A stretch of 64,000 bases of DNA from Nocardioides okcheonensis (GTDB taxonomy: Bacteria; Actinomycetota; Actinomycetes; Propionibacteriales; Nocardioidaceae): assembly GCF_020991065.1 (NCBI RefSeq), contig NZ_CP087710.1, forward strand, positions 2,666,001-2,730,000, read 5' to 3'. The notes under the pieces were generated by a model, which worked only from the letters and a program-made list of their open reading frames with translations, was not told the origin of the DNA and ran no database searches. The position numbers were made by a program, and so were the translations under genes. Numbering within the stretch: position 1 is the first letter of the stretch; every line of letters starts with the position of its first letter. This document shows positions 1-64,000 of this stretch, piece after piece.

Positions 1-2247
1 CCGCTGACCACGCTGTGCCGCGACCGCTGCGGCTACTGCACGTTCGCGGAGTCGCCGCGCACCGCCCGCGCGCCCTACATGACGCCGGAGGAGGTGCTGG
101 CGGTCGCCCGGCAGGGCGCCGCGGCGGGCTGCCACGAGGCGCTCTTCACGCTGGGCGAGGCACCCGAGCTGCGCTACCCGGAGGCCCGCGCCTGGCTCGA
201 CGCCCACGGCCACGCCTCGACGGTGTCCTACCTCGCCGAGGTGGCCGGGCTCGTGCTCGAGGAGACCGGGCTGCTGCCCCACGCCAACGCCGGCGCGCTG
301 GCCGGCGAGGAGCTCGCGCTGCTGCGGACGGTCAGCGCGTCGCAGGGGATGATGCTGGAGAGCCTGCGCCCCGACCTCGCCGCCCACCGCGGCGCCCCCG
401 ACAAGGAGCCGGCCCGCCGGCTCGCGACCCTGGACGCGGCCGGCCGGCTGCGGATCCCGTTCACCACCGGCATCCTCGTCGGGATCGGCGAGGACGAGGC
501 CGACCGGCTCGAGGCGGTGGAGGCGATCGCCCGCTCGCACGCCGAGCACGGCCACGTCCAGGAGGTGATCGTCCAGAACTTCCTGCCCAAGCCCGGCACC
601 GCGATGCGCGACGCGCCACCGGCCCGGCACGAGGACCACGTCCGGGCCATCGCGCTGGCGCGGCTGGTGCTGCCCGACGACGTGCGCGTCCAGGCGCCGC
701 CCAACCTCTCCGCGCCCGAGGAGCTCGCCGGGCTGCTCGCCGCCGGCATCGACGACTGGGGCGGGGTCTCGCCGGTCACGCGCGACCACGTCAACCCCGA
801 GCGGCCCTGGCCCTCCCTCGACGTGCTGCGCGGCGCGACCGAGGCGGCCGGCCACCAGCTCGCGCCGCGGCTCACGATCCACCCCCACCTCGCCGCCGAC
901 CCCGGGCGCTGGCTCGACCCCGCCCTGCGGTTCCCGGTCCTCGACCGCGCCGACGCCGAGCTGCTCGGCCGCGACGACCCGGGCGCGCTGTGGCCGGAGC
1001 GGCACCAGGACGCCGCCAACGTCGGCACCGGCGCGGAGGTGGTCCAGGTCGGGCGACGGTCGACCGCGTGGTTCTCCGGGGCCGGCGTCGACCCCGTCCC
1101 GGTCCGCGCCGGGACCGCGGCGATCGGCGGTCCGGTGCGCGAGGTGCTCGACGGCGTACGCCTCGGGCAGGAGGTCGGCGCCGACGAGCTGCTGGCCCTC
1201 TTCACCGCCCGCGGCGGCGAGGTCGCGGCCGTCGCCGAGGTCGCCGACGAGGTGCGCCGGCGGGTGGCCGGCGACGAGGTGACCTTCGTGGTCAACCGCA
1301 ACATCAACTACACCAACGTCTGCACCTACCGGTGCACCTTCTGCGGCTTCTCCAAGGGCCCGCTGTCGCTCAACCTGCGCGGCAAGCCGTACCTGCTGAC
1401 CCTCGAGGAGGTCGCCGAGCGCAGCGCGGAGGCGGCGGCGCTCGGCGCGACGGAGGTCTGCCTGCAAGGCGGCATCCACCCGAGCTTCGACGGCAACTTC
1501 TACGTCGACGTGGCGCGCGCCGTGCACGAGCGGGTGCCGGGGATGCACATCCACGGCTTCACCGCGCTCGAGGTGCTCGAGGGCTCGCGCCGGCTCGGCG
1601 AGCCGCTGGCCGACTACCTGCGCCGGCTCCAGGACGCCGGCCTGCGCTCGCTGCCCGGCACCGCCGCGGAGATCCTCGACGACGAGGTGCGCGCGGTGCT
1701 GTGCCCCGACAAGGTGACCACCGAGGAGTGGCTCGAGGTGCACCGGCAGGCGCACGCGGTCGGGCTGCGCAGCAACGTCACGATGATGTTCGGCTCCGTC
1801 GAGCACCCGCGGCACTGGGTCACCCACCTGCTGCGCACCCGCGCCCTCCAGCGCGAGACCGGCGGCTTCACCGAGTTCGTCGGGCTGCCGTTCGTGCACA
1901 TGGCCGCGCCGGTCTACCTCAAGCGCGCCGCCCGCCGCGGGCCGACCTGGCGCGAGACCGTGCTGGTCCACGCCGTCGCCCGGATCGCGTACGCCTCGGA
2001 CATCCGCAACGTGCAGGCGTCCTGGGTCAAGCTCGGCCCCGTCGGCGCCCGGCAGCTGCTCGCCGCGGGCGTCAACGACCTCGGCGGGACGCTGATGGAC
2101 GAGAACATCAGCCGCGCCGCCGGCGCCAGCCACGGCCAGGGACTCACCCCCGCCGACCTCGCCGACATCGCCCGGGACGCTGGACGTCCGCTGCGCCAGC
2201 GCACGACGCTCTACGGCGAGGTGCCGGCGGCGGCGCCCGTGGCCTGA
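1..2247 (+). CDS. fbiC: FbiC, bifunctional FO synthase (CofG-CofH fusion), 5' truncated by window
   Basis: The frame is open from base 1, so the start lies outside the window; 748 codons are visible. FbiC joins the tyrosine-derived and diaminouracil precursors into FO, the chromophore of coenzyme F420, in the cytoplasm. Two radical-SAM halves are present. The CofG half opens with CRDRCGYC (Cys6, 10, 13 of the visible part) and the CofH half carries CTYRCTFC (about Cys441, 445, 448), each binding a 4Fe-4S cluster. The full enzyme is usually about 850 residues, so only the N-terminus is missing. Single-chain fusion of the halves is typical of actinobacteria. It converges on the HDOD gene across a long palindrome. 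Confidence 0.96.
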   Translation, partial: PLTTLCRDRCGYCTFAESPRTARAPYMTPEEVLAVARQGAAAGCHEALFTLGEAPELRYPEARAWLDAHGHASTVSYLAEVAGLVLEETGLLPHANAGALAGEELALLRTVSASQGMMLESLRPDLAAHRGAPDKEPARRLATLDAAGRLRIPFTTGILVGIGEDEADRLEAVEAIARSHAEHGHVQEVIVQNFLPKPGTAMRDAPPARHEDHVRAIALARLVLPDDVRVQAPPNLSAPEELAGLLAAGIDDWGGVSPVTRDHVNPERPWPSLDVLRGATEAAGHQLAPRLTIHPHLAADPGRWLDPALRFPVLDRADAELLGRDDPGALWPERHQDAANVGTGAEVVQVGRRSTAWFSGAGVDPVPVRAGTAAIGGPVREVLDGVRLGQEVGADELLALFTARGGEVAAVAEVADEVRRRVAGDEVTFVVNRNINYTNVCTYRCTFCGFSKGPLSLNLRGKPYLLTLEEVAERSAEAAALGATEVCLQGGIHPSFDGNFYVDVARAVHERVPGMHIHGFTALEVLEGSRRLGEPLADYLRRLQDAGLRSLPGTAAEILDDEVRAVLCPDKVTTEEWLEVHRQAHAVGLRSNVTMMFGSVEHPRHWVTHLLRTRALQRETGGFTEFVGLPFVHMAAPVYLKRAARRGPTWRETVLVHAVARIAYASDIRNVQASWVKLGPVGARQLLAAGVNDLGGTLMDENISRAAGASHGQGLTPADLADIARDAGRPLRQRTTLYGEVPAAAPVA

Positions 2248-2279
2248 GGTCGCGCGGGGGGCAACCCCGTCCCCGACCG

Positions 2280-2346
2280 GGGGTAGTCCAGTGACGGATG
2301 GCTGCCCGGAGGCCGTCCTGACAGCCATCCCTCACTGGACTACCCC
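2280..2346. terminator. Long inverted repeat between convergent fbiC and HDOD genes
   Basis: The left arm GGGGTAGTCCAGTGA, one mismatched base, then GGATGGCTG (2280-2304) pairs with CAGCCATCC, a mismatch, then TCACTGGACTACCCC (2322-2346). This gives 24 paired bases with a 17-nt loop. There is no T-tract. Its place between two converging stop codons suggests a bidirectional terminator. It has the same design as the palindrome at 8418-8480. Confidence 0.7.
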
Positions 2347-2385
2347 GAGGGGGTCTGCGGGATCGTCCTCGACGGGCAGCGGGCG

Positions 2386-3261
2386 TCAGCCGGCGTACCG
2401 GTCGGCGACCGCCTCGAACCGCTCGCGCGACATGGCGACGATGGTGGAGAAGTCGTCCTCCTCGTCGAGGTGCAGGATCCGCATCAGGGGTGCGATGTCG
2501 CCGTGCTGGGCGGCGTGCGCCCCGCGCTCGACGCTGCCCTCGGGGGAGGTGATCTCGTACGACATCACGCACGCCAGGCCCACGGCCGCGCTCACGACGG
2601 ACAGCTCGTCGTGCACCTCGTGGTGGTCGCGGATGCCGGCGACGATCGTGCGGGGCAGGCCCCACGCCTCGGCCACGGTGCTCCCGATGTCGGCGTGGGT
2701 GAGGCCGAACACCACGCGCTCGGTCTCGAGCTGGTCGACGCCATCGGTCTCCGAGGCCAGGGCCAGCATCTGGACGATCTGCTTCCCGAAGTGGCTGGCC
2801 AGCACGACCATGCCGAAGTCGTGCAGAAGGGCCGCGGTCGCGACCTCCGCCGGGACCGGCGTGTGCGCACGCGAGCGGATCACCTCCGCGGCGATGGACG
2901 CGGCCACCGAGCGCCGCCACAACGCACCGGGCTGCAGCCCGTAGGCCGGCAGCGCCTGCCCCATCCGACCGCTTACGCGCGAGGCCAGGACCAGGGACAG
3001 CAGCGTGCTCGGGCCCAGCCGGACGACGGCGGACCGCACCGACGTGACCTTGATCCGGCCGCCGAGGGCGGCGGAGTTGGCCCGGCGCAGCAGGTCGGCG
3101 GTCAGCACCACGTCGAGCGACACCGTCTCGGCGATCTCGCGGACGTCGCAGTCGGGGTCGGCGACCAGGGTGGCGAGGCGCGCGACCGTGTGCGGGAGCG
3201 GCTCGACGGACTCGGCGGCCGCCAGCAGGTCGGCGCGGTCGACCAGCGGGGGGGTGGTCAT
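2386..3261 (-). CDS. HDOD domain protein
   Basis: A 291-residue protein made almost entirely of an HDOD domain, a divergent relative of HD phosphohydrolases found in bacterial signalling proteins. Visible family features are LPHTVARLATLVADP near the N-terminus, a central LLHDFGMVVLA segment and a following DHHEVHDELS stretch. No GGDEF, EAL or receiver domain is attached. The exact role is unknown; HDOD proteins elsewhere act as adaptors in signalling or stress pathways. I chose ATG 3261; an in-frame GTG at 3309 would add 16 residues, and neither has a convincing ribosome site. It lies downstream of dnaB on the same strand, about 100 bp away. Confidence 0.8.
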   Translation of the reverse strand: MTTPPLVDRADLLAAAESVEPLPHTVARLATLVADPDCDVREIAETVSLDVVLTADLLRRANSAALGGRIKVTSVRSAVVRLGPSTLLSLVLASRVSGRMGQALPAYGLQPGALWRRSVAASIAAEVIRSRAHTPVPAEVATAALLHDFGMVVLASHFGKQIVQMLALASETDGVDQLETERVVFGLTHADIGSTVAEAWGLPRTIVAGIRDHHEVHDELSVVSAAVGLACVMSYEITSPEGSVERGAHAAQHGDIAPLMRILHLDEEDDFSTIVAMSRERFEAVADRYAG

Positions 3262-3361
3262 GTCCGTGACATCGGCCGGACCGGCCGTGACCTGAGGGCA
3301 TTGCGGCACACCGGCCGGCGCTCCGGGTCGAGCGCGCGGAGCACCGCGCCCCGGACGTCGC

Positions 3362-4765
3362 TCAGCCGGCCGCCATGTCCACGAAGCGGGAGTAGTGACC
3401 CTGGAAGGCGACGGTGAGGTCGCGGGTGGGGCCGTTGCGGTGCTTGACCACGAGCAGGTCGGCCTCGCCGGGGCGGGTCGACTCCTTCTCGTAGACGTCG
3501 TCGCGGTGGAGCAGGATCACCATGTCGGCGTCCTGCTCGAGCGAGCCGGACTCACGCAGGTCGCTCATCATCGGGCGCTTGTCGCCACGCTGCTCGGGAC
3601 CACGGTTGAGCTGGGACAGCGCGATGATCGGGCACTCGAGCTCCTTGGCGAGGAGCTTGATGTTGCGGGAGAACTCCGAGACCTCGAGCTGGCGGGACTC
3701 GACCTTCTTGCCCGAGCTCATCAGCTGCATGTAGTCGATGACGATGAGCTTGAGGTCGTGGCGCTGCTTGAGCCGGCGGGCCTTGGCCCGGATCTCCATC
3801 ATCGTCATGTTGGGGCTGTCGTCGATGAACATCGGTGCCCCGGAGACCTGGCCCATCTTGCGCGCCAGCTTCTCCCAGTCGTCGTCGCGCATCGTGCCGT
3901 TGCGGATGTGGTTGAGCGGCACCTTCGCCTCCGCGGAGAGCAGGCGCATCATGATCTCCGAGCGCGTCATCTCGAGGCTGAAGAAGACGCTGGTCAGGTT
4001 GTTGTGGATCGACGCCGCGCGGCAGAAGTCGAGGGCGAGGGTCGACTTTCCCATGGCGGGTCGCGCCGCGACGATGATCATCTGGCCGGAGTGCAGGCCG
4101 TTGGTGAGGTCGTCGAGGTCGGCGAACCCGGTCGGCACGCCGTAGAGCCCCGCCTCCCGGTTGCCGATCGCCTCGATCTCGTCGAGGACGCCGCTCATGA
4201 TGTCGCTCAGCGGCGCGTAGTCGACGGCCGCGCGCCGGTCGGTGACCTTGTAGACCTCGGCCTGGGCGGAGTCGACGACGTCGTCGATCTGGCCCTCGCC
4301 GGCGTAGCCGAGCTGGGCGATGCGGGTGCCGGCCTCGACCAGGCGGCGCAGGATCGCCTTGTCGCGCACGATCTCGGCGTAGTAGCCGGCGTTGGCCGCG
4401 ATCGGGACGTTGGCCGAGAGGGTGTGGAGGTAGGGCGCACCGCCGATGCGCTGCAGCTCGCCCCGCTTCTGCAGCTCGGCGGCCACGGTGATCGGGTCGG
4501 CCGGCTCGCCGCGGCCGTAGAGGTCGATGATCGCGTCGTGGATGACCTCGTGGGCCGGGCGGTAGTAGTCGACGGCCTTGATCACGTCGACGACGTCGGC
4601 GATGGCGTCCTTCGACAGCAGCATCGACCCGAGCACGCTCTGCTCGGCCGCGTTGTCCTGCGGCGGGGTGCGGTCGCCCGGGGAGCGCGGGGACTCGCCC
4701 GGCTCGTAGGCCGCGGGGCCGTCGCCCCACGCCTCGTCGGTGTCCCCCTCGAAGGCGATGCTCAC
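3362..4765 (-). CDS. dnaB: Replicative DNA helicase DnaB
   Basis: The 467-residue hexameric helicase unwinds the fork ahead of DNA polymerase III. The N-terminal DnaB domain (about residues 35-140) starts QDNAAEQSVLGSML. The RecA-like C-terminal domain has a Walker A ARPAMGKST with Lys at about 240, a Walker B LIVIDYMQLM and an arginine-finger region near RGDKRPMMSDLRESG. Length is normal and there is no intein, although DnaB is a frequent intein host in actinobacteria. GTG 4765 is preceded by a good AAGGGAG ribosome site. It is separated from the rpsF-ssb-rpsR-rplI operon by three rightward genes. A cluster of DnaA boxes lies upstream. Confidence 0.97.
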   Translation of the reverse strand: MSIAFEGDTDEAWGDGPAAYEPGESPRSPGDRTPPQDNAAEQSVLGSMLLSKDAIADVVDVIKAVDYYRPAHEVIHDAIIDLYGRGEPADPITVAAELQKRGELQRIGGAPYLHTLSANVPIAANAGYYAEIVRDKAILRRLVEAGTRIAQLGYAGEGQIDDVVDSAQAEVYKVTDRRAAVDYAPLSDIMSGVLDEIEAIGNREAGLYGVPTGFADLDDLTNGLHSGQMIIVAARPAMGKSTLALDFCRAASIHNNLTSVFFSLEMTRSEIMMRLLSAEAKVPLNHIRNGTMRDDDWEKLARKMGQVSGAPMFIDDSPNMTMMEIRAKARRLKQRHDLKLIVIDYMQLMSSGKKVESRQLEVSEFSRNIKLLAKELECPIIALSQLNRGPEQRGDKRPMMSDLRESGSLEQDADMVILLHRDDVYEKESTRPGEADLLVVKHRNGPTRDLTVAFQGHYSRFVDMAAG

Positions 4766-5317
4766 CGCTGCTCCCTTCCCTGCTCGCTGGACCCGACGCT
4801 AGGCCAGACCTCCGACACCGTCGCCGGATCCCGGGACCGCATGTCGCGACCGACGCACGTCCGGGTCACCGGCACCTGGCCCGACTGCTGGTCCGCGCGA
4901 GACCGTACGCGCTGGCGGGGCGTTCCGGGAAGCCGACGAGCCCGAGTTATCCACAGGCCATGTGGACAAGCTGGGTACGACCGTGGACGACACGCCGCGG
5001 GCTGCGTACACAGCGTGGACAGACCTGTGGACAGAACGCGGGAACCGGCCGGGTGTAGCGCTCTGACCTGCGCAAACGCCTCGGTCGGGCTGTGGACGCA
5101 AAGTTTTCTCCCGGATGTCGTCGTTCACCCGTCCGCCATCTGGGAGACGCCTGTTGCTTTGTCGACACGGCGTCGTGACCCCGGCCACCCGTCGCTCATC
5201 CACACCGCCATTCACAGGTGGTCCGAACGGGCTATGTACACCCGCCGGGCCGGTTCGGTAACGGCCCCCGCGGACGGCCGGTGGCCCCTGGCCGGGGGCG
5301 GTTCCTAGGGTGGAGCC
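4766..5317. other. Gene-free interval upstream of dnaB with DnaA-box cluster
   Basis: This 552-bp divergent gap between dnaB and the MATE gene holds two perfect DnaA boxes: TTATCCACA at 4947-4955 and the complement of TTGTCCACA at 4961-4969. One-mismatch boxes lie at 5026-5034 (TGTGGACAG) and 5196-5204 (TCATCCACA), with weaker matches at about 4983, 5014 and 5091. The sequence TGTTGCTTTGTCGACA at 5152-5167 recurs with one change at 36058 and inside dnaA at 43609. A short leftward open frame (4947-5168) lacks ribosome-site and coding character, so I do not call a gene. Confidence 0.75.
5306..5311 (+). promoter_or_regulatory. -10 box TAGGGT, leaderless start of the MATE gene
   Basis: TAGGGT lies 6 nt before GTG 5318 with no ribosome site, so transcription should begin at or next to the start codon. 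Confidence 0.65.
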
Positions 5318-6643
5318 GTGAAGGCCGTCGACCGGGAGATCCTCCGCCTGGCCGTGCCGGCCTTCCTCGCCCTGGTCGCCGAGCCGCTCTTCCTGCTCTC
5401 CGACGCAGCGGTCGTCGGGCACCTCGGCACCCCCGAGCTCGCCGGCCTCGGCGTCGCCGCGGTCGTCCTGCAGACCGTGGTCGGGCTGTGCGTGTTCCTC
5501 GCCTACGGCACGACCGCCAGCGTCGCGCGCCACCTCGGCGCCGGGGACCTGCGCGCCGCGCTCGCCCAGGGCGTCGACGGCGTCTGGCTCGCGGTGCTGA
5601 TCGGCACGATCGCGACGGTCCTCGGCATCGCGCTGACCCCGGCCCTCGTGGGTGCGTTCGGCACGGGGGCCGAGGTCGCGGACCACGCCGAGACCTACCT
5701 CGCCATCGCCTTCCTCGGCACCACGCCCCTGCTGGTCATGCTCGCCACCACCGGGGTGCTCCGCGGCCTGCAGGACACCCGGACCCCGCTGCTCGTGGCG
5801 GTCGCCGGCAACGGCCTCAACATCGTGCTCAACGTCGTCCTGGTCTACGGCCTGGGCCTCGGGATCGCCGGCTCCGCGATCGGGTCGGTCGTCGCGCAGG
5901 TGCTGTCCGCCGCCTGGCTGGTCACCGTCGTCGTGCGGGCGGCCCGCGAGCACGACGCCCCGCTCTCCCCCGACCGGGCCGGCATCCGGGCCGCCGCCCA
6001 CGCCGCCGTCGCGCTCGTCGTCCGCACCCTCGCGCTGCGCGCCTGCCTGCTGGTCGGCACGTACGCCGTGACCCGCGCCGGCGGCCACGACGTCGACGTC
6101 AACATCGCCACCCACCAGGTCGCGATCACGCTCTGGTCCTTCCTCGCCTTCGCCCTCGACGCCATCGCGATCGCCGCCCAGGCCCTCACCGGCCGCGCGC
6201 TCGGCGAGGGCGACGTCGCCACCACCCGCCGCCTCACCCGCCGGATGGTGCAGTGGGGGTGGGGCAGCGGGCTGGTGGCCGGGCTCGCGCTCGCGGCCGC
6301 CGCCCCGTTCGTCGGAGCCCTGTTCACGACCGACCCCGAGGTCCGCGCCGCCCTGGTCCCGGTGCTCCTGGTCGCGGCCGCCGGGCAGCCGCTCGCCGGG
6401 CTGGTGTTCGTCCTCGACGGCGTGCTCATCGGCGCCGGTGACGGCACCTTCCTCGCCCGGGCCGGCCTCGTGGTGCTCGCGGCGTACGCCCCTGCCGCGC
6501 TGTTCGCCGCGACCCTCCCCCACGGCCTGGTCATGGTCTGGGTCGCGATGACCGTGGTCTTCATGGGCTCGCGCGGGGCGCTGCTGTGGTGGCGGGCGCG
6601 CGGCGACGCCTGGCTCGTAACCGGGGCGACGCTCGCCCGTTGA
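5318..6643 (+). CDS. MATE family efflux transporter (DinF-like)
   Basis: A 441-residue inner-membrane protein with about twelve hydrophobic segments in two halves of six, as in MATE antiporters, which export cationic compounds in exchange for H+ or Na+. The N-terminus, with AVPAFLALVAEPLFLLSDAA and VVGHLG, is characteristic of the DinF subgroup. The second half begins near ATHQVAITLWSFLAFALDA. The substrate cannot be told from sequence. GTG 5318 is fixed by the -10 box TAGGGT 6 nt upstream. Transcribed away from dnaB; the next gene starts 53 bp downstream. Confidence 0.9.
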   Translation: MKAVDREILRLAVPAFLALVAEPLFLLSDAAVVGHLGTPELAGLGVAAVVLQTVVGLCVFLAYGTTASVARHLGAGDLRAALAQGVDGVWLAVLIGTIATVLGIALTPALVGAFGTGAEVADHAETYLAIAFLGTTPLLVMLATTGVLRGLQDTRTPLLVAVAGNGLNIVLNVVLVYGLGLGIAGSAIGSVVAQVLSAAWLVTVVVRAAREHDAPLSPDRAGIRAAAHAAVALVVRTLALRACLLVGTYAVTRAGGHDVDVNIATHQVAITLWSFLAFALDAIAIAAQALTGRALGEGDVATTRRLTRRMVQWGWGSGLVAGLALAAAAPFVGALFTTDPEVRAALVPVLLVAAAGQPLAGLVFVLDGVLIGAGDGTFLARAGLVVLAAYAPAALFAATLPHGLVMVWVAMTVVFMGSRGALLWWRARGDAWLVTGATLAR

Positions 6644-6696
6644 GCCTCTCGGAGGGAGCGCCGGCACCCGGCTGGGCGCACCGGAGGGAGTCCACC

Positions 6697-7881
6697 ATGA
6701 CCACGACCCGGGCACGCCGACCGGCGAGCGCCCTCGTGCTCGTCCTGGCCACGTCTACCCTGCTCGTCGCGGGCACCGCTCCGGCGGGAGCCGAGCCCGG
6801 CTGCCTCGACGAGTCGCCGCCGACCGTGATCGGGCTCCCGAGCGGCAACGGCTGCGACGACTCGACGCCGCCGGACACGCTCCTCACGCCCTCCACCGCG
6901 CCGAACGGGGCCGGCATGGTGCCGACCGCGACCATGTCGTTCAGCTTCACCGCCGCGGTCTCCGACGCCGACGCCGGGCCCTTCGGCTTCGAGTGCGCCT
7001 TCGCCACCCCGGCCGCTCCGTCCCCGGCCTGGGAGGCGTGCACCAGCCCGGTCGCGCTGCCGGCGCAGGCCGACGCCCCGGCCGGCTCGTACGGCTTCCG
7101 CGTCCGCGCCGTCGACCTCGGTGACCGCTCGCGGACCCCCGACACCAACCCGCTGCTGCCGCCGCAGGTCGCCGACACCCCCGACGAGGACCCCACCCCG
7201 GCCTCCCTCACCTGGGGGCAGGACACCAAGGCGCCCTTCGTCTTCATCACCCGCAGCGCCTACGACGAGGCGACCCCCACCCAGCCGGTCATCACCACCC
7301 CCAGCGTCCCGCTGCGGCTCGACAGCAACGAGCCCGGCAGCACCTTCGAGTGCCGCGACGGCGAGCGGGCCGTCGCCTGCACCGGCGGCCGCTGGTCGCT
7401 GGCGGACCCGCGACCCGGGCGCCACGTCTTCACCGCCCGCACCGTCGACGGCGGCGGCAACGTCAGCGAGTGGGCCGACCCCGTCGAGTTCTTCGTGCCG
7501 TCGGACCTGCGCCGGACCCGCGGCTGGACGAAGGTCCGCGGCGATGGCTACGTCGACGGCGACGCACTCCGGGCGACCCGTCGTGGCGCCCGGCTGGTGC
7601 TGCCCCGGACCGCGGTCGGCGAGCTGCGGCTGATCGCGGCCTCGGGGCAGCGCCTGGGCTCGGTGCGGGTGCGCGTCGGCCGGCGCGACTGGCACGTCGT
7701 CGACCTCTCCGGCCCCCGGTCCCCGCTCGTGCAGCACGTCGTCATCGACCGCTACTCCGGGATGCGCACCGGGCGCATCGTCATCGAGTCGCTCTCCGCA
7801 CGGCCCGTGGTCGTCGACGCCGTCGTCGCCCGCCCGAACCGCTTCCCCGCCGGCCACCAGCGCACCGGCGCCGACGGCTGA
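6697..7881 (+). CDS. Secreted protein with Ig-like repeats, function unknown
   Basis: A 394-residue exported protein of unknown function. The N-terminus MTTTRARRPASALVLVLATS is a classic Sec signal peptide: basic head, hydrophobic core, probable cleavage after an Ala-Gly-Ala region near residue 32. Two segments look like beta-sandwich Ig-like modules of the type found in actinobacterial surface proteins: about 35-150 (PPDTLLTPSTAPNGAG, FECAFATPA) and about 180-270 (FVFITRS, STFECRDG). The C-terminal 130 residues form another beta-rich region. Cysteine pairs within the modules suggest disulfides. ATG 6697 follows GGAGGGAG. A lipoprotein gene starts 37 bp downstream. Confidence 0.7.
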   Translation: MTTTRARRPASALVLVLATSTLLVAGTAPAGAEPGCLDESPPTVIGLPSGNGCDDSTPPDTLLTPSTAPNGAGMVPTATMSFSFTAAVSDADAGPFGFECAFATPAAPSPAWEACTSPVALPAQADAPAGSYGFRVRAVDLGDRSRTPDTNPLLPPQVADTPDEDPTPASLTWGQDTKAPFVFITRSAYDEATPTQPVITTPSVPLRLDSNEPGSTFECRDGERAVACTGGRWSLADPRPGRHVFTARTVDGGGNVSEWADPVEFFVPSDLRRTRGWTKVRGDGYVDGDALRATRRGARLVLPRTAVGELRLIAASGQRLGSVRVRVGRRDWHVVDLSGPRSPLVQHVVIDRYSGMRTGRIVIESLSARPVVVDAVVARPNRFPAGHQRTGADG

Positions 7882-7918
7882 CGCGGAACGTCGCGCCCCG
7901 CCCGCGCGTCCGACCCCC

Positions 7919-8350
7919 ATGACGATCTCGGTACGTCACCTCATCGTCCTCGCCACGTGCGCCACCCTGCTCACCGCCTGCGGCGGATCGAGCGACCCGA
8001 CCCCGGAGGACGCCGTGGACCCCAGCGCCTCGTCCAGCCCCTCGTCCAGCCCCTCGTCCAGCCCCTCGTCCAGCCCCGCGGACGGCTCGCCCCCGGTCAC
8101 CGGCGCGACCCGCGAGGCGGTGGCTGACCTGGCGCAGCGGCTGGGCCTCGAGCCCGGCGACGTGGAGGTGGTCGCGGTCGAGGACGTGACCTGGCGTGAC
8201 GGCAGCCGCGGCTGCGCCGAGCCGGGCACGATGTACACCCAGGCGCTGGTCGAGGGGACGCGGATCACGCTGCGCGCCGACGGCACCGACCACGAGTACC
8301 ACTCCGGCGGCGGCCAGCCGCCGACGCCCTGCGAGCAGCCCACCGAGTAG
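7919..8350 (+). CDS. Putative lipoprotein with SSSP tandem repeats
   Basis: A 143-residue protein. The first 21 residues form a lipoprotein signal ending in lipobox LTAC (Cys21), so the mature protein should be anchored to the outer face of the membrane. Next comes a Ser-Pro linker (about 35-53) made of four SSSP units, encoded by a near-perfect 12-bp DNA repeat (CCCTCGTCCAGC) prone to copy-number change. The rest is a small domain with two cysteines (RGCAEPGTMYT, TPCEQ) likely to form a disulfide. The domain resembles small uncharacterised actinobacterial lipoproteins; I cannot assign a function. Confidence 0.7.
   Translation: MTISVRHLIVLATCATLLTACGGSSDPTPEDAVDPSASSSPSSSPSSSPSSSPADGSPPVTGATREAVADLAQRLGLEPGDVEVVAVEDVTWRDGSRGCAEPGTMYTQALVEGTRITLRADGTDHEYHSGGGQPPTPCEQPTE
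8022..8074 (+). repeat. 12-bp coding tandem repeat (SSSP units)
   Basis: About four copies of a 12-bp unit that encodes Ser-Ser-Ser-Pro in the linker of the lipoprotein. Unit loss or gain would keep the frame. Confidence 0.8.
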
Positions 8351-8417
8351 CCCGCTGCCCTCCCCGCCTGCCCCCGCCTCCCCGTCTCTGCCCGCCCCCG
8401 CTGTCCACATCCCTCGA

Positions 8418-8480
8418 GATAGTCCGCTGCGACCGGCCGGTTCAGCACGCCTGCGGACCGGCCGATCGCAGCGGACTATC
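8418..8480. terminator. Long inverted repeat between lipoprotein and rplI genes
   Basis: GATAGTCCGCTGCGA, one mismatch, then CGGCCGGT (8418-8441) pairs with ACCGGCCG, a mismatch, then TCGCAGCGGACTATC (8457-8480). It lies between converging genes and has the same layout (15 bp, one mismatch, 8-9 bp, TAGTCC near the outer end) as 2280-2346. Probably a bidirectional terminator. The rest of the 8351-8633 gap shows no gene. Confidence 0.7.
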
Positions 8481-8633
8481 GGGGAGGGTGTGGACGGCGG
8501 GCGCGCGGGGACGGGCGTACGCGCGGGCATAGCGCGGGCTCACGAGCGGGCAGCGGGCGGCCGCGGACGCGCAACGGCCCGCCACCTCCGGGGAGGGGCG
8601 GGCCGTGCGACTGGGTCGTGCGTCAGGCGGTGA

Positions 8634-9080
8634 TCAGGCCGGGACGACGTTGAGGGCGACCGTGGCCGACACCTCGTCGTGCAGCTTCACCGACACCTCG
8701 TGGGCGCCGAGCGACTTGATCGGGTTGACGACCACGATGGTGCGGCGGTCGACCTTCTCGCCCGAGACCTCGGCGATCGCGTCGGCGATCTCCGCGGTCG
8801 TGACGGCACCGAACAGACGGCCGCCGGCACCGGCGCGGACCTTCACGTTGACCCCGCTCGCCTCGAGCTTGGTCTTGATCTCCTGGGCGTGGCCCTCGTC
8901 GCGCGCGGCGCGAGCCGAGCGGGCGGTCTTGATCGACTCGACGGTCTTCTCGCCGCCGCGGGTCCACTTGATGCCGAGGCCACGGGGGACGAGGTAGTTG
9001 CGGCCGTAGCCGTCCTTGACCTCGACCACGTCACCGGGGGCGCCGAGCCCGTCGACTTCCTGGGTCAGGATGAGCTTCAT
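8634..9080 (-). CDS. rplI: 50S ribosomal protein L9
   Basis: The 148-residue protein has the L9 layout: an N-terminal rRNA-binding domain ([21 protein letters not shown], then [13 protein letters not shown]), a long connecting helix (about 45-75) and a C-terminal domain beginning near [16 protein letters not shown]. It bridges 50S subunits of neighbouring ribosomes and helps keep frame. It is the last gene of the leftward rpsF-ssb-rpsR-rplI operon, 14 bp after rpsR, and the palindrome at 8418-8480 is the likely operon terminator. Confidence 0.98.
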
Positions 9081-9094
9081 GTTCCGTGCTCCTC

Positions 9095-9331
9095 TCAGCG
9101 ACCGGTGGACGTGTAGGGCAGCAGGGCGAGCTCGCGCGCGTTCTTGACGGCGATGGCCACGTCGCGCTGGTGCTGGACGCAGTTGCCGGTCACGCGACGG
9201 GCGCGGATCTTGCCGCGGTCGGAGATGAACTTGCGGAGCAGCGTGGTGTCCTTGTAGTCGACACCGGTCGCCTTCTCCTTGCAGAACTGGCAAACCTTCT
9301 TCTTGGGCTTGCGCAGAATTGCCTTGGCCAT
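9095..9331 (-). CDS. rpsR: 30S ribosomal protein S18
   Basis: A 78-residue small-subunit platform protein that binds 16S rRNA together with S6. The core [23 protein letters not shown] is diagnostic (motif split here only by name, positions about 27-49). The N-terminus holds a CxxC pair (Cys14, Cys17) followed by a later Cys in TGNCVQHQ, so this is the zinc-binding C+ form. A strong AAAGGGAG ribosome site precedes ATG 9331. It is third in the rpsF-ssb-rpsR-rplI operon. Confidence 0.98.
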
Positions 9332-9412
9332 TGTGGTGCTCCCTTTCAGTGAGCCCGGCCCTGAAGGCAATCAGGGACGGAATGGAATGAATGTGTTGCT
9401 GGGTCTTCCGGA

Positions 9413-10018
9413 TCAGAAGGGGGGCTCGTCGTTGCCGCCGCTGACCCCGGGCGTGGCCCACGGGTCGTTGGCGGGCGCGGACTGGCCGCCACCCTGCGGC
9501 TGGCCCTGGGACTGTCCGCCCCAGCCGCCGCCGCCCTGGGCGGGTGCCGGGCTGGCCCACGGGTCGTCGGCCGGTGCGGACTGCTGCCCGCCACCGCCAC
9601 CGCCCGCGTAGCCGCCGCCACCGCCGGAGTAGCCGCCGCCACCGCCGCCGGACCGCTGCGTCTTGGTGACCTTCGCCGATGCGGAGCGCAGCGACGGGCC
9701 GACCTCCTCGACGTCGATCTCGAAGACGGTGCGCTTCTCGCCCTCACGGGTCTCGTACTGACGCGACTTGAGGCGACCCTGGACGATCACGCGCATCCCT
9801 CGCTGGAGGGACTCGGCGACGTTCTCCGCGGCCTGGCGCCAGACAGCGCAGGAGAGGAACAGCGTGTCGCCGTCCTTCCACTCGTTGCTCTGGCGGTCGA
9901 AGGTGCGCGGGGTCGACGCGATCCGGAAGTTCGCGACGGGTGCCCCCGAGGGGGTGAACCGCAGCTCCGGGTCGTCGACCAGGTTGCCGACAACGGTGAT
10001 CGTGGTCTCGCCTGCCAT
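9413..10018 (-). CDS. ssb: Single-stranded DNA-binding protein
   Basis: A 201-residue SSB that coats single strands during replication, repair and recombination and recruits partners. The OB fold covers about residues 1-110 ([38 protein letters not shown]). A glycine-rich disordered tail (about 122-190) follows, ending in the acidic tip GGNDEPPF, which matches the partner-binding tip of the family. Placement between rpsF and rpsR is the classic arrangement. It is probably the main housekeeping SSB; no second copy is seen in the window. Confidence 0.97.
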
Positions 10019-10131
10019 GTCAGGTCTCCTCTAGATGTCCCTGTTGATCCGGGGTGCTCCCGGTGCCATGCCCATCAAACAGGCACGGACCGACAGCGGG
10101 AAGGTGCTATCCACAGATGCCGCGAGGGCGA

Positions 10132-10422
10132 TCAGTGGGCGTCGGGACGCATGACCTTCGTGCGCAGGATCGACTCGTTCAGGCCGAGCTGGCGGTCGAA
10201 CTCCTTGACCGTCGCGGGCTCCGCGGTCAGGTTGACGACGGCGTAGATGCCCTCGGCGTTCTTCTTGATCTCGTACGCCATCCGGCGACGACCCCACACG
10301 TCGACGGACTCGACCGAGCCGCCGTCCTTGCGGATCACGTTGAGGTACTTGTCGAGCGAGGGCTCGATGGTGCGCTCGTCGAGACTCGGGTCGAGGATGA
10401 CCATCACTTCATAGGCACGCAT
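10132..10422 (-). CDS. rpsF: 30S ribosomal protein S6
   Basis: A 96-residue protein with the S6 ferredoxin-like fold. Hallmarks are [16 protein letters not shown] at the start, [19 protein letters not shown] in the middle and the C-terminal [11 protein letters not shown]. It pairs with S18 on the 30S platform. ATG 10422 follows an excellent AGGAGGTGGAG site. It is the first gene of the four-gene leftward operon; the 195-bp gap upstream must hold the operon promoter. S6:S18 feedback on the leader occurs in other bacteria, but I did not find that RNA motif here. Confidence 0.98.
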
Positions 10423-10617
10423 AGCGGTCTCCACCTCCTCTGGGCTAGAGCGGCCACGGGCTTTCCGTGGCAGGAGGGCTGTGCGTCCGCGGCGCCTGGC
10501 ATGGGGCCGGACCCGCGGTCGGTCGCCCGGAGGCAACCGGGAGAGGCTACCAGCGCGCGGCCGGCGCGCCGGAATCGTCGTGGGCCGACCGCGGTGGCCG
10601 GCACGGCGAGGCGTGGG

Positions 10618-11175
10618 TCAGGGAGCGGCGCGGCGCAGCGCGGCGAGCGCGGTGCCCGCGATCGAGCCCAGCAGCGCGAGCCAGTAGCCGACGCCGCGAC
10701 CCTCGTCGAAGAGGTCGCACAGCGCTCCGAGGTCCTTGCTGCAGTCGGGCCCCGGCGTCGTCACCAGGGCGAGCAGGGTGAGCAGGGTGCCGAGCGCGAA
10801 GAGGGCGAGCACGACCGTGCGCGCGGGCAACCGGATGGCTGAGCCCACGAGGTGCAGCACCAGAACGGCAGCGCCGGCGAGGGCGAGCAGTGCCCCCAGC
10901 CAGCCCCACGCCCCGTGCCAGGCCGTGATCGAGGTGGTGTTCGACGCCGGCATCGGCACGTCGACCGACCACGTGTAGTAGGGCAGGAGGGAGCCCAGGA
11001 ACACCAGCAGGCCGGCACCGATCGTCGCGAGGTCGAGCGGGTTCGCCTTCCTCAGCGTGGCGACGGCCTCGTCGGCCCGGCGCGAGGCGTCCGCGCTCGA
11101 CCAGCCCGACCCCGGGGTCGCGGGATCGGGCGTCGGCTCGGGCGTCGGCTCGGCGCCGGGAGTGGTGTCGGACAT
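10618..11175 (-). CDS. Membrane protein of unknown function (four TM helices)
   Basis: A 185-residue protein. A Pro/Thr-rich hydrophilic head (about 1-45) is followed by four hydrophobic helices at roughly 58-75, 95-115, 123-142 and 160-180. Loop residues include PYYTWSVDVP and a CSKDLGALCDLF pair of cysteines on one side of the membrane. ATG 11175 follows GAGGGGGAGAG. I do not recognise a named family; similar small four-helix proteins sit near rpsF in related genomes, but that is from general memory of synteny. It is divergent from the kinase gene at 11397. Confidence 0.65.
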   Translation of the reverse strand: MSDTTPGAEPTPEPTPDPATPGSGWSSADASRRADEAVATLRKANPLDLATIGAGLLVFLGSLLPYYTWSVDVPMPASNTTSITAWHGAWGWLGALLALAGAAVLVLHLVGSAIRLPARTVVLALFALGTLLTLLALVTTPGPDCSKDLGALCDLFDEGRGVGYWLALLGSIAGTALAALRRAAP

Positions 11176-11384
11176 GGGCTCTCCCCCTCTGGGTGGCCCG
11201 CGACCGGGGCCGTGCACGCGACGACGATGGCGTACGCCCCGGCCCGTCGGCAAGGGTGCTGGCACCAGGTCCGGACCAGCCGGTCACGGTGGTCGACGGG
11301 GTGGTCGGGCCGCGCGACGAGGGCTCCGCGCGTTCGTGCGCCGGGCACCCTGTGGAGGAACGCCCACGGACGGCCGAGGCGCCG

Positions 11385-11390
11385 TAGCGT
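11385..11390 (+). promoter_or_regulatory. -10 box TAGCGT, leaderless start of kinase gene
   Basis: TAGCGT is 6 nt before GTG 11397; no ribosome site is present. Confidence 0.6.
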
Positions 11391-11396
11391 CGGGAC

Positions 11397-12329
11397 GTGT
11401 CCACGCACCCACGCTCCCGGTCCGGCACCGTGGTGGCCGGGCGCTACGCCCTCCTCGAGCAGGTGGGCGCGGGCGGCATGGGGTCGGTGTGGCGGGCCCG
11501 TGACGAGCGCACCGGCGACGAGGTCGCGGTCAAGGTGCTGGGCAGGCCCGGGTCGGCGCTGCTCGCCCGCTTCGTGCGGGAGCAGGCGGTGCGGGTGCGC
11601 CACCCGCACGTCGTCGCACCGCACGGCTGGGCGGCCGAGGACGACCTGGTGGTGCTGGCCATGGAGCTGGTGCGCGGCGGCTCGGTGGCCGACCTGCTGC
11701 GCGAGCACGGTCCGCTCGACGCCGGGACGGTCGCGCTGCTGGTCGAGCAGCTGCTGATGGGGCTCGGCGCGGTGCACGCCGCCGGGCTGGTGCACCGCGA
11801 CGTCAAGCCCGCCAACCTGATGCTCGAGGCCACCTGCGACGGGGGGCCGCACCTGCGCCTGGGCGACTTCGGGGTGGCCGCACCCGTCGCCGACCGCCGC
11901 TTCACCACCGTCCCGGGCGCGATCGGCACCGACGGCTACATGGCGCCCGAGCAGGCACGCGGCGCCGCGCCCGACCCCACGCAGGACCTCTACGCGGTCG
12001 GCCGGGTCGCCCTCGAGCTGGTCACCGGGCTGCCGCCGCTGGAGCAGCGCGAGATCCCGTCCCACCCGCTGCGACCGCTGCTCGAGCGCCTGCTCGTGCC
12101 CGACCCCGAGCAGCGGATCGTCTCGGCGGAGGCCGCGTTGCGCCTGCTGCGCCGCCTGCCGGTGCCGCCGCCGGAGTGCCCCGCGGTCCCGGACCGCCTC
12201 GACCGCGCGTCCACCGGTGCCCCCGGCCCCGGGACGCCCGGTGCCGACGTCGTCGGCTGGGCGGCGGTCGCGGGCCTGCTCACCGTGATCGCGGGCTGTC
12301 TGTGGGTCCTCCTAGGGTGGTGGGCATGA
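11397..12329 (+). CDS. Membrane-anchored Ser/Thr protein kinase
   Basis: A 310-residue Hanks-type kinase with one C-terminal membrane helix (about 283-308). Visible are the Gly-rich loop GAGGMGSV (24-31), catalytic Lys46 in VAVKVL, the catalytic loop VHRDVKPANL, DFG in LGDFGVA, and APEQAR in the activation segment, so it should be active. The catalytic domain ends near residue 255. No PASTA or other extracellular sensor domain follows the helix, so unlike PknB the kinase faces only the cytoplasm. The gene overlaps the start of the endonuclease IV gene by 4 nt. Its targets are unknown. Confidence 0.9.
   Translation: MSTHPRSRSGTVVAGRYALLEQVGAGGMGSVWRARDERTGDEVAVKVLGRPGSALLARFVREQAVRVRHPHVVAPHGWAAEDDLVVLAMELVRGGSVADLLREHGPLDAGTVALLVEQLLMGLGAVHAAGLVHRDVKPANLMLEATCDGGPHLRLGDFGVAAPVADRRFTTVPGAIGTDGYMAPEQARGAAPDPTQDLYAVGRVALELVTGLPPLEQREIPSHPLRPLLERLLVPDPEQRIVSAEAALRLLRRLPVPPPECPAVPDRLDRASTGAPGPGTPGADVVGWAAVAGLLTVIAGCLWVLLGWWA
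12313..12318 (+). promoter_or_regulatory. -10 box TAGGGT, leaderless start of endonuclease IV gene
   Basis: TAGGGT lies 7 nt before ATG 12326, inside the last codons of the kinase gene, giving the downstream gene its own leaderless transcript. Confidence 0.6.
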
Positions 12330-13135
12330 GCACCCCGTCGCCCGCCCTCCCCGTCGGCGCCCACGTCGAGCAGACCGACCCGGTCGCCGAGGCCGTGGCC
12401 CGGCAGACCACGCTCGTGCAGTTCTTCCTGGGCGACCCGCAGGGCTACAAGGGCCCCGAGATCCGGTTCGAGGGCGGCGCGGCCGCGCTCCGCACGGCGG
12501 CTGCGGAGGCGGGGGTCGACCTCTACGTCCACGCGCCCTACGTCGTCAACGTCGCCACCACCAACAACCGGATCCGGATCCCGAGCCGCAAGCTGCTGCA
12601 GCAGCACATGGACGCCGCCGCCGAGATCGGCGCGAAGGGCCTGGTGGTCCACGGCGGCCACGTCGGCAAGGACGACGACCCGGCGGTCGGCTTCGACAAC
12701 TGGCGCAAGGCGATCGAGGCCACCGACCTCAAGATCCCGCTGCTCATCGAGAACACCGCCGGCGGCGACAACGCGATGGCCCGCCACCTCGACCGGATCG
12801 CCGGCGTCTGGGACGCGGTCTCCTCCGCCGAGGGCGCCGACCGGGTCGGGTTCTGCCTCGACACCTGCCACGCCTGGGCGGGCGGCATCGAGCTCGGCGA
12901 CGCGGTCGAGCGGATCCGCGCCATCACCGGCCGCATCGACCTGGTCCACGCCAACGACTCGCGCGACGCCTTCGACTCCGGCGCCGACCGGCACGCCAAC
13001 TTCGGCCAGGGCCACCTGCCGCCCGACGAGTTCGCCGCGGTGGTCCGCGAGGCCGGCGCCCCGGTGATCTGCGAGACGCCCGGCGGTGCCGCCGAGCACG
13101 CCGCCGACTTCGCCTGGCTGCGCGAGCGCCTCTGA
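12326..13135 (+). CDS. nfo: Endonuclease IV family protein (deoxyribonuclease IV)
   Basis: A 269-residue TIM-barrel AP endonuclease family 2 member. These zinc enzymes cut DNA 5' of abasic sites in base-excision repair. Metal-ligand segments are visible in order: YVHAPYVVN (about 70-78), VVHGGHVG, LLIENTAGG, FCLDTCHAWAGG, LVHANDSRDAFDSGADRHANFGQGH (described by its His and Asp residues) and ICETPGG. The set resembles the canonical zinc site, so it is probably catalytic. ATG 12326 is fixed by the -10 box in the preceding gene. The gene symbol is by family; it is short but normal for this actinobacterial type. Confidence 0.9.
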   Translation: MSTPSPALPVGAHVEQTDPVAEAVARQTTLVQFFLGDPQGYKGPEIRFEGGAAALRTAAAEAGVDLYVHAPYVVNVATTNNRIRIPSRKLLQQHMDAAAEIGAKGLVVHGGHVGKDDDPAVGFDNWRKAIEATDLKIPLLIENTAGGDNAMARHLDRIAGVWDAVSSAEGADRVGFCLDTCHAWAGGIELGDAVERIRAITGRIDLVHANDSRDAFDSGADRHANFGQGHLPPDEFAAVVREAGAPVICETPGGAAEHAADFAWLRERL

Positions 13136-13259
13136 CCCGGGTCCCCGCGCTCGAGGAGAGCGCGGCGAGGGCGCGGGCGACGGCGATCGGGAAAACCTGT
13201 CAAGAAAGTTCTGACACGGGTGCAACCAAAGCGGTGCGAGCGGCGTCTGTACCGGTGAA

Positions 13260-13294
13260 GGGACCAGACACGTACGGGGGTCGTGTCTGGTCCC
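13260..13294. promoter_or_regulatory. Perfect inverted repeat overlapping the femX-like promoter
   Basis: GGGACCAGACACG (13260-13272) is perfectly inverted at 13282-13294, with a 9-nt loop. The right arm ends 3 nt before the -10 box TAGCCT, so the palindrome covers the -35 area. It could end nfo transcription, act as an operator for the FemX/racemase operon, or both. Confidence 0.65.
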
Positions 13295-13297
13295 TTG

Positions 13298-13303
13298 TAG
13301 CCT
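13298..13303 (+). promoter_or_regulatory. -10 box TAGCCT, leaderless start of the femX-like gene
   Basis: TAGCCT is 7 nt before GTG 13311, directly after the 13-bp inverted repeat. Confidence 0.65.
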
Positions 13304-13310
13304 CTCCGGA

Positions 13311-14447
13311 GTGACGACCCGCCTGACGCTCCGCCCGATCTCCGCGCAGGAGCACCGCGACTTCATCGCCGGCCAGTCGTCCGCCAGCTTCCTCCAGACA
13401 CCCGCGTGGGCGTCGGTGAAGGCGGAGTGGCGCTCGGAGTCGGTCGGCTGGCACGACGGCGACACGCTGGTCGGCGTCGGCCTCGTGCTCTACCGCCAGC
13501 TGCCGAAGGTGAAGCGCTACCTCGCCTACCTCCCCGAGGGCCCGGTCATCGACTGGGCCGACGACGACCTCGCCGCCTGGCTGGCCCCGCTGGTGTCGCA
13601 CCTGAAGGCCAACGGCGCCTTCGCGGTGCGGATGGGTCCGCCCGTGGTGACCCGCCGCTGGTCGGCCGAGCAGGTCAAGGCCGGCATCGCCGACCCGGCC
13701 GTACGCCGCCTCGGCGACGTCCCGCCGCTCGAGCGCTGCCAGCAGGGTGCCCGGGTGGTCGCCCAGCTGCACGAGCTCGGGTGGCAGCAGCAGGGCACCG
13801 AGGGCGGCTTCGCGGCCGGCCAGCCGCAGTTCAACTTCCAGGTCCCGCTGGTCGGTGACGACGGCGCGCCGCGCACCGAGGCGGACGTGCTCGCCGGGAT
13901 GAACCAGCTGTGGCGGCGCAACATCAAGAAGGCCGACAAGTCGGGGGTCGAGGTGCGTCGTGGCGGTCCCGAGGACCTCGAGGCGTTCCACGCCCTCTAC
14001 GCCCACACCGCCGAGCGCGACCACTTCACCCCGCGCCCGCTGTCCTACTTCCGCACGATGGTCGACGCGCTCGGCGCCGAGGACCCCGACCGGATCCAGC
14101 TCTGGCTGGCCCGCCACGAGGGCGACCTCGTGGCGGCCACCATCGCGATCCGCGTCGGCACGCACGCTTGGTACTCCTACGGCGCCTCCTCGACCGAGAA
14201 GCGCGAGGTCCGCGGCTCCAACGCCGTGCAGTGGGCCATGATCCGCCACGCCCTCGCGGCGGGGGCCGCCGTCTACGACCTGCGCGGCATCACCGAGACC
14301 CTCGACGCCGACGACCCGCACGTCGGGCTGATCCAGTTCAAGGTCGGCACCGGCGGCCAGGCGGTCGAGCACGCCGGCGAGTGGGACCTGCCGCTCAACC
14401 GGGCGATCTACAAGGCGTTCCAGCTCTACCTGGCCCGGAGGGGGTGA
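13311..14447 (+). CDS. FemX/FemAB-type peptidoglycan branch aminoacyltransferase
   Basis: A 378-residue cytoplasmic aminoacyl-tRNA-dependent ligase of the Fem family. These attach the first branch amino acid to lipid II; in LL-diaminopimelate actinobacteria this is glycine. Two GNAT-like halves are visible: the first has FLQTPAWASVKAEWRSE (about 27-43), and the second has QLWRRNIKKADKSGVEVRRG followed by DHFTPRPLSYFRTMVD and the C-terminal YDLRGITETLDADDPHVGLIQFK region typical of FemX (given by its core residues). The coiled-coil insert of staphylococcal FemA is absent. It is followed after 4 bp by an alanine-racemase-like gene, a pairing known from other actinobacteria. Confidence 0.85.
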   Translation: MTTRLTLRPISAQEHRDFIAGQSSASFLQTPAWASVKAEWRSESVGWHDGDTLVGVGLVLYRQLPKVKRYLAYLPEGPVIDWADDDLAAWLAPLVSHLKANGAFAVRMGPPVVTRRWSAEQVKAGIADPAVRRLGDVPPLERCQQGARVVAQLHELGWQQQGTEGGFAAGQPQFNFQVPLVGDDGAPRTEADVLAGMNQLWRRNIKKADKSGVEVRRGGPEDLEAFHALYAHTAERDHFTPRPLSYFRTMVDALGAEDPDRIQLWLARHEGDLVAATIAIRVGTHAWYSYGASSTEKREVRGSNAVQWAMIRHALAAGAAVYDLRGITETLDADDPHVGLIQFKVGTGGQAVEHAGEWDLPLNRAIYKAFQLYLARRG

Positions 14448-14451
14448 CGAC

Positions 14452-15531
14452 GTGAGCCTCACCCTGACCGTCGACGGCGCGCGCTGGCGCGCCCACCTCC
14501 TCGCCACCGCCACCCGGAGCCCCGGCCTGGTCCCGGTGGCCAAGGGCAACGGCTACGGCCTGTCGCTCGGGCGCCTCGCCCGCCGGGCCCAGTGGCTGGC
14601 CGACCACGTCGCCGAGACCGGCGCCCCCCTCGACCTGCTCGCGGTCGGCACCTACGACGAGCTCGGCGAGGTGACCCCGCGCTACGACGGCGACGTCCTG
14701 GTGATGACCCCGTGGCGGCCCTTCGGCGCCGCCCTCGACCTCGACGACCGCACGGCCGCCCGGGTGGTGCACACGGTCAGCCGGCCCGACGACCTCGCCG
14801 CGCTGCGCGAGCGGCACCCGTCCGCCCGGTTCGTCCTCGAGCAGCTCACCTCGATGCGGCGCCACGGCATGACCCGGCGCGAGCTCGAGGCGGCGGCCCA
14901 GGCGCTCGGGACCGCGCGCAGCGGCCTGCGCGGCGTCGCGCTCCACCTGCCGCTGGGCACCACCTCCCACCTCGGCGAGGTGAGCCGGCTGGTCAACGAC
15001 GTGGTGGCCTCCGGGCTGCCCACCCGCACGGTCTACGTCTCGCACCTCACGCACGCCGAGATGGGCACGCTCTCCAGCCGCTACCCGGACTTCACGATCC
15101 GCCCGCGGATCGGGACCGACCTCTGGCTCGGCGACCGCGGCGCGCTGCGGGTCACCGCCACGGTGCTCGACGTGCACCCGGTCGAGCGGGGCGACGTGTT
15201 CGGCTACCGCGGCCGCAGCGCCCCCAAGAGCGGGCACATCGTCGTGGTCAGCGGCGGCACCGCCCACGGCATCGGGCTCGAGGCACCCACCGGTGACCAG
15301 TCGCTGCGGGCGCGGGCCGCCACGCTGGCCCGCGGCGGCATGGACGCCGCCGGCTTCGTCCGCTCGCCGTTCTCCATCGACGGCAAGCAGCGGCTGTTCG
15401 CCGAGCCGCCGCACATGCAGGCGTCGATGCTGTTCCTGCCCTCAGGCGCGCGCACGCCCCGCATCGGTGAGCAGGTCGACGTCCGGGTGCGGTTCACCGC
15501 CACCGACGTCGACCGCGTCGTCGTCGACTGA
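14452..15531 (+). CDS. Alanine-racemase-like PLP protein
   Basis: A 359-residue PLP-dependent protein with the racemase fold: an N-terminal TIM barrel carrying the likely PLP lysine in VPVAKGNGYGLS (Lys at about 30) and a C-terminal beta domain ending near GEQVDVRVRF. It is shorter and more divergent than housekeeping Alr, and the canonical RxGxxxYG segment that supplies the second catalytic tyrosine is only weakly kept (DVFGYRGR), so I name it alanine-racemase-like. A supply role for the adjacent FemX-type ligase or for cell-wall D-amino acids is inference. GTG 14452 has a GGAGGGGGTG ribosome site. Its last 90 bp overlap the convergent membrane gene. Confidence 0.75.
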   Translation: MSLTLTVDGARWRAHLLATATRSPGLVPVAKGNGYGLSLGRLARRAQWLADHVAETGAPLDLLAVGTYDELGEVTPRYDGDVLVMTPWRPFGAALDLDDRTAARVVHTVSRPDDLAALRERHPSARFVLEQLTSMRRHGMTRRELEAAAQALGTARSGLRGVALHLPLGTTSHLGEVSRLVNDVVASGLPTRTVYVSHLTHAEMGTLSSRYPDFTIRPRIGTDLWLGDRGALRVTATVLDVHPVERGDVFGYRGRSAPKSGHIVVVSGGTAHGIGLEAPTGDQSLRARAATLARGGMDAAGFVRSPFSIDGKQRLFAEPPHMQASMLFLPSGARTPRIGEQVDVRVRFTATDVDRVVVD

Positions 15532-16705
15532 CGCGTCGGCCAGGACCGCCACCACCAGCCACAGCAGCCCCACCGTGCGGACCAGCACGGCCAGCCAGTA
15601 GGCCCGTACGTCGTCGGTCACGGTCGGCTCGATCGCCCCGCCGACGTACCAGCCGGTGACCACCCAGCTCACCACCTCGCAGGCCTGCCACACCAGCAGG
15701 TCGCGCCAGCGGCGCACCGCGAGGGCGGCGAGCGGCAGCACGACCAGGCCCAGCTCGGGTGCCGCCGAGCCGGACACGAGGATCGCCGCCACCAGCAGGA
15801 CCAGCCCCGCGCCGGCGGCGGTGCGCGGTCCGCGGCGACCGGTCCGGGCCACCATCCACGCGACCGCGGCGGCGGCCAGGGCCAGCACCGCGACGGCGAC
15901 GACGGTGCGGGTGGTGCGCGACGGGGTGTGGCCGGCCTGCTGGAGGACCAGCCAGAGCGAGCCGACGTCGGCCCGCTCGAGGTCGGCGCGCCCCGGGACG
16001 GTGACCACGACGTACGCCGCCGCCGCGGCGAGCACCGCGTCGAACCGGTCCCGCAGCCCGGCCCGGCCGTCGCGGCGGCCGACGGCGAGGACACCGGCGA
16101 GGGCCACCGCGACCGGCAGGGCCACCGCCGCGCCGATCCCGGCGCCGACGCCGGCGAGCCAGGGCCGCCCGGTGGTCCACCCCCAGAGCAGGACCGCGAC
16201 GCCGACCGCGGCGAGCGCCTCCCACGACAGCCAGTGGACGACCAGGACGGGCGCCATCGCCCAGCCGGCCGCTGCCCACGGCCGCCGCGGGTCGACCCGC
16301 GCGAGGAGAGCGGTGGCGAGCAGGAGGAGCGGCGCGAGCAGGAGCGCGAGGCCGACCGCCGTCGCGACGGTGCCCGACCCCGGGACCAGCCCCGCGACGC
16401 GCTCCAGCAACCCCGTCACCTCGGGCGGGCCGGCCGAGGTCACCGGCCGGCCGGCGAGCGCGGTCCAGCAGAGCTCGGCGTAGGGCTGCTCCTCGTTGCC
16501 CCACCCGGACGGCACGCAGGCCGACTTGCTGACCATCCCCGCCGCGAGCGCGACGCCGGTGGCGCCGAGCAGGATGCGGGTGGGGGTCCACCACGGGTGG
16601 GTCCCGGCGTGCTCGCCGAGGGGTCCGCCGACGACCTCCGAGAGCCGGGCCGCGGTCGGGTCGGCCCGGGTCGGCGACTCCACCGCGGTCTCGTCCATCG
16701 CGGCG

Positions 16706-16725
<20 letters not shown>
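15442..16725 (-). CDS. Multi-pass membrane protein, putative GT87-type glycosyltransferase
   Basis: A 427-residue protein with about ten hydrophobic helices from residue 50 onward. The arrangement, an early luminal loop with two cysteines (KSACVPSGWGNEEQPYAELCW) described here by its Cys residues, then alternating helices and short loops, resembles the DUF2029/GT87 polyprenyl-phosphate-mannose-dependent transferases. Such a gene also sits beside ponA1 in mycobacteria. The catalytic Asp motif is not clear, so this is moderate. GTG 16725 overlaps the end of ponA by 20 nt; ATG 16698 is an alternative. The 3' end runs 90 bp into the antisense of the racemase-like gene. Confidence 0.6.
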
Positions 16726-19054
<2,329 letters not shown>

Positions 19055-19060
19055 CCGGAA

Positions 19061-19066
19061 AGGGTA
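19061..19066 (-). promoter_or_regulatory. -10 box TACCCT, leaderless start of ponA
   Basis: On the minus strand TACCCT is 6 nt before GTG 19054, with no ribosome site. Confidence 0.6.
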
Positions 19067-19107
19067 CGGGTGGCGCTCGGAGATCCCTGATTCGTCGTTC
19101 TCGGATA

Positions 19108-19120
19108 TATCGGTACGATA
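19108..19120. promoter_or_regulatory. Candidate PadR operator TATCGGTACGATA
   Basis: A perfect 13-bp odd palindrome (TATCG-GTA-CGATA) in the 72-bp ponA/padR divergent region. It overlaps the padR -10 box TACGAT (19114-19119), which lies 7 nt before ATG 19127. Position and symmetry suit PadR autoregulation, and it may reach the ponA promoter about 45 bp away. Confidence 0.55.
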
Positions 19121-19126
19121 GATCGC

Positions 19127-19705
19127 ATGGCACGCCGTGGTGACACCATCGAGCTCGCAGTCCTCGGACTGCTGCACGAGGGACCCATGCACGGCTACGA
19201 GCTGCGCAAGCGGCTCAACCTGATGCTGGGGTGGGGCCGGGTGCTGTCCTACGGCTCGCTCTACCCGGCACTGAAGAAGATGCTGCGCGCCGCCCTCATC
19301 ACCGAGGCCGCGACGACGACCACCACGACGAGCCGCCGTCCGCGGATCGTCTACGAGGTCACCGAGGCGGGGCACGAGGAGTTCCACCGCCTCATGTCGG
19401 AGGTCGGTCCCACCGCGTGGGAGGACGACAACTTCGACATCCGGTTCGCCTTCTTCTCCTCCACCGACATGGAGATCCGCCTGCGCGTCCTCGAGGGACG
19501 TCGCTCGCGGCTCCAGGAGCGCCTGGCACGGGTCCAGGCCGAGCTCGAACGCACCCAGGCCGAGGTCGACCGGTACGCCGGCGAGCTCCAGCGCCACGGC
19601 GTGGAGTCCGTCGAGCGCGAGGTGCGGTGGCTGTCGGACCTGATCCGCGCAGAGCGCGGCGACGACACCCCGGCGGCACCGCCGACCAGCCAGCAGTCCA
19701 GCTAA
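19127..19705 (+). CDS. PadR family transcriptional regulator
   Basis: A 192-residue regulator. The N-terminal winged helix (about 1-85) has the family signature [20 protein letters not shown] and [12 protein letters not shown], followed by the wing with a run of threonines (about 64-69). The C-terminal half (about 105-175) is a long helical Vir_act_alpha_C-like dimerisation region with coiled-coil character. PadR proteins are ligand-responsive repressors; the ligand is unknown. It is 38 bp upstream of the inositol-phosphate synthase gene, on the same strand, as in streptomycete gene order, so control of ino1, itself and perhaps ponA is plausible. Confidence 0.9.
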
Positions 19706-19743
19706 CCAGCAATCACAGACCCAGCAACGAGAAGGAGAGCCCC

Positions 19744-20826
19744 ATGGGTTCGGTACGAGTAGGGATCGTCGGAGTCGGCAACTGCGCCACCTCCCTCGTC
19801 CAGGGCGTGGAGTACTACAAGGACGCGGACCCGTCCGGCACCGTCCCCGGGCTCATGCACGTCGTCTTCGGTGACTACCACGTCAAGGACGTCGAGTTCG
19901 TCGTCGCCTTCGACGTCGACGACAAGAAGGTCGGCAAGGACCTCTCCGAGGCCATCAACGCCTCCGAGAACAACACCATCAAGATCGCCGACGTCCCGAC
20001 CCTCGGTGTCGAGGTCAAGCGCGGCCCGACGCTCGACGGCCTCGGCAAGTACTACCGCCAGACCATCGAGGAGTCGGCCGCCGAGCCGGTCGACGTGGTC
20101 CAGGCGCTCAAGGACGCCGAGGTCGACGTCCTCGTCTCCTACCTCCCGGTGGGCTCGGAGGAGGCCGACAAGTTCTACGCCCAGTGCGCCATCGACGCCG
20201 GCGTCGGCTTCGTCAACGCGTTGCCCGTCTTCATCGCCTCCGACCCCGAGTGGGCCAAGAAGTTCGAGGACGCCGGCGTCCCGATCGTCGGCGACGACAT
20301 CAAGAGCCAGGTCGGCGCCACCATCACCCACCGCGTGATGGCCAAGCTGTTCGAGGACCGCGGCGTCGCGCTGGACCGCACGTACCAGCTCAACGTCGGC
20401 GGCAACATGGACTTCAAGAACATGCTCGAGCGCGAGCGCCTGGAGTCGAAGAAGGTCTCCAAGACCCAGGCCGTGACGTCCAACCTCACCGGCGAGCTGG
20501 CCGACAAGATCGACAGCAAGAACGTCCACATCGGCCCGTCCGACTACGTCGCGTGGCTCGACGACCGCAAGTGGGCCTACGTCCGCCTCGAGGGTCGCGC
20601 GTTCGGCGACGTCCCGCTCAACCTCGAGTACAAGCTCGAGGTCTGGGACTCCCCGAACTCGGCCGGCATCATCATCGACGCCGTGCGCGCCGCGAAGATC
20701 GCCAAGGACCGCGGTATCGGTGGCCCGATCATCCCGGCCTCGACCTACCTGATGAAGTCCCCGCCGGTGCAGATGCCCGACGACGTCGGTCGCGCCGAGC
20801 TCGAGAAGTTCATCCGGGGCGAGTGA
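19744..20826 (+). CDS. ino1: Inositol-3-phosphate synthase
   Basis: A 360-residue NAD-dependent enzyme converting glucose 6-phosphate to myo-inositol 1-phosphate, the first step to mycothiol and phosphatidylinositol in actinobacteria. The N-terminal Rossmann motif is [16 protein letters not shown]. Conserved active-site stretches include [42 protein letters not shown] and SNLTG. Length and motifs match the short actinobacterial type. ATG 19744 follows GAAGGAGAG. Mycothiol links this gene functionally to the thiol-redox genes further right. It converges on the DUF559 gene across a 69-nt palindrome. Confidence 0.97.
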
Positions 20827-20860
20827 CCCCCGGCTGACGCCCCCGCGGCGCTCAGCCACA

Positions 20861-20929
20861 GAGAACTGCGGCCGTACGACGACCCGGATCCGTCCGGAGT
20901 GGTCGTGCGGCCGCAGTTCTTCGTGCATC
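20861..20929. repeat. 69-nt palindromic repeat, copy 1
   Basis: AGAACTGCGGCCG plus ACGAC pairs with GTCGT plus CGGCCGCAGTTCT around a 20-nt loop. The whole 69 nt is identical to 22037-22105 and in the same orientation. It lies between the converging ino1 and DUF559 genes. Confidence 0.9.
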
Positions 20930-20940
20930 ACCCGGCTCCA

Positions 20941-21891
20941 TCACCCGGCCGGACGTCTCGCCCCGTGGCGTCGGGCGAGGGCTTCGCGGCCGGCCTCGGT
21001 CCAGCAGGACTCGCGGTAGAGCGTGGTCCACGCGCGGATCCGCTGCGGCTCGTGTGGGCGCCCGAGGACGGCGTCGGCCTCGCGCAGGATGCTCGCCGGT
21101 CGACGGAGCACGTCCTCGTCGGTGTACGCCTTGAGCACCCAGTCCGCCCCGCTGACCCGTCGGTCCCGCCGACGGTCCTTGCGTTGCTGGCGCCGGTCGG
21201 CGTGGACCGCGCCGTCGTAGTCGACCAGGGTCCTGGTGCCGACCAGCCACAGGTCGCCGCGCGCCACGAACCCGCCCTGCTCGTCGCGCACCGTGCGCTG
21301 GGTCTCCACCTCGATGCCGCACACCACGTGCAGCACCCTCAGCAGGGTCTCCATGACCGAGTCGGCCTCGGGATCGGCCAGCGCCACGGCGTCCCGCAAC
21401 CGTCCCACGCCCCTGCGGTGGTGGCGACACACCAGGTGCAGCTCGAGGAGCTCGATGTCCTTGGCGCGCAGCGCACTGTCCACGAGCACCACCAGGTCGA
21501 GCAGGCTGAGCAGAGGCGCGCAGCTCAGCAGGGTCTCCGCCGCGGTGGTCAGCCGCAGTCCGTCCCGGACGTCGTGCGGGGGCACCAGCCGATGACGGGT
21601 GACCCGGAGGGCTCCGGGGCGGACGGGCGCCGTCACGCCGTAGGGCATCGCCACGCACACCGGCAGTCGCTCGGGCAGGGGAGGCAGGTCCCAGCCGCGC
21701 CGGTCGGCGGCGGTCAGGGCCGAGAAGGCGGCCTCGTCCGGGAGGAGCGCCTGCCAGGCGAGCAGGTCCGCGCCCGCGGGGTCGGCCACGTCAGCGCGAC
21801 GGTGCAGCCCCCGGCTGACGCGTACCCACTCCCGACCGCGGCGGCAGCCGACCGTCACCACCGCGCCGTCCTGGTCCCCTGCCTGCGCCAC
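20941..21891 (-). CDS. DUF559/Vsr-like endonuclease-domain protein
   Basis: About 316 residues. The C-terminal 130 residues look like the DUF559 domain of the PD-(D/E)XK nuclease group: VMETLLRVL supplies the first Glu, ARGDLWLVG the Asp and TLVDYDGAVH the acidic cluster, then RRDRRVSGADWVLKAYTDEDVLRRP. The N-terminal part (TAAETLLSCAPLLSLLDLVVLVDSALR) is like the AbiEi-type region often fused to it in actinobacteria, although the DNA-binding head is not obvious here. Nuclease activity is not proven for this group. The start is uncertain; I chose GTG 21891, and ATG 21646 is a shorter option. Two identical palindromes flank the gene. Confidence 0.65.
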   Translation of the reverse strand: MAQAGDQDGAVVTVGCRRGREWVRVSRGLHRRADVADPAGADLLAWQALLPDEAAFSALTAADRRGWDLPPLPERLPVCVAMPYGVTAPVRPGALRVTRHRLVPPHDVRDGLRLTTAAETLLSCAPLLSLLDLVVLVDSALRAKDIELLELHLVCRHHRRGVGRLRDAVALADPEADSVMETLLRVLHVVCGIEVETQRTVRDEQGGFVARGDLWLVGTRTLVDYDGAVHADRRQQRKDRRRDRRVSGADWVLKAYTDEDVLRRPASILREADAVLGRPHEPQRIRAWTTLYRESCWTEAGREALARRHGARRPAG

Positions 21892-22036
21892 CGGCCGACC
21901 GTGCCGTGTCCGGCCGGGTCGGCGCACCCGGCCCGTCCCCGGCCTGTGGAGGACGGCCGCGTGCCACGACCTGTGGACGGATCCTGACCCGGACCCCAGG
22001 GGGGAGACCCGGAGGACCGGGCCGAGCCGGGACGCG

Positions 22037-22105
22037 GAGAACTGCGGCCGTACGACGACCCGGATCCGTCCGGAGTGGTCGTGCGGCCGCAGTTCTTCGT
22101 GCATC
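22037..22105. repeat. 69-nt palindromic repeat, copy 2
   Basis: Base-for-base identical to 20861-20929, in direct orientation 1176 bp away. It lies upstream of both the leftward DUF559 gene and the rightward HAD gene. Confidence 0.9.
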
Positions 22106-22145
22106 CACCGGACCGGGGGGCGAGCCCGGGGTCGGGCCCCGCACG

Positions 22146-22151
22146 TACGCT
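22146..22151 (+). promoter_or_regulatory. -10 box TACGCT, leaderless start of the HAD gene
   Basis: TACGCT is 7 nt before GTG 22159. Confidence 0.6.
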
Positions 22152-22158
22152 CGCCGGC

Positions 22159-22788
22159 GTGACCGCACGCACCCCCCTCGTGGTCGGCTTCGACCTCGAC
22201 CTCACGCTGATCGACACCGCGTCCGGGTTCCGGCAGGTGCTGCGAGCCCTGGGCGACGAGCTGGGCGTGGACTTCCCGGTCGAGGAGATGACCTCCCGGC
22301 TGGGCCCGCCGCTCGACCACCTGCTGGCGCCCCACCTGCCCGCCGAGCAGGTCGGCCCGGCCGGCGACCGGTTCCGCGAGCTCTACCCCGATCACGCCAT
22401 CACCACGGTCCCGGCGTTGGCCGGCGCCCACGAGGCGTTCGCGGCCGTGCGGGAGCGCGGCGGCCGGGTACTCGTGGTGACCGGCAAGTACACCCCCAAC
22501 GCCCGGCTGCACCTCGACCACCTCGGCCTCGAGGCCGACCACCTCGAGGGCTGGGTGTGGGGCGTGGGCAAGGCCGACGTGCTGCGCCGCGAGGGCGCCC
22601 TGGCCTACGTCGGCGACCACGTCCACGACGTCGAGGGAGCCCGGGCGGCCGGGGTGCTGAGCGTGTCGGTGCTGACCGGCGGGTGCACCCGCGAGGAGCT
22701 GGTGGCCGCCGGCACCGACGTCGTCCTCGACGACCTGACGCAGTTCCCGGCCTGGCTCGACGGCCAGCTCACCGAGCGCCGCGCCTGA
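22159..22788 (+). CDS. HAD superfamily phosphatase (Gph-like)
   Basis: A 209-residue haloacid-dehalogenase hydrolase. Motif I is FDLDLTLID (nucleophile Asp12, acid Asp14), motif II is VVTGKYT, and the late acidic motif is YVGDHVHDVEGA. A helical cap sits between motifs I and II, as in phosphoglycolate phosphatases. It probably dephosphorylates a small metabolite; the substrate cannot be read from sequence. GTG 22159 is fixed by the -10 box. It converges on the CCA transferase gene, with only 6 bp between the two stops. Confidence 0.88.
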   Translation: MTARTPLVVGFDLDLTLIDTASGFRQVLRALGDELGVDFPVEEMTSRLGPPLDHLLAPHLPAEQVGPAGDRFRELYPDHAITTVPALAGAHEAFAAVRERGGRVLVVTGKYTPNARLHLDHLGLEADHLEGWVWGVGKADVLRREGALAYVGDHVHDVEGARAAGVLSVSVLTGGCTREELVAAGTDVVLDDLTQFPAWLDGQLTERRA

Positions 22789-22794
22789 GGCCGC

Positions 22795-24240
22795 TCAGCG
22801 AGCGGCCCACCACTCCCGCAGCGCCGCCTCCGCCTGCTCGGGCGTCTTCGGCCCCTCGTCGAGGCGCAGGTCGAGCAGGAACCGGTAGGCCTCGCCGACC
22901 TCGCGGCCCGGTCCGATGCCGAGCAGCCCCATGATCTGGTTGCCGTCGAGGTCGGGCCGGACCGCGGCGAGCTCCTCCTCCTCGGAGAGCCGCGCGATCC
23001 GCTCCTCGAGCGAGTCGTACGTCCGGCGCAGCCGGTCGGCCTTGCGCTGGTTGCGGGTGGTGCAGTCGGCGCGGGTGAGGATGTGCAGCCGCTCGAGCTG
23101 GTCGCCTGCGTCGCGGACGTAGCGACGCACCGCGCTGTCGGTCCACTCCCCCGAGCCGTAGCCGTGGAAGCGCAGGTGCAGCTCGACGAGGCGCGCGACG
23201 GCGTCGATGTCGTGGTTGGAGAAGCGCAGCGCCTGCATCCGCTTGCGGGTGAGCTTGGCGCCGACGACGTCGTGGTGGTGGAAGGTGACCACGCCTCCGG
23301 TCTCGAACCGGCGCGTGCGGGGCTTGCCGACGTCGTGCATGAGCGCCGCGAACCGGCTCACGAAGTCGGGACCGCCGCCGAGGCGGTGCTCGAGGTCGAT
23401 GGACTGCTCCAGCACGGTGAGGGTGTGCTCGTAGACGTCCTTGTGCCGGTGGTGCTCGTCGCGCTCGAGCGCCAGCGCCGGCAGCTCGGGCAGCACGTGC
23501 TCGGCGAGCCCGGTCTCGACGAGGAGGGTCAGGCCGCGGCGCGGGTGCGGCGCGCAGACCAGCTTGACCAGCTCGTCGCGCACCCGCTCGGCGGAGATGA
23601 TGTCGATCCGCCCGGCCATCTCGGTCATCGCGGCGACCACCTCGGGCGCGACGTCGAAGCCGAGCTGGGCGGCGAAGCGGGCGGCGCGCATCATCCGCAG
23701 CGGGTCGTCGGAGAACGAGTCCTCGGGGGTGCCGGGAGTGCGCAGCACCCGCTCGGCGAGGTCGACCACGCCGCCGAACGGGTCGACGAACTCGCGGCCC
23801 GGCACGCGCACGGCCATCGAGTTCACGCTGAAGTCACGGCGGCCGAGGTCGCCCTCGAGGCTGTCGCCGAAGTCGACGTCGGGCTTGCGGGACGAGGGGT
23901 CGTAGCTCTCCGAGCGGTAGGTCGTGATCTCGACCTGCCACGGCCCCTTGCGGCAGCCGATCGTGCCGAACGCGCGACCCATGTCCCACACCGCGTCGGC
24001 CCACCCGGAGACCAGCTGCTCCGTGACGTCGGGGTGCGCGGAGGTGGTGAAGTCGAGGTCGTTCTGCAGCCGGCCGAGCATCGCGTCCCGCACCGGGCCG
24101 CCGACCAGGGCGAGCTCCTCGCCCGCGTCGGCGAAGCGGGTGCCGAGCTCGTCGATCACCGACCCGATCCGGTCCAGCTCGGCGCCGACACGGTGCTGGA
24201 TCTCCACGATCGTGAGCGGGGGCGAGGCGACGTCGGACAC
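22795..24240 (-). CDS. cca: CCA tRNA nucleotidyltransferase
   Basis: A 481-residue enzyme that adds or repairs the CCA tail of tRNAs. The nucleotidyltransferase head has LVGGPVRDAMLG and LDFTTSA (catalytic aspartates), then RRDFSVNSMA and DPLRMMRAARFAAQLGF. An HD domain follows (MHDVGKP, HHHDVVG), as in the actinobacterial form, and may give phosphohydrolase activity. GTG 24240 is favoured because TAGACT lies 8 nt before it; an ATG at 24279 would add 13 residues. The tRNA-Ile gene at 55029 does not encode CCA, so the enzyme is needed for its maturation. Confidence 0.94.
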   Translation of the reverse strand: MSDVASPPLTIVEIQHRVGAELDRIGSVIDELGTRFADAGEELALVGGPVRDAMLGRLQNDLDFTTSAHPDVTEQLVSGWADAVWDMGRAFGTIGCRKGPWQVEITTYRSESYDPSSRKPDVDFGDSLEGDLGRRDFSVNSMAVRVPGREFVDPFGGVVDLAERVLRTPGTPEDSFSDDPLRMMRAARFAAQLGFDVAPEVVAAMTEMAGRIDIISAERVRDELVKLVCAPHPRRGLTLLVETGLAEHVLPELPALALERDEHHRHKDVYEHTLTVLEQSIDLEHRLGGGPDFVSRFAALMHDVGKPRTRRFETGGVVTFHHHDVVGAKLTRKRMQALRFSNHDIDAVARLVELHLRFHGYGSGEWTDSAVRRYVRDAGDQLERLHILTRADCTTRNQRKADRLRRTYDSLEERIARLSEEEELAAVRPDLDGNQIMGLLGIGPGREVGEAYRFLLDLRLDEGPKTPEQAEAALREWWAAR

Positions 24241-24248
24241 GGCGGCCA

Positions 24249-24254
24249 AGTCTA
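24249..24254 (-). promoter_or_regulatory. -10 box TAGACT for cca
   Basis: On the minus strand TAGACT is 8 nt before GTG 24240. This supports the shorter start. Confidence 0.55.
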
Positions 24255-24354
24255 GGGGGAGATCGGCGGGCGCCCTCATCCGAGCGCGGTCGCCCGGCCG
24301 GTGACGGGGCGCCGGGGCGTGCGCGTCACCCGGAACGGGTCCCCACCGGTCATC

Positions 24355-24360
24355 TAGAGT
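24355..24360 (+). promoter_or_regulatory. -10 box TAGAGT, leaderless start of DUF6049 gene
   Basis: TAGAGT is 6 nt before GTG 24367; it drives the DUF6049-murJ operon. Confidence 0.6.
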
Positions 24361-24366
24361 TCGTCC

Positions 24367-26577
24367 GTGCCCCGCCCGTCCGTCCTCCGTGCTGCCCTGG
24401 CGGGACTGGCGGCGCTGGGCGTGGTCGCGACGGGCGTCTCGACGCCACCGCCCGCGGCCGCCGCCGAGGAGGCCGAGCCCCTCGTCGTCCACCTCGACGA
24501 GATCGACCCGACGGTCCCGCGCCGCGGCGACATCCGGATCAGCGGCACCGTCACCAACACGAGCGACGACACCTTCACCCGGGTCAACATGCACGCGTTC
24601 GCCTCGCAGAGCCCGATCCTGGACTCCCTGACCAACGCCGCCGCCATCCCGGCCTCCGCCGACGTCGGCCCCCGGGTGACCGTCCCGGGGACCTTCGACA
24701 CGATCGACACCCTCGCGCCCGGTGAGACCGCGCCGTTCACCGACTCCGTGCCGGTCGACCTGCTCGGCATCCCCGACGAGGCGGGCGTCTACTGGATCGG
24801 GGTTCACGCGCTCGGCGACGGCGCGGTGCCGCGCGACCTGGTCGCCGACGGCCGGGCCCGCACCTTCATCCCCGTCCTCCCGCGCGGCGACGGCAACCTC
24901 GACGCCTCCTTCGTGCTGCCCGTGCGCAACCGGGTCTGGTACGACGCGGACGGCCGGATCGGCGGGACCGAGCGCTGGCTGCGCCGGCTCTCCGACGGCG
25001 GCACGCTGTCGGGCGTCCTCGACACCGCCGACGCCGCCGGCACCACGCCGTACACCTGGCTCGTCGACCCCGCCGTGCTGCTCGCGATCACCCGGCTCTC
25101 GCTCGGCAACCCGGAGCGCTCGCTCGCCCCGGACCCGACGGTCCCCGGCCAGGAGCCGACCGAGGAGCCGAGCCCGTCGGAGTCGGAGGAGCCCGCGCCC
25201 GTCGCCCTCGACCCGGCGGTGCCGCCCGGCGGCCAGGTCGACCCGGAGGACGCCGCGCTCGCCGAGGCGGCGTCCGCGTGGCTCACCCGCTTCCGCACGC
25301 TGGTCGGCTCGGGCAGCGTGCTCGCGCTGCCCTTCGGCGACCTCGACGTCTCCGCGGCGGTGCGCCAGGCACCCGAGCGCTACACCCAGGCGCTGGCCCG
25401 GAGCGCCGAGGCGATGGCGAGCCTGCAGGTCCCGGCCGACCTCGCGGTCGCCCCGGCGGGCGGACGGCTGAGCCCCGAGGCGATCGCGGCCACCCCCGAG
25501 GACGTCCAGCTGATCCTGGGCGACAGCGCGTTCGCCGTCCCGCCGAGCACCACCACCTCGGTGGTCCGGCTGCTCGGCCACGAGGCGCTGCTGACCAGCA
25601 CCGGCGCCGAGTCCGGCGGGCCCGGCCCGACGGACCCCACCGACCCCCTGGCCCTGCGCCAGCGGGTGCTGAGCGAGGCCGCGCTGCGGATCGCCCGCGA
25701 CGAGCAGGCGCCGCTGGTCGTGACGCTGCCGACGACGTGGCGCGAGCAGGACGCCGAGTCGTTCTTCGACGGCCTCGAGCAGCCGTGGCTCGACACGGTC
25801 CCGGCGACCTGGATCGCGGCGCGCCGGGCCACCGGCGTGAACGCGGCGAACCTCGCCTACGAGACCCTCGACGTGGAGGCCGAGCTCCCGGCGCCGGGCT
25901 TCGCGGCCGCCGACCGCGCCGACGAGTCCGCCGCGCTCCTCGAGCAGGTCCTCACCCTGCAGACCCGGCTCGGGCAGCAGGTGGGCGACGAGGTGCTCGT
26001 CACGCTCTCCGAGCAGCACCGCCAGCGCCCGCGCGGAGCCCGCGCGGCCGCCGCCCGGGTCGACGACGCGCTGCGCTCCGACCTCGGCCTGATCACCATC
26101 GAGGCACCCACCCGGGTCACGCTCTCCGGCGACTCGGGCGGCCTCGGCGCCACGCTGGTCAACGGCCTCGACCAGCCGGTGTCGGTGGGGATCGGCATCA
26201 CCACGGACGGCGAGCTGACCCTCACCGGCGACAGCGTGCGCGACCTCGGTCCCCGGGCCCGCAGCGTGGTGCGGTTCACGGCCACCACCGGCCAGGCCGG
26301 CATCCACCTGGTGCGGCTGCGGGTCACGAGCGTCGACGGCGTCCCGCTCGGCTCGGCGGACGAGCTGCCGATCCGCGCGGCCCGGGTCAGCGCGCTGATC
26401 TGGATCGTCATGGCCGCGGGTGCCCTCGTGCTGTTCGGGATGATCGGCTACCGGCTGCCCGGCCAGATCCGTGCCCGTCGTGCCGAGCTCAGGGCCAGCG
26501 AGCACCGCGCGGCCGCCGAGCCCGACCCGGAGCCGGCCCCGGGCAACCCCTCCGACGCCGCGATGGGACAGGTGTGA
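24367..26577 (+). CDS. DUF6049 family exported membrane protein
   Basis: A 736-residue protein. The N-terminal 35 residues form a signal peptide (LRAALAGLAALGVVATG, then an Ala-rich cleavage region). A long extracellular part follows, with a beta-sandwich near the start (IRISGTVTNTSDDTF) and a mixed middle with an acidic Pro/Ser linker at about 260-280. One C-terminal helix (about 677-698) has a short cytoplasmic basic tail. The family is of unknown function, but it sits between cca and murJ across actinobacteria. The stop overlaps the murJ start by 4 nt, so translation is probably coupled and a role in cell-wall precursor export is likely. Confidence 0.82.
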   Translation: MPRPSVLRAALAGLAALGVVATGVSTPPPAAAAEEAEPLVVHLDEIDPTVPRRGDIRISGTVTNTSDDTFTRVNMHAFASQSPILDSLTNAAAIPASADVGPRVTVPGTFDTIDTLAPGETAPFTDSVPVDLLGIPDEAGVYWIGVHALGDGAVPRDLVADGRARTFIPVLPRGDGNLDASFVLPVRNRVWYDADGRIGGTERWLRRLSDGGTLSGVLDTADAAGTTPYTWLVDPAVLLAITRLSLGNPERSLAPDPTVPGQEPTEEPSPSESEEPAPVALDPAVPPGGQVDPEDAALAEAASAWLTRFRTLVGSGSVLALPFGDLDVSAAVRQAPERYTQALARSAEAMASLQVPADLAVAPAGGRLSPEAIAATPEDVQLILGDSAFAVPPSTTTSVVRLLGHEALLTSTGAESGGPGPTDPTDPLALRQRVLSEAALRIARDEQAPLVVTLPTTWREQDAESFFDGLEQPWLDTVPATWIAARRATGVNAANLAYETLDVEAELPAPGFAAADRADESAALLEQVLTLQTRLGQQVGDEVLVTLSEQHRQRPRGARAAAARVDDALRSDLGLITIEAPTRVTLSGDSGGLGATLVNGLDQPVSVGIGITTDGELTLTGDSVRDLGPRARSVVRFTATTGQAGIHLVRLRVTSVDGVPLGSADELPIRAARVSALIWIVMAAGALVLFGMIGYRLPGQIRARRAELRASEHRAAAEPDPEPAPGNPSDAAMGQV

Positions 26578-28202
26578 GCGACCAGAAGGTGCTGGCCTCC
26601 TCGGCCGTCATGGCCGCGGGCACGGTGGTGTCCCGCGCGTCCGGCTACGTCCGTGCGGGACTGCTCGTGGTGGCGCTCGGGTCGGGCGTGCGCGGTGACC
26701 TCTTCGCGATCGCCAACACGCTGCCCAACATGGTCTACATCCTGCTGGCCGGGGGCATCTTCAACGCCGTCCTCGTGCCCCAGCTGGTCCGCCGGATCAC
26801 CGAGGACCCGGACGGTGGCGACGCCTACGCGAGCCGGGTCATCACGCTCTCGGCGCTCTTCCTCGGCTCCGTCACGCTCCTCCTGGCCCTGGCCGCGCCG
26901 CTGGTGCTGCGGCTCTACCTCGACGCGTCGTTCTACGGCCCCGAGCTCGAGGCCCAGCTGGAGTCCATCGTCGACCTGACCCGGTGGTGCCTGCCGCAGG
27001 TGTTCTTCTACGGCATGTACGTGCTGGTCGGGCAGGTCCTCAACGCCCGCGGCCGGTTCGGCCCGATGATGTGGGCGCCGATCGCCAACAACCTGATCGC
27101 GGTCGCGGTCCTGCTGGCCTACCTGCTGGTGTTCGGCCCGACCGGCTCGAGCGCCGCGCAGGACGCCCTTGGGACCGGCGCCGAGACCCTGCTCGGCCTC
27201 GGCTCGACGCTCGGCATCGTCGCCCAGCTCGCGGTGCTCGTGCCCTACCTGCGGTCCTCGGGCTTCCTCTACCGTCCGCGCTTCGACTTCCGCGACCCCG
27301 AGCTGCGGCACACGCTGAGCCTCGGCAAGTGGACCGTGCTGTTCGTCGTGGTCACCCAGCTGGCCTACCTGCGGGTGGTCCAGCTCGCCTCCGGCGGCAG
27401 CGCCGAGGGCGGCACCGGCTTCGTCGTCTACTCCAACAGCCTGCTGATCATGATGGTGCCGCACGCGATCATCACCGTCTCGCTGGCGACCGCGATCCTC
27501 CCGCGGCTGTCGACGTACGCCCACGAGGGCCGGCTCGCCGACCTCGGCAGCACGGTCGGCTCCACCCTGCGCACCGCGCTCGCGCTCGTGCTGCCGTTCG
27601 CGGTGCTGCTGCCGATCACCGCCGTCGACGTCGCGAGCGTCGCCTTCAGCTGGGTCGACGCGGACCAGGCCGCCCGGTTCGCCCCCACGCTCGCCGTCTT
27701 CGGGCCCGCCCTCGTCTTCTTCACCGTCCACTACTTCATGCTCCGCGGCTTCTACGCGATGGAGCGCACCCGGCTGGTCTTCCTCATCCAGGTCGCGGTG
27801 TCGGCCACCAACGTCGTCGTCGCCAGCGTGCTGGTGCCGCTGGGGTCGCCGGACGACACCGCGCCGCTGCTCGTGGTGGCCTACCTCGCGTCCTACGTCG
27901 TGGGTGCCGTGGTGAGCTTCGTGGTGCTCCGCCGCACCGTCGGTGGCCTCCAGACGCCGCAGCTGGTGCGGTTCCTGGTCCGCATGGCGCTGGTGCTGCT
28001 GGTGGCCGGCGTGGTCGCGTGGCTGGTGGAGCGCTCGCTCGCCGGCTTCGGCGCGTCCCCCGGCCCGCTGCTGTCCCTGGTGCGGGGCGGGGCGAGCGCG
28101 GCCGCCGGGATGGTGGTCGTGCTGGCCGGGGCCCGGCTGCTCCACGTGCGGGAGGTCACGAGTCTGGTCGACACCGTCGCGGCGAGGGTGCGTCGTCGCT
28201 GA
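26574..28202 (+). CDS. murJ: Lipid II flippase MurJ
   Basis: A 542-residue membrane protein of the MVF/MurJ family with about fourteen helices. It moves lipid II to the outer face of the membrane for peptidoglycan synthesis. Family features are VMAAGTVVSRASGYVR at the N-terminus, NTLPNMVYILLAGGIFNAVLVPQLVR, and VPHAIITVSLATAILPRLS in the seventh helix region. In mycobacteria MurJ is fused to a pseudokinase; here the pseudokinase is a separate gene 61 bp downstream. GTG 26574 overlaps the DUF6049 stop. Confidence 0.95.
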   Translation: MSDQKVLASSAVMAAGTVVSRASGYVRAGLLVVALGSGVRGDLFAIANTLPNMVYILLAGGIFNAVLVPQLVRRITEDPDGGDAYASRVITLSALFLGSVTLLLALAAPLVLRLYLDASFYGPELEAQLESIVDLTRWCLPQVFFYGMYVLVGQVLNARGRFGPMMWAPIANNLIAVAVLLAYLLVFGPTGSSAAQDALGTGAETLLGLGSTLGIVAQLAVLVPYLRSSGFLYRPRFDFRDPELRHTLSLGKWTVLFVVVTQLAYLRVVQLASGGSAEGGTGFVVYSNSLLIMMVPHAIITVSLATAILPRLSTYAHEGRLADLGSTVGSTLRTALALVLPFAVLLPITAVDVASVAFSWVDADQAARFAPTLAVFGPALVFFTVHYFMLRGFYAMERTRLVFLIQVAVSATNVVVASVLVPLGSPDDTAPLLVVAYLASYVVGAVVSFVVLRRTVGGLQTPQLVRFLVRMALVLLVAGVVAWLVERSLAGFGASPGPLLSLVRGGASAAAGMVVVLAGARLLHVREVTSLVDTVAARVRRR

Positions 28203-28209
28203 GGTTCCC

Positions 28210-28215
28210 TACGAT
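28210..28215 (+). promoter_or_regulatory. -10 box TACGAT upstream of the pseudokinase gene
   Basis: TACGAT lies 48 nt before ATG 28264. This gives the pseudokinase-sigM segment its own promoter with a normal leader. Confidence 0.45.
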
Positions 28216-28263
28216 GAACCTCCGGGGTGGGGTCGAGCGGAACGAGGTGAGGAGGTGAGGTCG

Positions 28264-30201
28264 ATGCAGGCCGGAGACGTCCTCGCCGACCGCTACCGGC
28301 TCGACGACCTGCTCGCCGAGAACGGCACCGGCCGTTTCTGGCGTGCCTACGACCGCGTCCTGCACCGCGCCGTCGCGGTCCACGTCCTCGCCGCCGACGA
28401 CGAGCGCGCCGAGCCGCTGCTCGAGGCCGCCCGCCGCGCCGGACCCGTCATCGACCGCCGACTGCTGCGCGTGCTCGACGCGGAGGTCGCCGACGGGCGC
28501 TGCTACGTCGTCAACGAGTGGGGCCAGGGCGACTCCCTCGACGTCCTGCTCACCCGCGAGGGCCCCCTGCCGCCCCGCCGGGCCGCGTGGCTGGTCGCCG
28601 AGGTGGCCGACAGCATCGCCGAGGCGCACGCCCAGGGGCTCGCCCACGGCCGGCTCGCCCCGGAGAACGTGCTCGTCGACCAGCACGGCCAGGTCCGGAT
28701 CATCGGCTTCGGCGTCGACGCCGCCCTGCGCGGCCTCGGCCCCGGCCGCACCGGGGTCGACGAGATCGACCTGGTCGGCCTGCTCTACGCCGCCCTCACC
28801 GGCCGCTGGGCCGGCGTCTCGCAGTCGACGCTCCCGCCCGCCCCGGAGGCGCACGGCACCGTCCTGCGCCCGCGCCGGGTCCGCGCCGGCATCCCACGCG
28901 TCCTCGACGCGCTGTGCGACCAGGTGCTCGCCCCGCAGCACTCGTCGGCGGCGGCCTCCGACCTCAGCGCCCGGGCCGTGCGCGACCTGCTGGCCGACTA
29001 CGTCGGTGAGCTGACCGGCACCCACGTCCCGGTCGCCGGCACCCGACCCCCGGCGTCCCCGGCGTCCCGCCGCACCCGCCTCCGGCCGGCCACCCCGGAC
29101 GCCGACGCGACCGCGGTCACGCCGCCCGTCACGCCCGCCGCGGAGGGCGAGCCGGCGGACCCGACCGAGGCGATCGGGTCCACGACCCCGCCCACGACGC
29201 CCGTCACCCCCGCGGAGCCGCTCGAGGCGCCGGCCACCGGCGACGTGTCGTCGACCGACCTGCCCACCCAGGCCGGGATGCCGGTGTTCCACGACGACGA
29301 CGAGGTCGACTGGCTGCGCGCGCGCACCGACAGGCCGGCTCCGCCGCCGCCGCTCGACGAGCCCGCGCCCAAGCCGCTGTTCGCCCCCGACCCCCCGGAG
29401 GGAGAGCCCGTCCGCCGTCCCCGTCCCGGGAGCCGGGCCGCGTCGGCGGGCCCGGACTACTGGCCGTGGGACGCCTCCTCGCCGGGCCCGGACTCCGGCG
29501 TGCGCCCCGTCTCGCGCGACACCGGGGGCTGGGGCACCGGCTCGTGGTCCGACGACCGCTGGGGCACCGGCGACGGCCTGCAGGACACCGGCGACCAGGT
29601 GCCGGGCCGCAGCTGGTTCCGGCTGGCCCTGGTGGTCGCCGTGCTGGCCGTCGTCGCGGTCGCGGCCGTGGCGGCCTACCAGCTCGGCCTGCCCGCCGCG
29701 ATCGACGACGCCACGGACGACCCGACCACCTCGACCTCGCCGAGCGCCGCGGCGCCGACGCCGTTCACCGGCCTCGTCGCCGACGACTTCGACCCGCAGG
29801 GCTCCGAGCCCCGCGAGGAGAACCCGGAGTCTGTCCCGAACGTCGTCGACGGCGACCCCGCGACCACGTGGACCACCTCCACCTACCGGCAGAACTTCGG
29901 CCCCGGCGGCCTCAAGACCGGCGTGGGCCTGGTCGTCGACCTCGGTGCCGCCAAGGACGTACGACGCGTGGTGGTCACCACCGAGGGCGGGCAGACCGCG
30001 TTCGCGGCCTACGTCACCAGCGAGGCCCCGACGGCCGTCGCCGACCTGAGCCCCGTGGGCACGGCGTCGGGCACCGGCGAGCTGGCCGTCGACCTGTCCG
30101 AGGCGGTCTCCGGGCGCTACGTGACCGTGTGGCTCACGGTGTTGCCCGAGACGGGCGACGGCTTCCGCGGCACGATCTCCGAGGTGCAGGTGCTCGGGTG
30201 A
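28264..30201 (+). CDS. MurJ-associated pseudokinase with extracellular galactose-binding-like domain
   Basis: A 645-residue protein. Residues 1-250 have the kinase fold but lost catalysis: VAVH replaces VAVK (His40), HGRLAPEN replaces HRDxKPxN, and GFG replaces DFG. A long Pro/Thr-rich linker (about 260-450) leads to one membrane helix (about 458-478), and the C-terminal 150 residues look like a discoidin/galactose-binding sandwich (NVVDGDPATTWTTSTY, DVRRVVVTTEGG). It corresponds to the C-terminal part of mycobacterial MviN, whose phosphorylated pseudokinase recruits FhaA. A similar regulatory partnership with MurJ is inferred. The ribosome site GAGGAGGTGAGG supports ATG 28264. It overlaps sigM by 4 nt. 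Confidence 0.85.
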   Translation: MQAGDVLADRYRLDDLLAENGTGRFWRAYDRVLHRAVAVHVLAADDERAEPLLEAARRAGPVIDRRLLRVLDAEVADGRCYVVNEWGQGDSLDVLLTREGPLPPRRAAWLVAEVADSIAEAHAQGLAHGRLAPENVLVDQHGQVRIIGFGVDAALRGLGPGRTGVDEIDLVGLLYAALTGRWAGVSQSTLPPAPEAHGTVLRPRRVRAGIPRVLDALCDQVLAPQHSSAAASDLSARAVRDLLADYVGELTGTHVPVAGTRPPASPASRRTRLRPATPDADATAVTPPVTPAAEGEPADPTEAIGSTTPPTTPVTPAEPLEAPATGDVSSTDLPTQAGMPVFHDDDEVDWLRARTDRPAPPPPLDEPAPKPLFAPDPPEGEPVRRPRPGSRAASAGPDYWPWDASSPGPDSGVRPVSRDTGGWGTGSWSDDRWGTGDGLQDTGDQVPGRSWFRLALVVAVLAVVAVAAVAAYQLGLPAAIDDATDDPTTSTSPSAAAPTPFTGLVADDFDPQGSEPREENPESVPNVVDGDPATTWTTSTYRQNFGPGGLKTGVGLVVDLGAAKDVRRVVVTTEGGQTAFAAYVTSEAPTAVADLSPVGTASGTGELAVDLSEAVSGRYVTVWLTVLPETGDGFRGTISEVQVLG

Positions 30202-30866
30202 GCGACGACCAGACCCCCGGACGCTCCGACCAGGACCTGCTCCGGGCCCACGTCGACGGTGACGCAGACGCCTTCGGCGAGCTGTTCGCCCGCCACCGCG
30301 ACCGGCTGTGGGCCGTCGCGCTGCGCACCATGGGCAACCCCGAGGACGCTGCCGACGGCCTCCAGGACGGCATGATCGCGGCCTTCCGGCGCGCCGGCTC
30401 CTACCGTGGCGAGGCCGCCGTCACGACGTGGCTGCACCGGGTCGTCGTCAACGCGTGCCTCGACCGGATCCGCGCGGCGAAGATCCGCCGTCTCGAGGCG
30501 CTCCCCGACGACGTCGAGGACCGCGGATCGCTGGTCGCGACCGCCGAGCACGACGACGAGCCGGACGCGGCCGCGGAGGCCGCGGAGCGCCGGCAGCGGG
30601 TGCTCGACGCGCTCGCCACCCTGCCGCCCGACCAGCGCGCCGCGCTGGTGCTGGTCGACATGGAGGGCTACCCCGTCGCCGAGGTGGCCGAGATGCTCGG
30701 CTGTGCGGAGGGCACCGTGAAGTCCCGCTGCTCCCGGGGCCGGTCCAGGCTCGCCGCCCTGCTGGTCGACCTGCACCGACCCCCGGGTGAGGTGCCTCAC
30801 GGGAACCCTCCGCCGGACGGGCCCGTCCCAACCACGGTGCGCCCGCGAGGCCCGCCGGCGCCCTGA
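30198..30866 (+). CDS. sigM: ECF RNA polymerase sigma factor SigM
   Basis: A 222-residue group IV sigma factor. Region 2 (about 18-85) has [20 protein letters not shown] and [20 protein letters not shown], and region 4 (about 130-185) has [20 protein letters not shown] and [14 protein letters not shown], the -35-recognising helix-turn-helix. Gene order murJ-pseudokinase-sigM-anti-sigma-trxB-trxA matches that of mycobacterial sigM, which supports the name. A Pro-rich C-terminal tail follows region 4. GTG 30198 overlaps the previous stop. It should be held by the next gene product until released by a signal. Confidence 0.9.
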
Positions 30867-30913
30867 GCACCCCGACCCCCGACCATCCACGCGCGCCCCG
30901 AGGAGGTGACCCG

Positions 30914-31663
30914 ATGACCGACGCACCCGACCTGCCGCCCGAGCACGACGCCGTACGCCGGATGCTGGCCGACGCCCGCCACCGCGACGCCACGCCTCCC
31001 GAGGTCGTCGCCCGCCTCGACGAGGCGCTCGCCGGCCTGGTCGCCGAGCGGGCGACGCCGTCCGCCGAGCCGACACCGGCCGACGACCGCAGCCCGGCGG
31101 CCTCCGTCGTCGACCTGGCCGCGCGCCGTCGTCGGCGCGCCGGCGCGGGCCTGCTCGTCGCCGCCGCGGCCGTCGTGGTCGCCGGCGTCGCGGTCGGCCA
31201 GGTCCTCCCCACCGGGGGCGGCTCCGACGACTCGGGCGGCGACTCGGCCTCCTCCGCCGAGGGCGGCGGCGAGCCGGGGGCCACGTCCTCCCAGCAGGAC
31301 TCCTTCGGCGCGGAGGCGGGCCCCTCCGACGGCGACGAGGAGCTGGGCTCGGCCGAGACCAAGCGCGAGATCACGCCCCAGTCCGGGCTCCCCGGCCTGT
31401 CGAGCGCCGACGCGGGGCTCCGCGATCGGCTGCTGGCCCTGCGATCCGGCGCGGCGCGGGGTCCGGCCGCGCTCGACCAGCTCCAGGCGGCCAGCGCGTG
31501 CCGCACCACGGCCACCGGTCCCGGTCGACGCCTCCCCGTCGAGGTCGACGGCCAGGTGGGCCTCGTCGTCTACCGCGCCCCGGCCGGCGCCGACCAGGAC
31601 GCCGTGGTCTACGTCTGCGGCACCCCGGAGCCTGTGCGCACCGTCACCCTCCCGGCTCCCTGA
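30914..31663 (+). CDS. Putative SigM anti-sigma factor (RsmA position)
   Basis: A 249-residue protein with a cytoplasmic head (about 1-75), one membrane helix (about 78-98, LLVAAAAVVVAGVAVG) and a low-complexity Ser/Gly/Glu extracellular segment leading to a C-terminal domain with two cysteines (SACRTTA, VYVCGTP). The head PEHDAVRRMLADARH is only loosely like an anti-sigma domain, with no HxxxCxxC zinc motif. Assignment rests on position after sigM, where mycobacteria have RsmA, and on topology. ATG 30914 has a perfect AGGAGGTGA site. Confidence 0.7.
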   Translation: MTDAPDLPPEHDAVRRMLADARHRDATPPEVVARLDEALAGLVAERATPSAEPTPADDRSPAASVVDLAARRRRRAGAGLLVAAAAVVVAGVAVGQVLPTGGGSDDSGGDSASSAEGGGEPGATSSQQDSFGAEAGPSDGDEELGSAETKREITPQSGLPGLSSADAGLRDRLLALRSGAARGPAALDQLQAASACRTTATGPGRRLPVEVDGQVGLVVYRAPAGADQDAVVYVCGTPEPVRTVTLPAP

Positions 31664-31679
31664 GGCGTCGGCCGCGCCG

Positions 31680-31706
31680 GGAAGAACGCTGGCCTACGAT
31701 CGGTTG
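31680..31706 (+). promoter_or_regulatory. SigR/SigH-type promoter before trxB
   Basis: GGAAG (31680-31684), 18 nt, then GTTG (31703-31706). The thiol-stress sigma R/H consensus is GGAAT-N18-GTT. A housekeeping-like TACGAT lies in the spacer at 31695-31700. The transcript would have a leader of about 45 nt before ATG 31756. Confidence 0.55.
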
Positions 31707-31755
31707 ACACCGTCGTACGCACACCACCGAGCACAGCCAGGAGCAACCAGTTCTC

Positions 31756-32763
31756 ATGAGCACCGAGACGCGCAACGTCATCATCATCGGCTCGGGGCCC
31801 TCGGGCTACACCGCAGCCGTCTACGCGGCCCGCGCGGCGCTGCAGCCGCTGGTCTTCGAGGGCTCCGTCACCGCCGGCGGCGCGCTGATGAACACCACCG
31901 AGGTCGAGAACTTCCCCGGCTTCCGCGACGGCATCATGGGTCCGGCCTTGATGGACGAGATGCGCGCCCAGGCCGAGCGGTTCGGCGCCGAGCTGATCGC
32001 CGACGACGTGGTCGAGGTCGACCTCACCGGCGACGTCAAGGTCGTGAAGACCGCCACCGACACCTACACCGCACGCTCGGTGATCCTGTCCACCGGCTCG
32101 GGCTACCGCAAGCTCGGCCTGCCCCGCGAGGACGAGCTGTCCGGGCGCGGCGTCTCGTGGTGCGCGACCTGCGACGGCTTCTTCTTCCGCGAGCAGGCCA
32201 TCGCCGTGGTCGGTGGCGGCGACTCCGCCATCGAGGAGGCGACGTTCCTGACCCGCTTCGCCTCGAAGGTCTACCTGATCCACCGCCGCGACGAGCTGCG
32301 CGCCTCCAAGATCATGCAGGAGCGCGCCTTCGCCGACCCCAAGCTCGAGATGGTCTGGAACGCCGAGGTCGCCGAGATCAACGGCGCCGACAAGCTCGAG
32401 TCGATCACGCTGCGCGACACCGTCACCGGCGAGGAGCGCGGCCTCGACGTGACCGGCCTGTTCATCGCGATCGGCCACGACCCGCGCTCGGAGCTGCTCA
32501 CCGGCCAGGTCGACCTCGACGACGACGGCTACGTCCTCGTCGAGCACCCCTCCACCAAGACCAACCTGCCCGGTGTCTTCGCCGCGGGCGACCTGGTCGA
32601 CCACCACTACCGCCAGGCGATCACCGCCGCCGGCACCGGCTGCGCGGCCGCCCTCGACGCGGAGCGCTTCATCGCCGCCCTCGACCACGAGGCCTCCACC
32701 GCCGGCGACGCCGCCGCGACGGTCGAGGCGATCGAGGAGCAGGTGCAGACCGCCGGCGCCTGA
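31756..32763 (+). CDS. trxB: Thioredoxin-disulfide reductase
   Basis: A 335-residue flavoenzyme that passes electrons from NADPH to thioredoxin. It has the FAD-binding [19 protein letters not shown] at the N-terminus, the NADPH-binding [15 protein letters not shown], the redox-active pair Cys136-Cys139 in WCATCDGF, and the C-terminal FAD segment [20 protein letters not shown]. Length is normal; a short extra acidic C-terminal tail (about 310-335) is present. ATG 31756 follows CAGGAG. It forms an operon with trxA 102 bp downstream. Confidence 0.97.
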
Positions 32764-32865
32764 GCCGGCCACCGCGGCGGGGAACAGATGTCCCCGGGGC
32801 GGTGTTGACTAGGACGTCGCCGCTCCCGCGGCAACCCGACACTTCCGATGAAAGGGGCAAGTGCA

Positions 32866-33189
32866 GTGGCCGACATCGCCGCCGTGACCGACGCCGAGTT
32901 CGAGGCGCAGGTCCTCAAGTCCGACAAGCCCGTCCTGGTGGACTTCTGGGCTGAGTGGTGCGGCCCGTGCCGCCAGGTCGCCCCGATCCTCGACGAGCTC
33001 AACAAGGAGCACGGCGAGAAGCTGACGTTCCTCAAGATGAACGTCGACGAGAACCCCGTCACGCCGTCCTCCTACCGCGTGACCGGCATCCCGACCATCA
33101 ACGTCTACCAGGGCGGCGAGGTCGTGAAGTCCATCGTGGGCGCCAAGCCCAAGGCTGCGCTGCTCAAGGAGCTCGAGGGCATCATCTGA
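32866..33189 (+). CDS. trxA: Thioredoxin
   Basis: A 107-residue thioredoxin with the active site WAEWCGPCRQ (Cys32, Cys35) and the cis-proline loop RVTGIPTINVY. It reduces protein disulfides and supplies ribonucleotide reductase and peroxiredoxins. I chose GTG 32866 because AAAGGGGC at 32851 is a good ribosome site 9 nt before it; an upstream in-frame ATG at 32848 would include that site in the coding region and has no support. Twin hairpins after the stop form the likely operon end. Confidence 0.97.
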   Translation: MADIAAVTDAEFEAQVLKSDKPVLVDFWAEWCGPCRQVAPILDELNKEHGEKLTFLKMNVDENPVTPSSYRVTGIPTINVYQGGEVVKSIVGAKPKAALLKELEGII

Positions 33190-33197
33190 GACGAGCA

Positions 33198-33274
33198 GCT
33201 GGCCGCGAGGAACGAGCGGCCAGCGTGGGCTCGGCCAGATTGAGCAAGTCCCGCGGCTGAGGAACGAAGCCGCG
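33198..33274. terminator. Twin hairpins with the same GAGGAACGA loop
   Basis: Stem GCTGGCCGC/GCGGCCAGC (33198-33206, 33216-33224) and stem CGCGGCT/AGCCGCG (33252-33258, 33268-33274) both enclose exactly GAGGAACGA. They lie between converging trxA and the GNAT gene and lack T-tracts. Confidence 0.65.
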
Positions 33275-33302
33275 ACGGACGCGTCGAAGTCTCCCAGGCC
33301 CG

Positions 33303-33947
33303 CTAGTCGCTCGAGGCGGCCCGCACCGATCCGATCGGGCGGGTCGCCTTCTGCGTGGGCCGCACCGCGCCCCACACCCGCTCCAGCGCCGCCTCGACCT
33401 CGTCCTTCCAGCTGAGCGCGGTGCGCAGCTCCATCCGCACCCGCGGCGTCGTGGGGTGCGCGCGCTGGGTCTTGAACCCCACGCTCCCCCAGAACTCCGC
33501 CGGCAGCACGCACCCGTCCGGGCGGCCGCGGGTGTCGCCGTACGCCTCGATCGCGGTGTGGCCGCGCGGCACGAGGTCCGCGGCCATCGCCTGCACCAGC
33601 AGCCGCCCGAGACCGCCGCGGCGCCACGCGGGGTCGACCCAGGCGGTCGCGGCCAGCACCGCGTCGGGCGAGGTCGGCGCGGTCGGGAGTGTCGCGGCCC
33701 CCGGCAGCCGGGAGGCGGGGGCGTACACGATGTGCCCGACGGTGCGGCCGTCGACGCGGACCACGCGTCCGCACGATCCCCAGTCGCGCAGCACCTCGGA
33801 GAGCCACTGCTCCTTCTGGGCGGTGCGCTCCGCGACGTCGAGCCGTGCCCGGTCGACCGGCCCGAGCTCCCAGAACAGGCACGACCGGACCGGGTCGGCC
33901 AGCTCCGCGAGGTGGTCGACCGTCAGGCGCGCGGTCTTGCGGGACAC
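33303..33947 (-). CDS. GNAT family N-acetyltransferase
   Basis: A 214-residue protein. The acetyl-CoA-binding core is AATAWVDPAWRRGGLGRLLVQAMAADL (pyrophosphate loop RRGGLGR, about residue 110), followed by IEAYGDTRG and a late FWGSVGFKTQR strand. N-terminal residues 1-60 are family-specific and Trp-rich. The substrate is unknown. A gene of this kind also stands near parB in mycobacteria. GTG 33947 is set by TAGCAT 6 nt before it. It is divergent from the aminotransferase gene. Confidence 0.82.
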   Translation of the reverse strand: MSRKTARLTVDHLAELADPVRSCLFWELGPVDRARLDVAERTAQKEQWLSEVLRDWGSCGRVVRVDGRTVGHIVYAPASRLPGAATLPTAPTSPDAVLAATAWVDPAWRRGGLGRLLVQAMAADLVPRGHTAIEAYGDTRGRPDGCVLPAEFWGSVGFKTQRAHPTTPRVRMELRTALSWKDEVEAALERVWGAVRPTQKATRPIGSVRAASSD

Positions 33948-33953
33948 ACGTCG

Positions 33954-33959
33954 ATGCTA
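33954..33959 (-). promoter_or_regulatory. -10 box TAGCAT, leaderless start of GNAT gene
   Basis: On the minus strand TAGCAT is 6 nt before GTG 33947. Confidence 0.6.
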
Positions 33960-33988
33960 GCGGGACGCAGCGCCTGAGAGGATGGGGT

Positions 33989-35203
33989 GTGCGCCCGATC
34001 CGACAGAGCAAGAAGCTGCAGGGAGTCCGCTACGACGTGCGCGGACCGATCCTCGTCGAGGCCCAGCGGCTCGAGGCAGAGGGGCACCGGATCCTCAAGC
34101 TCAACATCGGCAACACCGCACCGTTCGGCTTCGAGGCCCCCGAGCAGATCCTCGCGGACATGATGCACCACCTCCCGCAGGCCCAGGGCTACGCGGACTC
34201 GCAGGGGATCTGGTCGGCGCGCACGGCCGTCATGCACTACTACCAGTCGCGAGGGTTGCGTGACGTGGGCGTGGAGGACGTCTTCATCGGCAACGGCGTG
34301 TCCGAGCTGATCTCGATGGTGCTCCAGGCGTTCGTCGACGACGGCAACGAGATCCTCGTCCCCTCGCCCGACTACCCGCTGTGGACCGGGGCGGTCACCC
34401 TCGCCGGCGGCATCCCGGTGCACTACCGGTGCGACGAGGAGGACGACTGGAACCCCGACCTCGCCGACATCGAGTCGAAGATCACCGAGAACACGCACGC
34501 CCTGGTGATCATCAACCCGAACAACCCCACCGGCGCCGTCTACAGCGAGGAGACGGTGAAGGGGCTCGTCGACATCGCCCGGCGCCACGAGCTGGTCGTG
34601 ATGGCCGACGAGATCTACGAGAAGATCCTGTTCGAGGACGCCGTCCACCACCACGCGGCGACCCACGCCGGCAACGACGTGCTGACGCTGACGTTCTCCG
34701 GGCTGTCCAAGGCCTACCGGGTGTGCGGCTACCGCGCGGGCTGGGTGATGGTCTCGGGCCCGAAGGAGCTCGCGACCGACTTCCTCGAGGGCCTGACGCT
34801 GATCGCCAACATGCGGATGTGCGCCAACGTGCCCGCCCAGCACGCCATCCAGACGGCGCTCGGCGGCTACCAGTCGGTCGAGGAGCTGATCGGTCCCGGC
34901 GGCCGGTTCTACGAGCAGTCGATGCTGGCCCACCGGCTGCTCAACGAGGTCCCCGGCGTCTCCAACGTGAAGCCGCGCGGCGCGCTCTACTGCTTCCCGC
35001 GCCTCGACCCCGCGGTCTACCCGATCGAGGACGACCAGGACTTCGTGATCGAGCTGCTGCGGGCCAAGAAGATCCTCGTCACCCACGGCACGGGCTTCAA
35101 CTGGCCCGCCCCCGACCACTTCCGGCTCGTGACGCTGCCCGAGGCGAGCGTGCTCGAGGAGGCGATCGGCCGGATCGCCGACTTCCTCGCGACGCGACGC
35201 TGA
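33989..35203 (+). CDS. Class I/II PLP aminotransferase (AlaA-like)
   Basis: A 404-residue fold-type I aminotransferase. The PLP lysine is Lys241 in FSGLSKAYRVCGYRAGW, preceded by VIINPNNPTGAVYS and VMADEIYEKILF, which hold cofactor-binding Asn, Asp and Tyr. The opening KKLQGVRYDVRGPILVEA and LKLNIGNTAPFGF is characteristic of the AlaA group, which makes alanine from pyruvate and glutamate, so alanine or related amino acid synthesis is likely. GTG 33989 is 5 nt after GAGGAT, a weak leaderless promoter. Next gene starts 47 bp later. Confidence 0.9.
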   Translation: MRPIRQSKKLQGVRYDVRGPILVEAQRLEAEGHRILKLNIGNTAPFGFEAPEQILADMMHHLPQAQGYADSQGIWSARTAVMHYYQSRGLRDVGVEDVFIGNGVSELISMVLQAFVDDGNEILVPSPDYPLWTGAVTLAGGIPVHYRCDEEDDWNPDLADIESKITENTHALVIINPNNPTGAVYSEETVKGLVDIARRHELVVMADEIYEKILFEDAVHHHAATHAGNDVLTLTFSGLSKAYRVCGYRAGWVMVSGPKELATDFLEGLTLIANMRMCANVPAQHAIQTALGGYQSVEELIGPGGRFYEQSMLAHRLLNEVPGVSNVKPRGALYCFPRLDPAVYPIEDDQDFVIELLRAKKILVTHGTGFNWPAPDHFRLVTLPEASVLEEAIGRIADFLATRR

Positions 35204-35237
35204 TCACGAAGGGTCGCGGGCACGGCTCGCCGGACCC

Positions 35238-35243
35238 TAGGCT
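35238..35243 (+). promoter_or_regulatory. -10 box TAGGCT, leaderless start of acyltransferase
   Basis: TAGGCT is 7 nt before ATG 35251. Confidence 0.65.
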
Positions 35244-35250
35244 CCTCGCC

Positions 35251-36030
35251 ATGCGCGACGTGACCTACCCCCCGATCATCGTCACGGCCAAGGCGGCGTT
35301 CCGGGCGCTGGGCCAGAACTTCCAGATGACCGGAACCGAGCACGTCCCGCGGGACGGCGGCGTGCTGCTGGCCTTCAACCACATCAGCTACGTGGACTTC
35401 GTCTACGGAGGCTTCGCGGCGAACCCGTCCGGCCGCCTGGTCCGCTTCATGGCCAAGCGTGAGCTCTTCGACCACCGCTACGTGGGTCCGCTGATGCGCT
35501 CGCTGCACCACATCGAGGTCGACCGGGGCGAGGGCGTCGCGAGCTTCCACACCGCCGTCGACTACCTGCGCCAGGGGGAGGCCGTCGGGATCTTCCCCGA
35601 GGCGACCATCTCGCGGGCGATGGAGCTCAAGGAGCTCAAGACCGGTGCCGTACGCATCGCGGCCGAGGCCGGCGTACCGCTCGTGCCCGTGATCCTGTGG
35701 GGCACCCAGCGGATGATGACCAAGGACCACCCCCGCGACTTCTCCCGGGGCACGACCATCGCGATCCGGGTCGGCGAGGCGATGCACCCCACGGGCGCCG
35801 ACCCCGTCGCGGAGACCGCCGAGCTCCGCGACCGGATGTCCGCCATGCTCGCGACCACGGTGGCGGAGTACCCGGCCGACGAGCAGCCGCCGGGCTCCTG
35901 GTGGGTCCCGGCGTCGATGGGCGGCAGCGCCCCCACCCTCGAGGAGGCCGCCCGCCTCGACGCCGAGGAGAAGCGGGAGCGGGCCCGCAAGCGTGCCGAG
36001 AAGCGTGCGAAGCGACAGGCCGACTCGTAG
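35251..36030 (+). CDS. 1-acyl-glycerol-3-phosphate acyltransferase family (PlsC-like)
   Basis: A 259-residue acyltransferase. Conserved blocks are NHISYVD (His44, Asp49), the second block FMAKRELFDH, IFPEATIS as block III and VPLVPVILWG as block IV. These enzymes acylate lysophosphatidic acid at the membrane. There is no clear membrane helix, only a hydrophobic N-terminal segment. A Lys/Arg-rich C-terminal helix (KRERARKRAEKRAKRQ) probably binds the membrane or nucleic acid. An inverted repeat just after the stop may be its terminator. Confidence 0.9.
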   Translation: MRDVTYPPIIVTAKAAFRALGQNFQMTGTEHVPRDGGVLLAFNHISYVDFVYGGFAANPSGRLVRFMAKRELFDHRYVGPLMRSLHHIEVDRGEGVASFHTAVDYLRQGEAVGIFPEATISRAMELKELKTGAVRIAAEAGVPLVPVILWGTQRMMTKDHPRDFSRGTTIAIRVGEAMHPTGADPVAETAELRDRMSAMLATTVAEYPADEQPPGSWWVPASMGGSAPTLEEAARLDAEEKRERARKRAEKRAKRQADS

Positions 36031-36073
36031 ACATCTCGACTTGTCGACAGGTCGATCTGTCGCTTTGTCGACA
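36009..36073. repeat. Inverted repeat and TGTCGCTTTGTCGACA element after acyltransferase
   Basis: AAGCGACAG at the end of the gene is inverted as CTGTCGCTT (36057-36065). The right side also holds two TTGTCGACA words and TGTCGCTTTGTCGACA at 36058-36073, which recurs exactly inside dnaA at 43609-43624. Confidence 0.65.
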
Positions 36074-36303
36074 TTTGTCCTGATCCAGCGCGTGGGCTGA
36101 CCAGCCCGCCCAGGCCCTGTCACGCCCTCGGGCGGCCGGCGTCGGCGCCGCCGCGGGCATGGTCCGCACCGGACCGCTCCGCCATCCCGCAGGCCTGCGG
36201 CACCGTCGCAGTCGGCACCGCAGCCCCCGGTGGCCAAGCGACGACCTCCGGGCCGTCCCCGCTACGCGTTCGACGGACGCCCGCACCCCGCCACCGCGGT
36301 CTA

Positions 36304-37494
36304 TCTGAGGACGTCCTGCAGCCCGAACGGCCCTCCGGGACTGCACCACGTCCTCAGACGTCTGGCACGGGCCTTCCAGGGCATGGTTCCCGGACCACCT
36401 GCCGCGGCACGCTCCCGCCGCGGGAACCACCACTGCGGCGCCGGGTCCGACAAGCCGCCAGCAGGTGTCTGAGGACGGCCCTGGACCACAACGGCTCTCC
36501 TGGGTCCCACCCGTCCTCGGATGGGTCGTCTGCGGGGCCTCCAAGGGCAGGCGCGCACCGCGCGCCCACACCTGCAACGCCGACAACCCGTCGACGCCGA
36601 CCCCGCAGCGCCCACCGGCAGCCGGCGGTCGAACACCGGATCACCACCTGCGGGTCATCTGAGGACGCCCTGCAGCCCGGAACGCCGCCCCCAGCTGCAC
36701 CACGTCCCCAGATGTCTAACCGGGGCTCCTCCGGGCATGGCTCCCCGGCCACCCGCCGCGGCACGCTCCGCCGTCGGCCGACCGAAGCAGGCACTGGAAC
36801 CGCCCGGACCAGCTCCGGAAGCCGGCGCCCACGAAGCCGCCAGCGCTGCCTGAGGACGCCCTGGGACCCAGACGGGCTCTCCTGGGTTCCCACTCGTCCT
36901 CAGACAGCTCGTCTGCGGGGCCTCCCATGGCGCGGTCCGCACCGCACGCCGACACCCGCACGCCGACACCCGCGCGCCGCCAACCGCTCAACGCCGACCC
37001 CGGCACCGCCCACGCACAGCCGGCACGTGATCACCCGGCCACCACCTGCGGGTAATCTGAGGACGCCGTGCAGCCCGGAACGCCGTCCCCAGCTGCACCA
37101 CGTCCTCAGACAGCTGGTCCCTCGCCCGGCGAGAGCCGGCGACACCGTCGCAGCCACCCCGAGGCCGCCGGAGCGCGACCACCGCGGACCACCGCCACAC
37201 CGGGCTGTCTGGGGACGCCTCGGGACCAGAACGACCCCCCGAGTCCCACCACGTCCTCAGACAGCTGGTCGTCGGAAGGATCTGGGGTCGGACTCGCCCG
37301 CCGCCCGAGACGCTCGCCGCCGGCTCCGCCCCGACGGCTCGCGAAGATCCGACGGACGCCCTGCGACGTCAGGAGACGCCGTCACCGGTGGGCTGTGACG
37401 TCGCCGGCCCCTGGGCCACGAGAGAGCCAGCCGACGCTGTCTGAGGACGTCCTGCAACCCGAACGGCCCCTCTTGGCTGCACCACGTCCTCAGA
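36304..37494. repeat. Array of seven alternating ~55-nt hairpins (ABABABA) beside parB
   Basis: Seven imperfect palindromes of 54-56 nt start with TCTGAGGACG and end with CGTCCTCAGA or close variants: 36304-36358, 36468-36521, 36658-36712, 36849-36904, 37056-37110, 37208-37261, 37440-37494. Copies 1, 3, 5, 7 share an inner CCTGCAGCCC...CTGCACC (type A). Copies 2, 4, 6 share an inner CTGGGACC...GGTCCCA-like core (type B). Spacers of 97-178 nt are also related between equivalent positions, so the true unit is about 354-398 bp. The 1.5-kb interval 36031-37541 otherwise shows no gene: open frames are repeats of each other without ribosome sites. Confidence 0.88.
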
Positions 37495-37541
37495 TGACCG
37501 AGGGGCGGTGCTGGAGGCCGGCAGGCGGCGCCCGGTCCCGG

Positions 37542-38537
37542 TCAGATCGGGCGGTCGTTGCGGTTGCGCGGGTCCATCACGTCGACGATGCGGCGCAGGT
37601 CGTCCATGCTGGCGAACTCGACGGTGATCTTCCCCTTGGCCTTGCCGAGGTCGACCCTGACCCGGGTCTCGAGGCGGTCCGAGAGCCGCTCGGCGAGGTC
37701 CTCGAGACCGGGGGCCACCGGGCGCTTGCGCTGCACGCGGGGCGAGGCCTCCTCGACGCCCATCGAGACGATCTCCTCGAGGCCCCGCACCGAGATACCC
37801 TCGGCCGTGACCCGCGCCGCGAGACGGTCCTGCAGGCCGTCGTCGTCGACGCTGAGCAGCGCGCGGGCGTGGCCGGCGGACAGCACGCCGGCGGCGACCC
37901 GGCGCTGGACGGCGGGCGAGAGCTTGAGGAGCCGGAGCGTGTTCGAGATCTGCGGGCGCGATCGACCGATGCGCTGCGCGAGCTCGTCGTGGGTGCAGCC
38001 GAAGTCCTCCAGGAGCTGGCCGTATGCGGCCGCCTCCTCGAGCGGGTTCAGCTGGCTGCGGTGCAGGTTCTCCAGCAGCGCGTCGCGGAGCATGTCGTCG
38101 TCGTCGGTCTCCCGGACGATGGCGGGGATCGTGTCGCGTCCCGCCTCCTGCGACGCACGCCAGCGCCGCTCACCCATGATCAGCTCATAGGCCTCGTCCC
38201 CGGTCCGCCGCACCACGACCGGCTGCAGCAGCCCGACCTCACGGATCGAGTGGACGAGCTCGGCGAGCGCCTCCTCCTCGAACACCTGGCGCGGCTGGCG
38301 GGCGTTCGGCCGCACCTGGCCGATCGGCAGCTCGGCGAAGTACGCCCCGGCCACCGTCGCCGGCTCCGCATCCGGCCGTCCGGCCGCGCCCCCAGCCGTC
38401 CGATCACCCGCGGCTGCCGCCTCGACGGCCGCGGTGGTCGCCGACGTGGGCGCCTCGGCCGGCGTCGGCGCGGGACCGGTGGGGATGAGCGAACCGAGCC
38501 CTCGGCCCAGGCCTCGACGCGGCGGGGTGCTGCTCAT
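37542..38537 (-). CDS. parB: Chromosome-partitioning protein ParB
   Basis: A 331-residue CTP-dependent DNA clamp that loads at parS and spreads to build the origin segregation complex. After an N-terminal ParA-activating head ([13 protein letters not shown]) and an Ala-rich linker come the CTP-binding region with GERRWRA and [14 protein letters not shown], the helix-turn-helix with [16 protein letters not shown] (about 185-205), and a C-terminal dimer domain (about 285-331). Four parS sites lie within 3 kb. ATG 38537 overlaps the parA stop by 4 nt. The hairpin array starts just beyond its 3' end. Confidence 0.96.
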
Positions 38538-39724
38538 GCGGTGGCTCCTCTGCTCCTGCCGGCGATCTCGCGGGCCGCCTCCAGGTAGGAGAGCGCGCCT
38601 GCCGACGCAGGATCGTAGGTCATGACGGTCTGCCCGTAGGACGGCGCCTCCGACACGCGCACCGATCGGGGCACGGCCGTGCGGAGCACCTGGTCCCCGA
38701 AGTGCGACCGCACCTCCTCGGCCACGCCCGCCGCGAGGCGGGTGCGCGCGTCGTACATGGTCAGCAGGATCGTCGAGACCTCGAGCTGCGGGTTGAGGTG
38801 CTGGCGCACCATCTCGACGGTCTCGAGCAGCTGGCCCAGCCCCTCCAGCGCGTAGTACTCCGCCTGGATCGGAATGAACATCTCCCGTCCGGCGACCAGT
38901 GCGTTGAGGGTGAGCAGGCCGAGGGAAGGCGGGCAGTCGACGAAGACGTAGTCGAACCGGTCGTCTCCGACCTCCGCGGCGCTGCCGACGAGCGGGTGGG
39001 CGTTGATCGCACGGGCGAGGCGCTGCTCGCGCGCGACGACGCTCACCAGCTCGATCTCGGCGCCGGCCAGGTCGATCGTGGCCGGGACCACCCAGAGCCC
39101 GGGCAGGTCACCGCACTCGGTCATCACGTCGGCGAGGGCGTGGCCGTCGACGAGCATGTCGTAGGTCGACGGCACCCCGCGGTGGTGGTCGATGCTCAGC
39201 GCCGTGGAGGCGTTGCCCTGTGGATCGAGGTCGATGACCAGGACCTTCTGGCCGAGCTGGGCGAGGCCCGCGGCGACGTTGACGGTTGAGGTGGTCTTGC
39301 CGACGCCGCCCTTCTGGTTGGCCACGACGAAGACCCGGGTGGCGTCGGGGCGCGGGACGCCCTGGCGTCGGAGGCCGCCCGTGCGCGCCAGCACGGAGTG
39401 CTGCGCGGCCTGCGCGAGCGGCGTGTTGTGGTGCTCGAAGTCGTCGTGCCCGGCGGCCAGGTCGGCCGCCGTACGCACCTGCCAGGCCGGCTTGGTTTCA
39501 CGTGGAACATCGGCGCCGGTTTCACGTGAAACGTTCGCAGCGGTTTCACGTGAAACGCCGGCCGGCGTCGTGCCACCAGAGACCTCCGCGGACGACCCAG
39601 CCTGTGGATGAACTGCCCCAACCTGTGGAGACTCCCGCTCAGCACCCGTGTTCCAACCGGTGGAAAACTCCGAGTCACGTTCCTGGGAGGCCGGGCGCGA
39701 ACCCTGCTCCGGACCGTCGGTCAC
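38534..39724 (-). CDS. parA: Chromosome-partitioning ATPase ParA
   Basis: A 396-residue Walker-type ATPase that moves ParB-parS complexes over the nucleoid. The deviant Walker A KGGVGKTT (about residue 140) sits in [20 protein letters not shown], with [11 protein letters not shown] and [16 protein letters not shown] following. About 125 residues precede the ATPase core, more than in most ParA proteins. That extension holds three 8-residue repeats with VSRET, VSRET and VPRET, encoded by three parS sites 24 bp apart. GTG 39724 is 1 bp after the rsmG stop. Confidence 0.95.
39494..39509. promoter_or_regulatory. parS site 1 (in parA coding sequence)
   Basis: GGTTTCACGTGGAACA matches the ParB-binding consensus TGTTTCACGTGAAACA at 14 of 16. 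It encodes part of the parA N-terminal repeat. Confidence 0.85.
39518..39533. promoter_or_regulatory. parS site 2 (in parA coding sequence)
   Basis: GGTTTCACGTGAAACG has the full TTTCACGTGAAA core; exactly 24 bp from site 1. Confidence 0.93.
39542..39557. promoter_or_regulatory. parS site 3 (in parA coding sequence)
   Basis: GGTTTCACGTGAAACG, identical to site 2 and again exactly 24 bp away. Confidence 0.93.
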
Positions 39725-39725
39725 G

Positions 39726-40463
39726 TCACTTCACCTTTCGCTGGGCGGTACGCCGACCCCGGCGCTGCGAACCCGCACGCGTGCTGCCTGCCAGGGGCCA
39801 ACCTATCTGGGACGGATCCGCCCACGGCACCCGCACCAGGGTCGTCGGCGGATCGACGATCCCGTCGCCGACCACGCTCACCTCCGGGGTGCCGCACCGG
39901 TACTGCGCGAGGACGGATCCAGCGGCCTCGATCTCGTCGGTGACGCTCTGGCCCTTCATCGCCACCAGCGCCCCGTGGGCGGCCACGAGGGGCATCGACC
40001 ACGTGAGCAGCCGCTCGAGCGGGGCGACCGCGCGTGAGGTGACCACGTCGAAGGTGTCGACGCCGTGCAGCGACTCCGCCCGCCCCCGGACGACGCGGAC
40101 GTGGTCGAGGGAGAGCTCGGCGACGACCTCCTCGAGGAAGGTCGTCCGCCGCAGCAACGGCTCCACCAGGGTCACCCGGGTGTCGGGCCGCGCGATCGCC
40201 AGGACCAGCCCGGGCAGCCCGGCCCCGGTGCCGATGTCGCACACCGAGGCTCCGTCGGGGATCGCCTCGGCCATCACGGCGGAGTTGAGCACGTGGCGCT
40301 CCCACAACCGGGGAGCCTCCCGCGGACCGATCAGGCCGCGTACGACCCCCTCGGTCGCCAGCAGCGCGGTGTAGCGCTCGGCGAGCGGCAGGCGCTCGGA
40401 CGCGAACACCCTCCGCGCCACCTCGGGCACGGAGGGTGTTTCACGTGAAACGTCGTCGCTCAC
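39726..40463 (-). CDS. rsmG: 16S rRNA (guanine-527-N7)-methyltransferase RsmG
   Basis: A 245-residue SAM-dependent enzyme (GidB) that methylates G527 of 16S rRNA. The SAM motif is VCDIGTGAGLPGLVLA (about 72-87), preceded by LWERHVLNSA and followed by VRVVRGRAES and VVTSRAVAPLERLL. The N-terminus DDVSRETP is encoded by a parS site. A basic C-terminal tail of about 20 residues is added. Loss of this methylation gives low-level streptomycin resistance in other species. GTG 40463 overlaps the jag stop. Confidence 0.96.
   Translation of the reverse strand: MSDDVSRETPSVPEVARRVFASERLPLAERYTALLATEGVVRGLIGPREAPRLWERHVLNSAVMAEAIPDGASVCDIGTGAGLPGLVLAIARPDTRVTLVEPLLRRTTFLEEVVAELSLDHVRVVRGRAESLHGVDTFDVVTSRAVAPLERLLTWSMPLVAAHGALVAMKGQSVTDEIEAAGSVLAQYRCGTPEVSVVGDGIVDPPTTLVRVPWADPSQIGWPLAGSTRAGSQRRGRRTAQRKVK
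40437..40452. promoter_or_regulatory. parS site 4 (in rsmG coding sequence)
   Basis: TGTTTCACGTGAAACG matches the 16-bp consensus at 15 positions and encodes the VSRET of the RsmG N-terminus. Confidence 0.95.
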
Positions 40464-40993
40464 GAAGGCAGGATCACCACGTGGCGCTTGGGCTCGGCGC
40501 CCTCGGACTCCGATGTCAGGCCGGCGGCGGCGACCGCGTCGTGGACGACCTTGCGCTCGAAGGCGCTCATCGGCTCGAGGGAGAGGGCCTCGCCCGACTC
40601 CTTGACCTCGGCGATCGACGTCTCGGCCAGCGCCACCAGACGCGTACGCTGCTCGGCGCGGTGACCGCCGACGTCCAGCATCAGCCGCGAGCGCTCTCCG
40701 GTCTCCCGGTAGACCGCCAGCCGGGTGAGCTCCTGGAGGGCCTCCAGCACCTCGCCGTCGCGACCGACCAGCTGGCTCAGGTCGGCGCCGCCGATCTGGA
40801 CGCTGGCCCGGTCGCCCTCGACGTCCATGTCGATGTCGCCGTCGAGGTCGGCGATGTCGAGGAGCTCCTCGAGGTAGTCGGCGGCGATGTCACCCTCGTG
40901 CTCGAGGCGCTGCAGCTTGGAGGGCCGGGCCGCCGCGGCAGCGTCCTGCTCGGCCTCGGTGCCGCCCGCGGCGTCGGTGATCTGCTCGGTCAC
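40460..40993 (-). CDS. jag: RNA-binding protein Jag/KhpB (KH-R3H)
   Basis: A 177-residue RNA-binding protein. A KH-like domain (about 45-110, with the loop VGRDGEVLEALQEL) is followed by the R3H domain (about 115-177, with FERKVVHDAVAAAGL). It lacks the N-terminal Jag_N domain, as in other actinobacteria. Jag/KhpB pairs with KhpA elsewhere to bind many RNAs and affects cell length and division. GTG 40993; 69 bp after yidC and in the same leftward operon. Confidence 0.93.
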   Translation of the reverse strand: MTEQITDAAGGTEAEQDAAAAARPSKLQRLEHEGDIAADYLEELLDIADLDGDIDMDVEGDRASVQIGGADLSQLVGRDGEVLEALQELTRLAVYRETGERSRLMLDVGGHRAEQRTRLVALAETSIAEVKESGEALSLEPMSAFERKVVHDAVAAAGLTSESEGAEPKRHVVILPS

Positions 40994-41062
40994 GTCAATC
41001 TCCTGGTGGTGTCGTGCAGGGACGGTGGACCGGGCGAGCCCGCCACCGTGGGGTTCGTGGGG

Positions 41063-42043
41063 TCAGCGCTTCTTCTTCTTGTTGGTGCGCTGCGCCTTCG
41101 TCTGCCGCTGGGGCTGGACGCGCGTCTGCGACTTCTCCTCGCGCCGCGCCTCGGCCTCGGCGGCCAGGCGCTCCTCCTCGAGCTGGGCCGGCGTCTTGAC
41201 GCCCTTGCGCTCGGCCTTCGCGCGGTCGCGCTGCTCCTTGGCGTCGGCCGCCGGGGTGCCCGGGGCCGGGTTGTTGCGGATCACGTAGAACTGCTGGGCC
41301 ATCGTCCACAGGTTCGAGACGGTCCAGTAGACGAGCACGCCGATCGGGAAGGCGATGCCGCCGACGGCGAAGACGACCGGGAGGACGTAGAGCAGGAGCT
41401 TCTGCTGCTGGGCGTACGGGCCCGACAGCGCGTCGGCCGGCATGTTCTTGCTCATCAGCTGGCGCTGGGTGAGGAAGGTCGTGGCCGTCATGGCGAGGAC
41501 CAGCAGGGCGGCGAGGACCATCACGCCCACGACCCCGCCGGAGTCGAGGAACGTGCCGGAGACCGGGATCGTGTCGAAGAGCTTGGAGTCGCCGAACTGC
41601 CGCGCGAGGGTCTCGTCGAGGAACCCGTGCGCCTTGCCCTTCTTCGACGCCTGGTCGAGCATCCGGAACAGCGCGAGGAAGATCGGCATCTGCAGCAGGA
41701 TCGGCAGGCAGGACGCGAACGGGTTGGTGCCCGAGTCCTTGTAGAGCTTCATCGTCTCCTGGGCGAGACGCTCCCGGTCGTGGCCGTACTTCTTCTGCAG
41801 CTCGCGCACCTTGGGCTGGATCAGCTGCATGTTCCGGCTGGACTTGATCTGCTTCACGAACAGCGGGATGAGCGCGGCCCGGATCGTGAGCGTCAGGCCC
41901 ACGATCGACAGGATCCAGGCGGCACCGCTCGCCGGGTCGAGGAAGGTCGAGAAGAGACTGTGGAAGCCCACCAGCACGAACGACACCGCGTAGTAGAGCG
42001 GCGTCATGATCGCGCCGCCGATGGTTCCGAAGAAGTCGAGCAC
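41063..42043 (-). CDS. yidC: Membrane protein insertase YidC
   Basis: A 326-residue insertase of the Oxa1 family. Five hydrophobic segments at about 10-30, 40-60, 108-130, 163-185 and 208-235 surround the positively charged groove (Arg in LTLTIRAALIPLFVKQ). The cytoplasmic hairpin has KYGHDRERLAQETMKLYK. No signal peptide or lipobox and no large periplasmic domain, as usual in actinobacteria. The C-terminal 75 residues are Lys/Arg-rich and probably bind ribosomes. GTG 42043 begins right after the yidD stop codon. Confidence 0.96.
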   Translation of the reverse strand: MLDFFGTIGGAIMTPLYYAVSFVLVGFHSLFSTFLDPASGAAWILSIVGLTLTIRAALIPLFVKQIKSSRNMQLIQPKVRELQKKYGHDRERLAQETMKLYKDSGTNPFASCLPILLQMPIFLALFRMLDQASKKGKAHGFLDETLARQFGDSKLFDTIPVSGTFLDSGGVVGVMVLAALLVLAMTATTFLTQRQLMSKNMPADALSGPYAQQQKLLLYVLPVVFAVGGIAFPIGVLVYWTVSNLWTMAQQFYVIRNNPAPGTPAADAKEQRDRAKAERKGVKTPAQLEEERLAAEAEARREEKSQTRVQPQRQTKAQRTNKKKKR

Positions 42044-42298
42044 TCAAGCTCCTCGAGTTGCAGGTGACTCCGCGGCCTTGGTGGCGCGGGAGGGAACGGG
42101 GTCGTAGCCGCCGGCGGCCCACGGGTGGCAGCGGGTGATCCGGCGCAGGGCCAGCCAGGTGCCGCGGACCGCCCCGTGCTCGGTGACCGCCTCGAGGGCG
42201 TACGCCGAGCAGGTCGGGTGGTAGCGGCAGACCTGGCCGTAGAGCGGGCTGATGGCGAACCGCCAGGCCTTGATCAGGCCGATCAGGACGTGCTTCAT
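42044..42298 (-). CDS. yidD: Membrane protein insertion efficiency factor YidD
   Basis: An 84-residue protein with the family signature [19 protein letters not shown] (conserved Cys pair) and [15 protein letters not shown]. The N-terminus is an amphipathic helix ([16 protein letters not shown]). YidD helps insertion by YidC at the membrane. ATG 42298 overlaps the rnpA stop by 4 nt, and its stop directly precedes yidC, so all three are translationally coupled. Confidence 0.96.
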
Positions 42299-42648
42299 GC
42301 TCTGCTCACGCGCTCGAGGCTACGACCCAGGTCCGCGGCGAGCGCGTCGTACGACGCCCCGGCCGCGGCCGGGAGTGCCCGGACCACGAGTGCAGCACGA
42401 CCCGGAAGCTCCTCCAGCGAGGGGAGGTGCTCCCGGGTCAGGTGACGAAGTCGTCTCTTCACGCGGTTGCGTGTGGCGGCGTTGCCCACGGCCTTGCTGA
42501 CCGTGAACCCCACCTCGACCGGGCCGGCGACACCGTCCGGGTCCACCCAGAGGTGCACCACGAGCGTCGACGAGCCGGCGCGGCGTCCGCCACGGACCGC
42601 GCGACGGAATCCGTCGCTGTCGGTCAGGCGGTGGGCCGGGGGGAGCAC
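42295..42648 (-). CDS. rnpA: Ribonuclease P protein component
   Basis: A 117-residue basic protein that partners RNase P RNA in trimming tRNA 5' ends. The hallmark is the [17 protein letters not shown] segment (about 60-76) holding the RNR motif; the N-terminus [17 protein letters not shown] is also typical. GTG 42648 fits the start LPPAHRL of the family; the frame stays open further upstream, but that part has no family similarity. It is 26 bp after rpmH. Confidence 0.95.
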
Positions 42649-42674
42649 GGCGGGTTGGCCGTGGGCCGGGGCCG

Positions 42675-42812
42675 TCAGACAGCCAGGCTCTTGCGGCCCT
42701 TGCGGCGACGGCTCGACAGGATCGCGCGACCGGCGCGGGTCCGCATCCGCAGGCGGAAGCCGTGCACCTTGTGACGGCGACGGTTGTTCGGCTGGTACGT
42801 ACGCTTGCTCAC
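42675..42812 (-). CDS. rpmH: 50S ribosomal protein L34
   Basis: A 45-residue very basic protein with the L34 signature [20 protein letters not shown] and RTRAGRAIL. It is the first gene of the leftward rpmH-rnpA-yidD-yidC-jag-rsmG-parA-parB block. GTG 42812 has the ribosome site GGAGAAA 6 nt upstream. It stands back to back with dnaA, the classical bacterial origin junction. Confidence 0.98.
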
Positions 42813-43297
42813 GGCTATTTCTCCGAAGGTTTCGAGGGATGTCCACTCCACTGCGCGGGAGGTGCTGGCCCAGATCGGGCACGTTCGGCCGGCACCGCCC
42901 ACCCACGTGGCCACCTGGTGGTGGATCGTGGACATGCGGCACCCGTCGACACGGAGCGACCGGCCAACGGTACGCGGTGGCCGAACAGGGGGTCAAACCC
43001 GCGCGGCCCCCTGTCGCGGACCCCTGTGGATGACGTCTTGCCCACCCCCTCGCCGGGTTGTTACGTTTCCCGCCTCCACGGCCTGTGGAATTCGCCGGCC
43101 GCCTCGGTTCCCCGCTCGGGTGCACGTCGCTGCGGTGAACCCCGGAAATGCCTGCTGACCTGCACCGACAGGGGGACGGGCGGCGAAGCACGAGCTGTGG
43201 AGAACTCAGCCCCCGCGCGGGGCGCAACGAGTTCACAGCTTGTGGACAACTCTGTGGACCAACTGGTCAGGCCGAGCCCGGCAGGACCCAGACGACG
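42813..43297. other. rpmH-dnaA intergenic region with DnaA boxes
   Basis: This 485-bp divergent gap holds one perfect DnaA box (TGTGGACAA, 43241-43249) and one-mismatch boxes at 43196-43204 (TGTGGAGAA), 43253-43261 (TGTGGACCA) and 43025-43033 (TGTGGATGA). The three right-hand boxes lie within 110 bp upstream of dnaA and suit autoregulation or origin function. No gene is seen. Confidence 0.7.
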
Positions 43298-44764
43298 GTG
43301 ACCAACGAAGGCGGTCCGGTGGACGAGCAGCAGGTAGACCTCGGGACGGCATGGCAGCAGATCGTCGAGGACCTCCAGCCCAACCAGCGCGCCTGGCTGC
43401 GCCCGAGCGTGCCGATGACGCTGCACGAGAACACCGCGATCATCGCGGTGCCCAACGACTTCACCCGCAACCAGCTCGAGGGCCGGTTGCGCAACCACAT
43501 CGAGGACGCGCTCACCGAGGGCTTCGGTCGTGAGATCCGGATGCTGGTCACGGTCAACCCGGCGCTGGAGGACTCTCCCCTGGTGCCGGAGGAGTCGACT
43601 GATCGACATGTCGCTTTGTCGACAAATGACTCCCTCGACCTCGCGACGGACCACTCCGCCCACGCCGAGGCGACCGAGCCCTCCGGCGCCGGCGCCTCGA
43701 CGGGTGAGCGTCGGCCGTCCGCGCTGGAGACCCGGCTCAACCCCAAGTACACGTTCGAGACCTTCGTCATCGGCTCGTCCAACCGGTTCCCGCACGCGGC
43801 CGCCGTCGCGGTCGCCGAGGCGCCCGGCAAGGCGTACAACCCGCTCCTCGTCTACGGCGAGTCCGGCCTGGGCAAGACCCACCTGCTGCACGCCATCGGC
43901 CACTACGTCCGCAGCCTCTACAGCAACGCGAAGGTGCGCTACGTCTCCAGCGAGGAGTTCACCAACGAGTTCATCAACGCGATCCGCGACGACCGGCAGG
44001 ACCGGTTCAAGCGGCGCTACCGCGACGTCGACGTGCTCCTGATCGACGACATCCAGTTCCTGGAGGGCAAGACCCAGACCCAGGAGGAGTTCTTCCACAC
44101 CTTCAACACGCTCCACAACGCCAACAAGCAGATCGTGCTGACCTCCGACCGCGCTCCCAAGCGGCTCGAGGCGCTCGAGGACCGGCTGCGCAACCGGTTC
44201 GAGTGGGGCCTGATCACCGACGTCCAGCCGCCCGACCTCGAGACCCGCATCGCGATCCTGCGCAAGAAGGCCGCGATGGACCGGCTCACCGCGCCGCCGG
44301 ACGTGCTCGAGTTCATCGCCTCGAAGATCCAGACCAACATCCGCGAGCTCGAGGGCGCCCTCATCCGGGTCACCGCCTTCGCCAACCTGAACCGCCAGGA
44401 GGTCGACATGACCCTGGCCGAGATCGTGCTCAAGGACCTGATCCCCGAGGGCGGCGAGCCCGAGATCACCCACGCCCTGATCATCGCCCAGACCGCGGCG
44501 TACTTCGGCGTCTCGCTCGAGGACCTGACCGGCCCCTCGCGCGGGCGCCACCTCGTCATGGCCCGGCAGATCGGGATGTACCTGTGCCGCGAGCTCACCT
44601 CGATGTCGCTGCCGCAGATCGGGCGCGAGTTCGGCGGGCGTGACCACACCACCGTCATGTACGCCGACCGCAAGATCCGCCAGCTGCTCGCCGAGCGCCG
44701 CGCGGTCTTCAACCAGGTCAGCGAGCTCACCAACCGGGTGAAGATGCAGGCCCGCCAGGGGTGA
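43298..44764 (+). CDS. dnaA: Chromosomal replication initiator DnaA
   Basis: A 488-residue AAA+ initiator that binds 9-bp boxes and opens the origin. Domain I (about 8-90) has QQIVEDLQPNQRAWLR; domain II is a variable linker (about 95-145); domain III has Walker A GESGLGKTH (Lys193) and Walker B VLLIDDIQFL; domain IV has the signature GGRDHTTVMYA. Linker residues STDRHVALSTN are encoded by a repeat also found at 36058. I chose GTG 43298; GTG 43319 (after GAAGGCGG) is an equally possible start. Confidence 0.96.
   Translation: MTNEGGPVDEQQVDLGTAWQQIVEDLQPNQRAWLRPSVPMTLHENTAIIAVPNDFTRNQLEGRLRNHIEDALTEGFGREIRMLVTVNPALEDSPLVPEESTDRHVALSTNDSLDLATDHSAHAEATEPSGAGASTGERRPSALETRLNPKYTFETFVIGSSNRFPHAAAVAVAEAPGKAYNPLLVYGESGLGKTHLLHAIGHYVRSLYSNAKVRYVSSEEFTNEFINAIRDDRQDRFKRRYRDVDVLLIDDIQFLEGKTQTQEEFFHTFNTLHNANKQIVLTSDRAPKRLEALEDRLRNRFEWGLITDVQPPDLETRIAILRKKAAMDRLTAPPDVLEFIASKIQTNIRELEGALIRVTAFANLNRQEVDMTLAEIVLKDLIPEGGEPEITHALIIAQTAAYFGVSLEDLTGPSRGRHLVMARQIGMYLCRELTSMSLPQIGREFGGRDHTTVMYADRKIRQLLAERRAVFNQVSELTNRVKMQARQG
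43594..43630. repeat. TGTCGCTTTGTCGACA element inside the dnaA linker
   Basis: This 37-nt stretch matches 36043-36079 at 30 positions, including an exact 16-mer (43609-43624), and contains the 12-bp palindrome TTTGTCGACAAA. It falls in the poorly conserved domain II of dnaA. Confidence 0.6.
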
Positions 44765-45217
44765 GCCCCCACCCGACGCACCCGCACCACGACCACCGTC
44801 ACGGCCGCCCGACGCACCCGCGTCGCGGCGGCCGCTGTCGTGTGGAGAAGTTGTGATTCGGTCCCGCCGTTCCTCCCCACCCCCTGTGGACACCTCGGGA
44901 CGAACTACACGGATCCCGGTCCCGTCCACACCCGGTGCCATGGGCGGCCGAGGTCGTACACACCCGTCGTCAACAGGGTCGTGGCCCGCTGACCAGCGCA
45001 AACCCCGCTCATCCACAGTTTCCACGGACCCTACGACGACTGTGAACCTCAAGACTGGCCAGATCTCCCACCAACACCGAACGGCCCCTCCTCTGGGGAG
45101 AACCCTGCCGGTCGGCTCGGTGCGCGTGGCAGGATGCACTTCCCACGCGCATGCGCGTCGCCCGACCGCGCCTGCCGGTCGAACCGTCGCTCACCCACCT
45201 CTCCCGAGGAGACCCTT
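44765..45217. other. dnaA-dnaN intergenic region, expected oriC
   Basis: This 453-bp gap is where oriC lies in related actinobacteria. I see only one-mismatch DnaA boxes: 44841-44849 (TGTGGAGAA), 44885-44893 (TGTGGACAC) and 45009-45017 (TCATCCACA), plus weaker ones near 44933. The dnaN ribosome site GAGGAGA is at its right end. No gene is seen. The local sequence is less GC-rich than the flanking genes. Confidence 0.65.
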
Positions 45218-46354
45218 GTGAAGTTCCGCGTCGAACGAGACGTCTTCGCCGACGCCGTCGCCTGGGCTGCCCGCAGCCTGCCGGTCCGCCCCAGCTCCCC
45301 GGTCCTCGCCGGCCTGCTGATCGAGGCCAGCGACGCGGGCCTGGTGCTGTCGACCTTCGACTACGAGACCTCCGCCCGCGCGACGCTCACCGCGGAGGTC
45401 AACGACGAGGGCCGCGCCCTGGTGAGCGGCCGCCTCCTCGCCGACATCTGCCGCAGCCTCCCCGCGAAGCCGGTCGAGCTCACGCTCGAGGGTCCGCGGG
45501 TCTCGCTCACCTGCGGCTCCGCGCGCTTCAGCCTGCAGACGATGCCGGTGTCGGACTACCCGACGCTGCCCGAGATGCCCTCGGCCACGGGCACGGTCTC
45601 CAGCGCCGACTTCGCGCACGCCGTGTCCCAGGCCGTCACCGCGGCCGGCCGCGACGACATGCTGCCGGTCCTGACCGGTGTCCGGATCGAGATCGACGGC
45701 TCCACGATGGCGCTCCTGGCCACCGACCGCTTCCGGCTCTCGCACCGCGAGCTGACCTGGAACCCGCAGTCGCCCGACGAGTCCGTCGCCGCGCTCGTGC
45801 CCGCCAAGGTGCTCGGCGACACCGCCAAGTCCCTCACCTCGGGCGTCGAGGTCACCATCGCGCTCAGCGCCAGCGGTGCCGGCGAGGGCCTGATCGGCTT
45901 CGAGGGCACCGGGCTCGGTGGCGTACGCAGCACCACGACCCGCCTCCTCGACGGCGAGTTCCCCAAGGTCCGCTCGCTGTTCCCCGCCGAGCACCTCACC
46001 GTCGCCAAGGTCAACAAGGCCGAGCTGATCGAGACCGTCAAGCGCGTCGCGCTCGTCGCCGAGCGCAACACCGCCGTCCAGCTCAAGTTCGCCGACCACC
46101 AGATCGTCCTCGACGCCGGGTCCGGCGACGAGGCGATGGCGACCGAGGCGGTCGACGCCGAGATCACCGGCGACGACCTCACCACCGGCTTCAACCCGCA
46201 GTTCCTGCTCGACGGCCTGACCGCCATCGACGGGGAGTTCGTCGACCTGTCCTTCACCCAGGCGACGAAGCCGGTCGTCATCTCCGGCACCGACGCCGAC
46301 GACGACACCAGCTCGTTCCGCTACCTGCTGATGCCGCGCCGGCTGCTGTCCTGA
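45218..46354 (+). CDS. dnaN: DNA polymerase III sliding clamp (beta subunit)
   Basis: A 378-residue clamp protein made of three similar domains (about 1-118, 128-245, 250-378) that dimerises into a ring round DNA. Recognisable parts are KFRVERDVFADAVAWAARSLP at the start, LATDRFRLSHREL in the middle and YLLMPRRL at the C-terminal end, which forms the partner-binding pocket. Length is normal. GTG 45218 follows GAGGAGA. Confidence 0.97.
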   Translation: MKFRVERDVFADAVAWAARSLPVRPSSPVLAGLLIEASDAGLVLSTFDYETSARATLTAEVNDEGRALVSGRLLADICRSLPAKPVELTLEGPRVSLTCGSARFSLQTMPVSDYPTLPEMPSATGTVSSADFAHAVSQAVTAAGRDDMLPVLTGVRIEIDGSTMALLATDRFRLSHRELTWNPQSPDESVAALVPAKVLGDTAKSLTSGVEVTIALSASGAGEGLIGFEGTGLGGVRSTTTRLLDGEFPKVRSLFPAEHLTVAKVNKAELIETVKRVALVAERNTAVQLKFADHQIVLDAGSGDEAMATEAVDAEITGDDLTTGFNPQFLLDGLTAIDGEFVDLSFTQATKPVVISGTDADDDTSSFRYLLMPRRLLS

Positions 46355-46418
46355 CACGCTGCCCCGCCAGGGCCGGCCGGCACCCCCGAGCACCGGTGCC
46401 GCGACGTGAGCGGCACGG

Positions 46419-46425
46419 CTAGGCT
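46419..46425 (+). promoter_or_regulatory. -10 box TAGGCT, leaderless start of gnd
   Basis: TAGGCT at 46420-46425 is 6 nt before ATG 46432. Confidence 0.65.
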
Positions 46426-46431
46426 CCCGGT

Positions 46432-47406
46432 ATGGACATCGGACTGATCGGTCTCGGCAAGATGGGCGGCAACATGCGCGAGCGCATGCGCCGCGCGGGC
46501 GTCACGGTCGTCGGCTACGACCGCAACCCCGACGTCAGCGACGTCGGCTCCCTCGCCGAGCTGGTCGACGCGCTCCCGAGCCCGAAGGTCGTGTGGGTGA
46601 TGGTCCCCGCCGGCGACGCGACCCGCGCCACCGTCCAGGAGCTCGGCGAGCTCCTCGGTGAGGGCGACGTCGTGGTCGACGGCGGCAACTCGCGCTGGAC
46701 CGACGACATCGCCAACGCCGAGCTGCTCGCGAAGAAGAAGATCGGCTACGTCGACTGCGGCGTCTCCGGCGGCGTCTGGGGCCTGGAGAACGGCTACGCG
46801 CTGATGTACGGCGGCGACGCCGACGACATCGCCAAGGTGCAGCCCGCGTTCGACGCGCTCAAGCCCGAGGGCGACTTCGGCGCCGTCCACGCCGGCAAGG
46901 TGGGCGCCGGGCACTTCTCCAAGATGGTCCACAACGGCATCGAGTACGCGATCATGCAGGCCTACGCCGAGGGCTGGGAGCTGCTCGACAAGGCCGAGCT
47001 CACCGACAACGTGACCGAGGTCTTCCGCTCGTGGCGCGAGGGCACGGTCATCCGGTCCTGGCTGCTCGACCTCATGGTCAACGCCCTCGACGAGGACCCC
47101 GGGCTGAGCAGGATCGCCGGCTACGCGGCCGACTCGGGCGAGGGACGCTGGACCGTCGAGGCCGGCATCGAGCACGGCGTCGCGACCCCCGCGATCACCG
47201 CCGCGCTCTACGCCCGGTTCGTCTCCCAGCAGGACGACTCGCCGACGATGAAGGCCGTCGCCGCGATGCGCAACCAGTTCGGCGGGCACGCGGTGCGGTC
47301 GTCGGCCCCCAAGGGCGGCGACGCCGAGGGCTCGGCCGGTGCCCAGCAGTCGGAGACCTCGAGGAAGGCCGGCGCGGGCGACGGCGCGGAGCCCGGCGAG
47401 AGCTAA
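46432..47406 (+). CDS. gnd: 6-phosphogluconate dehydrogenase, decarboxylating (short type)
   Basis: A 324-residue enzyme of the short Gnd type (about 300 residues, against 470 for the E. coli form). It oxidises 6-phosphogluconate to ribulose 5-phosphate and CO2. The nucleotide-binding motif is IGLIGLGKMGGNM, and substrate residues lie in DCGVSGGVWGLENG and GHFSKMVHNGIEY (catalytic Lys). The last 35 residues (after GGHAVRSS) are a disordered Gly/Ala/Glu tail. It lies between dnaN and recF, as in several actinobacteria, and abuts recF with no gap. Confidence 0.94.
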   Translation: MDIGLIGLGKMGGNMRERMRRAGVTVVGYDRNPDVSDVGSLAELVDALPSPKVVWVMVPAGDATRATVQELGELLGEGDVVVDGGNSRWTDDIANAELLAKKKIGYVDCGVSGGVWGLENGYALMYGGDADDIAKVQPAFDALKPEGDFGAVHAGKVGAGHFSKMVHNGIEYAIMQAYAEGWELLDKAELTDNVTEVFRSWREGTVIRSWLLDLMVNALDEDPGLSRIAGYAADSGEGRWTVEAGIEHGVATPAITAALYARFVSQQDDSPTMKAVAAMRNQFGGHAVRSSAPKGGDAEGSAGAQQSETSRKAGAGDGAEPGES

Positions 47407-48609
47407 GTGCACGTCGCCCACCTCTCCCTGCACGACTTCCGCTCGTACGCCGACCTCGACGTCGCGCTGGAGCCGGGGGCGACGGCGTTCATCGGACGCA
47501 ACGGCCAGGGCAAGACCAACCTCGTCGAGGCGATCGACTACCTCTCCCGGCTCTCCTCGCACCGGGTCGCCACGGACACCCCGCTGGTCCGCGCCGGCGC
47601 GGACCAGGCGATCGTGCGGGCGTCCGTGGTCAAGGAGGGGCGCACCGCGCTGCTGGAGGTCGAGCTCAACCCCGGACGTGCCAACCGCGCCCGGATCAAC
47701 CGGTCCCCCCTCCCCCGGCCGCGGGAGCTGATCGGCCTGGTCCGGACGGTGGTCTTCGCCCCCGACGACCTCACGCTGGTCAAGGGCGACCCGTCCGACC
47801 GGCGCAAGCTCCTCGACGACCTGCTGGTGCTGCGCACGCCCCGCCTCGCCGGGGTGCGCAGCGACTACGACCGGGTCCTCAAGCAGCGCAACAGCCTGCT
47901 GAAGACCGCGGGCCTGGCCCGCGGCGGGTCGCGCGACGCGGCGCTGGCCACCCTCGAGATCTGGGACGAGAACCTGGCGCGGGTCGGCGCGGAGCTGCTC
48001 GGCGCCCGCCTGGCGCTGGTCGAGGAGCTGCGCCCCTACCTCGGCAAGGCCTACGAGGCCGTGGCCCGCGGCGCGAGCCGCGACGACGCCGACCTGGAGT
48101 ACCGCGCGAGCATCGAGGTCCCCTCGGTGACCGGCGATGCGGTGGTCGAGGCGGAGGCTCCCGAGCGCCCTGACGAAGGCTCGCGGCCTCCCCTGGAGCA
48201 GGCGCTGCTCGACGCCATCGCCGCGCGCCGCAAGGACGAGCTCGACCGCGGCATCTCCCTGGTCGGCCCGCACCGCGACGAGCTGCTGCTGACCCTCGGC
48301 ACGGGACCCGATCCCGGGGACCTGCGCCTGCCGGTCAAGGGCTACGCCTCGCACGGCGAGTCCTGGTCGTTTGCGCTCGCGCTGCGGCTGGCCTCCTACG
48401 ACCTGCTCCGCGCCGACGGCGACGACCCGATCCTGGTGCTCGACGACGTCTTCGCCGAGCTCGACACCGAGCGGCGCAGCCAGCTCGCCCAGCTGGTCGC
48501 CGGCGCCGAGCAGGTGCTGGTCACCGCCGCGGTGGCCGCCGACGTCCCCGAGGCGCTGCGCGGCACCCGGTTCCGGGTCGCCGACGGGCAGGTCACCCGT
48601 GACGACTGA
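47407..48609 (+). CDS. recF: Recombination protein RecF
   Basis: A 400-residue SMC-like ATPase that helps load RecA at gapped DNA. Walker A is IGRNGQGKT (30-37), the signature-like region [21 protein letters not shown] is near residue 315, and Walker B is [12 protein letters not shown]. Residues 130-260 form the helical arm. GTG 47407 follows the gnd stop directly. The 3' end overlaps dciA by 11 nt. Confidence 0.96.
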
Positions 48610-49168
48610 GGACGGGCCGGACGAGGGGTCCGGGACGCCGGAGGTGCCGGAGACGCCGGAGACCGCGGTGCCCGAGCACCAGCCCGACGGGCTCGACCTC
48701 GCCCGGGCCGCCGCCGCGCGCCGCGGCCAGCCCCGGCACGCCCCCGGCGCGGCGGCGCGGCCCGGCGCGGCGGCGTACGCCCGGCAAGGCGACCGGGGCG
48801 CGTCCGACGACCGCGACCCGCAGCTGCTCGAGCAGGCGATGGGTCGCCTGATCGCCAGCCACGGCTGGGAGGTCGACCTGCGGGTGCAGGGCGTCTTCGG
48901 CCGCTGGGCCGAGCTGGTGGGCGAGGAGGTCGCGGCCCACTGCACCCCGGAGTCCTTCGACGACGGCCGGCTGGTCGTCCGCACCGACTCGACGGCCTGG
49001 GCGACCCAGCTCAAGCTGCTCGCGCCGACCGTCGTGCGCCGGCTCAACGAGGACCTCGGGCACGGGACGGTCACCCTCATCGAGGTGCTCGGCCCGCACC
49101 TGCCGACCTGGACCAAGGGCCGGCTCTCGAGCCGCGACGGCCGCGGCCCGCGCGACACCTACGGCTGA
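48599..49168 (+). CDS. dciA: DciA family protein (DUF721)
   Basis: A 189-residue protein of the DUF721 family at the recF-gyrB position (Rv0004 in M. tuberculosis). The conserved domain (about 95-175) has LASHGW-like [31 protein letters not shown], given by its Trp and Gly residues, and [18 protein letters not shown] long acidic Pro-rich head precedes it. DciA helps load replicative helicase DnaB in bacteria lacking DnaC. GTG 48599 overlaps recF. Confidence 0.9.
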
Positions 49169-49280
49169 GGGCGCCGCGCCGACGCGAGGCTAGATCTGCC
49201 GATCTGCGGGCCTCGCGGTGGTGGGGGGCCCCACCAACCCCCCTGTTCGGCCGCGAGACGCGGCCCTGTGGGCCCCCTGA

Positions 49281-51665
<2,385 letters not shown>

Positions 51666-51726
51666 GCCGCTAGTCGCCTCTACGACCAGCCCTAGACATC
51701 GTTAGAACGCTTCAGAGAGACGAATC

Positions 51727-54417
<2,691 letters not shown>

Positions 54418-54420
54418 TCC

Positions 54421-54963
54421 ATGTCGGACCGCACCGCGACTCCGCGTCGTCCGTCGGACAGTGAGCCTGCCCGCCGCTCGTTCGCCGGGAAGCTCCAGGA
54501 CACCCTGGCCGGCGCGGCCGAGGAGCACCGGGCCAACGCCGCGCCCGCGAAGAAGGGCCGGCGCTCGGGCTCGGGTCCCTCGCGCCAGCCTCGCCGGGCC
54601 CGGCTCCGGCTGACCCGCGTCGACCCGTGGTCGGTCATGAAGACCTCGTTCCTGCTGTCGGTCGCGTTCGGCGTGGTGACGTTCGTCGCGATCTTCATGG
54701 TGTGGTCGGTGCTGGGCGCTGCCGGCGTCTGGGACTCGATCAACTCCGCGGTCGCGAGCATCGTCGAGGGCGACAGCGGCAACTCGACCTTCGACGTCAC
54801 CGACTACGTCGGCATGTCGCGGGTCCTGGGCTTCACGCTGCTGGTCGCGGTGCTCGACGTGGTGCTGCTGACGGCGATCGCCACGCTGACCGCGTTCCTC
54901 TACAACCTCGCGGCCGCGCTGCTCGGCGGCATCGAGGTCACCCTCGCGGAGGACGAGCGCTGA
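54421..54963 (+). CDS. DUF3566 domain membrane protein
   Basis: A 180-residue protein. The N-terminal 65 residues are basic and Pro/Ser-rich; the conserved domain (about 62-175) has RVDPWSVMKTSFLLSVAFG, one helix (about 72-98), an extracellular loop of about 45 residues and a second helix region (about 134-170). The family sits next to gyrA in actinobacteria (Rv0007 position). Its function is unknown; mycobacterial relatives have been tied to the cell envelope. Probably co-transcribed with gyrA. Confidence 0.88.
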   Translation: MSDRTATPRRPSDSEPARRSFAGKLQDTLAGAAEEHRANAAPAKKGRRSGSGPSRQPRRARLRLTRVDPWSVMKTSFLLSVAFGVVTFVAIFMVWSVLGAAGVWDSINSAVASIVEGDSGNSTFDVTDYVGMSRVLGFTLLVAVLDVVLLTAIATLTAFLYNLAAALLGGIEVTLAEDER

Positions 54964-55028
54964 TCCCCGATTGGCACCGCCCGACCGAGGTCGGGTAACC
55001 TCTGGCGTCGCCGCACTGCGGCGGATGC

Positions 55029-55102
55029 GGGCCTATAGCTCAGACGGTTAGAGCGCTTCCCTGATAAGGAAGAGGTCACAGGTTCAAGTCCTGTTAGGCC
55101 CA
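55029..55102 (+). tRNA. ileT: tRNA-Ile (anticodon GAT)
   Basis: A 74-nt cloverleaf: acceptor GGGCCTA/TAGGCCC, D-arm AGCTCAGACGGTTAGAGC, anticodon arm CTTCCCTGATAAGGAAG with GAT, and TCPsiC arm ACAGGTTCAAGTCCTGT. Discriminator A. CCA is not encoded (CCG follows). It lies after gyrA-DUF3566, as in other actinobacteria. Confidence 0.98.
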
Positions 55103-55142
55103 CCGCACACCCCTCGACGTCCTCGACGCAAGGAGAGAGTCC

Positions 55143-55268
55143 GTGAAGAAGCTCCTGCTGGTCGTCATCGCCGCCGCCGGCGCGGCGTTCGCGAAGCGCA
55201 AGATGGACGAGGGCAAGTCCGAGCAGGCCCTCTGGGCCGAGGCCACCGACACCGTCGAGCGGGCCTGA
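55143..55268 (+). CDS. DLW-39 family small membrane protein
   Basis: A 41-residue protein, too short for most gene callers. It has a hydrophobic N-terminal helix ([16 protein letters not shown]) and a hydrophilic tail with [13 protein letters not shown]. This matches the actinobacterial DLW-39 family, named for an almost invariant Asp-Leu-Trp, here Ala-Leu-Trp. The family lies between tRNA-Ile and tRNA-Ala genes near gyrA. Its function is unknown. GTG 55143 follows a clear AAGGAGAG site. Confidence 0.85.
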
Positions 55269-55289
55269 GCCTTCCACGCTTCACCACCA

Positions 55290-55362
55290 GGGGCCTTGGC
55301 GCAATTGGTAGCGCACCTGCTTTGCAAGCAGGGGGTTAGGGGTTCGAGTCCCCTAGGCTCCA
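55290..55362 (+). tRNA. alaT: tRNA-Ala (anticodon TGC)
   Basis: A 73-nt cloverleaf: acceptor GGGGCCT/AGGCTCC with one G-U pair, D-arm GCGCAATTGGTAGCGC, anticodon arm CCTGCTTTGCAAGCAGG with TGC, and TCPsiC arm AGGGGTTCGAGTCCCCT. Discriminator A at 55362; CCA is encoded at 55363-55365. Confidence 0.98.
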
Positions 55363-55449
55363 CCAGCTCTCCTCCCGCTCCGGTGTGATCTCGCGCCCAT
55401 CCCTCGGGAATCGCGCAGCACCCGGCACGTCGAGCCCCACACTGGTCCC

Positions 55450-56121
55450 GTGCTGGGCATCACCGACCTCCCGACCTACCTCGTCGGCCTGGTCCTGATC
55501 GTCCTGCTGCCCGGGCCGAACTCGCTCTACGTCCTCTCCGTCGCCGCGCGACGCGGGGTGCGCAGCGGGTACGCCGCGGCGGCGGGCGTGTGGACGGGCG
55601 ACGCGGTGCTGATGACGTTGTCCGCGGCCGGCGTCGCCTCGCTGCTGCAGGCCAACCCGACCGCGTTCGGCGTGGTGAAGTGGGTGGGCGCGTCCTACCT
55701 GCTGTGGCTGGCGGTCGGCATGCTGCGCGCGGCGTGGGGCATGTGGCGCTCGCGGCGCAGCGTGGGCGACCAGCTCGCCGACGCCACCGCGGAGGCCGGC
55801 GTCGAGGCGCGGGCGCGCGGCGAGCGGCCGTACCGCCGGGCGCTGCTCATCAGCCTGCTCAACCCCAAGGCGATCCTGTTCTTCGTCGCCTTCTTCGTGC
55901 AGTTCGTCGACCCCGCCTACCCGCGTCCCGTGGTGTCGTTCCTCGTGCTCGGCACCCTCGCGACGCTCGCCAGCGCGGCGTACCTCAGCGTGCTCATCGT
56001 CAGCGGCACCCACCTCGCGGAGGCGTTCCGTCGGCGCAGGGCGCTCTCTGCGGGCGCGACGTCCGCGGTGGGCGCGGTGTTCGTCGGGTTCGCGGTCAAG
56101 CTCGCGCTCGCCTCGGCCTGA
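55450..56121 (+). CDS. LysE family amino acid exporter (LeuE-like)
   Basis: A 223-residue membrane protein with six hydrophobic helices. It has the LysE/RhtB signature LIVLLPGPNSLYVLSVAARRG in helix 1 and RALLISLLNPKAILFFVAFFVQFVDP in the middle. These proteins export amino acids; the LPGPNSLYVLS form resembles leucine exporter LeuE, but the substrate is not certain. The loop at about 100-140 is acidic and Arg-rich. GTG 55450 has no clear ribosome site. Confidence 0.88.
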   Translation: MLGITDLPTYLVGLVLIVLLPGPNSLYVLSVAARRGVRSGYAAAAGVWTGDAVLMTLSAAGVASLLQANPTAFGVVKWVGASYLLWLAVGMLRAAWGMWRSRRSVGDQLADATAEAGVEARARGERPYRRALLISLLNPKAILFFVAFFVQFVDPAYPRPVVSFLVLGTLATLASAAYLSVLIVSGTHLAEAFRRRRALSAGATSAVGAVFVGFAVKLALASA

Positions 56122-56230
56122 GCCCGGCTCGGACGTCCTCGGGCCATCGGGGTCGCGGCGGTCACACGCGCGGGCCCCGTCGGCCCGGCCGCTGGAGTCG
56201 CGTGACCGGGCGGCTGGGACAATCGAGGTC

Positions 56231-57004
56231 GTGACCTCCACCCGCCGGCCGCCGCTGCTCACCGACCTCGGTGCCGCGGTGCTGGCACTGGTCCTCGTGG
56301 CGCTCGCCGGTCGCCTCGGCCTGTGGCAGTACGACGCCTGGCAGGCGCACCGCGTCAACGAGGCGCGCGACCTCACCGAGCTCGCGCCGGTGCCGCTCGA
56401 CGACGTGATGGGCAACGACGACCCGTTCCCCGCGCCCGACGTGGGGCGGCCCGTCGACGTGTCGGGCGACTGGCTCGACGGCGGCTTCTGGGTCGCCGAC
56501 CGGGCCTTCGACGGCCGCGACGGCTTCTGGGCGGTGAACCCGCTGCAGGTCGGCGACGAGGCGATCCTGGTGGTCCGCGGCTGGGCGCCCGAGCCGGACG
56601 CGGGGCTGCTCGCCGTGGACGGGTCGGCGGACCTCACCGGCTGGCTGCAGCCGCCCGACGGGAGCCTCGCCGTCGACGACGACCCCACCGACGACGTCTT
56701 CCCGGAGATCCGGGTCGCCGACGCCGTCCAGCGCGTCGACGTCGACCTCTACTCCGCCTTCGTCGTCGACCAGGAGCCCGGCCCCGGCCTCGAGGTCGCC
56801 GAGCTCGCGTCGCTGCCCGACCCCGGCACCTTCACCGGCGTGCGCAACCTGCTCTACGCCTTCGAGTGGTGGATCTTCGGCGCGTTCGCGGCCTTCATCT
56901 GGTGGCGCTGGCGACGCGACGCCACGACCGCGGAGGAGACCCCGGTCACGGGGACGGACGCTCCCACCGACCGTGAGCGGATCGACCAACCGGTCGACGG
57001 ATAG
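56231..57004 (+). CDS. SURF1 family cytochrome oxidase assembly protein
   Basis: A 257-residue membrane protein with the SURF1 layout: one helix near the N-terminus (about 12-35), an extracellular domain, and a second helix near the C-terminus (about 212-232) with YAFEWWIFGAFAAFIWWRW. The conserved RLGLWQYDAWQAHR replaces the usual LGxWQxxR box. SURF1 helps fit heme a into aa3-type cytochrome oxidase. GTG 56231 is 7 nt after GACAAT, a possible leaderless start. The next gene starts 10 bp later. Confidence 0.88.
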   Translation: MTSTRRPPLLTDLGAAVLALVLVALAGRLGLWQYDAWQAHRVNEARDLTELAPVPLDDVMGNDDPFPAPDVGRPVDVSGDWLDGGFWVADRAFDGRDGFWAVNPLQVGDEAILVVRGWAPEPDAGLLAVDGSADLTGWLQPPDGSLAVDDDPTDDVFPEIRVADAVQRVDVDLYSAFVVDQEPGPGLEVAELASLPDPGTFTGVRNLLYAFEWWIFGAFAAFIWWRWRRDATTAEETPVTGTDAPTDRERIDQPVDG

Positions 57005-57007
57005 GTT
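57002..57007 (+). promoter_or_regulatory. -10 box TAGGTT, leaderless start of DUF3817 gene
   Basis: TAGGTT is 7 nt before GTG 57015, overlapping the end of the SURF1 gene. Confidence 0.6.
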
Positions 57008-57014
57008 GGCGGCC

Positions 57015-57395
57015 GTGCAACGCAACCTCACCGCGTACCGCGTCATGGCCACCATCGTCGGTGTGCTGCTCGTGGTCCTCTGCCTGATCGGCGTCCCGCT
57101 CGCGAACTTCGACGGCTCCTCGATGTGGGGCTTCTTCGACAGCACGCCGTCGTGGGTGACGCCCGGCTCGGACGTCCAGGAGGCCGGCGAGCTGATCACG
57201 ACCTACCTCGGCGTGGCGCACGGCTGGCTCTACATGATCTTCCTGTTCAGCGCCTTCATGCTCTCGCGCCGCGCGCGCTGGGGCCTGCCGTTCACGCTGG
57301 TCACGCTGGTGTGCGGCACCGTCCCGGTGCTGTCGTTCTGGGCCGAGCACCGGGCCACCCGTCGGGTGCGCGCCGAGCACCCCGAGCTCTCCTGA
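57015..57395 (+). CDS. DUF3817 domain membrane protein
   Basis: A 126-residue protein with three hydrophobic helices (about 8-28, 60-82, 90-108). The family traits LTAYRVMATIVGVLLVVLCL and AHGWLYMIFLFSAFMLSRR are clear. It is common beside SURF1-like genes in actinobacteria and has no known function; the pairing hints at respiration or heme use, which is inference. The GTG start is fixed by the -10 box. The array of palindromes starts 31 bp after the stop. Confidence 0.85.
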   Translation: MQRNLTAYRVMATIVGVLLVVLCLIGVPLANFDGSSMWGFFDSTPSWVTPGSDVQEAGELITTYLGVAHGWLYMIFLFSAFMLSRRARWGLPFTLVTLVCGTVPVLSFWAEHRATRRVRAEHPELS

Positions 57396-57426
57396 GCCGC
57401 CGCGCGTACAGCCCGCCCCGTCGCCT

Positions 57427-57780
57427 AGCGGTGCGTGAGCCACCTTTCGTACGCGGAGAATGTGGGTGGGACACCTCTCGCGGGTGTGTCGACCCCGGAC
57501 ACGCCACGAGCGGTGCCCCAGCCACAGTCCGTACGCACGGAGTGTGGGTGGGCCACCGCTGGGCCGCGCGTCGCTCGCGGATACGCCGGGAGCGGTGCGC
57601 CAGCCACGTTCCGTACGCGCGGAAAGTGGGTGGGACACCGCCAGCGGTGCGTGAGGGGGCTTCTCGAGCACCGGAATCCCCCTCACGCACCGCTCATGGG
57701 CGGGTCGGCCCCGGACACGACACCGGGCGGTGCGTGAAGGGGGTTTTCCGCTCGGGGAATCCTCCTCACGCACCGCCCGG
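57427..57780. repeat. Tandem array of five palindromic units, 82-bp period
   Basis: Units start at about 57427, 57509, 57591, 57643 and 57726 (steps 82, 82, 52, 83), each opening with (A)GCGGTGCG or a variant. Units 1-3 share GTACGC in the loop and GTGGGTGGG in the right arm. Unit 4 has perfect 17-bp arms AGCGGTGCGTGAGGGGG / CCCCCTCACGCACCGCT (57643-57659, 57678-57694). Unit 5 has 15-bp arms (57723-57737, 57766-57780). It fills the gap between two converging genes; 57396-57797 holds no gene. Confidence 0.88.
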
Positions 57781-57797
57781 GTGGCGTGAAGTCGGGG

Positions 57798-58634
57798 TCA
57801 GTCCTTCTTCGGGACGTCGTCGACGTCGATGACCTCGGCCGGGTCGTCGGGCGTGGTGGCGGGGTGCGCCTCCTCGACCGAGTCGCTGATCGCCTCACCG
57901 GGGGCGCCGCCGCCGATGTCGTCGGAGGCGGGCGGGTCCTGGGTGACGACGTCGTCGGCGGTCGGCGCCTCGAGGAGCGGGTCCGTCAGCGGGTCGGGGG
58001 TCGCACCTGAGGCGGGGGCGGCCGGCGAGGCCGGGGTGGCGGGAGCGGCCGGCGACGCCGGCTTCGGCGGGGCGGGCGGCACGTAGGTCGACTGCCAGTT
58101 CGCGCCGTCGTCCTGCTTGCCCTTGAGCTTGCTGAAGATGAAACCGCCCAGGGCCAGCAGGCCGCCGAGCAGCAGGACCTTCTTGAGCTTGCCGCCCTTG
58201 GGCTCGGGCTCGATGCCGCGCAGCTCGTTGACCTTCGCGGCGGCGATCTCGCGGCTCGCGGCCGCCTTCTCCGCGGCGAGCGACGCACCCACGGACGCCT
58301 TGTCGGCGGCGGTGGCGCGGGCCTCGGCGAGCAGCGGCGCCGCCTTGTCGCGGGCCTCCGTGGCCTTCGCGGCCAGGACCGGGCCGGCCTTCTCGCGGGC
58401 CTCGGTCGCCTTGGCCGCGGCCACGGCAGCGCCGACGTGCGCGGTCTCCGTCGCCTTGTCGCGGGCGTCGGCGAGGATCGGGGCCGCCTTGTCGCGGGCG
58501 TCGGCGATCGCCGGCCCGGCCTTGTCCACGGCCTGCTCCCATGCGTGCTCCAGCTGGGGCAGCACGGTGTCCGAGAGCTGCTCGACGTAGTCCTGGGCAC
58601 GGTCCTTCAGGGACTTCTTGCGGCCGAAACGCAT
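57798..58634 (-). CDS. Helical-repeat (apolipoprotein-like) membrane-associated protein, unknown function
   Basis: A 278-residue protein. Residues 20-150 form a long amphipathic helical region with repeated ADARDKAAPIL / ATEAREKAGPVL / KATEARDKAAPLL segments of 11-20 residues, like apolipoprotein or late-embryogenesis repeats. One hydrophobic helix (about 158-172, KKVLLLGGLLALGGFIF) follows, then a Pro/Ala linker and an acidic C-terminal third. Proteins of this design (DUF5324-like) stand beside ppiA in other actinobacteria; the family name is tentative. ATG 58634 follows GGAGG. It is divergent from ppiA. Confidence 0.7.
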   Translation of the reverse strand: MRFGRKKSLKDRAQDYVEQLSDTVLPQLEHAWEQAVDKAGPAIADARDKAAPILADARDKATETAHVGAAVAAAKATEAREKAGPVLAAKATEARDKAAPLLAEARATAADKASVGASLAAEKAAASREIAAAKVNELRGIEPEPKGGKLKKVLLLGGLLALGGFIFSKLKGKQDDGANWQSTYVPPAPPKPASPAAPATPASPAAPASGATPDPLTDPLLEAPTADDVVTQDPPASDDIGGGAPGEAISDSVEEAHPATTPDDPAEVIDVDDVPKKD

Positions 58635-58778
58635 GCGGTGACCTCCTGTGATCAGTGTGGCTCCATCTCACCATGCCGCCCCTAGGGCCAACAGGCCCGT
58701 CCGGGTGAAGGACCGGCGGGTGGGTGGTGCGTGGGAGGATCGGGGCCGCAAGCACGACCCACACCGAGAGGCACATCC

Positions 58779-59291
<513 letters not shown>

Positions 59292-59303
59292 CCCACCCGC
59301 ACG

Positions 59304-60257
59304 ATGACCCAGCCGTCCGACGGCCAGCCCGCGACCGGGGTGCCCACCTGCTACCGGCACCCCGGTCGTGAGACCTGGATCCGCTGCCAGCGCTGCGACC
59401 GCCCGATCTGTCCCGACTGCATGCGCGACGCCGCCGTGGGCTTCCACTGCCCGCAGTGCGTCGCGGAGGCCAACCGGGGTTCGCGGCAGAACCGGGCCAT
59501 GTACGGCGGCCAGCGCAGCGGGGACCCGCGGCTCACGTCGTTCGTCCTGATCGCCCTCAACGCGCTCGTGTGGCTGTCGATCTCCGCGACCGGCGGCGGG
59601 TCCTCCCGCGTGCTCGCCCTCCTCGGGCTCACCCCGAGCGGGCGCTGCGAGCTCGCCGACGGATCGGGCCGCTACTACCCCGGCGTCGGCAGCGAGGCGC
59701 TCTGCGGCACGCTCCCGACGACGTCGTGGCACCCCGGCGTCGCGGACGGCGCGTGGTGGCAGCTGCTCACCAGCGCCTTCACCCACGTGCAGGTCTGGCA
59801 CATCGCGATGAACATGTTCGCGCTGTTCCTCTTCGGCCCCACCCTCGAGGCCATCATCGGCCGCACCCGCTTCCTCGCGGTCTACCTCGTCAGCGCGCTC
59901 GGCGGCTCGGCGGCCGTGATGCTGCTCAGCAGCCCCGGCGGGTCCACCGTGGGCGCGTCCGGGGCCCTGTTCGGCCTGCTCGGCGCCCTGCTCGTGGTGG
60001 CCCGCAAGGCGCGGCTGAACTCCCAGGCGCTCGTGCAGAACCTGATGCTCGGCATCGTGATCACGGTCTACGGCCTGTTCACCGGCGGGATCTCCTGGCA
60101 GGGCCACCTCGGCGGCTTCGTCGCCGGCGCCGCAGCCGCCGCGGTGATCGCCTTCGCGCCGAAGCGGCAACGCGCGCTCGTGCAGTGGGGCGGCCTGGCG
60201 ATGCTCACCATCGCGCTGGTGGTGCTCGTCCTGGTGCGGGTCACGGCGCTGACCTGA
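59304..60257 (+). CDS. Rhomboid family intramembrane serine protease
   Basis: A 317-residue protease cleaving membrane helices. The N-terminal 60 residues form a zinc-ribbon-like module with cysteines in CYRHPG, IRCQRCDRPICPDCM and HCPQCV. Six to seven helices follow; catalytic Ser219 is in GASGALFG and His268 in WQGHLGGFVAG, preceded by HIAMNMFALFLFGPTLE. An extra loop with two cysteines (about 118-138) is outside. The substrate is unknown. It is 12 bp after ppiA, likely one operon. Confidence 0.93.
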   Translation: MTQPSDGQPATGVPTCYRHPGRETWIRCQRCDRPICPDCMRDAAVGFHCPQCVAEANRGSRQNRAMYGGQRSGDPRLTSFVLIALNALVWLSISATGGGSSRVLALLGLTPSGRCELADGSGRYYPGVGSEALCGTLPTTSWHPGVADGAWWQLLTSAFTHVQVWHIAMNMFALFLFGPTLEAIIGRTRFLAVYLVSALGGSAAVMLLSSPGGSTVGASGALFGLLGALLVVARKARLNSQALVQNLMLGIVITVYGLFTGGISWQGHLGGFVAGAAAAAVIAFAPKRQRALVQWGGLAMLTIALVVLVLVRVTALT

Positions 60258-60626
60258 CGCCTGGCCCGGTCCGACCCATCGGCCCCCGCTCCCCGTCGTA
60301 CGACAGGGGGCGGGGGCCGCTGCATTTCCCACAGGTGTGCACACAACTGTGGACAACTACACCGGTGTAATTCTCCACAGGAGTTATCCACAGTGTGGAG
60401 AACGACGACCCGCTCGGGAGCGGGACTACGGCGGGGGACAGCCTGTGGACAACCGGGGCGGCGGGCCGGGTCGGTTGTGCACAGTCGGCGCACGGGGCGC
60501 TCGTCCGGGGACGTGCCGGGGTGCCCCGAAATCGACTCGAGCGGTGAGAGAGACGCCTTCCCTTCCCCAGGAAGGCGCCTCACTCACCGCTCGAGGCGCG
60601 GGACCGGCGCACCGGTCAGGGAGAAC
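60258..60626. other. Rhomboid-crgA gap with dense DnaA-box cluster
   Basis: Perfect DnaA boxes: 60348-60356 (TGTGGACAA), 60384-60392 (TTATCCACA) and 60444-60452 (TGTGGACAA). One-mismatch boxes: 60371-60379 (TTCTCCACA), 60394-60402 (TGTGGAGAA) and 60475-60483 (TTGTGCACA); a weaker one at 60325-60333. All fall within 160 bp. A long palindrome (60536-60595) follows. No gene is seen. Confidence 0.8.
60536..60595. terminator. Long palindrome between convergent rhomboid and crgA
   Basis: Outer arms CTCGAGCGGTGAG (60536-60548) and CTCACCGCTCGAG (60583-60595) plus inner arms GCCTTCC/GGAAGGC (60555-60561, 60570-60576) around an 8-nt loop. The outer AGCGGTG...CACCGCT matches the 57427 array. Likely bidirectional terminator. 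Confidence 0.75.
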
Positions 60627-61079
60627 CTACTCCCACTTGGTCGCGAAGCTGAAGCCGACCGCCATGAACGCGATGCCGACGACGAGGTTCCACTGGCCGA
60701 GGTCGTTGAAGATCCACAGCTTCGACAGGTCGTCGGAGAAGACGTAGAAGGTGCAGATCCACAGCAGGCCGACGAGGAAGCAGCCGAGCATCCCGATGAC
60801 GACGCCGCGGCCGCGCCCCAGCGGGGTCGAGGGGTGCGCGCCGACCATCAGGCCGAGCATGAACAGGCCGAAGCCGATCGCGTAGTTCCAGCGGCCCAGG
60901 TCGGCCACCGCCTTGGGCGAGCCCTCCACCGGCGGGAACGCGAGCGGGTTGCCGCGGGCCTGGGTGTAGTAGAAGACGAGCCAGCCGATGCCGGCGACGA
61001 CGAGCACGAGGGTGATCAGGAACCTGACGGAGAAGAGCCTGCTCTTCTTCTCGGCAGCGAGGTTCGTGGACTTCGACAC
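60627..61079 (-). CDS. crgA: CrgA-like cell division protein with duplicated domain
   Basis: A 150-residue membrane protein. CrgA is normally about 85-95 residues with two helices and recruits FtsI and other septum proteins. Here two CrgA-like halves are in tandem: WLVFYYTQARGNPLAFPPVE then LGRWNYAIGFGLFMLGLM (about 33-78), and WICTFYVFSDD then LGQWNLVVGIAFMAVGFSF (about 107-145). The two Trp-Asn pairs (64-65 and 130-131) are 66 residues apart, giving four helices. GTG 61079 fits; the first 18 residues are basic. The name rests on position (ppiA-rhomboid-crgA-DUF881-pknB) and motif. Confidence 0.82.
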   Translation of the reverse strand: MSKSTNLAAEKKSRLFSVRFLITLVLVVAGIGWLVFYYTQARGNPLAFPPVEGSPKAVADLGRWNYAIGFGLFMLGLMVGAHPSTPLGRGRGVVIGMLGCFLVGLLWICTFYVFSDDLSKLWIFNDLGQWNLVVGIAFMAVGFSFATKWE

Positions 61080-61148
61080 GGGTGCTCCTGGGGATCGGCC
61101 TGCGGCTTGCGTACGGCGGTCGCGGGCGCGTGGCGCCCGACGGGGGGT

Positions 61149-61154
61149 TAGCGT
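61149..61154 (+). promoter_or_regulatory. -10 box TAGCGT, leaderless start of DUF881 gene
   Basis: TAGCGT is 7 nt before ATG 61162. Confidence 0.6.
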
Positions 61155-61161
61155 AGTCGCC

Positions 61162-61914
61162 ATGGCCTCGCAGTCCCACGCATCCCCCGGACGCCGCCGC
61201 GTCTGGCGGGTGGCGACGCCGGTGGTGGTGATCCTCAGCGGGACCCTCTTCGCGGTCAGCGCGGAGCAGAGCGACGGCACGGACCTGCGCGGCGGACGCC
61301 TCACGGACCTCGGCTCGGTGGTCCGCGCCGAGCGCGACGAGGCGGGCGACCTGACGGCGCAGGTGGCCGACCTCACCACGGAGGTGGAGTCGCTCAGCGC
61401 CGAGCTCGGCGACCGGTCGGTGGCGCGGGCCCAGGACGAGATCGCCACGCTCGTCGATCCGGCCGGCCTCACCGAGAAGTCCGGCCCGGCGGTGCAGGTG
61501 ACGCTCGACGACGCGTCCTTCGACGCCCGGGTGGCCTACGAGGGCGACCCCAACGACCTCGTCGTGCACCAGCAGGACATCCAGGCCGTCGCCAACGCGA
61601 TGTGGAACGCCGGCGCGGTCGCGGTGACGATCCAGGGCCAGCGGGTGATCTCCACGACCGGCATCAAGTGCGAGGGCAACGTCGTCAAGCTCAACGGCCT
61701 GTCCTACTCCCCGCCCTACGTCGTCGTCGGCATCGGCGACCCGCTGCGGATGGAGGCCGAGCTCACCACCGACCCGATCCTCGCGACCTACCGCGACTAC
61801 ACCGACGAGCCCGGTGGAGGCGTCTCGTGGGACATGACCGAGCTCGAGTCGGCCACCGCTCCCGCCTACACCGGCCTGCTCGACCTCACCTGGGCGACGC
61901 CGATCCCGGAGTGA
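61162..61914 (+). CDS. DUF881 family membrane-anchored protein
   Basis: A 250-residue protein with one N-terminal helix (about 17-35), a coiled-coil stretch (about 52-92) and the extracellular DUF881 domain (about 95-225) with VTLDDASF, VHQQDIQAVANAMWNAGAVAVTIQGQRV and VGIGDPLRMEAEL. The same family is at this site in M. tuberculosis (Rv0012) and near division genes in many Gram-positives; its function is unsettled. The last 29 nt overlap the 3' end of pknB on the other strand. Confidence 0.9.
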   Translation: MASQSHASPGRRRVWRVATPVVVILSGTLFAVSAEQSDGTDLRGGRLTDLGSVVRAERDEAGDLTAQVADLTTEVESLSAELGDRSVARAQDEIATLVDPAGLTEKSGPAVQVTLDDASFDARVAYEGDPNDLVVHQQDIQAVANAMWNAGAVAVTIQGQRVISTTGIKCEGNVVKLNGLSYSPPYVVVGIGDPLRMEAELTTDPILATYRDYTDEPGGGVSWDMTELESATAPAYTGLLDLTWATPIPE

Positions 61915-63724
61915 CGCGCCCCGGGACGACCCGGCCCGTCGTCGGCGTCTCGGTCGGGACGGTGGGGGTCTCCGTCGGCACCGTCGGCGTCTCGGTGGGC
62001 GTCTCCGTCGGGGTCTCGGTCGGCGTGACCGGCTCCTCGTAGGCGGAGACGAACAGCGTGATGGTGCTGTTCTGGTCGGCCGTCCCGCCGACCGGGATCT
62101 GGTCGACCACGGTGCCCTTGGGCTCGACCGAGGTGGCGTCGACGCGGACGTCCGGCACGAAGCCGGCCTCGCGGATGGTGCGCTCGGCCTCGCCCTGCTT
62201 GAGCCCGCGGACGTCCGGCACCTTCTCCGGGCCGTCGGAGTAGTAGACCGTCACGGTCGTGCCCTCCGCGACGGGCGTGCCGGCGGCCGGCTCGGTGCGC
62301 AAGACCTGGAACCTGTCCTCGTCGGAGTCCTCCTCCTGGAAGCGCACCCTGAGGCTGGCCTCGACCAGGCGGGCACGGGCCTCCTTGCGGAGGCTCCCGA
62401 CGACGAAGGGCACCTCCACCTCGGGCTTGCCGAGGGAGAGCACGAAGCTGATGGAGTCGCCGGGGTCGCGGAAGACGTCGCGCGCCGGGTCCTGGCTGAT
62501 CACCTGGTCGGCCTGGACGGTGTCGGAGGTCTCCCGGGTGATCCGGCCGACCGAGAAGCCCGCGTCGCCGATCGCCGCGCGCGCCTCGTCCTCGGTCATC
62601 CCGACCAGGTTCGGCACCGCGGTGCGCTCGGGCGCGTCGTCGAACAGCAGCCCGTTGAGGAACCAGGCACCGAGGCCGAGGAGCAGGACGAGGAGCAGGC
62701 CGCCGAGCACCCATCCGGCCCGTCCGCCGCGTCGTGGCTCCTGCGGGGGCGGTGCGGCGGCTGCCGCGCCACCCATCCCCGCCAGGGTCGTCGTGGCGTC
62801 CGGGGGCGGCACCGGCGGGACGTACGCCGTCGCCGCGGGGGCGGGTGCCACGGCGGGCGCCTGGATCGGGTGGCCCGCGAGGTAGCGCTCGATGTCGGCC
62901 CGCATCGCGGCAGCACTCTGGTAGCGGTCCTCGACGCGCTTGGCGAGCGACTTCATCACGATCGCGTCGATCTCGGGGTCGAGCTGGTCGTCGAGGTCCG
63001 ACGGCGGCGAGGCCGGCTCGCGGACGTGCTGGTAGGCGACCGCCACCGGGCTGTCGCCGACGAACGGCGGGCGCCCGGTCAGCAGCTCGTACATCAGGCA
63101 GCCGGTGGAGTAGACGTCCGAGCGCGAGTCGACGGTCTCGCCGCGCGCCTGCTCGGGGGAGAGGTACTGGGCGGTCCCGACGACGGCGGCGGTCTGGGTC
63201 ATCGTGGAGGACGCGTCGGAGATCGCGCGGGCGATGCCGAAGTCCATCACCTTGACGTCGCCGGCCGGGGTCAGCATCACGTTGCCGGGCTTGATGTCGC
63301 GGTGGATGATCCCGGCGCGGTGGCTGTAGTCCAGCGCGGACAGCACGCCGGCGGTGATCTCCAGGGCTCGCTCGGGCAGGATCTTGCGGCCCTCGCGCAG
63401 GATGTCGCGCAGCGTCCGGCCCTCGACGCACTCCATCACGATGTAGGGCTGGGCCACGCCGGAGCCGTCGGTGGCCATCTCCTCGCCCGTGTCGTAGGTG
63501 GACACGATCGCGGGGTGGTTGAGCGAGGCCGACGACTGCGCCTCACGCCGGAAGCGCGCCTGGAACGTCGCGTCGCTCGCCAGGTCCGTGCGCAGCCGCT
63601 TCACGGCGACCGTGCGGCCCAGGCGCAGGTCCCGGCCCTTGCGGACCTCGGCCATCCCACCGCGGCCCAGCAGCTCGCCGAGCTCGTAGCGTCCGCCGAT
63701 CAGCGTCGGCTCCGACTGCGTCAT
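61886..63724 (-). CDS. pknB: Ser/Thr protein kinase PknB with PASTA domains
   Basis: A 612-residue transmembrane kinase controlling growth and peptidoglycan synthesis. The cytoplasmic kinase has GRGGMAEV, Lys42 in VAVKRL, IHRDIKPGN, MDFGIA, and an activation loop with several Thr/Ser (DASSTMTQTAAVVGTAQYL, by its Thr residues). After a Pro/Ala linker and one helix (about 337-357) come three PASTA repeats (about 365-430, 433-500, 503-567), each starting near VPNLVGM, VPFVVGS and VPDVRGL. The C-terminus is a TPTET-repeat tail. ATG 63724 overlaps the upstream stop by 4 nt. Three PASTA repeats is fewer than the four in mycobacterial PknB. Confidence 0.95.
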   Translation of the reverse strand: MTQSEPTLIGGRYELGELLGRGGMAEVRKGRDLRLGRTVAVKRLRTDLASDATFQARFRREAQSSASLNHPAIVSTYDTGEEMATDGSGVAQPYIVMECVEGRTLRDILREGRKILPERALEITAGVLSALDYSHRAGIIHRDIKPGNVMLTPAGDVKVMDFGIARAISDASSTMTQTAAVVGTAQYLSPEQARGETVDSRSDVYSTGCLMYELLTGRPPFVGDSPVAVAYQHVREPASPPSDLDDQLDPEIDAIVMKSLAKRVEDRYQSAAAMRADIERYLAGHPIQAPAVAPAPAATAYVPPVPPPDATTTLAGMGGAAAAAPPPQEPRRGGRAGWVLGGLLLVLLLGLGAWFLNGLLFDDAPERTAVPNLVGMTEDEARAAIGDAGFSVGRITRETSDTVQADQVISQDPARDVFRDPGDSISFVLSLGKPEVEVPFVVGSLRKEARARLVEASLRVRFQEEDSDEDRFQVLRTEPAAGTPVAEGTTVTVYYSDGPEKVPDVRGLKQGEAERTIREAGFVPDVRVDATSVEPKGTVVDQIPVGGTADQNSTITLFVSAYEEPVTPTETPTETPTETPTVPTETPTVPTETPTTGRVVPGRVTPGSASPR

Positions 63725-64000
63725 CGCTGTGTGCCACCTTCCTCGTCCTTCTGCTGACCGGGTGCGCCCTCGGGCCCGGTGCCCGGTCCGCCGGGGCTGC
63801 CGGGTCCGCCCGGTTCCTGTCCGGGCGGGACCTTGCCCCAGAAGCTCACCGTGACCTGGGCGCCCTCCTCGAGGGTGCCGGACGGCTCGACCGACGCGAC
63901 GACGCCGTCCTCCTGGTCGCCGGGGTTCTCCAGCTCCACCGGCACCGGCTCGAGGCCGAGGTCGCGCAGCTCCTTCTCGACGTCCTTGCGGTCGCGACCG
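63721..64000 (-). CDS. C-terminus of a PASTA-containing protein (probable second Ser/Thr kinase), truncated by window
   Basis: Only the last 92 residues are visible; the start lies beyond base 64000. A PASTA-like segment is present (DVEKELRDLGLEPVPVELEN, VVASVEPSGTLEEGAQVTVSFWG), then a Pro/Gly-rich disordered tail. Position directly upstream of pknB, with a 4-nt overlap, is that of PknA-type kinases, some of which carry PASTA repeats, so a PknA-like kinase is likely. No kinase motif is inside the window, so this is inference from context. Confidence 0.75.
   Translation of the reverse strand, partial: GRDRKDVEKELRDLGLEPVPVELENPGDQEDGVVASVEPSGTLEEGAQVTVSFWGKVPPGQEPGGPGSPGGPGTGPEGAPGQQKDEEGGTQR

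Follow-up and report, generated by a model that had tools for sequence, protein, structure and literature searches.

A hairpin array between parB and a convergent gene

The window, that is the whole stretch of 64,000 nucleotides that was analysed, carries parB and a parA-type ATPase gene close to a group of parS matches, and the gap between parB and a convergent acyltransferase gene holds seven palindromes of two alternating types. The features of the locus are listed below, strands being given for the genes only.

35254..36030, + strand: acyltransferase gene (PF01553), its 3' end forming one array boundary
36304..36358: hairpin A1, class 2, measuring 55 nt from arm end to arm end and about 65 nt as a complete unit
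36468..36521: hairpin B1, 54 nt, with a variant inner stem that among the listed sites occurs only at parB
36658..36712: hairpin A2, 55 nt
36849..36904: hairpin B2, 56 nt
37056..37110: hairpin A3, 55 nt
37208..37261: hairpin B3, 54 nt
37440..37494: hairpin A4, 55 nt, its 65-nt unit ending 43 nt short of the parB stop
36296..37114: array section A1-B1-A2-B2-A3, whose spacers show tandem duplication
37542..38537, - strand: parB (PF02195, PF17762, PF23552), the convergent neighbour
38534..39724, - strand: parA-type ATPase gene
39495..40451: parS matches at 39495 (1 mismatch), 39519, 39543 and 40438, outside the array

A sequence-only reading of this locus had described seven palindromes of 54-56 nt at 36304-37494 in strict A/B alternation, and all seven were recovered in the order ABABABA, with the shared outer arms TCTGAGGACG/CGTCCTCAGA changed by single substitutions in B1, A2, B2 and B3. 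The two types are distinguished by the inner stem, which is of the TGCAGCC type in A and of the GGGACC type in B. The array was rightly placed between convergent genes at a distance of about 2 kb from parS (the nearest matches, at 39495-39556, are 2.0 kb away), whereas the gap is 1511 bp long (stop 36030 to stop 37542) and not 1.2 kb. The proposed relatedness of the spacers applies to A1-B1/A2-B2 (69% identity) and B1-A2/B2-A3 (79%), but not to the remaining pairs among the six spacers, which reach 45-63%, like and unlike pairs alike. These identities would agree with a duplicated unit of about 354-398 bp in the section from A1 to A3, whereas B3 and A4 would be older or have been placed independently. 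A CRISPR, already discounted in that reading, was rejected on inspection because of the irregular and partly duplicated spacers. The array hairpins are predicted to be stable on both strands, with folding energies of -31 to -48 kcal/mol for the better strand with 10 nt of flank, and the + strand scored better with the covariance model in all seven.

Directly 3' of the acyltransferase stop, two TTGTCGACA boxes were seen (window 36036-36090), which we take to be DnaA-box-like, and similar GTCGACAAAG motifs occur at the same place in several relatives. The motif TTGTCSACA has nine matches in the window versus 0.28 expected.

The parB locus in related genomes

In the following, P denotes the dispersed palindromic repeat family that includes the array hairpins, G000 the genome under study (4,471,533 bp), assigned to Nocardioides through the named relatives of its ParB, and G021 its nearest relative. 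Among 30 parB loci searched, clear P copies were found only in G021, one A-like and one B-like, besides marginal matches at two other loci (E 0.009 and 0.037). The array itself was seen in G000 only, the form at parB in G021 comprising two hairpins. The gap between parB and the acyltransferase gene, for which a strand-aware measurement yielded a value at 17 of 25 parB loci, comprises 439 bp in G021 and 105-171 bp in the P carriers G005, G016, G018 and G029, and no P copy lies within 1.5 kb of parB in these four. The B-type inner stem turned up at no site other than parB, in G000 and G021, and the array spacers are unrelated to those of G021. Repeated duplication of a bipartite palindromic element, one of the origins suggested from the letters of the locus, is supported by the single A-like plus B-like pair in G021 and by the tandem duplication of part of the spacers; hence, the array looks like a local amplification of an A-B pair that is single at parB in G021. 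Inside the array no parS motif was detected at up to 2 mismatches, the four matches of the window all lying at 39495-40451.

The same gap holds other things in other species. In L062 and L076 (G012, no P match; Nocardioides cremeus) it contains different long palindromes with arms like TTCATCGGCCGGCCGATGAA, and in Nocardioides sp. B-3 (L142:6951-8923) it extends over 1932 bp and includes an ORF, presumably transposase-like, parB being split in the rough gene calls.

Dispersal of the P family

The search of the whole genome and its relatives, which the sequence-only reading had proposed, found the hairpin dispersed in G000 and in part of the genus. The 10-nt arm TCTGAGGACG has 39 exact matches in G000, many of them as inverted pairs at fixed distance, while its reversed control pattern has 0; together with the E-values of the covariance model this excludes a chance origin. 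Model R1, which was built from 23 hairpins with all seven array copies among them, gave E-values of 2e-20 to 2e-15 for six array copies and 2e-11 for B1. In the complete G000 sequence it returned 72 matches at E<=1, which correspond to 37 distinct sites after merging both strands (35 of them at E<=1e-5) and to 28 loci when merged at 2 kb. Thirty of the 37 sites lie outside the parB array, and only 3 of the 39 exact arm matches fall outside the sites found by the model. When the entire 1511-bp gap was used as query in a DNA search, it was mainly the hairpin that recurred, the spacers giving scattered short matches only. Clusters of two to four hairpins also exist elsewhere, in G000 (L013, L015), G021 (L161, L164), G066 (L211) and G157 (L205).

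Applied to 58 genomes, R1 found matches in its own genome, in 6 of 36 others of the genus and in 0 of 21 from other genera. One carrier is doubtful, since the single weak R1 match of G015 (L230:2043-2096) is a different, nearly perfect palindrome with GATCACGACGTTCTGCAGG arms. The wider model R2 matched 36 of 147 Nocardioides genomes, 17 of them with at least 10 matches, and 20 of 196 genomes in a survey across the order; outside the genus five genomes gave 1-5 matches each at E about 1e-7 to 1e-8. Because only the best candidates per genome were scored, copy numbers in the other species are floors, and the genomes with one or two matches include some that are counted by score alone. Alignment A4 contains 150 of the 152 matches of its search, whose input did not include L150-L153, and many of these are the two strands of one hairpin. 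An exact pattern scan of GTDB returned 0 matches, but near records may be omitted there, so this is no proof of absence.

Hairpin architecture and arm conservation

The P unit comprises about 64-66 bp. Its inverted arms, each about 25 nt long, enclose a loop that is free in sequence and measures 13-16 nt depending on how the stem end is defined. Two classes occur side by side in several species, class 1 with 66 nt and TATCTnnGGACGTTCTGGTGGG, class 2 with 65 nt and TCTGAGGACGTCCTGCAGCC in G000 or TATCTGAGGACGTGGTGGACG elsewhere. The length is nearly fixed: in 90 hairpins, counted without L152, 49 have 65 nt and 32 have 66 nt, and the class-1 arm spacing among the matches listed is 39 nt, with 38 or 40 in a few. 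An outer helix (positions 2-15) is followed by a stretch at 16-18 that is often unpaired and in much of class 2 reads CC facing CC, then by an inner helix (19-25) and the free loop. The motif GGACG (positions 11-15) shows 95-100% conservation across 258 arms.

Each arm pairs with its own partner at 84.3% of 138 x 24 positions, compared to 81.4% when right arms were shuffled within genome and class, the highest of 2000 shuffles being 83.0%. Since the shuffled pairing is nearly as high, the arms chiefly share a common motif, and a small true pairing excess is left. Strong RNA covariation, which a first count of 83% versus 77% shuffled had indicated, was rejected in this way as mostly a common-motif effect, and the covariation check suggested by the sequence-only reading thus ended in a weak excess. 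For the pairing count as well as the direct-repeat and T-run counts below, L152 (truncated), L230 (the different palindrome) and L222 (an identical contig copy) were left out. No Rfam family came near its gathering threshold, the best hits reaching 26.8 bits against 50 and 24.2 against 78.

Placement relative to genes and terminator features

With gene calls from a rough codon model trained on the window, 91 P sites in five genomes are found in convergent (43), co-directional (39) and divergent (6) gaps or inside ORFs (3); in G000, 7 of the 19 convergent sites are those of the array. The stop codon of a neighbour lies within 30 nt at 48 of the 91 sites and within 60 nt at 58, whereas 14 are more than 120 nt away, including 6 array copies. 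At 269-633 nt from any stop codon, six of the seven array copies thus depart from the other P sites. A strong hairpin near the stop codon, as expected of a terminator lacking U residues, is hence the usual situation except for these six. One hairpin, L014:2039-2103, lies directly upstream of a gene that we take to be amidase-like; a longer ORF starting before this hairpin could also include it.

A T-run is missing 3' of the hairpins, where the mean best T count in 8 nt is 1.34 (276 flanks) versus 1.57 in 550 controls, so P hairpins are not canonical intrinsic terminators. The former statement that the array is not a simple terminator would agree with the missing T-run; the placement, on the other hand, is that of 3'-end hairpins.

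Strong hairpins are common in the convergent gaps of G000 that were surveyed. The survey covered 189 kb, made up of the window and seven loci (L247-L253) that were picked by synteny and not randomly, with the array gap excluded. A stem above all 30 shuffles was present in 19 of the 20 convergent gaps measuring 30-500 nt, compared to 11 of 47 gaps between co-directional genes and 6 of 28 between divergent ones. Counting the window alone, all 6 convergent gaps in this size range have such a stem. Most of the strong hairpins in the convergent gaps surveyed are not P; two more dispersed families, X and Y, account for 6 of the 20 convergent hairpins. Family X has arms GTAGTCCAGTGAGGGATGGCTG (up to 3 mismatches), inverted and typically 39 nt apart, which are found as direct repeats with a distance of 32 nt as well and then build nested palindromes; the arms number 43 in G000, 0 in G021, 15 in G016, 14 in G029 and 2 in G018, with 0 matches for the control pattern. 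Family Y has arms GCGGTGCGTGAGGGGGAT (up to 2 mismatches), inverted and typically 32 nt apart, and forms doublets 83 nt apart at several G000 sites; 42 arms were counted in G000, 18 in G021 and 19 in G018, against 1 control match in G000. As both exist in the same genome, P is one of several families. Within the window, an X hairpin is located at 2283-2343 and a Y doublet at 57644-57776.

Inheritance, exchange and loss of copies

Nineteen groups of P copies at the same gene junction join G000 with another species, 7 of them spanning at least three species, on the basis of at least one orthologous neighbour identified by protein comparison (a few rows, L189 and L192, have only one). One junction, between a pstB-like and a phosphate-permease-like gene, is common to all five genomes. 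In 6 of the 7 groups with three or more species, the copies do not all belong to the same class.

For 17 orthologous G000/G021 pairs, selected without the pstB-side and parB copies, the length is equal in 13, and in these the identity amounts to 322/364 in the outer arms, 168/182 in the inner arms and 127/203 in the loops. Loops of different copies within one genome are merely 39-41% identical; the closer loops of the orthologous pairs and the conserved arms hence indicate vertical descent of P copies. Both sides of a stem pair changed in 15 cases versus 4.5 expected, with Watson-Crick pairing kept in only 6 of the 15. In the pair L158/L165, class 1 stands opposite class 2 and the loops are unlike.

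Copies are also gained or lost. The 64-nt G021 hairpin L167-2693 is absent from G000 as a unit, the flanks being 92-93% identical and free of a duplication, while L155 and L013-1806 are absent from G021 along with some flanking bases. In eight gaps that were tested in the second genome of a comparison, a stem above all 100 shuffles was present in five and not in three. The five stems include a member of family X (L248), one of family Y (L249) and L012 in G021, where the right P arm is still visible by eye. At the L154 junction in G021 an inverted repeat GGTTGAGG..CCTCGAAACC can be recognised by eye, although the ungapped stem is not above shuffles. Of 137 copies, only two have strong direct repeats at their flanks, L013-6314 (36 nt, abutting the hairpin) and L161-2148, and mismatched flank controls gave 2 of 1091 at the same level; L201-2009 was left out of this test, being too near a contig end. 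At L013:6277-6412 the 36-nt copy of the neighbouring gene end abuts both sides of the hairpin, which looks like a joint duplication of the two.

Interpretation

The array is probably best understood as a tandemly enlarged local cluster of non-autonomous, REP-like palindromic P repeats that would occupy 3'-end slots and act as U-less bidirectional terminators, a reading to which we assign a probability of roughly 0.68. P would then be non-autonomous mobile (or recombination-copied) DNA, which might persist at gene 3' ends because the long hairpin could serve as bidirectional U-less terminator or as RNA 3'-end cap, and such a role would make hairpins of different families interchangeable. The ABABABA order at parB would have arisen by amplification of an ancestral A-B pair, which G021 still has as a single pair. 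The placement, the exchange with other hairpins and the presence of hairpins in nearly all convergent gaps examined suggest that P hairpins most likely end or protect transcripts from both sides, and we infer that the elements are mobile or copied by recombination. Several observations do not fit easily. The T-run is missing, the empty sites show that a 3'-end slot can go without a hairpin, all but one of the seven array copies lie at a distance from stop codons, and a pure terminator would presumably have no need of a constant arm motif, whereas GGACG hardly varies. In a wider form, several unrelated mobile hairpin families with constant element length, among them P, X and Y, would compete for the 3'-end slot as exchangeable bidirectional terminators and be copied by a non-RAYT enzyme; this extension is tentative, and we would give it somewhat less than an even chance.

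The strongest competitor takes P as purely selfish, REPIN- or MITE-like mobile hairpins without any role at gene ends, whose placement reflects nothing but tolerated insertion. The contrast of family X between G000 and its close relative G021, the exact insertion or loss of a unit at L167-2693, the clusters and adjacent copies, and the slots that are hairpin-free in one species would all be expected from it. We nevertheless regard it as less likely than the terminator reading, because positions are common to several species, arms are kept while loops drift, and strong hairpins, mostly non-P, fill the convergent gaps, whereas few of the divergent gaps, which are likewise non-coding, have one.

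Alternatively, the palindromes might be binding sites in duplex DNA, with the arms as half-sites, inverted at fixed helical spacing, for a putative nucleoid, segregation or regulatory protein. The constancy of GGACG, a loop free in sequence yet near-fixed in length, and arms that track the genome- or class-specific motif more than their own partner would agree with such sites, and so would the genomic distribution: 20 of the 28 G000 loci cluster within 0.8 Mb (G000:C1 2.03-2.83 Mb), the majority of them to one side of the origin region, compared to at most 16 in 5000 random placements, the width having been picked after the data were seen. Clustering at the origin region was found for family X (P 0.007) and less clearly for family Y (P 0.07). 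Protein binding appears improbable all the same, given that the copies lie at gene ends and not at promoters or parS, that the same gap may be occupied by a P copy of the other class or by a hairpin unrelated to P, and that families X and Y have a similar architecture but other arms.

That the whole 1.2-kb array is a transcribed structured non-coding RNA is very improbable: stable hairpins on both strands and the excess of two-sided stem changes, with its modest share of Watson-Crick pairs, speak for it, but the array exists in G000 only with two hairpins in G021, the spacers are unrelated to those of G021 and partly to each other, and the small pairing excess and the Rfam result weaken the idea as first put forward. 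Least credible is a structure specific to the parABS region that would associate with ParB or organise the nucleoid, also raised by the sequence-only reading, since the proximity to parS, the two copies at parB in G021 and the restriction of B-type inner stems to parB are outweighed by the 30 of 37 sites elsewhere, by clear copies in G021 alone (1 of 30 parB loci), by the ordinary gaps of the four carriers with no P copy near parB, and by parS lying outside the array.

If the U-less terminator reading holds true, much of the 3'-end architecture in this GC-rich genus would consist of scattered families of hairpins whose members replace one another at constant positions. It would also link selfish palindromes to terminators and hint at how a genome poor in U-tract terminators might end its convergent transcripts. 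The exact empty site and the exchanged slots in close species could furthermore serve as a system for finding non-RAYT copying of short hairpins.

Comparison with known systems

Dispersed extragenic palindromes are of a known kind, but for long hairpins of near-fixed length, with several families that share 3'-end slots and without RAYT, we found no published description, nor did we find one of the Nocardioides P hairpins in a literature search whose scope excluded most subscription papers and all preprints.

With MITEs, P shares inverted arms and the presence or absence of the element as a unit. It differs in that target-site duplications are not the rule, direct repeats standing beside 2 of 137 copies and the empty site being free of a duplication. 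A further possible difference is that each of the 21 class-1 arm matches of G000 forms part of a hairpin and none the end of a longer element. A MITE with target duplication was rejected on account of the flank-controlled repeat count. The DNA uptake sequences of Neisseria and Haemophilus, touched on in PMC2267715, resemble P as multi-copy inverted pairs after genes, but P arms are much longer, the copies are far fewer, and only three of the exact arm matches lie outside the hairpin sites.

Closer is the likeness to REP and REPIN elements. According to one account (PMC3733652), REPs adjoin the 3' ends of ORFs, REP dimers can fold as one large hairpin, and a GTAG or CGTC tag defines the element, the CGTC families having stems of 8-9 bp and loops of 4-5 nt. 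P likewise represents dispersed non-coding palindromes with several families per genome, situated at gene 3' ends in convergent and co-directional gaps and with few copies in divergent ones (6 of 91). In contrast, P is a single long hairpin with arms of about 25 nt and some tens of copies only, and by inspection it has no terminal tag of the kind used in that definition (PMC3733652). A RAYT-linked REPIN was rejected, because a Y1 (HUH) transposase of the RAYT kind (PF01797) was matched in 0 of 16 genomes at E<=0.01, the positive control giving matches in 6 of 14 known genomes.

Finally, P resembles U-less (I-shaped) or bidirectional terminators as a GC-rich stem-loop near the stop codon without a U-tract, and differs from them in its sequence-conserved, multi-copy arms, termination being a putative role in the case of P. 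For one Nocardioides sp., PMC2965389 gives 30 predicted U-tract terminators. In Streptomyces clavuligerus, 353 structured transcript ends lacking U are reported in PMC8269248, and P hairpins without a T-run would fit such ends.
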